Under the pieces are notes generated by a model, which was given only the letters and a program-made list of their open reading frames with translations, was not told where the DNA came from and did not search any database. A stretch of DNA of 64,000 bases from Neofusicoccum parvum (Eukaryota; Ascomycota; Dothideomycetes; Botryosphaeriales; Botryosphaeriaceae), in contig CP087220.1 in NCBI GenBank assembly GCA_020912385.1, forward strand, positions 1,054,001-1,118,000. The letters are read 5' to 3'. This document shows, one piece after another, positions 1-64,000 of this stretch (position 1 is the first letter of the stretch; every line of letters begins with the position of its first letter). Both the position numbers and the translations under genes were made by a program.

Positions 1-1803
1 CTCTGTGGGATTGACTGACAAGAACACGCGGTACTCGTGCGACGCAGAAGCTTGCAAAATGAGTCGACTAGCGATGACTGTGGACTTAGCAAAAGTCTGC
101 TTGCTACTGAACTGGATCACAGGCAAAAGCCTCGGATTGTGAGGCGAACACGATCCTGAGGCATAGCCTGTCGGCGGCGGCCTTTTTCACGAGGCTATTT
201 CCTTTATGGTCTTCTTGGCACTGATAGCTCAAACAGGAAGATTGGCAGGTTTTCCAGACTATTGTCTATGGCGTCATTTATGACTTGCTCGATCTCTTGA
301 ACATCAGCAGCGCAGCATGAATGTCTCGGACCCTTAGATGCAGCAGCTGTCGTCGATGCGAACCATGCTCTGCCTTGCGGCCCTCAGACTTTTCTGACAC
401 GGCCGGCAAATGTCGGTAAATAAGCATTCGGCATCTGAACGGCTGGCCCTTTGGTCGAGAGTAAGGCAAGATGCAGACGCTGCTATTGAATCCCGTCCGG
501 TGGCTTGATTTGCAAGATCCCTGGTCCGCTCATCCCCCTTACGCTGGCGAGCCGTAGGGCTGCATGAACAGTCGGCGTGCCGTTGCGCAAGGCTGCATGC
601 TGATGCCCGAAAGAAAGTCTAATCGCAAGAGTGCAAAAGCCGAGTTCCCCGCCGGTGTCGATTGGCGGGCGCGGAGAGAGCTCGCCATCGGCAGCCCCCC
701 TCCATCTGCACGGGACGCACCGTGTTGATTTGTGTGTGCTGCGCAGTGGGTGGTTATCCGCGACGCGGGCGGGCTGGTTGCGTCAATAGCTGTCAAGCTC
801 CTATGACAAATCGGCAGTGGGGTGGCAGATTTCCATGATAACGGGTGCTGGGGAGGGATCTCCATGCCCAAGATTTCTCCGCAAGCTTAGTCCACGTGTT
901 GGACGGGGGAGGACGCGCTGATCCGCGATATGCAAGCAGCATTAGCATCGGCCGTCAGGCCATGTTGGCGGCGGCGCGCGTCGGATTGAGTTTGGGAAGC
1001 GTTGCGGGAGGAGGTGCAGCCCTCAGGCAGCAGGCGGGCGGCACGCGAGGCCTGACTCGGGGCGCGGCCATTGACGAGTCGGCGGCGCGTTGCTTTGTCC
1101 GCCGCTTTGGACAGGTGACATTGGCGACGCTTCGGGGCGCTTGGGCGGGCAGTTATGCACACGGCGCGGAGGCAGATATGCAGCGCCAACGCCAATGAGA
1201 AGGGCCGCGCTGGGCGTGGGCCGTTGGGGGCACATTGTATTATAAGAAAGTGGAGAGCAGAGGCTTGAGCGGCATTTTTCGCTGCGATCTCCAGCGCAGG
1301 GCCCGCGTCAAGCACGTGACCAGGCCTCGTCGGGCGAGAACCCTGAATGAAGCGGCCGCAACACCACCAGCACCAGCACCCGCGCCTCCCTCCGCACGGC
1401 ACCCCCCGCGAGACGACTGCCACCGACGCCCTGCCCTGCTGCTGCGCCTGCTGCCTCGTGTCAAAAAGCCCGCCTTCGCACCGTGAGCCTAAGCGCGCGC
1501 TCATGTGGTGCCGCTAGACGCCCGACCCCCCGCGAGCCCATGCTCTGGACGCCCCCGGAGGTGCTGTTTCGCTTGCCCCAGCTGGCCTTTGACTCCCTCT
1601 CCACGCCCTGACAGGCACCCGCTGCTGCTCCGACACGCTCACCACCGCGCTGCGCCCGCCGACACCCCCGTCGCGGCTCTCCGGCTCGGTCCGACTGCTA
1701 GGACGAGAGAGGGGCATCAGGGACACTCTGTCGGAGCTGCTGCGAGAGCACCGCGAGCACCGCGACCACTGCGACCGCCAGCGCTGCGCTGGCTGCCATC
1801 ACC
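1..1803. other. Intergenic region upstream of the RasGEF gene
   Basis: No coding region could be supported on either strand. The open frames here are Arg/Pro/Ser-rich, overlap each other in several frames and start without context, as expected of GC-rich non-coding DNA. The last 500 bases before 1804 are C/T-rich on the plus strand, which is common in fungal promoters and 5' leaders. No clear TATA box was seen. Confidence 0.6.
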
Positions 1804-4800
1804 ATGAACGGATACTCGGGCACGCTTGCCCCGCCAGGGGGGCTGTACGTACGCGCCCTGTACGACTACGACGCCGACGACCGCACCAGCTTGAGCTTCC
1901 GCCAGGGGGACATAATACAGGTCATCACGCAGCTCGAGAGCGGCTGGTGGGACGGCGTCATCAACGGCGTGCGCGGCTGGTTCCCCAGCAACTATTGCGC
2001 CGTCGTCTCACCGCCCAAGGACGACGGCCGGGATGCCGAGAGCAGCGCCGACGAAGGAGATGGCTCCGGCACTGTTGACGGGTCGCAGGACCTGGGCAGC
2101 TATTCCGAGGCCTCTGACACCGACGATGATGGAGGGCAGACGCAGTTGCCGCTTGAGGGCACTGAACCCGACAAGGAGGAGGAGGCTGCATTCTGGATTC
2201 CTCAGGCAACGCCCGACGGGAGGCTCTTCTACTTCAACACGCTAACCGGCGTGAGTACCATGGAACTACCACTGGAGACGCCGTCATCCCTATCGGAGAA
2301 CGGCCCACGGGATCGCACCAACATCAACATGCCCGAGAGCAGTCGGCCGCCTCCCGAGCTCATGGCTGGAGGGTGGCATATGTACAATGGCGATACGGAC
2401 GACGAGAACTCGGCATCAGACGTGGAAGGGCCGTCCGGCATGGGTGGATCCCATAGCTCCCTGGTAAGTGTCATGCAGCCGAGTTGCACATGTGCAACCT
2501 TATTTGCTAATTAGACCCTAGCAGAGGCGACGGTCCTTGGCTTCGAACGGGATTTCTCCAGCCACGTCCATGGACTCCATGAGCAATGCCTCAGGGCTGA
2601 CGCGCTCGAGATCCGACCTCCACGAACACGCGAACAGCACAAACTTTTCGGGCCTAGGTCCTCCCTTGGGCTCTACCATGTCTTCGTATGCGAACAACTC
2701 AATTGGGGCCCCTCTCACATCCGCCGTTTCCCGACAATTCTTCGATGACGCACAAGCGGTCCCTCTTACGTGGAACCGGATGGTGGAAGACATGCGCAGG
2801 TCCGTTGAACGGTACCGGCAAGCGATCAACAACAGTGATCGTTCTGAGTTCGTGAAGAGGGCGGAAGATATCTCAGATCATTTGCGTCTGCTTCTGGCCG
2901 CAGGATCTGGCACCACTGATAACCATTCTGGAAACCCATCAATCATCTCCACCAACAAGGCGCTGTACCCTCACTTCCGGGAAACAATGTCAAGATTCTC
3001 CAAGCTCGTCCTCTCCTCGCACATCGCTGCGGCAGACTGGCCTCCGGCAGACTCTTACTCTAAATGCTTGAAAGAAGCGGATGGCGTGCTCAATGGGGTT
3101 TACGGATTCGTTGAGGTCGCCCGGCAACAGCGTGGTGAAGACATTCCACGTTTGATTCCCGGCTTCGTTGTGGGCAGCTACAATGGAGGTAACTGGCAAA
3201 ACAACGGTCTCAGTACTCATGATCCGATGAATCCCATGTCTTTCATCGATCAAGACGACTTCGAGGAACCAAGTACACGACTAGATGACAAGCTTGTCGA
3301 GAGACTAGACGACCTCAAAAGACTAATCGTTTCGAGCATCAGGAAATTGGACGAGCGCCTGGTTGTGGAAGAGAAGGTCATTACCCATGCTGTCCATCAG
3401 AAGGTGGGAGAACAGGTCTGCAAGGCAGCAGCCAAGGTTCTGGAGATTTACCGCCCTTGGATCGCCACAGTTGAATCCATCAACCTTGCGCCCATTGGCT
3501 CCACTTTCCAGAATCCTCAGATTGCAGACTTCAGCGTTGCGAAGCAGAAGGTTTACGATATGATCTCCGAACTCATCATGTCTTGCCAAGCTGTGGCTGC
3601 ACCGCTGGGCGACGAGTGGTCAGAGAACCGTGGGGATTCTTTGGAGGAAAGGTTGAACCACGTCCGGCACATCTCTCGGGACCTGGAGTCAAATACTGCG
3701 AAGCTTTACTTTGCCCTCCAGCTACTATCAGATCTCATGCCAGTCGACGACAGCCCCTCGTCCATCGACAGCAAACGGCACACCGACATGGATCTGTACA
3801 ACAACTACCAGCGGAAGCCTTCAACACAATTCTCCAGGCCGCCTCTCGGAGATGATCCTCTCGAGATGCATCGCGGAGGAGGAGACAACTCCAAACTCAA
3901 GAAGTTTTTCGGAGAAGTGCCCGCGCCCGTCATGCCACAGGCGGTTCCAGAAGAGATTCCAGAATTTCTCCTACTCGACCACGAAGGCGAGATATCATAC
4001 GACCTCAAAGTCGCTCCTCCCCAGCTCAAGGGCGGCACTCTTGCGGGTCTTGTCGAACAACTCACCCGTCACGATCGGTTGGATTCTCCGTTCAACAACA
4101 CCTTCCTCCTCACCTATCGCTCGTTCACTACCGCTACTGAGCTGTTCGATATGCTCGTGAAGCGCTGGAGCATTCAACCACCCCCCGGTCTGTCGAGGGA
4201 AGACTACCAACTTTGGGTGGACAAGAAACAGAAGCCCATCAGGTTCCGCGTGGTCAACATCCTTAAGAGTTGGTTCGATAACTATTGGATGGAAGGCAGC
4301 GACGAAGACGCACAAGCGCTGATCCAGCGCGTGTATGCATTCGCGAAGGATCATGTTGCGACTTCGGGCACTCCTGGAGCTGCTCCTCTGATGACGGCCG
4401 TTGAGCAACGTGCCAGGGGTCAAGACGCACCAACCAAGCGCCTCGTTTTGACCTTGAACACCTCTACGCCTCAGCCGATTCTGCCGAAGCATATGAAGAA
4501 GCTGAAGTTCCTCGACATCGATGCCACTGAGTTTGCTCGTCAGCTCACGATCATCGAGTCGAGGCTGTATGGCAAGATCAAGCCGACGGAGTGTTTGAAC
4601 AAAACCTGGCAGAAGAAGCTGGCACCGGGCGAAGCCGATCCGGCCATGAACGTCAAGGCACTAATTCTGCACTCCAATCAACTCACGAACTGGGTCGCGC
4701 AAATGATCCTCACGCAGTCTGATGTCAAACGGCGCGTGGTGGTAATCAAGCACTTTGTTTCTGTGGCTGACGTAAGTTTTATCCTTCCCGGTGGTTGAGA

Positions 4801-5436
4801 CCAGGTGCTGACCAGTACAGAAATGTCGCACGCTGAACAACTTCTCCACCCTCACCTCAATTATCTCTGCACTTGGCACCGCGCCCATCCACCGTCTCAA
4901 CAGGACGTGGACCGCAGTCAACGCTAGGACAATGACCACGCTGGAGAACATGCGCAAGCTCATGGGAAGCACAAAGAACTTTGCCGAGTACCGAGACACG
5001 CTGCACAAGGCAAACCCACCTTGTATCCCTTTCTTCGGTAAGGACTACATGATTCTTGACGTGCTCGGAACCTAACAGCCTCGCAGGTGTCTACCTCACC
5101 GATCTGACCTTCATTGAGGACGGTATCCCGTCCCTCATCAAGAAGACCAATCTCATCAACTTTGCCAAACGCGCAAAGACGGCAGAGGTCATCCGAGACA
5201 TCCAGCAGTATCAGAACGTGCCCTATCCACTGCAGCCAGTGCCGGAGCTACAAGATTACATCTTGACCAACATGCAATCAGCGGGCGACGTGCACGAGAT
5301 GTACGACATGAGTTTGGCAGTTGAGCCTCGAGAGCGTGAGGATGAGAAGATCGCAAGGTTCGTATTCGGCTCAGGAGACGTAGAGTCGGGACTGACAAGG
5401 AGACGCAGACTTCTATCTGAGTCCGGATTCCTATGA
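1804..5436 (+). CDS. cdc25: Cdc25-type Ras guanine nucleotide exchange factor (SH3, WW-like, RasGEF_N, RasGEF)
   Basis: Exons 1804-2463, 2522-4771, 4821-5037 and 5087-5436 give 1158 aa. Introns have GTAAGT/GTAAGG donors and all phases close. The protein should load GTP onto Ras at the membrane, upstream of cAMP/MAPK signalling. An SH3 domain is at about residues 14-70 (ALYDYDADD, then GWWDG and GWFPSNYCAVV). A WW-like stretch follows at about 125-155, with its second Trp replaced. A long linker leads to RasGEF_N (from about residue 705) and the catalytic RasGEF domain (about 875-1110, with LDIDATEFARQLTIIE and PFFGVYLTDLTF). The order matches fungal Cdc25 proteins. The start chosen is the first ATG, 13 codons before the SH3 domain. 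An alternative acceptor 3 bp downstream at the first intron would remove one Gln. Confidence 0.9.
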
Positions 5437-7042
5437 TGATACCCCTTGAAGCATTTTTCTTGCTGCGCATGGCCACGGCCACCGGCGCGGTGGTCGGCTG
5501 GTCGCTCATATATCGCTCGCGGGAATCTACGTTTTTACGGAAAGGCTGTTTTCTGGGCGGCGTTCTCAGGTGTCGGAATATGCCGCTATATTTATTACCT
5601 ACCTATTTCGATGGCGTTCCGCATCGCATTTTTGCCATTTGAGCTTTTCTGGCGATGACATCTTTTTATCCACGGCATAACGAAGGGAACGGTATGTACG
5701 AAGGACCTGAGAAAGAGGAGGGAGAGTGGAGATTTGATGTGTGTTCTTGGATGTTGATCGTTTGTCCGGGGTTGGGCGGGGAGAGCACTCAGAGAGGAAG
5801 GCGCTCGCTCACCGTCTGTGGCACAACACGTCGCCGTGGAAGCGCCAGCTTTCCCGAGTAAGATAATACCGGCCTGCAGCGACCGTAATCTCGAGCCTTT
5901 TTACTTTAGGTCGATAATCATGAAATTGAAAGAGGTTAAGAACGGGGTTTGTCGTGCAAGTGGACCGGGCGAAGCAGTGACGTCCTGCTGGCTGGCGATG
6001 GGTCGGGCCAGCAGAATGCCGTGGCCGGCGGGGTGTGCAGGCGTGTCCCAAGTGCTCCGGCGGCCAAGCGAGCGGCACGTGGCGACAGACGCATTGCGGT
6101 TCTACGGCCGCGGGTAGAGTGTGAATTAGTCCCGGGTTGGAGAGGGCGGCCATGGCGATGTGTCACCCGAATGCTGCTCGAGATTGCGGTTTCTTGGCTC
6201 GCGATGGATCTTGTGCGATGGCCACGGGAGGATGACCCGAGGTGGACACATTAGCGCTCCGCGCCGCTGGGTGCTTGGCCACCATTCCCTCCACAGCCAA
6301 CCGGGCGGCAGTTAGCGGCTGGGCCGGATTAAGGACTTCATCTAACGGGCTGCTCTGGTTGTTTGATCACCCACGCCAGCGATGCCCCAGACGCCGCGCC
6401 CTGAATAAACAGCCTGGCCGTCGAATCGAAATGCGGGGACGGCATGTGCGACTACGGGGTCCCCTGCCGTCGCTGCCAGTTTCGCGGGTGACAGCTCATC
6501 CCATTCGTCGTCGCCCTTCATGCGCGTCACCGGCTACGGCTCCTGCTACCATGCTGTGCAACTCAATCTCCAGCATCCTGTCCAAATTCTGCGCTCTGCC
6601 TCTCTCCTTATCTCGACATGCGGCCCGCGGCCAGGTAGATTTGCCTTTGACTCTCCGCCTCTCTTCCCCGCTTCTCTGCAGTCGTGTGCGCGAGCGTCGC
6701 TGCTCTCACGATGATGGGTGCTCCCTGGTGACTTTACTTTACTTCTTTCACCTTCGTTGATACCGTTCACCTGCGTCCCTGCCTTTTGCAGTCAGTCGAT
6801 CTTTCTCCGCTGCCTCGTGTCATTTCCACTGCCGTGACGGGCAACTGCGGTCACAAGATCTTGCCCATCCCGGGACCATCACTGCAAGGCCACGCCTGCC
6901 AGCGCGCCGATTTCTCTTGACCACGCGCCGTGTTTCCTTTCGACAGCAGGGCAGCACCAGCAGACTCTGCTCACGCCACGCTTCACCAACCACCCACCTC
7001 TTGGTTCATTCCGCCACCGCGACGCTCCTTCACTGCTCCAAC
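5437..7042. other. Intergenic region between RasGEF and GH16 genes
   Basis: About 1.6 kb without a supportable gene. Plus-strand C/T-rich tracts occur from about 6590 to 6960, just upstream of the GH16 start, and fit a promoter or leader. Open frames in this stretch are short, low in hydrophobic order and overlap in several frames. Confidence 0.55.
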
Positions 7043-8324
7043 ATGGCGGCGCACTTCCGGCCATCAATAGCCTTCCTTTCTCTTGCAATCCTCCTTCCTT
7101 CTCTTGGTAGGCACCCTTGCATGCATTCCACAAGACTGTGTCACAGGATCTTCCACCACTAACACCTTTCAAACCTCACAGTCGCCGCAAGATGCGAGTG
7201 CGGCTACTCGGTCAACAAGACCACAGACGCGCAGCACATGGTCTGGACCGACCTCCTCGAGACCGACTTCCTGCACATTAACGACCTCGCCGACATTGGC
7301 TGGGTGCCGCAAGTGTACAATGTCTCGCAGAAGGCGGCGCGGGGCGTATATGGCAAGATGGCGATGCTAGAGAACGTGATGGCGAATCCGTTGAAGAACT
7401 CGTGGGACTGGGCGGGCGAAGCGGTGAATGGAAGCGATGCGGGGCTGCAGTTGGTGGTGCGTTCGGAGCCGGTGGACGATAAGGTGCCGATTGGGGAGGT
7501 GGTGGCGGCGAGGACGGACATGCTGTACGGCAGCTTTCGGGTCGCGATGAAGCTGACTGGGATTCCGGGTACCTGTGGAGCCTTCTTTTGGGTACGTTGG
7601 TTTTGTGAGAATGAGACTGATATTCAGCCAGCTAACGTGACTGCAGTTTCGGAACGATACCCAGGAGATCGACGTTGAGTTCCTCTCCAAGCAGCTCAAC
7701 GAGTCGTCCAACATGGTCAACCTCGTTCTACAGTCGCCGCAGTCAGCAGCCGCTGGATTCGATGCGTCGCACACGCCCAATTACGACGTCTATCCCTTAC
7801 CGTTCCGCCCAGACAAGGCTTTCCACGAGTACCGTTTTGACTGGCTTCCTGACCGCGTTTCCTTCTACGCCGATGGCACCTGGCTCAAAGACATGACAAT
7901 CGACCTGCCCAACAGCCCTGGCCACCTCGTGCTCAACCACTGGTCCAACGGCGACCCACTCTGGTCTGCCGGCCCGCCTAGAGAAGACGCAACCCTGACG
8001 GTCTCGTACGTCAAATCGTACTTCAACTCCTCGGATACGCAGCGCCAGAAGGACTACTACCTACGCTGCACGGACGAAACCGCCGCCGACAGCGTCTGCC
8101 AGATCCCGGACCAGACGGTGCCGCCGGACAACCAGGGCCCGGACGGCAACGCGACGGCCAAGACGTTCTTTTTCTCCGAAGAGCCGGCCGACACAACCAA
8201 TCAGACGGTCTTCAGCGACTGGCAGAACAAGAACGAAGGCGGCGCGCTGCGGGAGCCGAGGTGGCAGGCGGTGGCGGCGGGGGTGGCTTTCGCCTCGGCC
8301 ATGGCGCTCGCGGGCTTCGTATAG
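7043..8324 (+). CDS. Secreted GH16-family glycosidase, probably GPI-anchored
   Basis: Exons 7043-7106, 7182-7591 and 7647-8324 give 383 aa. The N-terminus is a signal peptide (hydrophobic FLSLAILLPSL, then VAARC). The catalytic GH16 signature ExDxE is read as QEIDVEF, with Glu165, Asp167 and Glu169 as nucleophile, helper and acid/base positions. Flanking concanavalin-like strands include TDMLYGSFRVAMKL before it and FHEYRFDWLPDRVSFYADG after it. Known GH16 enzymes cut or transfer beta-1,3/1,4-glucans, so a cell-wall or plant-glucan role is likely; the exact substrate cannot be read. The last 20 residues are hydrophobic (AAGVAFASAMALAGFV), after several N-glycosylation sites, which suggests a GPI-anchor signal. 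The start sits directly before the signal peptide. Confidence 0.88.
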
Positions 8325-10732
8325 AGGAGGAGGATTGCGGCAGCGGCGGCGGATGATCTGCCTCGCAGCCGCGATTTCTTTCGCGGCGCCTTCTGGAGCC
8401 GGGGAAAGTTTTGGAAAACTGCCCGCACATCACCGGAGTTTTGGGGGCCAGCGCGTCCTTGGGAGGGTTCTTTTCGTGGTTGGAAAAAAAAGCATGGCCG
8501 CGGGTGCCGGTTAATTGGCGTGGTTTTGACGACCTGGGTAGGACGCGCTTTTTTTCACTTCTTGGCTTTTCTTCTCTTCGTACTAATGACTGGCTTTGCC
8601 TGATCTTATCGCTGGTGGTGGGTCGGCGGGTCAGTTGGTCATACCCTTTGCGTTTGCGTTTATGTTTGCGTTTGCATGCGACGGCTTGCTCGACATCTTT
8701 CTCGACGACTTTCTTATTTTCTTCTACAGCCCCAGGTTTTAGCTGTCAATGTTGTTTTGGAAATAGTGATCTGAGCCGGGGACACGGGTCGAGCGAGAGG
8801 AATAATTATCTTCTGTGTAGTCATATTTTCGAAAGGAGCGCGGTAGCTAGCTTTAAGCTTCCCCTCCCCTTTTCGTTATCATTGTCATGAGAAATGTGGC
8901 GTGGGATATTTTAGCCTGATATCGAGTGACGTCGTTGGCAAGTGGGCACCTTCGTTCTTATCACGACGATCGAGATATGCCAAAGAGCCTTTTAGCCGAG
9001 TATGGATTGAATTTCTTTCTGATCGTCGGCATCGCTGGCTGACGGCCAATCAGGATGCATATTGCGAAGCAGCCAGAAAGCAGCGCCAGGACGTCATTGT
9101 TGTACAAGGGAAATTGGGTTCTCTCGTGTTTCTCTCTCTGGCGAGCGCGGCGCTGTTTTGGCGAGAACGATGCAGGGACCGTACGGTGGTTTGCGGCACC
9201 TTTTCGTTCTTGGAGGCGAGAGAAAAGGAAAATTTAAGAAAAAAAAAATTGGGAGAGAAAATCGGCGCTCGAACGGGTTGCCGACGACGAATGATTGAGG
9301 CTGTGATACTCAGATATCCCTGCAACGCTCTACTTATGATATATCAGAGGACACCGCATCGATTGTTCTCTCAACTGCGGCAACCGCACTGGCAATCCCC
9401 CACCCCACCCTCCCCCCCTTTTTTTCTTTCTTGTCCGGCTCCCCTCTCCCGATCACGAAGGCGCCCCCCAGTCCAATCGCCCTGCGAATTGAACCCACAG
9501 ACGTGCGCCCCAGGCAGATCAAACGCAAACACGAGGGTTGGCGCAGCCGGACGGCTAGGAGAAAAGTGGAGCCTACCGTACACAAGCATTCGGAGCGCTG
9601 GACCCTCGGGCCACAATGGGGGACGTCCGGAGCGCCTCGGATGGTACCGTGGGAGCGCTGATTGAGCTAGCATGCGTTAGCTGTGGCTAGACTGGGGGCT
9701 GGGATGGGGACGCGCAGCGGAGGAGAGGGGTCTGGAGGAAGCGGTTCTGGAGCGAAAGAGAGAGAAAAGAACAATGCTCAGAGGCAGAGCTGGCAAGGTC
9801 GAGGCGAATGTGGCTGTGGCTATGAGCGGAGGGGCGGAGCCGTGGCGTATCGCGTATCCGTATGTGGCGGTGATGGAGAGAGGAGTGGGGCGGAAGGGGC
9901 GTGCCATGCCACCTCTACAGATACACATCCCTTTTTTTTTTCCTGCCGGAGCGGCAGATCTTGGCGCGGCGGGTTGGCGGGCTGTAACGAGGGGAGTTTT
10001 GGAGATTGTCTACGCGCGCATTGTGATGCCGGGACCCGCCTTGCCTGCTGCGCTTCTGGAAGTGGGCCGTCTCGTGGGCTGAGGCCGGGCGTGCGTGCGT
10101 GCGGGTCGGTAAGCGCCTTTTCCCTCGTCGTTGCTATCTTCTCTCTCCTTTCTCTCTTTTTCTGCTTTTTGTGCTTTTCTGAAGCTGTTTAGCCGACTTT
10201 TGGGATCCTTCGGGTGGTTAATGTGTGACTACGACGCCCGTGGCCTCAAAGTGCGTTAAGCCGGTCTAGCTCCAGGTCGGTCTTTACCTTGCAGTTACGG
10301 CCATTCTGTTCCTTCCGTGAGCTCAGGCCACTCCTGTCGGTCTTCTCGTCCCCTGGCTCTTGGTTTTGCGTCGACTTACTGGGGTCACCAAGTAATCGGT
10401 ACCTACCTGCGGTGCCTCCTACATCTAATACGTTCACGCAAACATCGTGAGAACCACGCAAACGGGACCCTGACCGTCAGCCTGTCAACAGTCTTTATCA
10501 GGCACACACTCTTTGGGACGTCACCTCTCCGCTCACTAGGAACCTGCCGATCGTTTGGAATCCCGGTTCACGCATCCTTACATCCAGATCATCATCCAGA
10601 GCACGCGATCGAAGCCGCCTGCCCATCACCCCGCCAGCGTGCAAATCGTTCAGGGATATCCTCCACCTCCGCGACCATCATCTTGCGTAATCCCACACAC
10701 CACATCAAGTAATCCGTCGTCACCCAACCACC
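8325..10732. other. 2.4 kb intergenic region
   Basis: No gene could be supported. It contains homopolymer tracts (A-run near 9238-9248, T-runs near 9416-9423 and 9932-9940) and plus-strand C/T-rich sequence near 10580-10730 before the next ATG. Long open frames are present in overlapping frames but show no recognisable domain or consistent composition. Confidence 0.55.
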
Positions 10733-11317
10733 ATGCGCTCCTTCACCACCACCGCCACCGTCCTCTTCCTCACCGGAGCCCTGGCCGCCACACCTCCTCC
10801 CCGCGGATCGCCAGCCGCGACGCCCAACCTCGAGTAAGGCCCTCCTTCCCCCGCCCGCCCGCACGCACGCTCCCTCGCTCCCGCCTCCAGCCTCAACTGA
10901 CCCACCCCACCTCCACCCGCCCACAGACTCCGCCACGCCTCCATCGTAACCGCCACCGGCACCCTGACTCCCACCACCACCTCCCCAGCAACAACGGCAT
11001 CCACCCCCCCTCCGACCACGCCCTCCGCCGACGAAGCCCCGCCGCCCGTCTCGACCATCTGGCTCCCCGTCACGGCGTCCGACGGCGCGACGCTCGCCTG
11101 GTCGCCCACGCTGTACACGGCGGCGCCGTCCGAGGCGGCGGCCGTGGCAGACCTGCTGCCCCAGACGGGCGGGGCGTACGGCGTGCGGACGCGGACGCAG
11201 ACGCTGGCGGTGGCGGAGGAGACGGCGGGGGCGGCGGTGGTGGCGGCGGAGGGGCGAGGAGGGGTGGGGTTGTGGGCGGGCGGCGTGGTGGTGGTGGTTG
11301 GGTTGGGGGTTTGGTGA
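10733..11317 (+). CDS. Small secreted Thr/Pro/Ala-rich protein with C-terminal hydrophobic tail
   Basis: Exons 10733-10833 and 10927-11317 give 163 aa. I do not recognise a family. The N-terminus is a signal peptide (MRSFTTTATVLFLTGALAA). The middle is rich in Thr, Pro and Ser (residues about 20-75) and could be O-mannosylated. The protein ends in a glycine-flanked hydrophobic run (GLWAGGVVVVVGLGVW) typical of a GPI-anchor signal. The intron has a GTAAGG donor and a CACAG acceptor; without it the frame stops at once, and with it the 130-codon downstream exon is open. Small GPI-type wall proteins or secreted effectors look like this. GC-rich repeats in exon 2 make the C-terminal part less certain. 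Confidence 0.6.
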
Positions 11318-13600
11318 GGGATAGGGGTGGGGTGGGGTGGTGGTGGGACAGGGGGGGATGGGGTGAAGGAGGGAGAGGTGGTGGAGAGGTGAGATGGTGA
11401 TGGGGCGTTGTGGGAGGATGTGGGTGGAGGGTGATGTGAGTGGGCTCTCTGGGACGGAGGTTGTGGCGGGTGGGGGCCAAATGAAGGAGCCGCAGTGGAG
11501 AGGGATGGGAGACGGGGCGGGAGGGAGGACCAAGGGACGTTTGTGGTGAGGATCAGGGCTGGTGGCGTGATGGGGTTTAGTGGGCCGGTGGTTCCGGGGA
11601 CCGGTGGCTCCGTGTTGTGTGGATGTGTTGTTGTTCGCTTTTCACGGTGAAGAGTGTTGGGGCAGTTGAAGATCGCAGGATCTGAGACACCGGTCACCGA
11701 ATTTCCTCGTCGTCCGCTTTCTTCACATCCAGCTCTTGCCGGGCTGAGACGGAGGAAGGCTATAGATGTTTTCTTTTTCTGTTTGACTTCTTGTTACCAA
11801 TTGGCTCGCCTTCTGCGAGTCTCCGATGGATTGGCGCGAAGGGACTGTGTCATGTCTGACTCAGATAGATAGACTACTCCGGAGCAGATGCAGATAGCAC
11901 GACGGCACGATGAGACGGGCCCAGCCGTCGAATGAGAAGACGGTCTCCACGGCATGCCCAACGCAAGGCATCTTGGATCTTAATCCTTCGGTGGAGACAG
12001 CCACAAAGCATGCACAAACATCCGGCTGGGTCCGGCAGGGCCTGGGTCGCGGCGGATAGCTCAGGAAGAGCATCGACAAGCATACGAGCGTATTCGGTTT
12101 GGGGCAAGACCCCTGCCGGCCTCGTCTTCTCGTTCGTGCGGGCGTTGCAACACTCGGAAAAGACGCCATTCGACTCGGCAAGAACGGGTGTTGCCGCCAA
12201 GCGCCAGATACCGCAGGTCAACGAGTGCAAGACAGGTGGATGCGAGGGTCTCGCGCAGGCGGTGTGCAGGCGCACCCAGCGGCACCGGCGTCAGGCAGTT
12301 AAGCTTACTCGGCGTGATCAGCGGTTCGCGGTTTGCAGGTGCAGACGCAACACAACCAGCAGCGGCGGAGATTGCCCACGCCGGATGCCGATTGCTCCGA
12401 CGGCCGGAGCGGTGTTTGTGGATGCTGACAACACGCCCGCTCGTTCTCGGGTCGACTGTTTCGCCGCGTCGTGGCGGTGGTGGTCGCGGTGGCGCTGGCT
12501 GCTGCTGGCACGCTCTGCGGGCGCGGCGGACGTGGACCAACGAGCGTGGGCTGGGCCGCTCCTGTTGCCTGGACAGGATCGATGTGCTGCTTGGAGGTCA
12601 GCAGCGCAGCTGGCGGCGCCGCATGGGGCAAGCGCGAGGGCGGCAAGCGTGGAGTCAAGCTCCGTGGGAGGCGCTACGGCGGGCAGAGCTTGCTTCCACG
12701 AGCTTCCGCCCTGCCGGACGGCGCGCTCATAGGGCAGAGCCGCTGGCGTCCGTCGTGCTCGCCGACAACCACCTCACCTCGCCGACACGCGCTGCTCACG
12801 CCGCCGGCGCCCGCCTGCCGCGACGGGCTCGACGGGCTGCCCAGCACGGCGCAGCGCGTCGTCACCGCGACCTGTGCTTGACGCGTCGGGCGGCTGCCGG
12901 GCACGATGTGGGCTGGATGCGCGTCCGTTGTTTGTGCGAGGCTTGGCGGCCGACACATCCGACAGGGCCGGGGCTGATCGCGTGCCGCCGCCCGGCGCTG
13001 GTCGTGTGCCGCGACTCCAGCCAACGACCGTCGCGCGCCCTCGCTACACGCCCTGCGAGCGTCGCCGTCACCGCCCGTCTCGTGCGAAGACCGCCTCGGA
13101 CCCGCGCCATCCGGCCCCGAGCCTCCATCCATGTCCTCCACGAGCCTTAGCACCGCTCGCCGAACAGACCAGCCGCGCCCAGCTCGACCATCCAGCCAGT
13201 CAGCATGGCGCATTGCGGGCTCTCGGCTTCCTGGCCCTCCCGGCCCAGGGCCATTATCTGCCAGCTGGGAGATACAAAACTAATTGTCATCCGCTGCCCA
13301 GCCCGAGAGCACCTCCGCCTGCCGTGGCCCACTTCTTGCTCAGTTGCTACTTAGAGCCCAGTGGCGCCGCTTCACTGGCTCTTTTCGTCCGCCTCTCGCC
13401 TCTTGCTCCCCGTGCCTGCTGTCGCGTGCCACCTCGCCTCGCCGTGCCTGCCTTAGTCAGCGCTCAGTCCTCAGTGCTCGCTGGTAAACGCTCGACGACC
13501 ATCTCACCCGTAGCGCCGCGCGCCTCCATATAATCCGCATCCGCCCTCTGTTCGCCGTACTATCCGCTACCGCCATCCCTATCCCTACAGGCCTGCAAAC
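11318..13600. other. 2.3 kb intergenic region
   Basis: Nothing supportable is coded here. The GC-rich part (12.0-13.5 kb) gives many overlapping Arg/Ala-rich frames on both strands, a sign of composition rather than coding. The last 150 bases before 13601 are C/T-rich and may be the promoter or leader of the PAP2 gene. Confidence 0.5.
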
Positions 13601-15066
13601 ATGGGCGCAGGCGCCTTCATAGAGCCGCTCGTGGTGGTCGGCCTGCTATTCGGCGGCACGTGGGTGAACCGCAACTCGGACTACCGCCTCTTCGCCTCCT
13701 CCCGCCCGGCCCGCCGCAGCACCCATGTCCGCAGCGGCTCGCCAGACAGTCTCGAGTCGGGCATGGAGAGCCCCACGGCCACCGACGGCCTGCTGTCGCC
13801 GCGCGCCAGCTCGCCTTCTCTGCTCGCCACCAACACCGAGCCCAAGTGGCGGAAGCGCGAGATCAAGCTGCTTGGCTTCCGCACCTCGGCGACGTCGCCA
13901 AACACGCGCGTCTTCCAGGACCGCTTCCTGAGCCGCTTGCTGCAAAAGTTTCCGTTCTTGGTTGAGGCTTGGTACTGGGCCCTGATCTACTGGGTACGTC
14001 TATTCGTCCCCGCATTCGTCTCCTCCCCGCCATTGTGGCTGAGAGCTGCCACTGACTCTGCCCAGGTCTACCAATTAGGCCGCGCCTTTTCCGCCCTGAC
14101 GCTGGTTGAGGGCACCGTTAACGTTGCCCGGAAGCACGCCCTGCAGCTAATCCACATCGAGCAAAAACTACACATCTTTTGGGAGCTAGACGTGCAGCAT
14201 TTCTTCATGCAATACCCAACCCTAATGACCTGGATCAACCGCATCTACTCGTTCATCCACATCCCTGGCACCATCCTCTTCCTCGTGGGGCTCTACTATT
14301 TCACCACCACCAGCAACCGCCTGACCGAGCGCAAACCCGGCAAGAGCATCGATGGCAGCCCCGCCGGCCCCGCCCTCTACGAGGCTCGGAGACGCACCAT
14401 GGCCGTGTGCAACCTGATCGCCTTCATCGTCTTCACCCTGTGGCCATGCATGCCCCCGCGCCTCCTCAGCGACAAGAACGTCAAAGGCCCCATCGGCGAC
14501 GAAGCCAGATCCTTCGGCTTCGTCGACACCGTCCACGGCGAGGGCGGCGAGAGCAGCGTGTGGACGCAGAACAAATTCTGCAACCAATACGGTAAGCCCC
14601 TCCCTTTCCCTCCCAGCAGCCCACGAATTCAACTAACACCGCGGCGACGCCAGCCGCCATGCCCTCGCTCCACTTTGGCTACTCGCTCCTCATCGGCCTG
14701 ACCATCCTGACCATCCCGCTGGCCCCGCACCACCGCCGCAGCCGCACCGTCCGCCTGTCCAACTCGCTGCGCCTGCGCCTGCCGTCGCCGCGCCGCCTGC
14801 TGTGCGTCGCCGTCGGCGTCGCCTACCCGCTGACCATCCTGGTCGCCATCGTCGCCACCGCCAACCACTTCGTGCTCGACGCCGTCGCCGGCGCCGTCGT
14901 CTGCGGCCTCGCCTGGTCCGGCAACCGCGTGCTGCTGAACCTGCTGCCGCTCGAGGACTACTTCCTGTGGTGCGTGCGCATCCACAAGCCCGAGAACCGC
15001 ACCGTCGAGATGGTCGAGGGCGAGGAGGATGGCGAGTGGGTTGTCGGGAAGGGCGTTGTGTCGTGA
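13601..15066 (+). CDS. PAP2-superfamily integral membrane protein (PAP2_3 / inositolphosphotransferase-like)
   Basis: Exons 13601-13993, 14066-14591 and 14654-15066 give 443 aa. A variable Ser-rich stretch (about 25-75) follows the first membrane segment. Several membrane helices follow, including IYSFIHIPGTILFLVGLYYF. The phosphatase signature is present: WPCMPPRLL (about residue 285), MPSLHFG with His313, and NHFVLD with His378 and Asp382. These fit the C2/C3 motifs of the PAP2_3 type, related to inositolphosphorylceramide synthases. The likely role is hydrolysis or transfer of lipid-linked phosphate in an internal membrane; the exact substrate is not readable. The first intron is a multiple of three and open, but it has clear GTACGT and CCCAG borders and its removal restores the helix. 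Confidence 0.85.
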
Positions 15067-16459
15067 GGAGCGAAGGGAGAAAAAATGGGGCGGAGGTTCT
15101 TCCCTGTCTGTCTTGTGGTATTCCACTTCCCCCGGCGCGGGTAATGAGATGGGATGGTTGCGTCCCGGATTAATGATTGATGCTGTGTGTGTGGCGCGCG
15201 TTGCATGAAAACCTCTTCTTAGCAGAGAGCTTGGGGTTTTTGGCCTGTTCGGCTTGTATATCTGTACATTATCGCTCTCGCAGGCATACAGCGCCTGGCG
15301 TTCGACGTCGCTTTTTGGAGACGGCGGTGTCTTTTTTATTCTACTGGATCATCTCTTCCACCCAAAAGGGGGTTCTCTCTCTAGGGATTTGGGCAGGGGG
15401 CAACTGCAGTCGAAAAGAGATTCTGGCATAATGCTTTTGGTCCATTCGCTAGCTTTTTTTCCCATACTATATACCCCCGGGTTTTCCTCACTCGCTTGGT
15501 TCGGCGGCGTGGATGGCACGGTAGTGATGGAAATTAAGCTTATCAGGGGAAGAGAGATCTTCAGGATGTGCAGTATGAGGTGTTTGACGGTTATTGGAGA
15601 GCGGAGAGTTGGATAATGAATTGACGTTGAGAAATGTGGTCTATGATTTCAAGACTTAATTTTCCCCGAGGAGGTTCCCAGTGACGAGCGCGTGCCTTCC
15701 GGCTGGTTCTTTTGCGCCTATTGTCTGAGAATCTACTGCAGCTGGCGCGTATAGCGTCAGGTCGGAAAGTGTTGCGGCGCATTCACACAGGGGCAGTTGA
15801 AACATTCATCCAGACGGGTTTAGCATTTCGTTCACTACGTATTTCCATCCGTACATACGCTTTGACTTCCCGTGAAGTATGCGCATGTTGCAACACTTTC
15901 CAAACCAGCCTCGTAATCTGATTGACTCTTGCACTTGGATGAATACCTCAATTGCAAAAGGTCAAGCGAGACGGTACTCAATTCGCCCTACTGGAAGGGT
16001 GTAGTGCATGTCCTCCACGCTAGTCTTCTGCTGTAGCGCTACCTGTATACTTTACAAACACGTGAAAATCAAGGTCTCCGTAGTTTAACGTTAAAACCCC
16101 AGAGCTCCAAACAAGAATCAATCTCACTGCTACTTGTATCCATGCGCACAGAACTCTTCGGAACCTCATCGTACGTCCTCAGACCGTTGCCGACCAAAGC
16201 CGCTAGCATCACCGAGCACGCATAGAATATGACATAAATACCTATCGGGGAGTAACGAACTCATGACGTTTTCAGCGTATACATCCGCTGTCCGTTCAGC
16301 TCCAAGCTATACGATGTGGTCTACCCAAGGAAAATGCTTGTCGAGACATGCCAATGGAGCAGGACAAAGGTACCGACGTGGGGAACCGTCACGGGAACGA
16401 GAGAATGTATAGTATATGTTCTATAATAAACCAATATCGTTACCTTAAATACTTTCCGC
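15067..16459. other. 1.4 kb intergenic region
   Basis: No gene seen. Base composition shifts from GC-rich to AT-richer after about 15.2 kb, and this continues through the next gene to about 20.2 kb. The PAP2 gene and the following membrane-protein gene converge on this stretch, so it should hold both 3' ends. Confidence 0.5.
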
Positions 16460-18229
16460 CTATCTGCTAGTACTATCTACATTAGTGAGTTCTAATAACT
16501 CTTCATCATCCGTTGGTCGCGGGCCTACAATAAGACAAACGCCTGCGCCTCCAGTTTCTCCTAATGAAACGACATATCTCCCATGAACATTGCGAATCTT
16601 TGTGCTTTCAGAAGCCCCCTTGACGCCTCCAATGACCAAATGAGCTGGATCAATGTAGTCGAATTCGCTAAGTCCGCTCCAACATCTGGTACGCACTGCC
16701 TCCACAGCGAGTAACAGGAGTATAAGCGTATTTATAGCAAATACTGCGAAGATATATCTGGAATCCCCAACGGTAAAGGCATTGACTTCAATCTCAATGT
16801 CTGTTGGCTCCGTAAAATTGCCCACCATCGATTGCGCGCTGCCATATGCAACTAAGACATCGTCAACCATGGCAGAAAATCCATTCTCGAGACCAGGTAG
16901 TGTGGCATCCTCTAATGTAATTGAGTCTGAGGAGTTGCGATGCTGTATAATGAAGTTGCTGATGCTTGAGTTAAGCGAATCTCCGACTAACGAGTTGTAA
17001 ATGTTCGTCTGATCGATCGAGACCAAGCTGAATTGGCGCATAGTAAGACGTTTGAGCTTGCCAGTCTTGTCGATATTGTGACTGTTGGAGACCCGGCTGA
17101 CCGAAATGTTTCGTCCCAGCACCCCGACGGAGACGTTGAACAAACTGGGGCTGAAATGCATACTGCACTGAGTTTGGTTCAAGTGTCCATACCAAGTCCC
17201 TGCGGCTATTCCGATGATGTGCTCTGTGGAATTCTTGTTCTTGGTCACCCCCAAGGCAACAGTTCCTGCCGTCCAATCATGGTCAATGTTGCGGCCGTAA
17301 TAATATGCATACTCGTATTTAGGTCCGCTGTTGGGGAGGTAGCCAGTCGCGATGAGAAGCTTTGGCTTATGTTTTCCATTATCAGGTCCATCAAGGTGAA
17401 GACCGTATTGGGACGAGCTGTTGTACTCGCACTCAACTTGCGTCTCATACCCGGTTTCGAAAAAATGGTATGACCGGGTGAGTGGGTCGGCGATGATCTT
17501 ATCATCAAATAAACCCACAGAGGAGCCAACCCCAAAAGAGCGGTCGAGGTAGGTGAAGCCAGTAGTGTCCAGTTTCGGATGTAGGCGAACGTTGCCATCC
17601 ACGGTGGTCGCCGATGAGGCAGAATTAAGAAGGCCACCTTGCATCTTCAGGCCAATAGCGTACGTGAAAGCTCCCTTCTTACTACGCACGACAGTCGTGT
17701 TCCTTGCATATTTTTCAGGATACATGTCGTAAATCTGTGATAGGTTTCGGTAATGAGGAACGTCAATCGTCCCATGTCTGAGAACAGTGGTTGGAGTTGG
17801 TGTTAGAGAACCTGTCCATAATGCTGAAGGGATGGCTGCAAAGGCGACAAAAGCCATAAGAGGGGCGATCAGCATTTTAGGTAGTGTCCAATCCAGTCGC
17901 AGCGAACAAAGAGCATCCCACAGGCGGAGAATGTCCATTGAAATTGGCGTTGTTCCAAAATGTACTCGTGTGGCGTAGTTGATCATTTTACACAATACGC
18001 TGACGTGTATTATCCCCAAAATATTGGAGCAAAGTTGGACGAGGATCTGAGTGGACGCTCGATTTTCGTTGATGACTTCGTATGCGTTATCTGGAAGGAC
18101 CCATTTCTCGGCGATACCTATCCAGAGAAAAATACTCGTAGCAGTGGGGATGATGAGACTAATGAATAGGTAGTACTTTTCTAATCGGCCGAGGACATCT
18201 CCGCGTTTGTTTAAAGTGAGCCGACTCAT
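16460..18229 (-). CDS. Four-TM fungal membrane protein of unknown function with large glycosylated loop
   Basis: A single-exon gene of 589 aa. The first in-frame ATG (18229) was chosen; the open frame runs 38 codons further up with no ATG. I recognise only a broad, lineage-expanded fungal type with no assigned function. Three membrane helices lie near the N-terminus (LFISLIIPTATSIFLWIG; ILVQLCSNILGIIHVSVL; MLIAPLMAFVAFAAIPSALW). A loop of roughly 350 residues with many N-x-S/T sites follows. A fourth helix (YIFAVFAINTLILLLLAV) precedes a C-terminal tail of about 80 residues. The 46.9-48.8 kb gene has the same plan. Base composition is AT-richer than in the neighbouring conserved genes. Confidence 0.7.
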   Translation of the reverse strand: MSRLTLNKRGDVLGRLEKYYLFISLIIPTATSIFLWIGIAEKWVLPDNAYEVINENRASTQILVQLCSNILGIIHVSVLCKMINYATRVHFGTTPISMDILRLWDALCSLRLDWTLPKMLIAPLMAFVAFAAIPSALWTGSLTPTPTTVLRHGTIDVPHYRNLSQIYDMYPEKYARNTTVVRSKKGAFTYAIGLKMQGGLLNSASSATTVDGNVRLHPKLDTTGFTYLDRSFGVGSSVGLFDDKIIADPLTRSYHFFETGYETQVECEYNSSSQYGLHLDGPDNGKHKPKLLIATGYLPNSGPKYEYAYYYGRNIDHDWTAGTVALGVTKNKNSTEHIIGIAAGTWYGHLNQTQCSMHFSPSLFNVSVGVLGRNISVSRVSNSHNIDKTGKLKRLTMRQFSLVSIDQTNIYNSLVGDSLNSSISNFIIQHRNSSDSITLEDATLPGLENGFSAMVDDVLVAYGSAQSMVGNFTEPTDIEIEVNAFTVGDSRYIFAVFAINTLILLLLAVEAVRTRCWSGLSEFDYIDPAHLVIGGVKGASESTKIRNVHGRYVVSLGETGGAGVCLIVGPRPTDDEELLELTNVDSTSR

Positions 18230-20277
18230 GTCTTTAGTAGTGGAGAGGGATGCAGTAATGTAATCCAAGAGTAGGAAAGGTAAGGTTGAATGCTGATCCC
18301 CTCTAATGGAAATCCTATTACTTAAATAAATTTCGGAACCCAAAGGGGATCCACCAGTAACCTATTTGTGTTGCATCGCTGCACCCACTCCATAGAGTAT
18401 CCGCAAGGCTAGAACGCCTGCGGCGTCTTCACATATTTTTTCAGCTATAAAAGATCACTAGTCTGACCAATCTAAAAATATTATGTACGTAGAAAACACG
18501 AACATGGCTGAAGATGTTGGCCATACGGGGGAGAATGCGCATACCTTTCAGCAGCTTCTTTCTTATGTGCGGATGGCGCTTCTTCATGTCTTTAGATACG
18601 AAGTGTTGTGTTACCAGTTGGATTCTAACGTGATACTGATTTTACGCAAAGCCGGGAGAGTGAACATGTTGTATAGTGAAATAAAGTAAATTTGGGTACG
18701 GACGAGCTGCGAACTGGATAGCTACACCCAGATTATACAACCAGTCATCTGCATATTCAATAAATGGTCATTGTGAGGAACAAGGTTGAACATGGTTTAC
18801 ATGCATTGAAGTGGACAAGAAAATGCAACAGAACGCAGGAGTTAGTTCAGGTAGTTGTAATACAGGAAAAACAATTATAACCCATAGGGCTGGAATTGTG
18901 ATGGTTGTGCGAGGCTCAGCCAACGTGGTAGATACGCGAAGGCTTGGGGATAATCAAAAGTGTTATTGCAATCGATAGAGTCACACATACAAGTTGACCC
19001 CATATACTGCTGCGCCACGCGGAATTGAATGTGCGGCAATTGAAACCCGCTCAAGTCTCTGACGCCACAGGTGTTGGGCTTATACCATTACCGTAGCTGA
19101 GAAGACCGGGGGCCGAACACGACCGGGCTGAGCTGCTCTAGATGCTCCTACCCGCGTCAGGTGGCTTTGGAAGTCGGAACAGGCAAGGCTGATGGGGGGC
19201 CAATTGCAACGACAAGAGCTTTGTGTAGCACAAAACCTATTCGTAGTTATAGAGCGTGTGCTTTCGTGATCGGTTCACCCGAAGCCTACGATATATGTAG
19301 TACAACCAAAGATAATGATTCGCTGAGATTGGACTACTATCATGGCGATAAGATAAGAATTTTCAGTGATTGCTGGGTTGTTCAGCAGATACGGAGGGCT
19401 GCTGAGTGGCTTGAAATCCGGCGTCGCGATTCGCACAGCCTGACAGAACCCCGGCTTTGTCACTTGCGTTGATTCTTGCTGCCTATGAATAGATGCTGCT
19501 TGAAGCTGCCAAAGAAGGGATATCCTACCTCAGACAGCCGCCACGTGGGATATTTTGCAGCTAGGTGTTCCGCAAGGCGCAGTTGGCATGAGAGACAAGC
19601 CACTTGGTCTGCAAAGCTGTCCGGCAAAGTGAATCATTGCTGAGCCCCGCCTGCCTTCCCCAGCGCAAGACACAAATAGATCAGCATTTGCCTTAAAATC
19701 AGCAAAGTAAAACTGCAAAGGCCGTTTGTGTCCGCAAGGTGTTTGTTTCACAAGCATACCAGGGATATACGCCCGCTTCGTGTAAGAGTTTTCTACCCTT
19801 ACAAGTTCCTTTCCCCTACGGGCTTACCGTCTCAGCGGCCCGTTTATTCTACCGGTTCCCATACGGGCTTTCCGTATATAGGGTTTAACGTCTACTAATT
19901 TCTCCCGCGCGGGATTCCTACCCGTGCGGCTCTGCGGAGCCTTAGTATAACTAGTCCCTCGGCTCTTCTTCCCGTGCGGGCCTTTCGCCCTTGGGGTTAT
20001 AAAGCCTATACGGACTAGGATTCGTAACATTAGAGAAGTATTTCCAATATTCTTTTCTGAATAGAAAGTACTCTAAGAAATTAAGACACTTGAAAATTCA
20101 CCCGCTCTTAATACATTTGCTATTTACAAGTTCTTTGACCATAAAGATCCGGTCAGCACCTGGAATACTCTTTTTTCCAGATGCCATGCTATTCATTTGA
20201 TAAAATCCATTCTGAGGACACTTTACTCGAGATTGATTTGCCTTGGCCATTTTCACAAACGCTCTTTCTACCTGTCC
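18230..20277. other. AT-rich 2 kb gene-free stretch left of the cluster
   Basis: No gene is supported. The stretch is AT-rich with scattered stops in all frames. It holds the hairpin-rich segment listed separately (19814-19999). It separates the orphan membrane protein from the first cluster gene and could be decayed repeat DNA. Confidence 0.5.
19814..19999. repeat. Hairpin-rich short-repeat segment of unknown origin
   Basis: Within 190 bases there are several GC-rich palindromes in AT-rich surroundings. Examples are ACGG-GCTTA-CCGT, ATACGG-GCTTT-CCGTAT, the perfect palindrome TCCCGCGCGGGA at 19903-19914, GGCTC-TGCG-GAGCC, and CCCGTGCGGG followed by CCTTTCGCCC. The units share a loose pattern of C3-N-T/C-N-CGGG followed by CTTTCCG. 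I do not recognise the element. It resembles mitochondrial GC clusters or debris of a structured mobile element, but nothing proves either. Confidence 0.45.
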
Positions 20278-20976
20278 TCAATCAAGGGTCACACACCGAG
20301 CGAACAGCATATCCACCCTCGTGTTGACATGTTTGAAGTCGGTATACTTCGGCGCCGAAATCATATCAACACAGTGCTGCGTGTGCGCGAGCGGGATAGC
20401 CTCATCGGTCACGATATGGCCGCTCATGCCGGCCATGTGCAGCAGCTTGAAGATATACAGGCAGTGCACGACGTGGTAGCCCTGCTCGGTGTAGACGCGG
20501 CGGGTGGTGGTCAGGTCCTCCGGGGCGATTTCCTGGGTGGCGTTGAGGTCGTAGTACCACTTCCAGGGGCCGTACTTCTCGAGCCACATCTGCGACTCGT
20601 CGGGCTTGTAGCAGCGCGGGTGGATCCAGCCGAAGCTCATGAGGTCCCACACGCAGCCCAGCGCCTGCGCCTCCTCCGGCGTGTTGCCGCAGTGCTCGAC
20701 CACGTGCGACCCGCCCTGGTACGTCGGCCACAGCGGCACCGTGCTGCCCGGGTGCCGCCGCTGCGCGAGCACCAGGATGAAGGCCAGCAGCCCGAGCGTC
20801 AGCGACGTCGACGCGACGATGAGCGCGGAGCAGAGCCGCGAGCGTTGCGGGCTGCGGCTGAGGCCGGGCGATGTGTAGTTCGCCTTCTCGTTCGAGGCGT
20901 TGGTTGGTATGAATGGCTGGTCTTCGCCGCTTGCGCTGAGCGGTAGGTTCTGGTATTCGGATTCGGATGACGACAT
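20278..20976 (-). CDS. Divergent UstYa-type protein with two HxxHC motifs
   Basis: A single exon of 232 aa from the first ATG (20976). A cytosolic Ser-rich N-terminus is followed by one membrane helix (about 49-70, SALIVASTSLTLGLLAFILVL), then a lumenal domain. It carries CGNTPEEAQALGCVWDLMSF, a block shared with the gene at 26842 and not with classic DUF3328 proteins. It keeps the UstYa hallmark twice: His168-x-x-His171-Cys172 and His198-x-x-His201-Cys202. UstYa proteins oxidatively modify or cyclise ribosomal peptides in the secretory pathway of ustiloxin-type clusters. A role in maturing the peptide at 30.3 kb is inferred from motif and position. It marks the left edge of the cluster and is transcribed away from the acetyltransferase gene. 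Confidence 0.8.
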   Translation of the reverse strand: MSSSESEYQNLPLSASGEDQPFIPTNASNEKANYTSPGLSRSPQRSRLCSALIVASTSLTLGLLAFILVLAQRRHPGSTVPLWPTYQGGSHVVEHCGNTPEEAQALGCVWDLMSFGWIHPRCYKPDESQMWLEKYGPWKWYYDLNATQEIAPEDLTTTRRVYTEQGYHVVHCLYIFKLLHMAGMSGHIVTDEAIPLAHTQHCVDMISAPKYTDFKHVNTRVDMLFARCVTLD

Positions 20977-21478
20977 ATCTTGGAGCAATTAGCTTGTCGC
21001 GTCTCATTGAGGGGGGTCAAAAAGTTTCCAGCACGTACAAGAAGACATTTTGCTCATAAACTTGGGTGCCATGTCGCCGGATTCCCCAAATAGAAGTGGG
21101 GCAACTTTATTGTACAGAAAAAAGAGTGTTTATCAAGGTTTCGAATTGTTGACCTGTTGGAGGGATGTTTGGGATTGGAGAGACTTGCTGTTGATCCGCT
21201 GAAGTCTAATTAAAGAGTGCTCCAGCAAAGGGCTTCTTCATGAAAGGGGGGGCTCTTGGTGGTCGCTCCATGGTTGACCGTGAACTTTCCGGAAGTCGTG
21301 CAAAAGTCCGGAGCCGGAAAGCAGCAACGCACGGAGTGCCCGCCTGTCTGACGCGAGTCAGTGGACGACTGTCGCCGGACGGTTGTCCATCCAATAGTCG
21401 GCCCGTCCCTCGCGCCCAATCCGCCCGCAGAAGCCGGCGCTGCACGGCCGGGGCCTAGAGTCGTCGACTACTGTCAAA
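20977..21478. promoter_or_regulatory. Divergent promoter of UstY-type gene and GNAT gene
   Basis: A 502-bp region between two divergent starts. It contains TTCCGGAA near 21287-21294, further CCGGA elements, and an AflR-type TCG-N5-CGG site listed separately. Several CGG/CCG half-sites suit Zn2Cys6 regulators. The activity is inferred, not shown. Confidence 0.45.
21372..21382 (+). promoter_or_regulatory. Candidate AflR-type site TCG-N5-CGG
   Basis: The sequence TCGCCGGACGG fits the AflR consensus TCG-N5-CGR. It lies about 100 bases upstream of the acetyltransferase start and about 400 bases from the divergent UstY-type start. An AflR-like regulator gene is 1 kb away. One such match is expected by chance in a few kb of GC-rich DNA, so this is only a candidate. 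Confidence 0.35.
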
Positions 21479-22356
21479 ATGGGCGAAGTTCGCATGCGCG
21501 ATTCGCAGAACTTGAGGCGCTCGCCTAATAACGCACGCAACATGGTCCGCTCGTATCCCTCCGCCTTTTTGGTCCCCTCGGTGGTTCACTAATCCTGTGT
21601 TGTAGACCTACACGATTCACCCGGTCAAGCCTACAGATGCTGAGGGCCTTGCCGAGACTATGATGCGCGCCTTTTACCAAGATCCGCATTGGGCGTCCCT
21701 CTGGAGGAACGTATCTTTGGATGACATCATCCAAGATTGTGCGAAGCGGTTGCCGTGGAACCTTGTGAAAGCCACCGCCGCGAAGCGGCACCGGAAGGTT
21801 ACGGAAGACACCACTGGGAACGTTGTGGGCTATGCGAGATGGATACTTCCAGAAGAAAACAGCGAAGCATGGGCCGATGCTTTGGTGATCGAAACGGACC
21901 CCGAAAGACGCCGGGTATACGAACAGCGGTTCCAGAGTGTAACTGAAGAGGGCAAAATACGTGGCCTTGATGCTGAAATGGTGGAAGAGCTTAGTGAAGC
22001 AATCGAAAAAACAGAAGCTCAGGTGCGAAACACCAGTGAAAGGTTTCTCAGTCAGTAGTCCGGCATTACCATCAGCATTTACTTGGACTGACTGTTTCGC
22101 AGCCTTGGACTACTTGGCCACGCATCCGGAACACCAGAAACGTGGCATAGGCTCCATGCTGATCTCGAACGGTTTGGCATACGCAGACAACAATGGGCTC
22201 AAGACCATTGTCGTTGCCAAAACACCAGGCGTCAAACTGTACCAGGAGCATGGGTTCCGTATCGTCGAAAGAATTCAGCAGGAGCGTCCACAGTACGGAT
22301 GGTCTGAGCCGTATACAACTACAATTCTCATCCGAGAGCCTAACCCCCCAAAGTAA
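21479..22356 (+). CDS. GNAT-family N-acetyltransferase
   Basis: Exons 21479-21544, 21606-22050 and 22103-22356 give 254 aa. The body starts TYTIHPVKPTDAEG, a normal GNAT opening, and the acetyl-CoA-binding motif is THPEHQKRGIGSML (Q-x-x-G-x-G type). The C-terminal VKLYQEHGFRIVE is the usual final GNAT strand and helix. The first donor (GTCCGC) is weak, although the intron has a good CACTAAT branch site; the true start could differ. The second intron could also begin at 22036 in the same phase. The enzyme could acetylate an amine such as a lysine side chain of the cluster peptide, or protect the producer, but that is inference from location only. Confidence 0.72.
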
Positions 22357-22420
22357 GAGAGACACAAAACCAGATGCTCAATTTCAGAACTTTTAAATTT
22401 TTTATATTTCTTTTAGTATC

Positions 22421-23818
22421 TCAAGGCTCTGGCAGTGAGCTCCAGGACTTTGCAAGCCCCAGCAAGAACTCGGATTGCATGTTCGACATGCCCGAGTCCC
22501 CAGCTCCCAGATCTTGGAGCATTCCCAAGCCAGCAAAAAGCATGGTAGCGCGCCTTTTGACTCGCCTGACATCCTCCTTTAATTTACGCGTGGCCACCGT
22601 ATTGTCCATTGCCTCGCCAAGCTGAGAGCTCATGTTACTCACCAGCTCGTAGGCGTTCCCCAGGATAAAGCAACATCTTGTGATGATCATGTTTGGTAGG
22701 CAAGTAGTGCACAAGACCAGTCTCTCCGCCGTCAAAAATGTGGACTGGATGGCTTCGAGAAGCTCCATATATCGGGCACCAGATGGCACTGTCGATATCC
22801 TGTCCAGGCAAACCAGGGCAGCTTGGGAACAGTTGCAGTGACGTGGATCTTCTTCTCGAGATGAAGGACTGTTCTGTAGTATCGATGATGTTTGCCCTAT
22901 ATCTGATCCCTTGGTGCAGCTAACGGAGCGCCCGCTAGTGCTGGTAGAGTGTCAGATCTTAACACAGTGCAACAACTTGTTGAAGCGGCTTACATTTCGA
23001 CAGTTTCCACCGGAGAGGCTGATAGAGATGCTGTTATGTCTATGCCCATACTCCCAAAACTAAAGTCTTGGTGATGGCTTTGGGTCTGTGGAGACTGCGA
23101 GTACGAGTGTTCGCCGTCTTTGTGCCCAGAATCATTGACTTGTTCAAAATCCCGTGACTATATAAAGGCGGTCAGATCCAGGCTTTCATTTCAGCCAGCA
23201 TGGGAACAAAACATACCGATGGGGTGTTGAAAATTTCTCGATCCCTCTGTTGGATGTCTCCGTTTGGAGTTCCAATTCGAGAGATCGAACTTGTGCTCGC
23301 TCTCTCATTCGAAGATAAAGTGTCTGGGCTTCCATCGACTGTTATGAAGTAGCCGTCGGTCTTGAATTGGCTGAAATCATCCATCGAGAATGGTAAGATG
23401 GTCGTATGGTCTGGGGAAAACTGCGGAGAAGCCTCCATCTCGGATGGAAGCAGCCCCCAATGTTGGTGTTCTTCTGACAGGTTTACGGTACGGTCTACTT
23501 GAATGAGTTTGACATATCAAAAAGAACCAGAGGACGATGCTTACTTGGATAATGTTCGCCCTCCTCTTGAGAGGCACTGCGTGCCCTCTTCGGAGCTCTT
23601 CCATTTCTAGAGGGTGCTCCCGTCTTGGCCAGTGAAGACTGCCGGCAGGACTTTTTTGGTCGGCCCATCCACTTTCCCAGGCTGTATGTGCATACACTAC
23701 TGGTCATCCGACAGCGTGTGCAGCCATTCTCCTCCATTGTGCATTTCACCTTGCACCTGTAGCATTGGTCGCACGCTTTCGAATTGACTTTGCTTGGGGC
23801 GGGTCCGTAGGGCTGCAT
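22421..23818 (-). CDS. AflR-type Zn2Cys6 transcription factor
   Basis: Exons (in transcript order) 23818-23545, 23494-23217, 23157-22994 and 22940-22421 give 411 aa, close to the usual length of AflR. The zinc cluster has Cys16, 19, 26, 33, 36 and 43, with an extra Cys22, and is followed by YSLGKWMGRPKKS, matching the basic linker that follows the AflR zinc cluster. The middle is Ser/Asp-rich. The C-terminal part, from EEDPRHCNCSQAALVCLDRI to the end, matches the aflatoxin-regulatory-protein domain. Such proteins switch on secondary-metabolite clusters by binding TCG-N5-CGR sites. The start is the ATG 15 codons before the first Cys; an open frame extends further up but lacks sense. It is probably the pathway-specific activator of the surrounding genes. 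Confidence 0.85.
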
Positions 23819-24508
23819 TGCGTTGATAGAGACAAGATTTAGCCAGAAAGAATTGACGGCGTTATGATTCCGTCCATTCAAAGTGCAGCTCGCTGAGGCG
23901 TTTATACTTTCGCGCATGAAGCTAAAGAAAGGGCCCCAGCCATATCTTATCACGCCATACCTGTACTTGCCAGCGGTAGCCGCAGACGAGTCGAGAATGG
24001 GGTTCGTGCTTGTTGTGCGCCTGGTGGCAAAAGATATGCCATGGATGGTGCTGCTCGTGCGGGGATGGAGCTTTCCCCGCTCCTGAATATCTCGCTTCTT
24101 CTGGTATGGTTTAGGCACAACCGCTACTCAGGTCGATATCACTGTCGATCTCCAGTTTGATGTCAGCTGCACTGTAGCCAGCCAATGCTCGCTTAAGTTA
24201 GGCAAGCATACCAAGCTTTTTAGGGTTGGATGCCTTACTGCACCGGGGCTCTGTAGGGCCAGCTCGGATCTTGTACCCATACCCAGGCCGGTGAAGAACT
24301 CCGAATATACGAACGCCACCGATTTAGTGCTGCGGGGACGAATCATGAGGCGCACAAGCCAGAGAAAGAGCATCGGGGACAAGCCTGAACAACCGGCGGT
24401 TGATGCTCTCCGATACTATCATCGCCGAGCTCTACTCCACGGAATGAAGTGATATTTGATCCAGCGTACGCTCATTTCAGATTCGTATCCGTGTCTCAAG
24501 CGCTGACA
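23819..24508. promoter_or_regulatory. Divergent promoter of AflR-like regulator and canonical UstYa gene
   Basis: A 690-bp stretch between divergent starts. No convincing gene lies within it. Several CGG/CCG half-sites are present, including CCG-N6-CGA at 24301-24312, one base longer than the AflR spacing. No perfect TCG-N5-CGR match was found by eye. Confidence 0.4.
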
Positions 24509-25455
24509 ATGGCTTCTCTCCCTCATCCAAACCTGTTCGACAACGAGGCTCTGCTGGCGGATAACGCCATAAGCGCCGGGTCTCACCGGAAGGCGATGGG
24601 GACCAGGTACGAATGCCACCAATGCCACAGTTGCCTTCGGTCTCTCTCTGACTGCATGACGCAGGAAATTGCCCGAGCAAGCAGGCCCGTCCCTTTGGCC
24701 ACTACACCTACTGCATGCCGCGGTTTGCCTTGCGACGCTGGCAGCAACGTTTGCCGGGGCGTGGCAAATGGGACATCAGCGAGGAGCGCTGCAGTTCGCG
24801 TCCGTCGAGAGCTCGGCTGGGGACTGGGAAGTTGTGTCGCGATGGTGGATGCCGGACAGGGATTTCGATCCTGCAAACGGACAGCACACAGAGCTGAGCG
24901 ATGCCGCGTGGGACACCATGCACTCCCGTACGAGCGGCCGAGGAAGTTTGCGAGCCATGCTAACCGGACTGTAGGCTACGTTGGCATCCCGGACGCGGTC
25001 CAGCACGGCTACCCGCCGTCCGCACCTGCGCCCGAGCACGGCAACGTCAGCGCGTACGCCGTCTCGGCTTTCCACCAATTGCACTGCCTGTGAGTAATGC
25101 TAGCTCCCCCGGCGGCTGACCGCTTGGCTGACCAGGGTGCCAACGCAGACGGACCATCCGCAGCGCGTGGTTCGCTGTCCTCGAGCGCGGGCCCTCTGTG
25201 CTGGAAGACCCCACGGGAGTGCCTGGCCACCCGTCGACAAAGAAGCTTCTCGGGCCGCATATCACCCATTGCTTTGACTTCATCCGGCAGGCGTTGATGT
25301 GCTTTGCAGATCCCACGCTGGAGCCGTTCCTGATGGAGGACGGCGTCACGCTGCAGCCCCGCGGGTCCAGTGGCTGGGGCGTGACGCATCAGTGTCGGGA
25401 CTTCAATGCATTGGTGGACTGGTCGCAGGAACGGGCTATCTTCCAGGGCTTGTAG
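24509..25455 (+). CDS. Canonical UstYa (DUF3328) family oxidase-type protein
   Basis: Exons 24509-24606, 24665-24927, 24975-25089 and 25149-25455 give 260 aa. One membrane helix near residues 45-65 (LWPLHLLHAAVCLATLAATF) anchors a lumenal domain. Both hallmark motifs are intact: HQLHC at 154-158 and HITHC at 196-200, the latter inside the family pattern HITHCFDFIRQALMCFADPT. The C-terminus carries WGVTHQCRDFNALVDW, also typical. The third exon follows a 47-bp intron (GTACGA donor, TGCTAACC branch, CTGTAG acceptor); overlooking it would make the gene look frameshifted. UstYa proteins carry out oxidative tailoring or cyclisation of kexin-processed peptides. It stands in tandem with two further UstY-type genes on the same strand. 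Confidence 0.88.
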
Positions 25456-25702
25456 GCAGCGTTTGGTAGAATACGAGCAGCTTGACGTCCGGAGAGTGCG
25501 AGGAGAGCAGTGTGTCCGGCCGCAGATCGCCAGGCTCCGGTGCGTGTCGTTCGCCCGGCGCCTCGCCCCTGCCCAGATCCCGGGCCTGCGGAGCGTCCCG
25601 AATCGTAATTCCCCGGACCTCACCTCGTCGAGTAGATAAGAAAACGCCGCGCGAAGACGCGTTCTAGCTCCAATCTCATGTGCACCGGCAAGCAGCACGA
25701 CA

Positions 25703-26513
25703 ATGACCATAGGCCCGACCACACCGCCGTTTCAAAAGGCACAGGCCTCGAGAGAGTACCGCCAGGTGCCCCTCCTCGACGTGGAGGACGCCCAGACCAC
25801 GCGATCCCAAGGGACCCGACGCGCTGGAAAGTCTATTTTCTTCAGCACGTCCATCGCGCTGCTCTACGTGTGCATCGGCCTGATCGTCGGGTACCTGTGC
25901 CGCAACCCAGACCCGACGCTCTCGGCCTACGGCATCAACCCCGCCATTCCCGTCCCGGAATCTGTCTTCACCGAGCGGAGCGAAGTCACATTCCAGCCGG
26001 ATTACGACTACATCGGAGTCAGCACGGCTGCAGACGAGCACTGGCGCAGACTGCTCGGAGGTGCGTTTTCACCGGTCTGCTGCGCCCAATCGGGACAAAG
26101 ATAGAGACATTAAACTGACTCACGTTGCAATGGTAGCCTCTGATTCGGTCTACGTGGAAAACCCCGCTCAATACGGCCTGCCAAACTCCCAAACTCCAGA
26201 CCAACGGAATGGGAATAAGCTGTTTGTCCTGACCCCGCTGCGCCAGCTTCGGTGTCTGGACACTATCCGAAAACAGCTTGGAAGGGACGGCAAGAACAAT
26301 AGCACCGTGACGGACTATTGCGTGGAGTACCTCAGATTGACGGTCATGTGCGGCGAGTACTGGGCAGTGGAGCCGCACGTGCCTGAAAGCGACGGCAGGG
26401 AGCTGTACACGGCGGAGTTTGGTTGGGGCCTGACACACAGCTGTGTCGACTGGAAGGAATTGGATGGCTGGAGAGAAAGCCAGCTTGGACTGGCCAAGCA
26501 TGACGTAGAGTAG
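25703..26513 (+). CDS. UstYa-family (DUF3328) protein lacking all motif histidines
   Basis: Exons 25703-26060 and 26137-26513 give 244 aa. The overall plan is DUF3328: a cytosolic tail, one membrane helix (FFSTSIALLYVCIGLIVGYL, about 48-67), then the family blocks DYDYIGVSTAADEHWRRLLG and WGLTHSCVDWKELDGW. Both HxxHC motifs are replaced: RQLRC at 155-159 and VTDYC at 177-181. The cysteines and the surrounding helix (YCVEYLRLTVMC) are kept, and the frame is open with no stop or frameshift. This suggests a maintained non-catalytic or altered partner rather than decay. In ustiloxin biosynthesis two UstY proteins act together, so a helper role beside the 24509 gene is plausible but inferred. Confidence 0.83.
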
Positions 26514-26663
26514 ACCCTGATCAATGCACGACAATCTGCAATCCCTGAGCCCGTAAACCAAAGTCTAAACTTTGTCAGCCGGCACTTTCGAGCCTTGGGA
26601 GCTGTTTCGTCCAAGTACCGAAAAGTGTATCGGCCACTATTCCGTAATTTGCGGATCTGCCGG

Positions 26664-26678
26664 GATCGAGTCTCGATC
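26664..26678. promoter_or_regulatory. Palindromic AflR-type site
   Basis: GATCGAG-T-CTCGATC is a perfect inverted repeat of two 7-base arms with one central base. It contains TCGAGTCTCGA, an exact match to TCG-N5-CGA readable on both strands. It lies about 165 bases before the start of the UstY-type gene at 26842. This is the best candidate operator in the cluster for the AflR-like protein. Confidence 0.5.
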
Positions 26679-26841
26679 TTGCCCCTCCGCCTCCGAGTTT
26701 CCATCCGGAATCTGGAAAGTCCGGCCATCGCCACCAGGTCTCGTATACCTTCGGTTTCCACATGGCCATCGTTCATAATGGACGGGCGTTCGCGCCTCGA
26801 GCGCTAGCGCCGTGCACCAAAAATCCCACTCGTTTCAAGCA

Positions 26842-27570
26842 ATGCCACGCGCGTCATCTTTACCGAAATACTCCCAACTCAGCCTCGACGAGGACGAAGG
26901 CAAGCTCGAGCGGCCAAGACTTCCTCGGCCCGCCAAAACGATCAAATATGCTTTGGGGGTCACAGCGCTCGGCCTTCTTGCCTTCGCCGCCGTTCTTCTT
27001 CTGTTACTTTCACTCTGCATCCTCACGGCTCTGATACTACCTCGGATCCTCCCCAACCTGAGCCTCTCCTGCGACGCACCATCCCATGGAGACGCACAAG
27101 CCCTCCAAGCACCGACCGGCTACAAAGCCGGCACCGCACAGCCCTGCGGAAACTCGCCCGCGGAGGCCGAGGCAGCCGGCTGCGTGTTCGACCTCATGAC
27201 GGTGTCCTGGCTGCCGCTGGAGTGCTACGACGGCGAGCTGACCGCGCAGTTCATGGAGGAGGGGCCGTGGACCTTCTACCTGAGCAACTCGACCCGCCCG
27301 GAGGCGCTGCCGGAAGAGCGCGAGCAGATCCCGTCGCTGGAGGCGATCAGCAGGACGACCGAGCTGATGTGGACGGACCGCCGCTTCCACATCTACCACT
27401 GCATCTATGGTTGGAAGATGATGCACCGCGCCATCGAGAGGGGCTGGAAAATGGAGAGCTCGTTGGCGACGTATCACCATACTGAGCATTGCTCGGATAC
27501 TTTGGCGAACACGACGGTGCCCATGGAGGCGGTGATCACGAGAGTTGATCTTTCTTACCCTGCATGTTGA
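26842..27570 (+). CDS. Second divergent UstYa-type protein with two HxxHC motifs
   Basis: Intronless, 242 aa. The first ATG in the frame was chosen; a GTG lies 10 codons further up. It has one strong membrane helix (about 36-66, with AAVLLLLLSLCILTALILP). The lumenal part carries CGNSPAEAEAAGCVFDLMTV, clearly the same block as in the 20278-20976 protein. Motifs are His183-x-x-His186-Cys187 (HIYHC) and His213-x-x-His216-Cys217 (HTEHC). The two proteins form a UstY subgroup distinct from classic DUF3328. It is the last of three co-oriented UstY-type genes. The reaction catalysed is unknown; peptide oxidation is inferred from motif and context. Confidence 0.8.
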   Translation: MPRASSLPKYSQLSLDEDEGKLERPRLPRPAKTIKYALGVTALGLLAFAAVLLLLLSLCILTALILPRILPNLSLSCDAPSHGDAQALQAPTGYKAGTAQPCGNSPAEAEAAGCVFDLMTVSWLPLECYDGELTAQFMEEGPWTFYLSNSTRPEALPEEREQIPSLEAISRTTELMWTDRRFHIYHCIYGWKMMHRAIERGWKMESSLATYHHTEHCSDTLANTTVPMEAVITRVDLSYPAC

Positions 27571-27999
27571 TTAAATCTGTATTTAGTATCTGAAAAGTTC
27601 GTTTCTAGAAAATATGGCACAGTGTTGTACGGTGAATGTAACGAACCAGAACCTACGCACACCGTAGTTACCCAGAGTAATCTTGGTCAAAGTATAATTT
27701 TTTTCGGGCGCAGGGAATTACAGCCAACGTGGAGTATGAAGAGAGTTTTTCAGACGCAATGAGATAAGCTTCCTCCCCGTGATACGTCCAATTGGACAGT
27801 CAATGAGTTAATCTCGTCACCTCTTTGGATTTGTCACCGCTCACATACTTGAACACTGAGCTGATTCGAGGAAATCATACGCCGGTACACCATTGAAATT
27901 CAGTTTTTCCTGTACGGTGTCGGTTTATAGTTTTAATATTCTAGCGTTTAAACAAATTTTTACATGGGCACAGTCCAGTCCCCTGATCTGTCAAGCAAG
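27571..27999. other. AT-rich intergenic region between convergent genes
   Basis: No gene seen. The stretch lies between the converging ends of the UstY-type gene and the MFS transporter gene. It is AT-rich and contains likely 3' untranslated sequence of both. Confidence 0.5.
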
Positions 28000-29656
28000 T
28001 CATCTCAAATCCCTCCCCATCCACGCCGCCACCGCCGCCATAACACCCGCAAGCTTAAAAGCAAAAGCCGCCGGATCGTCCCTCCCCGTCATCTCAACAA
28101 GTTTAAACAGCACACTGCACCCCAACGCGGCGCAAACCTGTGGCAACGAGATGGCCATATTATGGACGCCCATGATGCCCGCCGTGCTCTCATCCACCCA
28201 ATCCACCGCGCCACCCACCTCCTCCTTCTCAGCCGAGCCGTCCCAGCCCTCCCTCCGGGCCTTCAGGCTCGCGATCTCGGTGCTGATCAGGGCGTAGGGC
28301 GCCCACGACGCGACGGCCCAGGCGACGCCGAGCGCGCCGACGACGACGGTGGCGGCCGGCACGGTGTACACGAAGCTGGTCAGCAGCATCAGCGCCGCGA
28401 ACAGGCAGTGCGCGAGCTGCCACACGCGGCCGAGCGACAGCGTGCACAGCGTCACGGCCGGCACGTCGCCGCCGCCGGACGCCTGCTGGCGCACCGAGAG
28501 CCGGGCCACGAGCGGCAGGACCAGCGACGAGGCGAAGGTGACGCAGGCGAAGACCAGCGAGGCGCGCGTGCCCGCGCGCTTGCCCATCTCGATAAGGCGC
28601 GGGTCGGCGCTGCCGAAGATGTCGGGGTCGAGGTGGACGTGCTGGTCGATGACGACTGGGGAGCGTGTCAGCGAGCTGGAGGACGGCAGGGAAGCGGGGG
28701 AAGGCGGGAGCAAAACTTACACACTTGGTAGACGTAGGTGGTGGAGTAGTACAGCACGGCGAACCAGCCGGTCCACGCGCAGAACTGCACCTTGCACACC
28801 TGCCGCGTGACGGGCGGGAGGTCGCCGCACCGCCTCCACACGCCCGCCAGCAGGCTGACCACGCCGCGCCGCGCGCCGACGTCCCTGCTGGGTGCGTCGG
28901 GCACGAAGGCGCAGGCGGGCGCGACGGCCACGGCCAGCGCGAGCACGGCCAGCACGCACAGCGCCTTGAACTTGGTCTCGCCCAGGGCGGGCGCCCAGGC
29001 CTCGACGTCGGCGAAGGCGGAGGCGGAGATGGCGACGGCGCCCAGGCCGTTGAAGCGCGCGCTCCACGCCGCGGCCGCGCTCTGCTGGCGCGCCGGGCAG
29101 CTGTCGACGATCAGCGCGCGCACGCCGCTCTGCAGCGGCTGCATGGCCGCGTTGAGCGCGCACGCCCAGAACGCGACCAGCAGCTTGGTCAGCGTCGTGG
29201 CCTTGGGCGGCCCCGACGCGTACATGTGGCCGTGCGACGCCGCGGTGCCCGACAGCCAGTTGGACACGTCCTCGGCGCAGGCCAGGCCCAGCAGCGACAG
29301 CGAGACCATGCTGGCGCCGCCGGCGATGTACGGCTTGCGCTTGCCCCACGGGTGCCGCGTGCGGTCGGAGAGCGTGGCGAAGAGCGGCTGGATCAGCGCG
29401 CCGCTGAGCGGCCCCGAGAGCCAGACCAGCGCGGTGATGGACGTGGGCATGCCGAGCCCAGTCATGTAGGGCGTGCCGTAGGACATCATGATCAGCCAGA
29501 GCACCTGGATGCTGCAGTCGACCGTTAGCGTGGGCTGCTGTGTGCAAGTGTCGTGGCGGATCTCGCTCACCCGAGGTTTGGCAATGTCAGCGCAAGCATC
29601 CGCCATCTGCTGATTGAAGGCGTGCGGTCCTCATAGCTCTCGAGCGTGAGGTCTGA

Positions 29657-29687
<31 letters not shown>

Positions 29688-29770
29688 CTGCTGCTGCTTG
29701 CACGGCCTGCTTCCACCTCCAGGTCTGCGATGTCTTGGGACATTGACGGTCGAGGAAAGCTTCCCTGCAT
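28000..29770 (-). CDS. MFS transporter of the sucrose/alpha-glucoside (GPH-like) type
   Basis: Exons (transcript order) 29770-29571, 29511-28721 and 28655-28000 give 548 aa. The N-terminal tail contains a Ser/Asn run from a CTG/TTG repeat. Helix 1 reads LTLPNLGIQVLWLIMMSYG, like sucrose symporters. The cytosolic loop between helices 2 and 3 has SDRTRHPWGKRKPYI, matching the family motif D-x-x-x-x-x-x-G-[RK]-R-[RK]-P. About twelve helices are predicted. In sugar carriers of this family the substrate is an alpha-glucoside taken up with protons. Here the gene shares a 0.5-kb promoter with the peptide precursor and may export the product; that is inference. The first ATG (29770) was used since no ATG occurs higher in frame. 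Confidence 0.8.
29657..29698. repeat. CTG/TTG trinucleotide repeat encoding Ser/Asn run
   Basis: About 14 imperfect CTG and TTG triplets lie in exon 1 of the MFS gene. Read on the minus strand they are AGC/AAC-type codons giving alternating Ser and Asn. Length may vary between strains. It lies in a cytosolic tail and is not expected to affect transport. Confidence 0.7.
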
Positions 29771-30259
29771 TTTCTTGGAGGTCTGCGGGGTTTCTGCTGG
29801 TGATGGTGGAATTTCCACCAATATGACTTTTAACCCGCTGCTTGACAGTTGTCAGGCCCAAGACGCGTTCGTGGGGCCGGAAATGGTGGTCGGAGCGACA
29901 CGACGGTCGCTGGTGTTTTCGGCGCCGAATGAATTGCCAATTCCGGAAGCCGCCCAACTTTCGGCACCTGGCGCACTGACATCTCCGCGTTCTGACCACA
30001 TCCTCCTCCGGACCACCACTGCACGCCGCCAGGCGCAATCCTCCGACATACGCGCTGCCGATGATGCTGCCACACCATAGGCACATCGAACAAACCTCTG
30101 TATTGCCGTCGGCAGCATGGCCGTTAGGAGGGTATATTATGCCACCTCCACCGCACCAACTGAACTCAGCACCAACAACAGGTCGATTGAATCTTCTACA
30201 TCACACTCAGCAGCCTCAACCAGCCCCCGCTCCAAATACCAACAACAACAACCACAACG
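29771..30259. promoter_or_regulatory. Divergent promoter of MFS transporter and RiPP precursor
   Basis: A 489-bp region between the two starts. It holds a perfect 12-bp palindrome (29918-29929), TTCCGGAA near 29941, TGCCG-T-CGGCA near 30104-30114, and a TATA-like element at 30133-30139 about 125 bases before the precursor ATG. The last 80 bases are rich in CAA/CCA, as in many strong fungal leaders. Shared control of precursor and transporter is inferred. Confidence 0.5.
29918..29929. promoter_or_regulatory. Perfect palindrome TTCGGCGCCGAA
   Basis: A 12-base perfect palindrome holding CGG and CCG triplets in inverted orientation, the half-site type bound by Zn2Cys6 dimers. It also reads TCG-N4-CGA, one base shorter than the AflR consensus. 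It is about midway in the shared promoter of transporter and precursor. Confidence 0.45.
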
Positions 30260-31347
30260 ATGAAGTTCTCCAACGTCGTCACCGTGGCCCTCATGGCCAC
30301 CTCGGCGGCTTCCTTGCCTCTCAGCCCTGGTAAGCCATGACTCCCGCACAGCCCTCTTGGAGCCACTTGTCCCGTTCTAACACGCTGAAAACAGCCGGAC
30401 ACAACCTCGTTCCGTATGACGGCATCGAGAGCCTGATGAAGCGCAACGCTGAGGCGGATCCTCAGAAGCTCAAGGTCGACAAGCGGGAGCCCCAGAAGCT
30501 CAAGGTCGACAAGCGCGACCCTCAGAAACTCAAGGTCGACAAACGCGAAGCCGAGCCGGAAGCCGAAGCCGAGGCCGACCCCCAGAAGCTCAAGGTCGAC
30601 AAGCGTGAGCCCCAGAAGCTGAAGGTCGACAAGCGTGAGCCCCAGAAGCTCAAGGTCGACAAGCGTGAGCCCCAGAAGCTCAAGGTCGACAAGCGCGAAC
30701 CCCAGAAGCTCAAGGTCGACAAGCGCGACCCGGAACCTCAGAAGTTGAAGGTCGACAAGCGCGAGGCGGAGCCCCAGAAGCTCAAGGTTGACAAGCGCAA
30801 GGCGGAGCCGCAGAAGCTCAAGGTCGACAAGAGGGAGCCCCAGAAGCTCAAGGTCGATAAGAGGGAGGCGGAGCCCCAGAAGCTTAAGGTCGACAAGAGG
30901 GAGCCTCAGAAGCTCAAGGTTGACAAGCGCGACCCGGAACCCCAGAAGCTTAAGGTCGACAAGCGCGAGCCCGTTGCTGAGCCTCAGAAGCTGAAGGTCG
31001 ACAAGCGCGAGCCTGTTGCCGAGCCCCAGAAGCTCAAGGTTGACAAGCGCGAGCCCGTTGCCGAGCCCCAGAAGCTGAAGGTTGACAAGAGGGAGGCGGA
31101 GCCCCAGAAGCTTAAGGTGGACAGGAGGGAGGCTGAGCCGCAGAAGCTCAAGGTCGACAAGCGTGAGCCCGTTGCTGAGCCCCAGAAGCTCAAGGTCGAC
31201 AAGCGCGAGCCCGTTGCCGAACCCCAGAAGCTCAAGGTTGACAAGAGGGAGGCTGAGCCGCAGAAGCTTAAGGTTGACAGGCGCGAGCCCCAGAAGCTTA
31301 AGGTTGACAAGAGGGAGGCTGAGCCCCAGAAGCTCAAGGTCGATTGA
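30260..31347 (+). CDS. Kexin-processed repeat precursor of a predicted RiPP (25 PQKLKVD units)
   Basis: Exons 30260-30329 and 30395-31347 give 340 aa. A signal peptide (MKFSNVVTVALMATSAAS) is followed by a short leader ending MKR at residue 40. From residue 46 to the end come 25 copies of PQKLKVD, identical in all 25. Units are separated by KR, or RR after units 19 and 23. Spacers are EP, DP, EAEP, KAEP, DPEP, EPVAEP, a 6-residue NAEADP before unit 1 and a 12-residue Glu/Ala/Pro form before unit 4; all are strings of Xaa-Ala or Xaa-Pro. Such precursors enter the secretory pathway, are cut by kexin at KR and trimmed by carboxypeptidase and dipeptidyl aminopeptidase. The predicted product is QKLKVD. 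No aromatic, Cys, Ser or Thr residue is in the core. Position among four UstY-type genes supports a RiPP; a pheromone-like secreted peptide is the alternative. Confidence 0.9.
30460..31344 (+). repeat. Coding tandem repeat, 25 units
   Basis: Unit lengths are 30, 36 or 42 bp, with one of 60 bp. Codon use differs between units at Leu (CTC, CTG, CTT, TTG), Val (GTC, GTT, GTG), Asp (GAC, GAT) and Arg (CGC, CGT, CGG, AGG), while the encoded heptapeptide never changes. A higher-order pattern is visible: the series EPVA, EPVA, EA with RR occurs at units 17-19 and again at 21-23, which points to a recent segmental duplication inside the array. Confidence 0.9.
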
Positions 31348-31595
31348 ATACCCTTTTCCGGATCAGGTACTGGACAGGAGACTTTGACAAATTGACAGCT
31401 CGTATTGGGTACGAAGACTGTGAGGAACTTTCTATGGAGGAAACAGATGACGCGACGATGGGATACAAGGGCTTACAGCCTGTGGTCTACTGTATATGAT
31501 TTCAGCTAGAAACGCCGAGTCGTAGAATAAGGAGGTCTAAAATACCGATATTTTGGTGCCCTTCTGTGAAAACCTTCTGTTGACCTAAATCTCAT

Positions 31596-33860
31596 CTATA
31601 ATTTCCAATGCTTGCTCAGCTGCTCGTGAGCCCTGAGATGCGGCCAGGTGATATGAGCCTCAGACCGCTTCAAAATGCAGAGCAGCTGTTCTTGCTCTTC
31701 TCGCCCGGAGAAGCGGTCACCACCTAACACAAACATTCAGCCCAAAACAAGCAGCAGGTAGAAGGGAGCCACCTACACATAGCAATCACCATCCCCGTCA
31801 CCGACAACGCCGGGTGGCTCTCCGGATGGCTCACCGCAACCCCACACATCCTCCTCACATACCCTCTGATCCGCTCATCCACGTACTGCGCCGCATTGGC
31901 CCTGTCCAACCCCAGCGCCGGCACCCTCGGATCATGCGCGAGCAGCAAGATCCGACACACGTCCGAATACAGCTGCGCGCCGACTGCCCCCCTCGCACAT
32001 CAGCCAAAAACCGCCCTCTCCTCGCAAGACACGGCGGGGACTCACTGTGACAGTCGTTGGCGAAGCAGATGCGCGGAAACGGCTTGCGGGGCTCGTGCCG
32101 CACCGGCGCGAACGACGGCGGCTTGCCGCGCTGCCACGCGTCCAGGCGCGCGCGCAGCGCCTGCCACCCCTCGACGCTCTTGCCGGCCTGCCCGTGGCAG
32201 AACGTCAGCGCGTCGGCCGCCAGCGCGATCGCGCGCACCGCCCAGGCGTAGTCGGAGTCGTCTGGCGAGGCGGAGGAGGACGAGGAGCGCGAGATGGGGA
32301 GGTAGTCGGCGAGCGGCTGCACGGCGGTGCGCGTGAAGAAGGAGATGAAGATCTCTTGGCGGAGCGCGACGAGCAGGGAGGCGGCCCGGAGCGAGGAGGT
32401 GGGGGAGGGCGTTTCTTGCGCGCGCAGGAGGATGTGCGTGCCGAGGATGTGGCCGCGGGAGCGGCGGTCGCCGACCGGGTCTGCGTGGAGAGGGGTGTGT
32501 GAGCGGTTGGGGAGGTGGGGGGGTTGGGAGGGGATGGAGGGGCGCACCCGTCATCTCGTCGAAGAGGCGCAGGATTGCGGTTGCGGCGAAGAGGGTGGGG
32601 TCGAGGAGGGAGTCTTGGTCGTTCAGAGCGGGGATGAGGATCTGGAGACATTTGCGCTGGTACTTGTCGGATGCGAGTGGGCAGTATTTGGAAGTCAGGC
32701 TTAGGTGTTTGGCCGACACGGCGAGGATGGCGTTGAGTAGAGGCTCGCAGGTTGATGAGAGTTGCACAACTGTTGTGCCGAAGTGGCGGTCTTTGTCGCA
32801 GAAGTCGAACTGACGCAGGTTTTGACGCTATGAGTTATCTGATGCTTGAAAATCATTGGTAGGGTGTGTTTCTGGGTCAACATACCCACGGTGACAGCTC
32901 TGTGATGAAATACTGCAAGAGCATGGCTTCATCCCTGTTCAAAGGCCAGAGCCCAGACGAGTCGATAGGCGAGATGGGGTCGAGACAGTCGGCATCGTCG
33001 ATGGGAAGCTCAGCAGTCACACTTCGGTCGTGGTCATAGGACGGAACCGCCGGCCACTCACATACGTCGAGGTATTCACCTGGAAGAGACCCAACTGCAC
33101 TGATTTCAGGAAGTTCGTCAAGAGTATGGCTACTGGGGGCCTGAAGCTCGGAGATTGTGCCACCTCCTTGGGGAGTTTCGACTGGGAACCAGCCGGGTGA
33201 CAAATGAGCACTAGTGCTATCAAGTGCACTGTGGACCTCTTCTGGTGGCGAATGATGATGGCTGGAATGGCTATGCGATGATGTTTGTCGTGGTGGTTCC
33301 GAATACTCTTCTTCCGACCTGCTGTGTTCAGGCGATACGGCTCCTCGGTTCTCTTCATGCCCGTCTGAATCCTCAGCGTCTTGACTTGACGGCGCAGTAG
33401 GGTCGTCTTCCACGAATCTGACTGCTCAGACGGTCAGCGTCCTGTCGTTCATTTTCGCGTGGCCTGCCCGTTAGAGGGTCGAGGGTAGACTATTACGTAT
33501 TTGGGGCATCGGCACCCATAACTGATCATTGTACTTCAGCCATTTGCGCCGCTTGCGCCGCCTCTCCTCGTTTGATGTATGCGCTGTTGGGTTGTGATCG
33601 TGACGAAACGGACAGCGAGCGACGGTGGCGGTACAGTTCCATCCATTTTCTCCGCAAGAGGTGCAAGTAGGTCTTCTTCCATCGCCTGAAAACTTAGCTC
33701 TACCCCCTCTATGCCACCATGACCCTACTGCACCACTCACATTTGATATGCCGGCGACTACATTCGTAACTGCAGAAATCAGCAATGGATCTTCGTCCGT
33801 GCGAGTCCAGCAGACCCACCAAGCTTTTCTGTGGCCGAGTCGTTTCAGCGAGGGCTTCAT
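31596..33860 (-). CDS. Zn2Cys6 transcription factor with fungal-specific TF domain 2 (PF11951 type)
   Basis: Eight exons (transcript order) 33860-33820, 33769-33741, 33685-33497, 33421-32886, 32809-32548, 32480-32046, 31983-31777 and 31723-31596 give 608 aa. The zinc cluster spans three small exons: Cys14, 17, 24, 31, 34 and 41 (C-x2-C-x6-C-x6-C-x2-C-x6-C), with RRHIKCDGRRPTC in the middle. A Ser/Glu-rich linker follows. The regulatory domain shows LLQYFITELSPWFDFCDKDR, then LLNAILAVSAKHLSL and GHILGTHILL, and ends with ITWPHLRAHEQLSKHW. Read without the tiny second exon the finger looks broken; with it the finger is perfect. It could control the cluster or the neighbouring dioxygenase gene, from which it diverges. 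Membership in the pathway is uncertain. Confidence 0.82.
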
Positions 33861-34470
33861 AATCCGATCAGAGGCTCCGGACCGGTTCAGACAGAAGGCG
33901 AAAGGGTCAGGTTTAGAAGCAAAATGGTGGGGTAAATGTCTCCGGCTGAGTCAGCGGAGACTGTCTCCGTTTGCGCACAGCCTACCCCACCTCCGGGTGG
34001 CCCATGTCCGATGGGGGCAAGCCTTGGGACCGCGCCCCGGAAAACATTGCTCGATCGTGCCTTTCGCCAAGCGGAAGCCAACTCCATCTCCACAACTTCC
34101 CGGAAAGGCTAGCCCTTGATCGAGGAGGCGAAACATGCGTGACAATTCACCGCATCTCATGGGTCAACGCTACGAAGCGACGTATGACGTGCACTTGTAG
34201 TCACGAGCACTTTACCCACCCCTTGAGGAGTCAAGGGCAACCAAAGAAGAATATCTCTCCGTTCTCTGAAAAGGCACAACAAGATATAAAGATGGGATCC
34301 GGAGGACTGGGATCGACTAACTTGAGACCAGCCAGCTACCCTCGATTTCCGTCCACTGAGACCAAGCTATCGTCTGTGCAAGACTACAAGTCAATACAAG
34401 GTAGTTTCCATCCCTCGAGAGAAGCAGAAACACTTGGTCTAATCTACTGTGCACACAGGAGCTAGTAAAC
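33861..34470. promoter_or_regulatory. Divergent promoter of Zn2Cys6 factor and PhyH gene
   Basis: A 610-bp stretch between two divergent starts. It contains a large imperfect palindrome at 33939-33960 and further CCGG/CGGA elements near 34035-34105. No coding region is supported. Confidence 0.45.
33939..33960. promoter_or_regulatory. Imperfect palindrome with TCTCCG/CGGAGA arms
   Basis: Arms TCTCCG-(G)-CTGA and TCAGCGGAGA are exact inverted repeats of ten bases apart from one inserted G, around a single central base. CGGAGA-type half-sites suit a Zn2Cys6 dimer. A further TCTCCG follows at 33964-33969. It lies about 80 bases upstream of the Zn2Cys6 gene start, so autoregulation is possible. 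Confidence 0.4.
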
Positions 34471-35667
34471 ATGTCTCAAACACAAACCATTCAAACCCAA
34501 ACTATTCCTCAATCCCCCACTCCCAGCTGGCCGGGCGTTGAGCTCAAAGTCAATGATGGGACTCTTCAATCCTCAGATATCCTTCCTCTCCGCCCATCCC
34601 ACCCAACCGAACCGATCGAAGTCCTCCGAGAACGCTACGACCGCGACGGCTACCTTTTCCTGAAGGGCTTGCTCCCCCGCGAGGATATACTCAAGTGCAG
34701 AGAGGAATACTTCAAGCTACTTTCCCCTACCGGCGTTCTCGCACCCGGCACTTCGCCCGTCGACGGCATCTTCGATGCCTCTAAGAACAAGAACTTATAT
34801 CCTGGCGTTGGAGCGGCGACGAACCCGGGCAAGACCATGGATCCCACTGCCGCAAAGTTTGTCGACTTGGCGGTCAAGGCGCACACCGAGCCCTGGTACG
34901 CCGATGGCCTCTGCCAGCACCCGGTCCTCCTGAACTTCATCAAGGAGATCAGCGGGTGGGGAGAGAACATGCTTCCGCTTCGTAGGACCTTGTTGCGGAA
35001 CAACACGCCCGGAAACAACGCGATCGGTGTCCATTATGATCAGATCTTCTTACGCCACGGTGATCCGACCGCGTTTACCGCATGGGTTCCCATTGGTGAT
35101 GTGGGTCTTGAGGGTGGTGGACTCATATACATGGAAGACGGTATGCTGCCTTCTCCATATGTTACTGGATTGCGAGGAGTAATTTTATGCAGGGGACAAG
35201 GTTGGCCAGGACATCGAGAATGCGTTCTCCGCAAAGGCAGCCCAGACCGGATTGACAGATGAGGAGGCCAAGAACGGGTTTAACCAGAACATGATGCGCA
35301 CGGGCTGGCTCGCTGATGGACCACTTGAATTCGGTCACGAGCACAAGAAGAGGTGGTTTGTCTCAGCATATGAAGCTGGAGATATTACGCTTCACAAACC
35401 CCATATGGTATGTATAAATCAATGCCTTAAATTGCATCCTGCTGACACGCCTGTAGATACACGCCTCAACCATCAACACCGACCCGTTGAACAAGATTAG
35501 GCTTGCGACAGACCTTCGATACGTGAACTCTGCTCGGCCACACGATAAGGTGCGTCACTAAAATTTTCTTTTTCTCAATATTCCTTTTCGATATGCTTCA
35601 GATTTTTGACCAGAACTGCAGAGGTGGATGGACCATTACCGGCCTGACGATGGTTTGTAATCTTTGA
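34471..35667 (+). CDS. Phytanoyl-CoA dioxygenase (PhyH) family Fe(II)/2-oxoglutarate enzyme
   Basis: Exons 34471-35140, 35193-35407, 35457-35549 and 35602-35667 give 347 aa, a normal length for the fungal family. LRERYDRDGYLFLKGLLPRE is the usual PhyH opening. The iron ligands are read as His188 and Asp190 (GVHYD) and a distal His297 (PHMIHAS), with a downstream Arg (RLATDLRY) for 2-oxoglutarate. The enzyme should hydroxylate or otherwise oxidise an aliphatic C-H bond. Inferred role: side-chain hydroxylation of the cluster peptide, whose Lys, Leu, Val and Asp are aliphatic targets. It may instead belong to an unrelated small unit with the divergent Zn2Cys6 gene. It marks the right edge of the cluster. 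Confidence 0.83.
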
Positions 35668-37384
35668 GGATCACAGATGATGTGATTAGGTACATCTTTC
35701 ACAGTGCGAGAAGGCGACTGTACATTCAGTATTCGGTGTGCAGTGCCGAATATTGATACTGAACACTGAGTGTCCTCTCCACCCCCCTCTCCCTCTTTTT
35801 TAAAGAGACGTGCAGTTATGTACGGATAAAACATACAAAAGAAATGAAGAGTTAGATTGAGTCTTTGTTGCAGAATTACATGGTGTCCAAATAGATTCTC
35901 AATTGCCGCCGTATGGAAAGATAAGGCTACGCAGAGCATTTCTGGGTAGCGTGATGCGATACCGACATACCTACGTAGCCCCACATGTCTAAAATTGGCA
36001 AGGCTGTGTCCTGCTCAGAATCGAGGAGGCGCAGTGAATACGCATATTTCTCCAGAGGTATGTTCCCCTCCAAACTGACTCTCACAAGGCTCTATTGCAG
36101 CCCAAAGCCTCCGTTAAGGTTTTCTTACAAGGCAGAAAGAATTCGAAAGATGAGCTCTGTATTGCTTTTTACCACCGTTGACTTTTTTTGCGGAACGGTC
36201 CGTCAGGCACTAAATATGATATCCCTATCTTCATCTGGTAGTATTAACATACACGTATGTGTATTCAAGCAGGCTCAAGTTCCCAACTTGTACACAGCAA
36301 GGATATAATGCGCATTTGCGGTCCTCAACCTAACGGCTTCAAGTCTTAAATATGACATACTATAGCTATCTCGTGTGTCTCCACATCCAGACACCAGTCT
36401 TCTCACACCAAGAACGCTTAATACCTCTTTCTAACTTCAAAGTAGAACCACAATTCATCATCTATTTTGTTAGATAGGTCGATTTTCCAACCGCCTGCTG
36501 ACAGTAATAGTACTCCACTATCATCTATCGGTGGGCCACCCTTCAAAGCATGTGATCAGGGAGATACGTGTATCAATTACAATTTTCGCTGCTAATATTG
36601 CAAGCTGTTTCATGTTTGTTTCGGTGCTGAGAACAAAGAGCACTAGGGGCCCTTAACGTCTCATTCTCTAGCCAACAAGGCCCATAAATTGAGTAAGGTT
36701 TCTACGTGCAACGGTGAAGATTTAATTCCAGTACCACGGTCCGCACATGTACGTAGCGTAATCATCCTGGCAAAGACCTCAAAATCCTACGCAATTGTGC
36801 TTGTTAGTCGAACTCACCATCAAGTAGAACATCCACAATTATATGACTATTGCTTGCAGATTCAAGAACAGCCTTACGTGGATTATGCATACTTTTTTAT
36901 AGTCCATGCACTGAGCCCGCCTCCAGGGTCATTCCTTTCGCTTGGAGCTACCGCTTATGATGAACTGATATGTCTGAAGCCACTTGAATTGTTTCCTCGC
37001 ACAGCCCTTTCACTTTTTTTGCGACATGCGCTGACAGCCTTGCAAATGTGGCGTCAGAAGTTACGTGTCAGCTCTATATGCGCCTTCAGCTGACCATGTG
37101 GCGTATAATCCTACACCAGCCTTGCTAATGAGGCATTGATGAACATTGGAAGGCGGAAGTGGCTGCCTGTCGATAAGTTTCTTTTCTGGTGTCTCAACGT
37201 CAGCAAGGCTGTGCCCATGAATGAAATGCCTATAAAGTTTGCAGAGAAGTAGAGTAAGACGTTGGAATTTTTTTTACATATCAGAAGAAAGCGAAACGTC
37301 AATACCACATCCCCAACTTTCGAAACTTTATGAAAGATAATTCCAGCTCAAGATCGGCCTGACACTATCCATCTCGAAATCACA
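35668..37384. other. AT-rich gene-free stretch right of the cluster
   Basis: About 1.7 kb with no supportable gene. Composition is clearly AT-richer than in the cluster, with stops in all frames. Together with 18.2-20.3 kb it flanks the cluster with AT-rich DNA. No terminal repeats or transposase remnants were recognised. Confidence 0.5.
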
Positions 37385-37945
37385 ATGGACCCCATCAGTA
37401 TCATCGCTCTAGTAGGGACTTGTCTCAAGATTTTCAAGAGCATCGCAAAGTGGATAAAGCGGCATATGAATCATGTCTACAAGCATGATCACAGAATTCT
37501 CAAGATCCTTCGGGACTACTTCAAGGTCTATAGTGGTGCGCTTCAATTTTCGGCTGTATAGAATATCGTTGAGCTAATATTCGCGGTGGTAATAGGAGGC
37601 CTGATCCCCGACCATGTCAATAGTATGCTCGAATACATCAAAAAGGAGAAGAGGACGAGATGGATGGAGGCACCCGGTGCGAGAGCTACCATAGCGTCTG
37701 TGGGTGAGGGTGACGACAGTGGATATTTGACCTCCATCTCGGATACTGAAGACGACGCTAGCGACGATGAGTATGATAGCGATGAACTTGAAGAACTTGA
37801 TGATGAAGATGATGAGGATGGAGAATTTTCAGACGAGTCCGAGGATGAAGATGAAGTTGAGGATGATGATGATGAGGAAGATTACCTTGATGAGGGAGAT
37901 GACTTTGAAGAAGACGCCGCGTCGTATGATGATGATTCGGATTAA
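37385..37945 (+). CDS. Small protein with STAND-like N-terminus and strongly acidic tail
   Basis: Exons 37385-37535 and 37596-37945 give 166 aa. The intron has a GTGCGC donor, a GAGCTAAT branch and an AATAG acceptor; it is 60 bp and removes an in-frame stop. The N-terminus MDPISIIALVGTCLKIFKSI resembles the short hydrophobic N-terminal domain of many fungal NLR/STAND and ankyrin proteins. The C-terminal 70 residues are almost all Asp and Glu with a few Ser and Tyr. No enzymatic domain is present. It could be a truncated relative of an NLR-type N-terminus or an acidic chaperone-like protein; function unknown. Confidence 0.55.
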
Positions 37946-39013
37946 TGGCATTGGGAACCGTCGAAGGTGTGTTTCTTGTGGCAAGGCGGTATCTTTCTAC
38001 CGTTTGCTTTTGAGATTGTGAGTTTCCTCACCCACGTCTCATACTGTGGCTGGACTCGGCGGGCGGGGTATATGCAACTCTGCGAGAAAACGGCCTTGAA
38101 GTGTTCTAATTTTGGCATATTCCCTCCATTGGTTTCATCTCTGCGCTTAACAGACTTGTTATCATTTGCTTTTTCTTCAGCCTTGCGGTCCAGCCGAATG
38201 CCTGTGACGCCAATCACTTTGCTTACGGCTGCTGCCTGAAACAAAACATCGTTGGAGCAAGGCTATGTCAGAAACTCCTAATACTCTGGGACGTGCCGAT
38301 GAATCTCGAATGAGATCCTTCCTACTCACTCTAACGCTATCACAGCTTTCACAAAAATGTCTTTCTGTGGCTCTTACCTAAAGTTTAACAGTCTCGAAAG
38401 ACTTACCAGTAGCATCAAATTGGGAGTCTAGCCGGACGAATAGTGTTTATAATGTTTCGTCTCCCCCCCGTAGACGTATGATCTGAGAGATTTGAGAGGG
38501 AAGTCTCTTCGAGAACGGCTTCTTTACAGGTCTGCACCATTCCCAAAGATCATCTTTCCTGGCCACTTCGGCATGGGATAAGGTCGAGAATATCTCAACT
38601 TCCTTTCCGAACCTCTCAGTCGCAGCGATAGTGACAGAAATCGAGGATTACCACTCCGTCCTTGCCTCTACATAGGGTTGTTACTGCCAAAGACTAGCGT
38701 GAAGAGCATATGCCATCGTTTACTCAAATTTAGTTGCACATAGCCTCAGTATCTATGCCTCTATTCTATACATACCATCTACATTGCTTGTTTTACTATC
38801 GATTCTCCGCCTCCAGGTCTATACACCGACTACCATAAATACATCTTGATGGCATTCCCCAAACTCGGCAGAGGTATTTCACATTTGGCTGTGATAATCA
38901 GCATCCATATCCGAAGAATTTCCACATTCTTGGGTGACCTTGGTACTGACCTTCCCGTCTGAGACTTGGCCCTGAAGTTCAAAGTCAACCTTGACTTTCT
39001 GGCCGTTGGCAGA
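37946..39013. other. Intergenic region
   Basis: About 1.1 kb without a supportable gene, AT-rich in parts. Short frames on both strands overlap without recognisable features. Confidence 0.5.
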
Positions 39014-40410
39014 TCAAACCGCCTCCACCACTTCCTCACGAATGGTCAAGTGACCGCTTCCCGCACTCTTATCCGTGCTTTTCTGCGGCAACAACGAGTC
39101 CTCACCATTATTCGTCAGAGTCGTTGCCGTTTCCAACCTGCTCCCTTTCAGAAACTTCAGATTCCTCATGCGATAAGAAAAGCTATGAGCATCGTTGCTT
39201 TGCGGCGGCGATAGCTGTGCCTTAACTCGAGTGAACAAGATATTGACGGCCGGCAAACAAGCGCAGATGAGGCCGATGCTGACCTCAGCAGTCCTGCGCC
39301 CGACCGTCAGCAATCATGACCTTTTGAGAAAGCCCAGGTGTAGTTCTAAAGGACCTGTAGAATACAGCCGATGGAAGTGGGCAGTAGACATACCCAAGAA
39401 GATTGAAGCGGACAAAATCAACAGTCGAGTCCGTTGAGTTTTGCAGCTTGATGACGAGATACATGCGCACGAAACTCGCGCCTGTCGCGATACCGCCCAC
39501 GCCAAGCATGGCCCACACCTTCAACTTCTTTGCCATCGGCATCCGGAGAGACAGCGATGCCGGTATGGGGAGGACGAGAACAGCCAGGTCGGTGACGGCG
39601 CTGAGGACTGTGTCGGCCACGAAGATGGCGCGCTGGTCGAGACAGGTGGACTTGATGTCCGAGTCCCAAAAGGCGTGGATGGGTTTGCAGATTTGGATCT
39701 TGATGATCATGACAGGGAGATAGTATCCGACCATGGCTCCTATGAGGACATATGTGACTATTTTCGTGGTCTTGAAGACGTTGAAGACCCGGGCTATGAC
39801 GAGGAGGAGCGCTACTTTTGTGAAGTATGCGTTTGGGCCGTAGACGACCGTATCTGCGTAGAGTGCCTATGGTGGTTAGTGCATGCAATTTTGGTGGGTA
39901 AGATTCTGATTCGAGTCGTAACTTGCTTTGTTAAATCCTTTACTTTGCTCGGTTGACAATTCCCAGACGTGGTAGCCTCCGCCGAAATGGTACACTGTGT
40001 AGAAGCTGAGCTCGTTGTATCACCTCATACATGACTCTGAGAAATTTTTACTCACTCATTAATGCCGTAGTACTGTATCCCATGGCTAGAACCTGTCCAT
40101 GTAATTAGCACCGTGTTCACATATCACGATACGCACACAACGTACCCAAGCTAAGACACATGCCCCTATTGAGCAAATTTCAGTAATTTATTGACTGATG
40201 TAGTGAGAATCATCATTACCTACAGTCCTCAATCACAAATGGCGGCAACACAAAAACCTTGGCGTAAATACGGACGAACACGAATGGTGTGACAACGGCT
40301 ATGGCCAGTATTTGAGACACAAGATTGATGGTGTTGAGGACATCTTCGGGATGTTCGAAGTTTGGCGTGGCCCCGGGAGGCGGAGGCGCTGCGGGTTGTT
40401 TGCTCGTCAT
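39014..40410 (-). CDS. Rhodopsin-domain (PTH11-like) seven-helix membrane protein
   Basis: Exons (transcript order) 40410-40224, 40165-40146, 40092-40056, 39994-39927, 39866-39394 and 39293-39014 give 354 aa. Helix 1 is VSQILAIAVVTPFVFVRIYA. Further helices include FTKVALLLVIARVFNVF and LAVLVLPIPASLSLRM. The Cys-containing loop IQICKPIHAFWDSDI and the final helix EVSIGLICACLPAV are typical of the fungal rhodopsin-domain family related to PTH11. These proteins are probably surface sensors, though most have no assigned ligand. The fourth intron begins GCAAGT and ends TAG, a rare GC-AG intron; no GT donor in the right phase is available nearby. The second exon is only 20 bp. Confidence 0.78.
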
Positions 40411-42279
40411 GGCACGACTGGCGCCGCCGTGTTGAGGTATGCGGAGAACAATTCCATGGCGTCACAGGTCTGGGCAGCTTGCGGTCTTATTCATACTCCA
40501 CGTGTTCGGCGAAAATCATCCAGGCCACGCGGGATGAAGAGGCATGCATCTTCATGTCTCGCGTGCGAGTCAAGACCGTTTGAAGAACTGTTTGCATGCC
40601 CAAGATTTGTCCAACCCCGTAGGGTTTCTCCACTAGCTACAGAACCCGGATGATGGATTCCAGAAATACGGAAGATACGAGATGCATATCACTGCATATC
40701 GTTCCACGTGCTCCTGACTACCGACAACCTAAGATAGTCCTCGTCTGGTCTCATTGGCTATGTATCGAACCCCTGTGAACCTTGTGCAAGTTGACGACCT
40801 CGTCGGACCAACTTTGAGCCAAATTCCATTCGAGAAGCGGTATGATAAAACTTAAAAAGGACATTTTCCGTAGTAACACCGCTCGAGAGCGGACGAGGCA
40901 GCACCAAGGCCGTTTGTAGACAGCATACCTGAAGTTGTTCAACAAAGCTGGTGATCATTAACGTTCATAGCGGGGTAAATTCTATACCTTAGTTTCAAAC
41001 ATTGCTGTTCGATTCCCAATCATCTCGTTATATGTACGTTCACTGGATGGTGGAAGCGCGAAACCCTGAATCTCGGAGTATTTGGCTGAAACACTGTGAC
41101 TATGCTTTTTCCTCTCCTTCCCGGACTACGAAGTTCTTGCCAGGCGACCACCTTTCGGGCTCCACGTGAGGGCCCAATCTCTTCGCCGGCTCCAAACGGG
41201 CCGCTCGTTCGGGCATCGTCCCGGATCGTCACGATCGTCCAGACCCCGACGCAGATCTCGTTTGTCTAGACCGGGCACCGATCCTCTGCTGCTGTGGGAC
41301 TACAAATCCGAACCCAACATAGATATATGGCTGTAAAACTTACAGAGGCTCAGTAGGTGTTCACAGGTGGAAATGGTGACTCACACCTTGATATTTGAGC
41401 TAGAGGCACTGCGCGCTTAAGCAAATGAGAGAAATGAAAACAACAGCCTGCGGAACCGCGGGGTAAAAATCACCATGTGGGGTTCTCACGCATGATCACC
41501 CGATATAGCTCTCGATAGCAAGGATCTTAAACTATCTACCAGATGCCCCGCTCCTACCCTTTTCGATCATCTTCGTGCGATAACTGAAACTCCGTCCTCT
41601 CACCCATTTTCAACCACTCTCTGCCCTGCTCAGACATTCTGACACTCTCGACAGGTCGTACTTCGGCACCAGTCTGGAACAGAATTACCTTCTGGAAAAT
41701 GACAGCCGGAATTGCACCGATAGGCAGTATTTCGGAGGAGCGGTATTTCGGAAAGTTCCGACCACGTGGAAAGTGAGTGTGCCACAAGTGGTGTTCGGCG
41801 TTCGGAATGGTAGGTTTTTTCCATTGATCGTTTGGGCGTTGAACCCGTTCCGAACTGCATTAGAATATAAAAGCGCGGGAAGCGAGATTTTAAATGCTTA
41901 TCGAGACTAGTGGGCATGCACAAAGTCAGAATCGATTCTTTAGTATCCGGAACGGCGATCACCTTTACCCGCGTCTGGTACGGAATACCGGTAAGACCGT
42001 TCCATCGAAAATCGGGGGCTGCTCTTTAGATACTAGGCCCTACGGTCTCGTTGCAGACGAAGCTGATTTTGTGGATCCACCAGATGATCCTGGGTCAGGG
42101 GTTAGCCCTCTTGTTCCATGAAAGGTTTGTCTATCGCAAATCAAATGGGCGGTGCTCTTTATTTTTGTTCTTCTTTTGTATTGGCAGTCATGGCGGGCAA
42201 GGGTTCATCCAATTGAACCAGCTTATTGAATACCAGAATTTCGCGGAGCTAAGCCAACTGTGATCCAGAAAACATCGCA
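40411..42279. other. 1.9 kb intergenic region
   Basis: No gene is supported. It contains short inverted repeats such as GATCGT-C-ACGATC (41224-41236) and TCGGAA-AG-TTCCGA near 41745-41760, both of the half-site type seen with Zn2Cys6 proteins. A regulatory role cannot be assigned. Confidence 0.45.
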
Positions 42280-43763
42280 CTACTCAACCCAAGCTGCATA
42301 TTTCCTTCCAACAACTTTAGGAAACGGAAAGACCTTCCTCACGGACTCAGCCACCACATCAGCAGATCCGCTCGCCTTCAAAGCCGACACCGCCGCCTTC
42401 TCATCCCGCTCCTCCGCCTTCGCCTTCGCCTCCTCTGCCCCGTAACACGGCACCGGCTCCGCAGCCTCCCCCTTATTCACCGTCACAGCCGACACACTCA
42501 TCGTCACGTAGTCGGCAATCTGCGCCGCATACCTGATATGTTGCTTTGTCTTCTTATCATAGATATTGCTGACGTTCAGCTGCTGCCCGTTCTTCCCCAG
42601 CTTCCCCTCCGGGATTTTGACCGTGAAGCGCAAGCCCTGGCCCTTGGCGATGTCGCCGCGGGTGAAGACAAAGATGGAGGAGTCATCGTCGATGGGCTCG
42701 AGGTTGGCGTTGCTGGCGTCACCGGTGGTAGACGCGAGGTCGAGGTAGAAGTTCGAGGTGTCGATGGAGGCGATGTAGAGGGCGACTGGGTCGGCGACGC
42801 TAAGGGCGTTGCCGGCGCGGGCGTATTGGTTGATTGCGCCGCCGATCTGGATAAAGTGGTTTCATTAGCGGCCAGTTCTCAGATTCAACAATAGTGTGGG
42901 GGCTAAGGTGTACTTACGGTGGGGTCAGAGTGTCGGCCGGGGTTGCCGTACTGTGAGCAGCGGATCAGACGATCTGGATCGGTAACTATGTTGCCATCCT
43001 TGTCCTTGCGAATCACTGTCGCCTGGGCCGCAATGTCGATCTCAGCTGAGAGGGTGTTGTTGGGCTGGACGAGATGCGCGATAGTGCCAGTAGTCGTAAG
43101 TGAGTTCCAGTAGTTGTTTGGGTTGTACACCTGCTGCCCGGTCTTGGGATCGGTGAGGAAAAACTCGTTGTCACTCATGCTGTCCGCCGCATCTGCGTTG
43201 AGCTCGCGCATCTTCTTGATGAAATCATCGCGCTGGTAACTTGCGAAGAATTGCCAGTACTGTTCCTGGTCAGCTTTTCCTTACCAGGAGGTGGACCGAT
43301 TGGAGGAGCGTACCTCCGGACCTTCGCAGGTGAACGTGGCACTGATGATGTCCTTGCTGGAGTTCCTTGAAGCCGACCACTCCAGATATTCATCTTGGAA
43401 GATGCGACTGGCGTCTGCGACTTGCCAACGGAGAGGCGTCGTCTTGTAGGCAGTGGTGACCTGTGGCAATGTCAGCAAATATCAGGATATCAGTCCGCAG
43501 TCACTGATCACCAGCTTAGGAAACGCATTCCACGTCACGGCCTGAGGCCTTTGCGTTGTGTCGAATGGATCAACCGTTCCGTTGAAGAATTGCGACAACG
43601 GAGTTCTGCCAGGGGACACAATACTGGGGTCTGCAGAGATCTCCCCGTCCATCCAGTACGAGATGAACTGTTTGGACCATAATTCGCGGTTCTCCTCAGT
43701 CAGTTCAGAGAGATTACCTGGAGGGCTAAAGTACAGCAGGGTCTCAGCCTTGAAGTCAGACAT
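42280..43763 (-). CDS. Unrecognised protein, 437 aa
   Basis: Exons (transcript order) 43763-43512, 43460-43314, 43265-42918 and 42846-42280 all end in phase 0, giving 437 aa. I do not recognise a family. The N-terminus (MSDFKAETLLYFSPPGNLSE) has no signal peptide. The middle contains NNYWNSLTTTGTIAHLV and a strand-like segment SAEIDIAAQATVIR. The C-terminus is Ala/Lys/Glu-rich and probably helical. No membrane helix is evident. It diverges from the gene at 44567 and the pair may act together. Splice signals are good (GTACGC, GTAAGT), the first donor GTGATC less so. Confidence 0.68.
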
Positions 43764-44566
43764 GTTGTGATGACAGATTGTAAGCTTTTGTGAAAGAACG
43801 TCGATAATTGTTTGGTCCTTCAAGGGCCGTTTGAGAGCATAGAGCCGATCTCTTATACATCACTCCTTGTAGCTACCAAACCATTCAAGGGAGTCATCAG
43901 ACCTGTTGCCTTCCTACCCAGAGAGCTGGCAATGTAGAATACGGCGCGTCTGTCCATTGGTTTCGCTTGGTTCGAGCTGTCAGCTCAAGTCACTCTTGCT
44001 GCAGGAGGCTGCAGTACGCCTCTCAGCATAGATTAGAGAATTCTTGATACTGTGATGATTTTTTAATCATGTGGTGCGGCTGAATGTATGTCATTGCTGA
44101 CTGACTGGCCGCATATGCAGCGGAACGGCACGCCTTGCTGACCGCTCTACCACGCCGGCCGCCTCTTTCGGATTCCTGCATACCGGTCAGCAGCGTCCGT
44201 ACCCAATCCAGCCTCCTTTAGTAGCGCTCTGCTAACCAATAAAGATCTAAGAAGCGCTGCAGTCATGTTCTACCCTCACCTCATCACTTAATCTAGCCCT
44301 TATCTCACCGCTTATCATTGGCTGCAGCTAGCTGCTGATGTTCCTGTTCAGCTCGTAAAATCTCACAATCATCTTCTTGGCTAGAGTCTAGCTATTGCAA
44401 ACCCGATCACATGGATGCCTTGACACCGGGTGGCGAGATGATATACCATGCAGGCAATCACGCCATTCATCTATGCTTGAAGTTCAGCCTTCTGCATTAC
44501 TTCTTCGCCACCAAGCTAGCTAATAGTTCAGCAGTTTCCATTCCTTCTTTGATACCGAAGCATCCC
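43764..44566. promoter_or_regulatory. Shared promoter region of two unrecognised divergent genes
   Basis: About 800 bases separate the two starts. It is AT-moderate and contains no supported coding region. If the plus-strand gene starts at the upstream ATG (44411) the spacer is 156 bases shorter. Confidence 0.4.
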
Positions 44567-46716
44567 ATGATGACTTCTCCACAACTTTGGAAACGGAAGT
44601 TCACTCGCGACTCGGCTGTGGACAAAGATGAAATCGCCGACGAGCAGTTCCGCCAGGAAAACTTCACGGACAACTTTGGCCAATATCTACTAGAAGCGAA
44701 CCCTGCCAGCCTAAGCACATTTGATGCCGTAATCACAGACTTCTGGAGTGAGTATTAAATTCGTCCAATGCCGGATCTTGGCTGATTATCGTCATCTTGA
44801 TAGACGACTCGCAACAGGACAACTCGACGATCAAAATAGAGACCTTCGTAATTGCGGATGGAGCGTTCATCAACCGCGCCAAAGTTCCAACCTGGTTTCA
44901 GCCGCATGTCCGCCTCCTAACAGTTGTTTCTCCGTTACCATCTTCGCCTACCAAGAATTGGAGGATGTTCATTGTTGGTTCCGGCGCCGTCAATGACGCT
45001 GCGGGATTTGTCCAGGTTGCGAGCTGGGATGGAAAAGTCTTCCGCTTCTACGCGGTAAGTGGCATGTCAATTGCCCTCACGCTTGATCTGACAATCCAAC
45101 GATAAGGTGGAAGACATCAATGGGAATTCTCAGGACCGAGGCTGGACCTACCAGGGAAACTCGTTCAACGCCTTTGCAGACGGAGACGCCTACGACACTG
45201 CCTATCTTGGACCTTTCAACGGCCATGTCAACGGAGCATGTATTATGAAAGAGCTCCACAGGTGAGTGAGCTTAAACAGCATTCATGGCATATCAGTTGA
45301 TCATCTGCAGCCCTTGGTATCACTGGTTCAATCAAGGAAGTTTTCTCGACTGCTTGTCAAAAGATGAGCAGAAGCTTTTTGAGTCTATCCCATACCTCAC
45401 CGGCAAAGGCCAAACTTGCTTTTTCGGTGCCAGTGTCAAGTCGCCTGACATCCTAGAGGATCTGGTGGAAGACGCTGTTGCAAAGTGGTATGAGACGAGA
45501 CTGCTTACCGACTTCTGTGACACGACGGATCCGAAGCGCACAATGCCAAAGCCCCACCCATCAAATGTGCACAGATGGATGGCACACTTGCTCCTTACCA
45601 CCACGGTCAACATCCGAACGTCCGAAAATGATGGGGATAGTTTCCGTGCTCCCTTGGAGCACTTTTTCGACAATGAATTACTTTCGCAATCGAATGACCT
45701 TGACCTCCTTGTGAGTATTCTTTCTTCCTCTTTATGCCTTGTTCTGCCATATCGTTAATTTTGCAAAGCCCGACATGAGCCAATTCAACTTTGTGTTCGA
45801 CAAAATGACATACGACCGCATCTGTGCCGAGCTTCGTCTGAGCCTCCTTCAGGAAGTTCGCAACCCTTCGGACGTGCCAAAAGACTGGCCTCACTTCACC
45901 CTGAAACCAGGTACTCTGGGCGGCGGAAAGCAAACCGACTCCTACGACCTATCAGTCTTCCTCGAAGTAGCCGCGAATACAGAAGGTCTGCCTTTCGTCG
46001 TTCTCCAACCCTCGTACGAGGACGCCCAAGGCATCCTGTCTATGCAAGATCTCGACCAATTCGGTGAAGATTTCCCAAGATCATTGCTCACCACCAAAGC
46101 CGTCCGGGCGCTCCTCATGCTTGACTTTTGGAACCCTGTCTACAGCTGGAAGCGCGGGGTCCTCATGCAGTACCTGCCCGCAGTCACAAATCTCGTCACC
46201 GACGGCAGACAGGCGGCCTACGACCTCGAAGCCGCCTTTGTCTCCGCCGTCAGAGCTTCCACCTTCGCCGCCTCCCAGGACACGAACAGCCCGGAGCACC
46301 AATTCCTCCAAATGTACGACGGCTCCGACGACGTCTCGGTATACCAGGAGCGCGTCGGCAGCTACCTCTCCGCCGTGAACCGCCGCCTGCAGACCGAAGA
46401 CGGGCTGCGCGACTACCTCAAGCTGGCAGAGTCGCGGCGAAGGATCTACCGACCGCTTCCACTCGACGAATTTGGTGTTCAGCTTCCGTACGCCGTGGGT
46501 CTGCCGGTGGATTGGCCGTATATCGAGATGGCCGAGACTGGGGCCGTGCAGCCGATCCCGCAGCGAGGGTTGGAGTTTTTGGCTTCGTGGACGCGGACGC
46601 TGCATGGGTTTGATCCGCATATCGTTTCTGTTGACGGTGAGCCGGGTGTGAGGAGGTTTCCAAGTCCGAATGCGGCGCGGTGTCCTGTGAGGAGGCTTCG
46701 CGCCAACGAGGATTAG
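44567..46716 (+). CDS. Unrecognised protein, 644 aa
   Basis: Exons 44567-44747, 44804-45054, 45107-45261, 45311-45710 and 45769-46716 give 644 aa. An in-frame ATG at 44411 would add 52 residues that look unlike the rest, so MMTSPQLWKRKF was taken as start. No domain is recognised. Visible blocks are ADGAFINRAKVPTWFQPH, GWTYQGNSFNAF, SPWYHWFNQGSFLDCLS and MAHLLLTTTVNIRTS. Trp/Tyr/Phe-rich motifs suggest a folded ligand-binding or enzymatic protein. No signal peptide or membrane helix is seen. All splice sites are strong and phases close, so the gene is real although unassigned. It is divergent from the 42280-43763 gene. Confidence 0.72.
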
Positions 46717-46899
46717 TGAAGAAACCGCGGGGCCTACGAATTGAAATGAAGGAGCTACAGATGATCTACTGAATCTACCACGCCCTGGCGGTCTTATAAA
46801 ATCAGATCCAAGAAAACTACCCAGTCATAGGCGGCATCGGACCTCAGTTCGGAAATACCCGTTTGGGATATTTGAAGTAGCAACGATTAGATATAGTGC

Positions 46900-48827
46900 T
46901 CAAAAAGTAAAAGCTTTTGCCAATTTGTTCAACAAGGCCACCCGCTGTGGCTCCTGCAGTTGCTGATCAGATTCAGGCGCTGGAACTGTTGAAGTACCAG
47001 TAAACGAAATGTCTTGCTCGTCATCGTCTTTCGTTTTTACAGCCGGGTAATCCCCATCTCTCCGAACCTGTTGGCCCTCCGTCGCAAACCCCACGTGATC
47101 ATTACCGATCTCCAAAAGCTTAAGTCTTGTTTTCGCCAACTGATCATCCAACGGTAGCTGCCCCAAGCTTTGCCCTTCCGTCAGCTTGTCCAGCTCTGTG
47201 TTCCTCGTTGTTCTTAAGAACGTCGAAAAGTTCGCGTCCATACTAACGCCGTTCTTGTGGAGCGATGCTAAGCCGATAGCCATGCCGATGAGGGTCACGA
47301 GGAGTGCAATACCATATGAGAGCAACAGATTGCGCGAACTATACCGATAGACGTTGATGTTGCGCTCAGTCTGCACTTCTGTGTCTGGGGATCGAGTTGC
47401 ATTGGTACTGTTTGGACATGTCAGCGGGAAAACAAGTAACGAACATGCATTTGTTGAGCATATATCTTTGTAAGGTGGCGAGGGTAATACAGGAATTGCG
47501 ACGAGCTGAAAAGGCTCAGGGTCATGTTGGTGAAAAGCTCTTCAACCAGCTCGCCCATAGACCGGCCACGTGCCGCGGACTGCGCTTGACTCAGCATTGG
47601 GCTTGTCATTTGGTGCGGGTCGCCGCCTGCACCTCCGTAGTTGGACTGATTCATGTCGGGGCTACCAGCGATGGCAGTTTGCAACACTGAGGTCGAGTAA
47701 GGCGATTGCCAATACTCATTGAATATCCCTACATTTCCCTCCAGAAGGTCAAGCAAGCAGAGGAAGATCCCTACGTATGGATTTCCTTGTTCGCTTGCAT
47801 TGTAAGGAAGACGGTATACGAAGGGATCCATGGAGATGCTCTGTATACCATTGGTGAAGTTGAAATATACGGTGTAGGACGCATTCTGGAGGGAGCAAAC
47901 GAGATAAGTATTGCTTAGAATCTTCTGTTTTGGTCCGGGGCCAGAGAGTGACTTTCCATAGAGAAACAGTTCCATATACGGATATTCGACACCCATAAAA
48001 CCAGGCGAAACCGCAAAGAACGATATTCCCCACGGATCGGCTGGCTCAAGTTGATTCGGGCCGAGTTTCGAATGCAGCGTAGCATTCTCAATAAAAGCCT
48101 TGATGGAATAATTTGCGGCATCACACTTCACAGTTGGGCCGTAAAAAGTCGAAGTCCATGAAGAGTTCGTCCAGTCCAAGTGGGGTGGAGATATTGGTAG
48201 CAGTCGCATGGTGAAGGCGGATGCAGATGTGGTACCTATTAGATTTGGCAAGGGGCCACCCGAACCGGAATTCGAGTAATTCAAAAAGAACTTTTCGGTA
48301 GCCGAAAAGTCAATCATGGGAACAGGCAGCAGGTGCTTCTCCAGTAGGGGAATGGAGATGATAGATAGTGTTCCTGGTGGTAGAACGGCGGCAAACGGTA
48401 ACAACCTAGCGCGGGTATTATCAGCGATCAGCTGTCGATATAAATATTGGTGGGCTTACCAGATGACTGCCCCAATCAAATATGCTGATGGTGCCCTCGC
48501 GAACATTTCCACTCTCAGAAACTCAAGAGGGTCACCCTTTACTGCAAATAAGGAGTCCATAGCCTTGATTGAGAAGAACTCGTTCCTAAGAAGCAACCAA
48601 ATACGCTGCACCAGTGCGATACTCACAGAGGCTATCAGAGATGACCTTGTCAATAGAGCAAGTGCTGTACCAATGCGCGTTACCCATTCCTGTTTGTCAC
48701 TTCCTCCTGCTTCTTCCTCATGCAGACTATTGTAGAAGAAGTGGTGGCCCATGGCAAATGCGAGTCCCAGAAGAAAGAAGCTAACCATTTGCACGGGGGT
48801 GCGGAGTGCTAATCGTCGAGTACGCAT
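46900..48827 (-). CDS. Four-TM fungal membrane protein of unknown function with large glycosylated loop
   Basis: Exons (transcript order) 48827-48460, 48405-47491 and 47407-46900 give 596 aa from the ATG at 48827 (MRTRRLALRTPVQM). An ATG 42 codons upstream is possible. Helices near the N-terminus are VSFFLLGLAFAMGHHFFY, ALALLTRSSLIASVSIALV and YLIGAVIWLLPFAAVLPPG. A loop of about 320 residues with many N-x-S/T sites follows. A fourth helix (LLLSYGIALLVTLIGMAIGLASL) leads to a charged tail. Such proteins are abundant in filamentous fungi and are sometimes annotated 'formylmethionine deformylase-like', which I regard as a misnomer. The plan equals that of the gene at 16460-18229. Confidence 0.72.
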
Positions 48828-49857
48828 GGTTAAGAGACGAGTGGTTTGACCGTCAACTTGAATGATGAGAGTGATGTGATTCAGCACGAGTCTTGAGTAG
48901 AGAGAGGTAGAAGGCACTAGATCAGGCGCATGCAAGTACAAGCCTTGTGGCATTTGAGCTCCCCGCGGCCTTTCAGCTTGATCCTTATGTCGGTACCGTA
49001 TGACTGGGTCCTCTAGGCTGGGGTTTCACAATTATGTCGTGAACCAGCTTGATGAAACATCACCAGGTAACATGAGAAGGCAAACATATGCCTGTGCAAC
49101 AGGCTTGTCCGCATTTACTACGCCATGCAACAGGCATTTCCATTCAAAGCTTTTTACAGAAAAAGGAACTTGTAGACACATATGCGGTGATAAATATGGA
49201 AGCCACAACTAATTATGCATGTAAAACGTCGGGCTACTTAGCCATGCTCACTACACTTAAATTTAGTGCTAATGAATTTGTGTATCATGGCACAGAGAAC
49301 ACTGCCTCACAAGGCCTGCACGGTGTTCTAAAAACGGCATACCTCGGGCTGAGGCTCAGCTCCAGGTGATCATTGAAAGCCTACCGAGGCTGTCTGTTTC
49401 ACTGATAGTTACAAGTATTTACCTTGTGAGATACGTCATCGTAGTACCGGTACCGCTAATATGCGTACAAAGCTTTTGAAGAGAAATCCATCACGTATTC
49501 ATTCACTTGCCCGAGGGCTGATAGCCAATCTGGAAACCAAAGTGATTCAAACGCGTCTTGTTGACTAAAAAATATGAATTCTACTCGATATATCTCCCAT
49601 ACAGTATCCTCCCGTAGCAGAGATGTCTCCTCCCCTTCGCTCTCTCGAATATCTGATGACGTTCCCCATATATACAGAACGTTCGCCCAGAAAAAGGCAC
49701 AAAAAACGCCACCCAAATTTCTTCCACCCGCCCATCCCGTGTTTTCAAAAAGGAGAGAAACCTCGCTCGGTTCGGTATCATGCGTCAAAAATAAAACAAG
49801 CCCCTCCAACCCAACCCCAAAAGAGAACAATCCACAAAGGAGGGAATAAACAAACCT
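48828..49857. other. Intergenic region
   Basis: About 1 kb between a minus-strand membrane-protein gene and the 3' end of the flippase gene. No coding region supported. It should hold the promoter of the former and the 3' untranslated region of the latter. Confidence 0.5.
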
Positions 49858-52800
49858 CTACTTCAACGTCTCGCTCCTCTTCACGCCCCCAAACCTCGTC
49901 GCCAACATCTCCTGAATCTCCTCGCTGGCCCTCGGCTTCGCAGCCGTCTGCCCCTCCTCCCGCCCCTGCTGCTCTCCCACCTCCACCTGCCCCAGCCCCT
50001 CCGGCCGGTTCCTTAGCAGATCCCTGACCTCGCCCTCGCGCTGCTCCTGCTCCTCGACGGTGCGGTGCTTGGCGATGCGCTCGCCGATTTCCGCCATCTC
50101 CTCATCCACCTCCTCTGCCGCCGTCTTCTTTCTCCGCAGCAGCCCCAGCCCCCACTTCCTCCCACCCTTCCCGTCGCCACTCGACGACTCGCCCTCCTTC
50201 CCGAACCGTTCCCAACCCTGGTGCAGCTCCTTGCTCGCCGCGTCCTCAAAGCGCAGCTTGATGGCCGGGTCCTTCTCGAACTCCTGGAAGCGGTCGACGT
50301 CGGTGGTCCAAAAGGTCGCGCGGATGGTGCGGACGCCGATCTCGAAGACGATGACGCACAGCAGGATCATGATGAGCGTCAGCCACCACAGGGCGTTGCG
50401 GCCGAAGCGATCGCGGTCCCACAGGCCGTCCTTGACGTAGTAGATGACCTCGTCGGCCGAGTAGGACGAGGCGAGGATGATGCACCAGAGGAACCAGCCG
50501 CCGACGGAGCAGACGAACGAGAATAGCGCCGTGTACGTCTTTGTGTGCATCTCCAGGCCCTGGAGCTTGAAGGAGATGAGGATCACGACGGCGGTGTAGG
50601 TGAGGGTGCTGAGGGCGTAGATGGATTGGTCATTGGTGAAGATGGCTTGCGCGTAGAGGCCAAGCATGCAGAAGTAGATGATAACCATCTCGCACGAGGC
50701 CATGAACATCCAGCCCAGGTAGACTTTGAAATTGAAACCGCCATTGCGCTGGCCTTTGGTGTAGAGCTCGGGCACAGCGATTAGTGTGGCTGGGGAGAGG
50801 TCTTTGTCGAAGATACCGAGGATGATGACGGGAAGGGAGGTAAAGAGCTGTACCGATCAGTATAATAACGAGTTAGGGTTAATCCAAAGGGCTCATAACA
50901 TACCGTGTTGAACATACTCAAGCTCCACGACTCGTACAAACTAGTACCCGTGTAGCCAACCCACCGCTGATACAAAGCCTGCGTCAGGTAGAACAGGAAT
51001 TCTTTCCAGAACGTCGCGACTGTGTACTTGCAGGTTCGGATGTAATTCCAACGCCCATGCACAAGCAGCAATTTGGTAAGGAACCTGAACTGAGCCATCG
51101 AGTAATCCGACACTCTTGCAGCCTGCAACCCTTCTTTGCCTGTTATACCGATGCCGACGTGGGCCTCCTGAATCATCGCGATATCGTTGGCACCGTCTCC
51201 AATGGCGAGCGTGATTGACTTCTTGACCTTCTTGCGCACCATGTTCACCAGTCCTGCCTTTTGGCTTGGGCTGGCACGGCAGCAGACAACTGAGTCTGCG
51301 AGAACGGCAAGATCAAAGAAAAGAGAGTACACCGAGCGATCATTCTCAATCATGGAGAGGGTTTGGCCGTCAACAACGACGACCGAGTGTGCAACCTTTC
51401 CTTCGCTGATGTCGACAATAGTGGCGGCAATGCTTTGCTCGACCTCACCATCCTCGTGGTCTAGAATAGTGACAGAGGAGTAATCCTTGATCAAGCGGCA
51501 CGAATGGCCGATGTTGATGGCAGTCTCACGCTTATCGCCCGTGAGCATCCACATCTTGATGTTTGCCCGGCGAAGTTTGTCGATTGTCTGGGGCACGCCA
51601 TTCTGAAGCTTGTCTTCGATAGCTGTTGCGCCAGCGAGATCCAGGTCTTGCTCAATCATCTCGCCAGCTCTCTCAATCATGTCCTGACGGTCAACAAGAC
51701 TGGTCGTGGCGTCAAGGTAAACCTTCTTCCAGACCTGATACTCCTGCTCGTCAAGGAATCGGTAGCCGTACAGCAGCGTGCGGAGACCCTCGGTCGAAAA
51801 GTCGTTGATGTGTTGGAAGCATCGTTCAAAAACGGTGTGCTCATCAACGACGAGAGCTTCTTCAACCAATTCTTCCTCATCATCCATTTGCATCGAGCTG
51901 CGTGCCTCGGATACGGCCATCGACTGGCGTCCAAATTGAGCAGACGGGCGAGGGGAGTAATACATGCTCTGCTCTTCCATAGAAGAAACATCGATATCCC
52001 TTTCTCGCTCATTAAGCCAGTGATTCAGCTCGTCCCTGATGGGCTGCAATTTGGTACTCCCCATGCTCGCACGGCTGGCACCACCAAGACTCTTGCGGCC
52101 AATAGTGAAGCTTGGGCGACTCATGCTCTTCCGCTCGATCTGTTCGCTCTTCCGCGCAATAGCGACCTGGGCTTCCATGCTCTTTCTCTTGTTCGCCCTG
52201 CGCTCGATCTCGACGACCTTCTGATGAGCGAGTGACGCTTGCTTGAGACGTTGCATAACAATTGAATCGGCGCCCTTGCAGAGCAAGCAGATACGGTTGT
52301 CAGGGAAGCGCACGATGCTTGACATTCTCTTGCGCTTGCTCGAGAATTCAATCACATCAAGAACCTCGAAAACCTCAACAACAGGCTCGCCATCGGCGGA
52401 TGGAAAGCTCTTCAGCGTGATCGTACCCACATCTCGATCGATGACCAAGTAGCCGAGCTCCTGGGCAGCTCTCACAAGAGCCAGTTCATCTGGAGATGAA
52501 GCCTGGAAATCTATGGTTCCATCCTTCTGCTTCTCAGGCAGACAAGTGTGGCATAGAGCAATGGACAACAAAAACATCCGGGCTTTCCTTGCGAACACCG
52601 TGTAAGGTTTACGCTGGATATACCGAATCATATCGGTAGTGAGCAATTCCGATTGCGGCTTGCCCGGGCGAGCCGAAGATTTCCAGTGGCTCTCCCCCTG
52701 TTCTTCAGCTGCACCTGCCGTAGCCTCCTGATCTTCGCTACCCAGGGTTTCGAAGCCAATAGAATGCCTCACGGATGCCAAGCTCTTCCTCAGAGGCTTC

Positions 52801-55076
52801 TTGCCCTTGTTCTTTTTCTTGTGTGTCGGGCGCCGGATGAGATTACTTCCAGGCTGCTCCTCTAGATCGTGATTATGGAGCCAGGCCGTTCCGGCAACAG
52901 ACATTTTGCGGAATTTCATCGAGTTGTCGGTAAGAGTACCTGTCTTATCCGAAAAGATGTAGCTGACTTGACCCAACTCTTCGTTAATAGTAGAGGTACG
53001 AGGCTCGAACGGCGTGTTGCTTTCCTTGTGGTACATATCGATGTCATTCAACATCCACATCTGCCACACCTTGACGATTTCCAAACTGACATAGAGGGAG
53101 AGAGGAATCATAGTGTTGAACATGATAATGAAAGATGCCAGAATTGGGAAGAACGCAACGCTGGCATTTGTCAAATACCAGGCATCATCTTCCGTGTTGT
53201 TTGACCAGATCTGGTAAGCAACAGTGTTGAATATAGCCAAAAGAATGACGAAGATGACGATGATGATGACAATCCTATTGACGAGGGTCTGCAGTGCTGG
53301 AGCTTTGATTCTCGGGTTCTTGTTCGCATTCATTCGGATCTTGCAGTCCTCGCCGGAGTAAATCACCATTCCGACAGCTTCCGGAGTGTTCCTCAGGATA
53401 CTGCCACGGTACATGATCTCGGCGTTCGTGAGCGGAGCCGTTTCCCCAACATACGTGATGCGACCCTCAAAGTTGTACAGGTCGAGATTGGGGTCTTCTA
53501 CCACGAAATGCGCCCTGCAAGCGGCAATGTCCTCGTCACTCGTACACGACTTGGCCAACAAAGCCGATGTCTGCTTGCTCTTCAAGTTCGTTTCGCCGTC
53601 CAAAGCCATGGTCTCCACGTAGGCTATGCCATTGGGGCCGCTCGAATGGAGAAGAACAAGGTCTGCAGGAGCAGCTTCGTCACGTTTTAGTTTGACGATG
53701 TCGCCGACTTTGAGATCTTTCCACTTTGTTGTTGCCCAGTGAACAGGTCCTAGAGACGGTGCTGCTGGATCATTTTTCAGATCCTCCTCTGCGTCTTCCT
53801 TGTCTACTGGTGTGTACGCGTGCAACACGGTGCACTCTCGGTTATTTTCTGCTTTGTCCAGGCGATATCTTCGGAGATCGTCATAACCTTCTTTACTGAT
53901 GGAGAGAGATACAAAGAAGAGTAGCGGGACGATCGTGGTGAACTGTCCAGTTGTACTGAGTCCGGGTATCATCTGCAAAATGGAAACACACAAAAAGTAG
54001 AAGTTTGCCAATTTCGAGAATTGGGCAATCAGCTGGCGGGGCAGAAAGTTCCAGGCGTTGTAACGACTCGAGCGGATGGTGTTTGGAACATAGGGCTTTC
54101 CGGTCCTCTCATCGATCAACGTCTTCTTCCTCGATGCGTCGAGATCGATGTGCCTGCCGTCCTTGCTGGGAGGAATCTCCTGAATCCGCAGAACAATCTT
54201 ACGGAGTTTCCCGGCATTTTCCTTGACGCGTTTAATGAGACTTTTCCTACTCTCTTTAGCATTAACCCACAATTCGTAGTTTGGCAATGCGGAGATCCCT
54301 CTGAGAGCAGCCTTCTCGTCCGCCCCCTTTGGCATATCAGCATAGCCACGCGGGGGAGACACTTCGGCTTGTTCGACGTTGACGCTAGTGCCGTCGGCGG
54401 ACGTTTTCTTTGGCTGGCCGGATCCGGATGGGGTTGGTGAAACCTGGCTTGAGGAAGCTCCCGCATCTTGTAACTCGATGACCGCCCCAGGTGAATCGGC
54501 TGGATTCTCCACGTTCCGGCGGAACAACGAGCTCCGCAACGAATATCCCCTAGCACGGCTTCCTGGCGAAAGTGGTGACAACCTCGAGCGAGCGGTTTGC
54601 AGGGTGCCTGCGGAAGCACTGGATACCGACGACTGGGCTGTTTCCTCCGGCGCGTCACTTGCAGACGCAGTATCCACAGAAAGATTAGGTGTGCCCGGCC
54701 TCTCCAAATGTCCCATTGGCCTTCCCGGCGGAGCCGCTGCGGAAAGCCTGCGATCGCCATCGCCATTGCCTAAGTCGCCCGGCACTGCGCTCCGCTCAAC
54801 GTCTGTAGAGAACCGGACCCTTGTTGCACGCTCAGCGGGAGCGTTCGTCGGCGAGGTAGGTAGCTCGGTGCTGTCGACAGCGGAGGTGGTAGAGGCAGGC
54901 TGGTGCGGGCCCGGCTCAGTGAAGACTCTGCGGCCAGACCGGTCGAGGTTCTGCATGCCGGTGCTCGCGTTTGTAGGTGCATCGTCGGCGCCAAAGTCCT
55001 CGTCGACGTGCGACGAGTGCCTTCTGCGCATATCGGGCGAGCCGGGACTGGATCGGCCGTCGTCGGCACCGCTCAT
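49858..55076 (-). CDS. dnf3: P4-type ATPase, phospholipid flippase of the Dnf3 type
   Basis: Exons (transcript order) 55076-50904 and 50847-49858 give 1720 aa. A long Ser-rich cytosolic N-terminus (about 300 residues) precedes the first helices. Motifs are MALDGETNLKSK (about residue 490), the phosphorylated Asp in SDKTGTLTDN (about 709), and GDGANDIAMIQEAHVGIGI (about 1292). IPLSLYVSLEIVKVWQMWML before the Asp loop, and two long Ser/Lys/Arg-rich inserts in the nucleotide-binding region, fit Dnf3 better than Drs2, Dnf1/2 or Neo1. It should move phospholipids to the cytosolic leaflet of Golgi or plasma membranes with a Cdc50-type partner. One 56-bp intron lies between helices near the C-terminus. 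The subfamily call is moderate; the P4-ATPase call is firm. Confidence 0.9.
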
Positions 55077-56142
55077 GCTCAGGCGCGGTGTTTACGGGCG
55101 CGGCTCATAAGGGAAGAAGCTTGGCTCGGCTCTCGCGGTCGGTGTGCAGCGAATGTGAAATGACGTCGTGGCCGGGGGTGGGGTTTCGCGGATCGCAACT
55201 GAACGGGTGATGGAACAGGTGGTGGGAAGATGCAAGGCTTCATGGGGAGGGCATGCGACAGGGCTCAATCGAGTACGAGAGGTGGCCTGGGGCGCAGCAA
55301 GTTGGTGCTTCTGGAAAGCCGAGAGGCCTCGTCAACCCGCAGCTGGGCAGGCCAGACGAACGCCCTTGGCCGAGCCATCCTTGCTCTGCCGGTGCCGCTC
55401 GCCCACTCGCCCACTAACCCCCGCCGCCCTCCCCTCCGTCTGCGCATTGGACGCCCGTGACACCGCCTAAATTTAGCCATCTCTGCAGGAACGGCTCTTT
55501 GTTAGCATCCAGCAGTCGCCCCGACAGACCTATTGATGCCAGCCGCGTGGTTGTTTCAAGGCTGCGAGTTCATCTCCAGTCCCCAAGTCATGCAAAGCTT
55601 AGCATCCGAGAGCCGATTTCGCGCGCGCGGCACTGTTCGCATCGCGAGCCTCTGCTATGGAGACGGCCGCCTGCAATGTCTGCCCTGTGGAGAAAGAGCC
55701 TCCTGGGCGATCATTTTTAGGTCCATGACTGACTGCAGCACAGGAGAGCGGGCTCGGATCGACAAAAGGCAATTATCTCCAATAGAAAGGAGCGGATCAA
55801 CTACACGCCTATCGCTGACTACAAAGAAGAGGCAGGAGCTAGTTCCACGAATCCAACACTCAATAGCAAAGAATATAAACCGATTCGTGAGCGACGAAGA
55901 CGAATCAATTTTTGTCCGTCCACCGAACAACCCAAGTACAAAACAGACCCTCCAAGAACTCCCACTAGTTGTAAGATTCCGCCAAAGAGTTTCAAAAAAC
56001 GGATGAGTCGTCCCATGTCATTAGTTCTTTGATGCACACAAACTGAATCTCTGTCCCTGCGCCGTGCCAAATGCTGAATAAATGGGTATGTGACTGTGAC
56101 TGGAAAAGGAAAAGTCGCGGCTGGACGTGCTCGCCACGGTGC
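55077..56142. other. Intergenic region between flippase and samB genes
   Basis: About 1.1 kb. It contains the promoter of the minus-strand flippase gene and the 3' end of samB. No coding region supported. Confidence 0.55.
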
Positions 56143-57996
56143 TTATTGTTGTGCGGCGACGCACCAGTGCCGGTGGTATACCCAGGCACTCTTCTGGCAC
56201 TCCTTGCTGCAATACTTTGTGCGGCGGCAGCGGCGGCACTTGGCAAACTGCCGCGTGTACTCCTCCCACTTGCCGCACTGGTAGTACGCGCACTGCCTGA
56301 TGCCTCCACGGGAGTCGTCCTTGCGGCAAAGGTTCCGCATTACCACGCCCGCCCAGTATTGCATATCCTGGGAATGATGACGGACGGTGAACTTCTCCAC
56401 CAGAGGGAATATGTTAAAGTCGTCGGGTAGCAAATATTCCTCCTCACACTCTTCCTCTTCCTCCGTCATCGGCGTCGAGCTTTCCCCGTCGAGAATGTTG
56501 AGCTCCTTGCCGATCCTGAGCTTGGGCACCAGGTGCGATTTCTGGAAGTATGATCGAAGGTTGCAGTACTTGGAAACGTATGCGAGCAGCTGCAGTGACA
56601 TGAGAACATCCTCGTCTCTAGGCATCGCAGCAAGCACACCAGCAGTTGGATTACGGTCCTGAACAGAGCGTGGATACCAGTTGGCCTGTATGCCTGTGGG
56701 TGGGGTTGCGTTTGCTACGTTAATGGCGGGCTGCACAGGCGAGAAACCCAAGGGACCTGCCGCTTGCGTTGCTGCCGGGTTGAGAATGCTACCATCAATA
56801 GCAGACCGGTGGGTGATGTTGAAAGTCTCAGCATCGGTGGCTTCAGAAGCGGGAGCAGCCAGCCCAACTGGCGTTGCTCCAGCATCGAGCATCTCTTCGT
56901 TATCAACAATATCCTGCATGTTTATTTCGTTTTGGATCCCGACAATGGGCTCGCCTGCGGATCCCGCCGTGGCAGAGTCATCTGCAACAATGTCTTCGAC
57001 CTGTCCGTCGTTGTCCGAATCACCAGAGGTGGAGACCTGGTGGCGGATAGACGGCCTCCTGCGAGTCCTAACGGCCGCGGCCTGCGACCTAGATGACTCA
57101 GGCTGAGCAACGGCGTTGGGAGTAGTGGGGGATTCGGGCTGTGAAGTCATCTCGCGCTGCAGGGATGGGAGCATGGAAGGAAGGCGGTCAGCATCTCTAA
57201 CGGGACGGAGGCCAAAAGAATCCTGGGTATCAAGGGTGGAGACACCGCTGTGGAGCGGCTGAGTTGCGTGCTGGCGGCCCGAGCCACTCCTGGGTGCAAG
57301 GTTGTGGGTCCGGTTCTCACTACGGTGGTGGTGGTGATGGTGGTGCGACCGGGAGAAGGTGGTGCGCTCCGGGGGAGAGCTCATGGAGAAAGCAGGCTGC
57401 GGTGTGGCATCCGCGGGCTGAATCTCCATCTGCGGCTGAGGGAAAGGAAGAGGCTGGGGAATCTCGATGGGGGGAGGGGCATGACGCCGGGAGCGCTCCG
57501 ACCGGTGGCCAAGGCCGGGGCCAAGAGGGTCTCCAGCTCTGCCGTAGTGCCTTCCGGAGATACCAAAGCGAGGATTGCTGCGTTTGTATTCCGCCTCGGC
57601 CTTCTCCCGGCACTTGTCGATGACACGGATGTAGTTGTCCAACACGGTAGCAATCACCGGAACCATGTCTGCCTCCACCACCCTCGTTCGCACGGTCTCC
57701 GAGCCTCGGACGCCGATGTTGACGACACACTGGAAAGCGAGGTTCCACTTCCAGATGTCCATCATGTCCCTGCTCCTCCCCTCCTTCAAGATGCACACCA
57801 ACCGCTCAACGCCGCCATCGACGGTGAGAATGTCGCGGATGCGGGCCGACGACGTCGTAAGGTAGGCGAGGTGGTTGAGCGAGTTGATGAGGGGAAGAGT
57901 AGAGGTGCAGTCGAGCGCCCGGCGGTCATAGAGGGCGGTGGTGATGCCGACCGAGGCCTTGTTCGAGTTTGGGATGCTGAAGTTAACCTCGCGCAT
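56143..57996 (-). CDS. samB: SamB-type MYND zinc-finger protein (Mub1 homologue)
   Basis: A single exon of 617 aa. The N-terminus MREVNFSIPNSNKASVGITT and the following DRRALDCTSTLPLINSLNHL are the conserved start of SamB proteins; an armadillo-like region continues to about residue 140. A long low-complexity linker with a His run follows. The C-terminus is a MYND finger (about 565-612) with CGKWEEYTRQFAKCRRCRRT and KYCSKECQ, ending HRHWCVAAQQ. In Aspergillus the protein is needed for conidiophore development and polarity. The yeast relative Mub1 works with the ligase Ubr2 in degrading Rpn4. The length and both conserved ends agree with the family. Confidence 0.92.
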   Translation of the reverse strand: MREVNFSIPNSNKASVGITTALYDRRALDCTSTLPLINSLNHLAYLTTSSARIRDILTVDGGVERLVCILKEGRSRDMMDIWKWNLAFQCVVNIGVRGSETVRTRVVEADMVPVIATVLDNYIRVIDKCREKAEAEYKRSNPRFGISGRHYGRAGDPLGPGLGHRSERSRRHAPPPIEIPQPLPFPQPQMEIQPADATPQPAFSMSSPPERTTFSRSHHHHHHHRSENRTHNLAPRSGSGRQHATQPLHSGVSTLDTQDSFGLRPVRDADRLPSMLPSLQREMTSQPESPTTPNAVAQPESSRSQAAAVRTRRRPSIRHQVSTSGDSDNDGQVEDIVADDSATAGSAGEPIVGIQNEINMQDIVDNEEMLDAGATPVGLAAPASEATDAETFNITHRSAIDGSILNPAATQAAGPLGFSPVQPAINVANATPPTGIQANWYPRSVQDRNPTAGVLAAMPRDEDVLMSLQLLAYVSKYCNLRSYFQKSHLVPKLRIGKELNILDGESSTPMTEEEEECEEEYLLPDDFNIFPLVEKFTVRHHSQDMQYWAGVVMRNLCRKDDSRGGIRQCAYYQCGKWEEYTRQFAKCRRCRRTKYCSKECQKSAWVYHRHWCVAAQQ

Positions 57997-59336
57997 GATT
58001 GCGGTGTCGAGGAAATGCTGGGGTCGTTTTCCCTAATAGAGCCTAGGTGATGGGGTGTCCAAGGTGGTCCGGAATGAAGAAAGAGCTGGTGGGTGCTACG
58101 GTTAGCAGGCCGTTGTCGGTCGCAGTAGCAGAGAGCAAGTATACACACCCAGAAACGCCAGCAATGCAAGAGAAGAAACGCCCGTTCCTGAAAGCAAACA
58201 CGGTGTCGAGCGTGCGCCAATCGGCGGACTTATAGTAGTGGGGAGTCGAGTCAAAGGCGCCACCGAGATGGGCTTGCGGTGGAGCGTGCGATTAGAGCAG
58301 GGAAGGGCAAGGCGACATCCGGACCGGTCGGGTGGCGGGCGAGGTCACTCCGGGCGCGTCAGCAAGGCCGCTCGACGGCTTCGATGGCCTGGGGCTGCTC
58401 GTGATGATGTTTGCTCTCCTGAGGGGGCCACGTCGGGAAGGCGCACGAGCCGTGGCGATGGCGCGCTGCCGATGTCCTCGAGCGGGCGGCGGGTCGTTGG
58501 CGGTGGCAGACGCGGCTGGGGGGCGATTCGGGACGGCGGGGAGGCGTAGAAGATGCAGCGGCGCGTGGGCGGAGGGTGGGCGGGTGCGGTCGAGGTTGGG
58601 TGAGGAGTCTGGCGTGGGCAGATGGATGCGCTGGAAGTGAGGAGTCCTGCTTGCTTGGCGCCCGACTCGAGATTACCCTTTGGCCTTCATGCTCCAATTG
58701 CCGTCTCGGCCTTGTGGCTTGGCCCGCCGATGATTAATAGCTTACCGGCTCGCCTGCACGCGAATACTGCGTGTCTCAGAGGTAAAAGCCGGGCCAGGGC
58801 CAATCACAATTTCCGACCAGGCGTATTCTTCGCCGAAAGGGCCCCCCAGCAGCGCGCATCCATACCGCCGCCCGGCCTCGCTACCGCGTGCAGGGCTGGC
58901 CCGAGGGGCCTCTGCCGCGACGGGTCTGGAGGGCCCTCGAACTCGGCGCGCCTGTGCCCGCTCCACGTCGTGCCGAACCCGCGCGAAGCTTCAAGCCGGG
59001 CGCTGCACGCTCTAAACTCTGCGGATGGCCGCCACGCCCGCGTACATAGGCAGCCGCCGTCGCGGCGCTGCAGCGCTTCCCGCCCGCGCCCCATGAGGCG
59101 AGCTCCACTGCGCGACAGCCTCCGACACTTTGATACTCGACCAGCGCCTCGGCTAGCGCCCCCTTGGAATCCAATACGGGCACTTCATCTAAAGCTGACG
59201 GCCGACAAACCGCCTTTTGCAGCTGGCCCAAGGCTGCGCACCCCTTCTGCCCAGCTCATGACGCCATGAACGCCGTCGCGCAGCTTGGCTAGCATTTCCA
59301 GCAGCACTGCTTTTGTTTCACTCCTTGCAGCCCGCC
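57997..59336. other. Divergent promoter region of samB and CorA genes
   Basis: About 1.3 kb, GC-rich from 58.2 to 59.1 kb. Overlapping Arg/Ala-rich frames on both strands show no domain and are taken as non-coding. Confidence 0.5.
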
Positions 59337-61614
59337 ATGGCCGAGCCGGTTTCGCGCGACTTCTACTCCCCGCCCGCCGCGGGGGGCTCCCACTCCCTGA
59401 ACACCCTAAACACCAGCAGCCCCTATGATGTCGAGGCCCAGAAGTCGCCGCGCTCCCCTCGCACCAGCCGCAGCCGGCGCGAAAGCGCGGCGTCGCCCAC
59501 GGCCACGGGCGCGGAAGCTAGGTACTCGGTTGACAGCTCGACAGTCGCCCAGCGCCGTCCGATCCGCTCCAACACCGTGAAGCACTACCGCAGCTCCCCC
59601 ACGCCCCGGCCCGTTTGGGAGGCCGAGCCCGGTGCCGAACCGGGTATCGACACGGCCAAGACCGAAGCGGAGCACCGCCATGCGCACTTGCACGAGGAAT
59701 GCACAATCACGGTGGTGGACTTTTCGGACGAGTACATGGAGCAGCATACTCTGAACAACCAGACCCTGAAAGAATTCTTGGAACGGCCCCGCGAGGATTG
59801 GGCCGACTGCCGCTGGATTAGCGTCAATGGCCTGAGCTGGGATGTCATCAAAACCCTGGGCAACTACAAAAACCTCCACAGGCTGGCAGTTGAAGACTTG
59901 ATGAATACTCGTGGCAGAACCAAGGCCGACTGGTATTCTGACCATGCCTTCTGTAAGTGCAGTTCCATCTTATCGCCTGGTGGCCAGCCGCTTGCAAGCA
60001 TCTCGCATACTCCTTGCATGTAAACAGCCCACTATTCTGGCCTTACTGGCCATGGGGCCGCACAATATCCCAATGACCGTGAAGGATGCAGCGCGCATAC
60101 TCTCAGCCCTTGCATTCACCTATTGTATAAACTAACGGTGCCCTGCAGTCCTCTTAACCCTTCAGAAGCTCATCCAAACGGGAAGTTCGTCAGACAGCTC
60201 CTCAGACAGCGATTCTGACAACGAGAACCCGCTGCGCCAAGAGAAAGAGAATCGCAAGTGGTTCAAACGCCTAAGAAAGCAACGGAAGTCTTCTGAAGAC
60301 GGACACTCCCTGGAAAAGATGAACCCAAATGGCGGATACAGGCTCGAGCGGAAGGACTCATATGTCTCACCAACCGTCTTGGCGAAAGAACGGCCGACGC
60401 ATAAATTCCGGACCCTTCAACGTTACCGGGGCGGTCCCAACATCGAAAGGACCGAGTACATGGAGCGGCATTCCGCCCTCTCGGACAAGCACCTGGCAGT
60501 CAGCGTCGAACAGGTTTCGATCTTTCTCTGCAGCGACAACACCGTGATCTGCTTTTTTGAACACTCCGCCGAAGATGTTGAGAAGCCGATCATTACACGT
60601 CTGGAGACGCGGGACACAATCCTCCGGCGCAGCTGCGATGCAAGTATGATGGTGCAAGCTCTGATAGACACCATCATCGATCTGGCTATTCCTGTGACTG
60701 CTGCATACGAAGACACAATCAGTGATCTGGAACTTGACGTTCTGACGGAGCCGAGCATTGGGCACTCCAAGGCATTGTGTAAGATGATCATAAGGTTGAC
60801 AAGCGACGGATCTACTTATGCTGATCACGCGCAGATATTATGACGACGGAGCTTTCGGTATTGAGAAACAGAATTCAGCCCATCATGGGTTTGATCAACG
60901 CGCTGCGTGATCATAAACGCGAACCAATCGGTAAGCTTTCTAGGCCATCAGAAGCGAGACGGTAGAAGACTAATGGCTACACCATAGCTACGCCGAGTCA
61001 CCACGGAAAGCCTGCGCGTGAGAGTGCCTCAAGTGTTACTATTAGCCCTCTCGCGCACACATATCTTGGTGATGCCGAGGATCACTGTATCATCATCTGT
61101 CAAGCGATCGACGAAATGCGCAAAGCTGCTGGTAAGTGTGCCCACTTCACCTTGAGTACCTCGATTAACCTCTTGTAGATGACATGATTAATCTCATCTT
61201 CAACATCATGAGCACGTATCAAAATGAGAGCATGCGACAGCTGACAGCCGTCACGATTTTCTTCCTGCCCCTTACGTTCTTGACAGGATATTTCGGACAA
61301 AACTTCGAACAATTCTGGGCCATCCAACACAGCGATAGATTTTTTTGGTACATCGCCATACCAGTCATGGTTGTCACATCCATTGGAATGATGTGAGTGG
61401 CTCTTAGACCTATATGCCCATCGATGCACGATGCTAACTAAACCCGTTTAGGCGCGAGATGATTTTCCGCTGGTTTGTGAAGACATTCCAGAGACGCCAG
61501 ATTTCTCGCTCGCGCAAGAAGCGTGGAATCAAGAAGAACAAGCCACCTACATTCGGCGGCGGGATGTCAAAGGTCAAACGGCAGGACACGTTTTGGAGAG
61601 AGCCGACATTGTGA
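59337..61614 (+). CDS. CorA-family divalent metal ion transporter
   Basis: Exons 59337-59952, 60149-60778, 60835-60930, 60988-61131, 61179-61392 and 61452-61614 give 620 aa. A Ser/Arg-rich cytosolic tail is followed by the CorA funnel domain ([53 protein letters not shown]). Two C-terminal helices follow: [18 protein letters not shown] and [16 protein letters not shown]. The loop entry reads G535-Q-N rather than the classic GMN. The protein ends in a Lys/Arg-rich tail. It should carry Mg2+ or a related divalent ion across the plasma or vacuolar membrane. The first intron is long (196 bp). The start is the ATG at 59337; upstream frame has no ATG. Confidence 0.87.
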
Positions 61615-62370
61615 GATGGGATCGAATAGGTATGGGCCGGCCCCTTTTGCGATTCAGCATTATATCTTTAGATACCCTCATAAGCCATTTATTGCGTAAG
61701 CAAAGGAGCCTGGCGTATTTCTATAGGTACTCAAATTGGACAAAAATACATGGCTTGATTAATCCAATATTGGACCCCTTAGGGGCAGATTGCAGGGGAG
61801 ATTATGGTTGCGCACAAACATTAGCTCCCCGAAATAAATGGGATCAAGCTTAGTCGATTCCTGATGCTCATAATAGACGCTGAGACTGCGGGACGAACAC
61901 ACCATTGCGGTACCGCAGGGCTCTTATCGATAAGAGCATCAAGCTTCTCTTGGGTCAGTCACGCCCAGGCAAGCATAAACTATGCTGAACCTTGGGAGGT
62001 TCAGATTCCAAATCACAGTCTCAATTGGCGGGAGCAGGCCTCTCTCCAGTAGTGGCTTCTAGAGTGGCCTGACTCTTAACACAGGATAGACAGCCGCCGT
62101 ATATGCAGCAAAAGCGCGCTGACGACATGCCACGATGACGTCAGGGTTCCTTCATGCGCGCATACGCGGCCGACAGCTGCTATACCCACAGAGCTTCGCT
62201 GTTACAGAAGCTGTCAAAAGGCTATCAGCTATCTCACCGGCTCCACGCGGAGAGAGCTCAGTTTCTAGCCCTTCACACCAAACAGCGAGACAACGTCGGC
62301 CTAAAACAACCCGGCACTTTTTTGAACCTTATCGCGCCTGATCGTGGCAAACTGCCATTCTAGAAGCGAA
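61615..62370. other. Intergenic region
   Basis: About 750 bases, AT-rich near 61.65-61.85 kb. No gene supported. Confidence 0.5.
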
Positions 62371-63309
62371 ATGGACTCCGTGCCCACCACCAACAATGCC
62401 GCTGGAGAGCCCCTCTCCACGAAGAGCCAGGTGCTGGAGACGGGAGCGGCGCTGACGCAAGTAAACGCCCCTGACTCGCTGCCCTTCTCACGTGTGCGGC
62501 GTTCGCTACGAGTACCGGAAGGCTAATCGATGCGGTGTTTCTCTTGCTGTTTCAGGACTTCCGGCCGGTCAAGAACATCTGCGCGCATTTGAACGCATTC
62601 CACGTCTACGCGAATGATACCAGCCGCTTCGTCGAGACGAACCACTACTGCAGTCATATCACTGAAGGTGAGATGGTTTCAGTTGCTCCTCGTGGCCCAA
62701 CCCAACATGCCACAGCCCCCTAGAATAGGATTCAGCTGACAGACAATCGAATGACGCGTTAGATGTCCGTCAGTGCATCCTTTACGACAGCCCCGAGCCC
62801 AACGCACGTCTCATCGGCATCGAGTACATGATCACGCCGAGGCTATACGCAACACTGTCACAAGAAGAGCGGCGCTACTGGCACTCGCACGTCTTCGAAG
62901 TCAAGTCGGGCATGCTGATCATGCCGCAGCCGTCGCTCGCGGTGCCCGACGCGGCGTGGGAGAAGGCGGAGTCGAGCGAGATGGAGGACGTGATCGAGCT
63001 GTACGGCAAGGTGTTCCACCTGTGGCAGACGGACCGCGGCGACAAGATCCCGCTGGGCGAGCCGCAGCTGATGACCAGCTTCACGGCGGATGGCCAGTTC
63101 GACTTCGACACGCACGTCGGCGCCCGCGACAGGAGGTTTGGCAGCGACTACAAGAGGAAGCAAGAGAGCAGGGGCTACATCAAAGAGCCCGAGCTGCACC
63201 CAGGTACGTGCTGCGTGAGATTACCGAGCGCAGAAGGCTCAACTGACGGAATCGCGCTGCAGACGCCGATTGGGCGTGGAAGAAGGGGGCTTCCGCGGGA
63301 TCTGCGTAG
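62371..63309 (+). CDS. Oil-body-associated protein-like (DUF1264)
   Basis: Exons 62371-62460, 62556-62667, 62763-63203 and 63263-63309 give 229 aa, the normal length. The DUF1264 blocks are clear: [63 protein letters not shown] and a C-terminal segment with GEPQLMTSF. Plant members (OBAP) sit on seed oil bodies; fungal members have no settled role. A lipid-droplet link is inference from the family. The final exon codes only 15 residues and is supported by clean GTACGT and GCAG borders. No signal peptide or membrane helix is seen. Confidence 0.87.
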
Positions 63310-64000
63310 AATGTGCATGCTGGTGTCACCGCCTATGCAATGCAGCAGCGGACGGTGAATGAGGCAGAGGCCTGGCCCGGCGGAGTGGATGCAGTTCAAG
63401 ACAGATTGGCATTCTTTCGAGGTAAAAATAAGGGTCCCGCGCCAAGGCGCAGGGTGTTGGCGGCTGAAGGAACTGTGGTCGACGGGAGGCTGTACTACGT
63501 GTGTTCGTTTATGTAGCTGGAAGGCCGCCAATCAGCGCGCGCATGGCCGAGTTTTGACGCATCCCTGACAGAGTTACCGGGCCCCTCGTCGCCGGTACCC
63601 GACTTGCGTGTTCCTGCAGCATTCCGGCAACGACCGTCGGGCGCTTCTCCTGAAGGTTCCCTGCATTTCTGCGCTGATGAGCGCAATTGCTGTGCGCGGG
63701 CGATCAAAATGACGGGGGCAAATTTCAGGTGGAGAGAGCATGCTCGAGCTCCATCTGCTCCGCCGGCTGACTTGCGCGCATCCATCGGCCGTCACCCGCA
63801 CTGCGCCGGGTCTGAGTCCAGAACACGGGAGCGCGGCTGACGACAGCGCCTGATTGCGCCCGCCGATAACGAACGGCGCGGGGCCTCGTCCTCCACGCCG
63901 AAAAAGCGGATACTGGACGCGCCAAGTGCGCACTCGATGTGGAGAACAGCAGCCCGGTGGGCAGTGTGCTTGGCCTACGTGATCGGCCGGGAGGATCGCT
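63310..64000. other. 3' end of window, no gene supported
   Basis: About 690 bases after the DUF1264 gene. Open frames on both strands overlap and show no domain. Coding sequence entering from beyond the window cannot be ruled out. Confidence 0.5.

What the first reader, a model, noticed from the sequence alone, without database searches (positions are those of the whole stretch)
20278..35667. Undescribed dikaritin-like RiPP gene cluster with an aromatic-free core
Seen: a secreted precursor with 25 identical kexin-flanked units lies among four UstYa-type genes, an AflR-like regulator, an MFS transporter, a GNAT enzyme, a second Zn2Cys6 factor and a PhyH dioxygenase. Known: ustiloxin, asperipin and phomopsin clusters combine kexin-cut repeat precursors with UstYa proteins, and victorin of a Dothideomycete also comes from repeat precursors with many UstYa homologues. 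Inferred: this is a complete pathway for a new peptide. The core has no Tyr, Phe or Trp, so its chemistry must differ from the Tyr-ether rings of dikaritins.
Basis: partly seen in the sequence, partly recalled or inferred. Interest (0 to 1): 0.95.

Follow-up and report, generated by a model that had tools for sequence, protein, structure and literature searches.

The report
Fungal UstYa peptide cluster making QKLKVD
A fungus carries a gene cluster that should cut 25 copies of a six-residue peptide out of one secreted protein and modify them; the peptide was listed before, but its enzyme cluster, its pheromone-like spacers and a sister cluster in the same genome are informative new details.

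Summary
Window 30260-31347 encodes a secreted-looking precursor with 25 identical QKLKVD cores at kexin sites, among UstYa-type genes. The core is not new: Le Marquer 2019 lists QKLKVD as a conserved kexin-processed repeat motif in Pezizomycotina, without a cluster in the passages I read. (1) All 24 spacers are pure XA/XP dipeptides, the STE13 trimming signature of alpha-pheromones, which that paper says ustiloxin-type and epichloecyclin precursors lack; the expected product is QKLKVD or its pyroglutamyl form. (2) A sister cluster lies on another contig: eight QVRFVF cores, 7 of 7 XA/XP spacers, the nearest relative of UstYa gene D, two A/F-type genes, a Zn2Cys6 frame like gene C and an MFS. 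tblastn finds no GNAT, PhyH or second-regulator relative there, so those three are unproven members. (3) Two of the 'four UstYa genes' (A, F) form a divergent branch below Pfam's cut-off; all six genomic copies found sit at four loci that also hold UstYa genes and repeat precursors. Gene E lost the histidines of both HxxHC motifs. Verdict: a real UstYa-linked RiPP cluster, a new variant of a known kind; product and role unshown.

The parts
20278..20976 (-). Gene A: divergent UstYa-like membrane protein (232 aa), HVVHC and HTQHC motifs
   Evidence: Single open frame; Pfam UstYa 15.2 bits, below cut-off 25; 32% identical to F over 153 aa
21542..22356 (+). Gene B: GNAT acetyltransferase; start codon and first intron uncertain; intron 22036-22102
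   Evidence: Pfam Acetyltransf_7 40.6 bits; model; no tblastn relative in the sister cluster stretch
22421..23818 (-). Gene C: AflR-like Zn2Cys6 regulator (412 aa, spliced by hand, 3 introns)
   Evidence: Pfam Zn_clus 21.4 bits, cut-off 21; 45% over 47 aa to a frame at C11:89510-89650; 'AflR-like' rests on a recalled motif
24509..25455 (+). Gene D: UstYa with HQLHC and HITHC; exons 24509-24606, 24665-24927, 24975-25089, 25149-25455
   Evidence: Pfam UstYa 97.1 bits; model; nearest genomic relative is in the sister cluster
25703..26513 (+). Gene E: UstYa homologue, intact frame, histidines of both HxxHC motifs lost (RQLRC, VTDYC); exons 25703-26060, 26137-26513
   Evidence: Pfam UstYa 63.3 bits; alignment A2; a paralogue at C1:183.7-184.5k keeps both motifs
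26842..27570 (+). Gene F: divergent UstYa-like membrane protein (242 aa), HIYHC and HTEHC motifs
   Evidence: Pfam UstYa 13.8 bits; 15 of 19 family members match UstYa at E up to 1, best 2e-5; named relatives in Dothideomycetes, 60-99% identical
28000..29770 (-). Gene G: MFS transporter of the GPH/SLC45 type (type recalled); first exon added by eye
   Evidence: Pfam MFS_2 24.3 bits, below cut-off 27; about 30% to frames at C11:91053-92584, E 1.4e-35
30260..31347 (+). Gene H: precursor, 25 x QKLKVD, 340 aa; exons 30260-30329 and 30395-31347
31724..33860 (-). Gene I: second Zn2Cys6 regulator, spliced by hand, 3' end approximate; membership in the cluster unproven
   Evidence: Pfam Fungal_trans_2 42.2 and Zn_clus 25.4 bits; no tblastn relative in the sister cluster stretch
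34471..35667 (+). Gene J: PhyH-type dioxygenase (347 aa), membership unproven; exons 34471-35140, 35193-35407, 35457-35549, 35602-35667
   Evidence: Pfam PhyH 32.7 bits; paralogues at C3 (61-65%) and C1 (44%), not at positions of UstYa matches

Best explanation
A UstYa-linked RiPP cluster. Shown: a secreted-looking precursor with 25 identical hexapeptide cores, dibasic sites, pure XA/XP spacers and clustered UstYa-type genes. Inferred: after signal cleavage, kexin cuts behind KR/RR, a KEX1-like carboxypeptidase removes the basic pair, and an STE13-like dipeptidyl aminopeptidase strips XA/XP dipeptides until Gln-Lys stops it, freeing QKLKVD; N-terminal Gln may close to pyroglutamate. UstYa-type membrane proteins (D, with A and F, and perhaps E as a non-catalytic partner) oxidise the peptide. 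D is kept between two clusters whose cores share only Gln1 and Val5, so these are the best candidate sites for a common modification. GNAT, not found in the sister cluster whose core has no lysine, would fit lysine acetylation if it belongs. Gene G would export the product and gene C would switch the cluster on. The role is most likely a secreted signal or a bioactive metabolite; I cannot choose between them.
For: Precursor anatomy. Spacers 24 of 24 XA/XP here and 7 of 7 in the sister, against 0 of 12, 0 of 10 and 0 of 2 in three other UstYa-linked precursors of the genome, core boundaries chosen by me. Two UstYa over the Pfam cut-off, ending 3.7 kb (E) and 4.8 kb (D) before the precursor. Sister cluster C11:82561-92584 with precursor, D-type UstYa, a second UstYa, two A/F-type genes, Zn2Cys6 frame and MFS. 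All six A/F copies found lie at four UstYa-plus-precursor loci. One proprotein-convertase match and two DPPIV_N loci elsewhere in the genome.
Against: No expression or product data. Gene E lacks the motif histidines, so part of the enzyme set may be decayed. STE13-type spacers are described as absent from ustiloxin-type precursors and typical of unmodified pheromones. The sister precursor has a canonical dibasic site at only 2 of 7 junctions. The promoter motif seen here is absent from the sister cluster's two loci. GNAT would normally be cytosolic and the precursor is secretory (recalled), so the acetylation idea needs a topology not shown.
Confidence: 0.68

Rival explanations
1. The precursor makes an unmodified, alpha-pheromone-like signal peptide (QKLKVD or its pyroglutamyl form), and the UstYa-type genes beside it act on something else.
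For: Pure XA/XP spacers in register, the STE13 signature; Le Marquer argue that repeat proteins with this signature are candidates for hormones (passage); the core has no aromatic residue for the known ether chemistry.
Against: In Umemura 2020, 0 of 227 alpha-factor-type and 3 of 216 pheromone-type precursors have a UstYa gene within 15 genes. The same combination of XA/XP precursor, D-type UstYa, A/F pair, Zn2Cys6 frame and MFS recurs on another contig. The core resembles no pheromone motif named in the section I read.
Confidence: 0.15
2. A decaying or silent cluster: intact genes remain but no active product is made.
For: Gene E has lost the histidines of both HxxHC motifs; one Zn2Cys6 protein (gene I) has Phe for a cluster Cys in my hand model (frames).
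Against: 25 cores keep one peptide with only synonymous change; D and F frames are intact and F is 60-83% identical to named relatives of other genera, with invariant HxxHC residues in the second motif. No stop or frame break is seen in the models of D, F, G or H.
Confidence: 0.09
3. A host-directed or antimicrobial cyclic peptide of the victorin or ustiloxin kind, with side-chain rings through Lys, Leu, Val or Asp.
For: Relatives of F occur in Dothideomycetes known as plant-associated (lifestyles recalled); victorin of a Dothideomycete is listed with the dikaritins. Le Marquer note that many conserved repeat peptides are in pathogenic species.
Against: No aromatic residue to carry a known ring; no tyrosinase, methyltransferase, P450 or protease domain among the ten modelled proteins. 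Nothing here measures activity.
Confidence: 0.08

Closest known systems
QKLKVD repeat motif (motif 6) of kexin-processed repeat proteins, Le Marquer et al. 2019, PMC6339444 (sections 8, 10, 11 and 17 read; other passages seen)
   Same: Identical core sequence; secreted repeat precursor; listed as conserved in Pezizomycotina, at least four species being their threshold
   Different: The sections and passages I saw give no gene cluster, no UstYa link and no product for it; figures and supplements were not available
Dikaritins (ustiloxin, phomopsin, asperipin-2a)
   Same: Signal peptide, tandem cores at kexin sites, UstYa/DUF3328 genes nearby; transporter and Zn2Cys6 regulator (these two recalled for the known clusters)
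   Different: No Tyr in the core, XA/XP spacers, no tyrosinase or peptidase domain among the ten modelled proteins, divergent A/F-type proteins; product unknown
Victorin pathway of a Dothideomycete (seen in passages of two other papers only)
   Same: Multicore kexin-processed precursor, listed with the dikaritins
   Different: Victorin is said to be cyclised through a C-terminal Phe, which QKLKVD lacks; the primary paper was not held
Ascomycete alpha-pheromone precursors
   Same: Signal peptide, KR sites followed by XA/XP dipeptides, several identical copies
   Different: Core unrelated to the pheromone motifs described; UstYa genes adjacent
QVRFVF cluster in the same genome, C11:82561-92584
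   Same: Gln-first hexapeptide after XA/XP spacers, D-type UstYa, two A/F-type genes, Zn2Cys6 frame, MFS
   Different: Core Val/Arg/Phe instead of Lys/Leu/Asp; mostly single-Arg sites; no GNAT, PhyH, second regulator or close E relative found; a second UstYa with both motifs instead

Membership tests
Kexin-processed repeat protein (KEP) | Signal peptide plus several repeats separated by KR/RR | tested here: met
   25 cores, 22 KR and 2 RR junctions; signal-like N-terminus judged by eye only
KEP motif QKLKVD of Le Marquer 2019 | Core QKLKVD | tested here: met
   Exact identity, 25 of 25
Dikaritin | UstYa/DUF3328 gene near the precursor | tested here: met
   D 97.1 and E 63.3 bits, cut-off 25
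Dikaritin | UstYa with two HxxHC motifs | tested here: met
   D has HQLHC and HITHC; E has neither
Dikaritin | Tyr in the core for the ether ring | tested here: not met
   QKLKVD has no Tyr, Phe or Trp
Dikaritin | Spacer without STE13 signature (as Le Marquer describe) | tested here: not met
   24 of 24 spacers are XA/XP
Dikaritin | Cyclic, side-chain-linked product | not testable with these tools
   No product data
Alpha-pheromone precursor | KR followed by XA/XP dipeptides in register | tested here: met
   exact chance 7e-12 on 8 distinct spacers, which ignores shared descent
Alpha-pheromone precursor | Core with known pheromone motif (two Cys, or PYGxPxG) | tested here: not met
   QKLKVD against the motifs named
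Alpha-pheromone precursor | Mating-type control and sexual function | not testable with these tools
   No expression or genetics
UstYa family, for genes A and F | Pfam PF11807 over 25 bits | tested here: not met
   15.2 and 13.8 bits; profile comparison of A/F type against UstYa gives probability 62%, E 7e-5; UstYa is the family matched by most members, 15 of 19

The most novel reading that the evidence does not exclude
A distinct class of UstYa RiPPs: Gln-first hexapeptides trimmed by an STE13-type peptidase, oxidised without need of an aromatic residue by a UstYa (D) working with a pair of divergent UstYa-like proteins (A/F branch) and, here, a motif-less UstYa partner (E). It would join the pheromone route of processing to the dikaritin route of modification, with two clusters in one genome as siblings.
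Probability: 0.4. Interest if true: 0.7.

Novelty: new variant of a known kind. Interest (0 to 1): 0.5.

Why it matters
The core QKLKVD has been on record since 2019 as a conserved fungal repeat peptide; the passages I read give it no cluster. This locus offers a candidate enzyme set and, through the sister cluster, a way to tell core genes from bystanders. It also bears on a question raised in two of the papers seen: whether modified repeat peptides grew out of pheromone precursors. And it points to a divergent UstYa branch that a Pfam threshold search misses but whose six copies found in this genome all lie beside repeat precursors.

Tried and rejected
Precursor homologues: phmmer against the protein collection found none with the whole precursor (the 7998 candidates sharing most words scored) or residues 1-72 (67 candidates, E up to 10). 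Repeat proteins are often unannotated and composition correction may hide them, so this does not show absence.

Other copies of the core: none in the genome outside this gene.

Co-regulation: spaced Zn2Cys6 half-sites in six cluster promoters gave nothing beyond shuffles (17 of 200 reached the best ratio). The 8-mer CTCCGGAC is in 4 of 6 promoters, above the 95% shuffle maximum of 3, and 4 of its 6 window sites are there; but it is absent from both loci that hold the sister cluster and present in 7 of the other 18 loci scanned. Suggestive at most; it was picked after looking.

Horizontal transfer: F is 83% identical to an Ascochyta protein but 71-73% to Diplodia. The best tree already holds the Botryosphaeriales rows on one side of a branch, weakly (74/82), so transfer is not shown. 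The AU rejection of the four named Pleosporales in the same call is not used, since unnamed rows may be Pleosporales.

Pheromone gene elsewhere: one pattern hit is not a repeat precursor. Whether the genome has a separate alpha-pheromone is not settled. A 5.8S rRNA search meant to identify the species found nothing. NCBIfam gave nothing for gene A.

Papers: QKLKVD is in 1 paper; KLKVD in 3, two unrelated. In the titles and abstract starts listed by searches (40 of 2,321 shown), 35, 59 and 85 I saw no description of this cluster, nor in the passages I opened.
Full report
WHAT IS THERE. The window lies in a 44-Mb, 18-contig genome at C15:1054001-1118000. Gene F is 99% identical to a protein of Neofusicoccum ribis, so the genome is probably a Neofusicoccum or a very close relative (inference). 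Gene H (30260-31347) encodes 340 residues: a signal-peptide-like start, a pro-region ending LMKR, and 25 identical QKLKVD cores with 22 KR and 2 RR junctions. The core is kept by selection (inference): its 25 copies use 10 DNA versions and one peptide, so every core change seen is synonymous, while spacers vary.

SPACERS. Every one of the 24 spacers is a run of XA or XP dipeptides: EP, DP, EAEP, DPEP, KAEP, EPVAEP, EAEPEAEAEADP; the segment before the first core, NAEADP, is of the same kind. If the residues of the 8 distinct spacers were dealt at random, all even positions would be Ala or Pro with chance 7e-12; tandem copies share descent, so this is only a guide. This is the STE13 signature. 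Le Marquer 2019 describe it as typical of alpha-pheromones and absent from the toxic cyclic peptides and epichloecyclins (passages). The expected trimmed product is QKLKVD (inference). One proprotein-convertase match and two DPPIV_N loci exist elsewhere in the genome.

THE CORE IS KNOWN. A full-text search for QKLKVD found one paper, PMC6339444. Its section 10 (read) lists QKLKVD among new conserved repeat peptides of Pezizomycotina, with at least four species required. The sections and passages I saw link it to no cluster. Figures and supplements were not available.

UstYa-TYPE GENES. Pfam puts D and E in UstYa (97.1 and 63.3 bits; cut-off 25) and leaves A and F below it (15.2, 13.8). D has HQLHC and HITHC. 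E reads RQLRC and VTDYC, with a gap before the second motif, while a paralogue on contig C1 keeps both. A and F are homologues of each other (32% over 153 aa). A profile of six A/F-type proteins of this genome aligns to five UstYa proteins over 97 columns that include the HxxHC motifs (probability 62%, E 7e-5), and 15 of 19 family members match Pfam UstYa at E up to 1, best 2e-5. I read A and F as a divergent UstYa branch. The 14 invariant columns of the 19-row alignment include C102, G103, C114, W123, C128, H213, H216 and C217 (numbering of F; one row is a shortened model and lacks the first HxxHC).

THE A/F BRANCH MARKS REPEAT-PRECURSOR LOCI. Searches with F and with A (its one further hit, E 0.056, is not counted) both find the same six copies in the genome, at four loci. 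All four loci also have a UstYa match and a repeat precursor 1.7 to 9.3 kb away: QKLKVD here; QVRFVF at C11:82.6k; VQAWGGDLNAIDFK x3 at C10:223.1k; ADPPWYRDSAA x11 at C11:42.4k. The 23 UstYa matches (a lower bound) fall into 12 loci by my grouping: four with A/F genes, eight without. Of those eight I could read three on both sides; one has a precursor (C1, YVWASSAK x13), while C18:281-311k was not flagged by the scan and C10:620-650k was flagged only in frames that I judged by eye not to be precursors. The other five were unread or half read. So the contrast is 4 of 4 against 1 of 3. The YVW core recalls another motif of Le Marquer, YVW[G/A][G/S].

THE SISTER CLUSTER. C11:82561-92584 holds a 190-aa precursor with 8 QVRFVF cores and 7 of 7 XA/XP spacers, a second UstYa at 84.1k, an A/F-type gene at 84.9k, a UstYa that is the nearest genomic relative of D (66% over its main exon, next 41%; 69% over the 117-residue piece aligned), another A/F-type gene at 87.6k, a Zn2Cys6 frame 45% identical to C over 47 residues (E 2e-7), and an MFS about 30% identical to G (E 1e-35). 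No tblastn match at E 0.001 was found there for B, I or J, and only a weak UstYa-type match for E; tblastn can miss short exons. Only 2 of its 7 junctions are dibasic; the rest are VR or AR, so its processing is less clear. The two cores share Gln1 and Val5 only, hence my guess for the site of a common modification. The sister core has no Lys and no GNAT was found in its cluster, which would suit a lysine-acetylating role for gene B; this is an inference from one pair.

COMPARISON. Umemura 2020 (abstract and sections 6, 7 and 9 read, other passages seen) found UstYa genes within 15 genes of 22% of 7878 repeat precursors, Tyr in 65.6% of the repeats of those precursors, and UstYa genes within 15 genes of 0 of 227 alpha-factor-type and 3 of 216 pheromone-type precursors. 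A precursor without Tyr beside UstYa genes is thus common, while a pheromone-type spacer beside UstYa genes is unusual, with the caveat that those counts rest on annotated pheromones and not on spacers. A 2025 lichen paper (section 22 read) credits UstYa proteins with ether bonds, hydroxylation, chlorination and transacylation, so an aromatic-free substrate is not against their chemistry. A survey of Venturia found nine such clusters (passages), so mining one is routine.

DISTRIBUTION. The profile search with the A/F type returned 17 proteins (only the 7995 candidates sharing most words were scored): three of N. ribis (99%, and two paralogues at 30-35%), Ascochyta lentis (83%), Pyrenophora teres (76%), P. 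tritici-repentis (75%), a shortened P. seminiperda model (60%), Bipolaris sorokiniana (76%), Diplodia intermedia and D. corticola (73, 71%), Lasiodiplodia theobromae (67%), and six unnamed (72-86%). I could not see their surroundings, and the precursor itself was not found in that collection.

MECHANISM AND LIMITS. Shown: anatomy, spacers, sister cluster, co-localisation. Inferred: secretion, trimming, oxidation, export, regulation. Membership of B, I and J rests on position alone; J has paralogues at places without UstYa matches. Structure prediction for F gave a middling model without a PDB match. Against my reading: no expression or product data, loss of the motif histidines in E, mostly non-dibasic junctions in the sister, and a promoter motif that fails in the sister cluster.

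VERDICT. Real and coherent; a new variant of a known kind. The core is on record; the processing signature, the divergent pair and the sister cluster are the points worth a specialist's time.

Noticed in passing
L030 8561-9185 (C11:82561-83185): Second Gln-first repeat precursor, 8 x QVRFVF with XA/XP spacers; 5 of 7 junctions are VR or AR, not dibasic.
   Followed up: yes
L026 8388-9875 (C11:42388-43875): Repeat precursor with 11 ADPPWYRDSAA units in one open frame with a C-terminal part holding HQYHC and HTIHC motifs, as if precursor and a UstYa-like domain were fused; Pfam gives only matches below cut-off to unrelated families.
   Followed up: partly
L035 2777-3964 (C1:190777-191964): Repeat precursor with 13 YVWASSAK units near four UstYa exon matches; resembles motif YVW[G/A][G/S] of Le Marquer 2019.
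   Followed up: partly
L024 7076-7363 (C10:223076-223363): Repeat precursor with 3 VQAWGGDLNAIDFK units beside UstYa and an A/F-type gene.
   Followed up: partly
L029 6971-7486 (C11:70971-71486): Secreted-looking protein with three about 40-residue kexin-flanked repeats (QLDQALKDVTAAIPVVGGGNPIGSL...), more than 12 kb from the nearest UstYa match found.
   Followed up: no
L030 6810-8149 (C11:80810-82149): Multi-helix membrane protein, receptor-like by eye, next to the QVRFVF precursor; no Pfam family above cut-off.
   Followed up: partly
window 39285-39866 (-): Fungal rhodopsin-domain protein (Pfam PF20684, 126.6 bits) about 4 kb beyond gene J.
   Followed up: no
window 31724-33860 (-): In the hand model of gene I the third cysteine of the Zn2Cys6 cluster reads Phe (CYECSRRHIKFSGD).
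   Followed up: no
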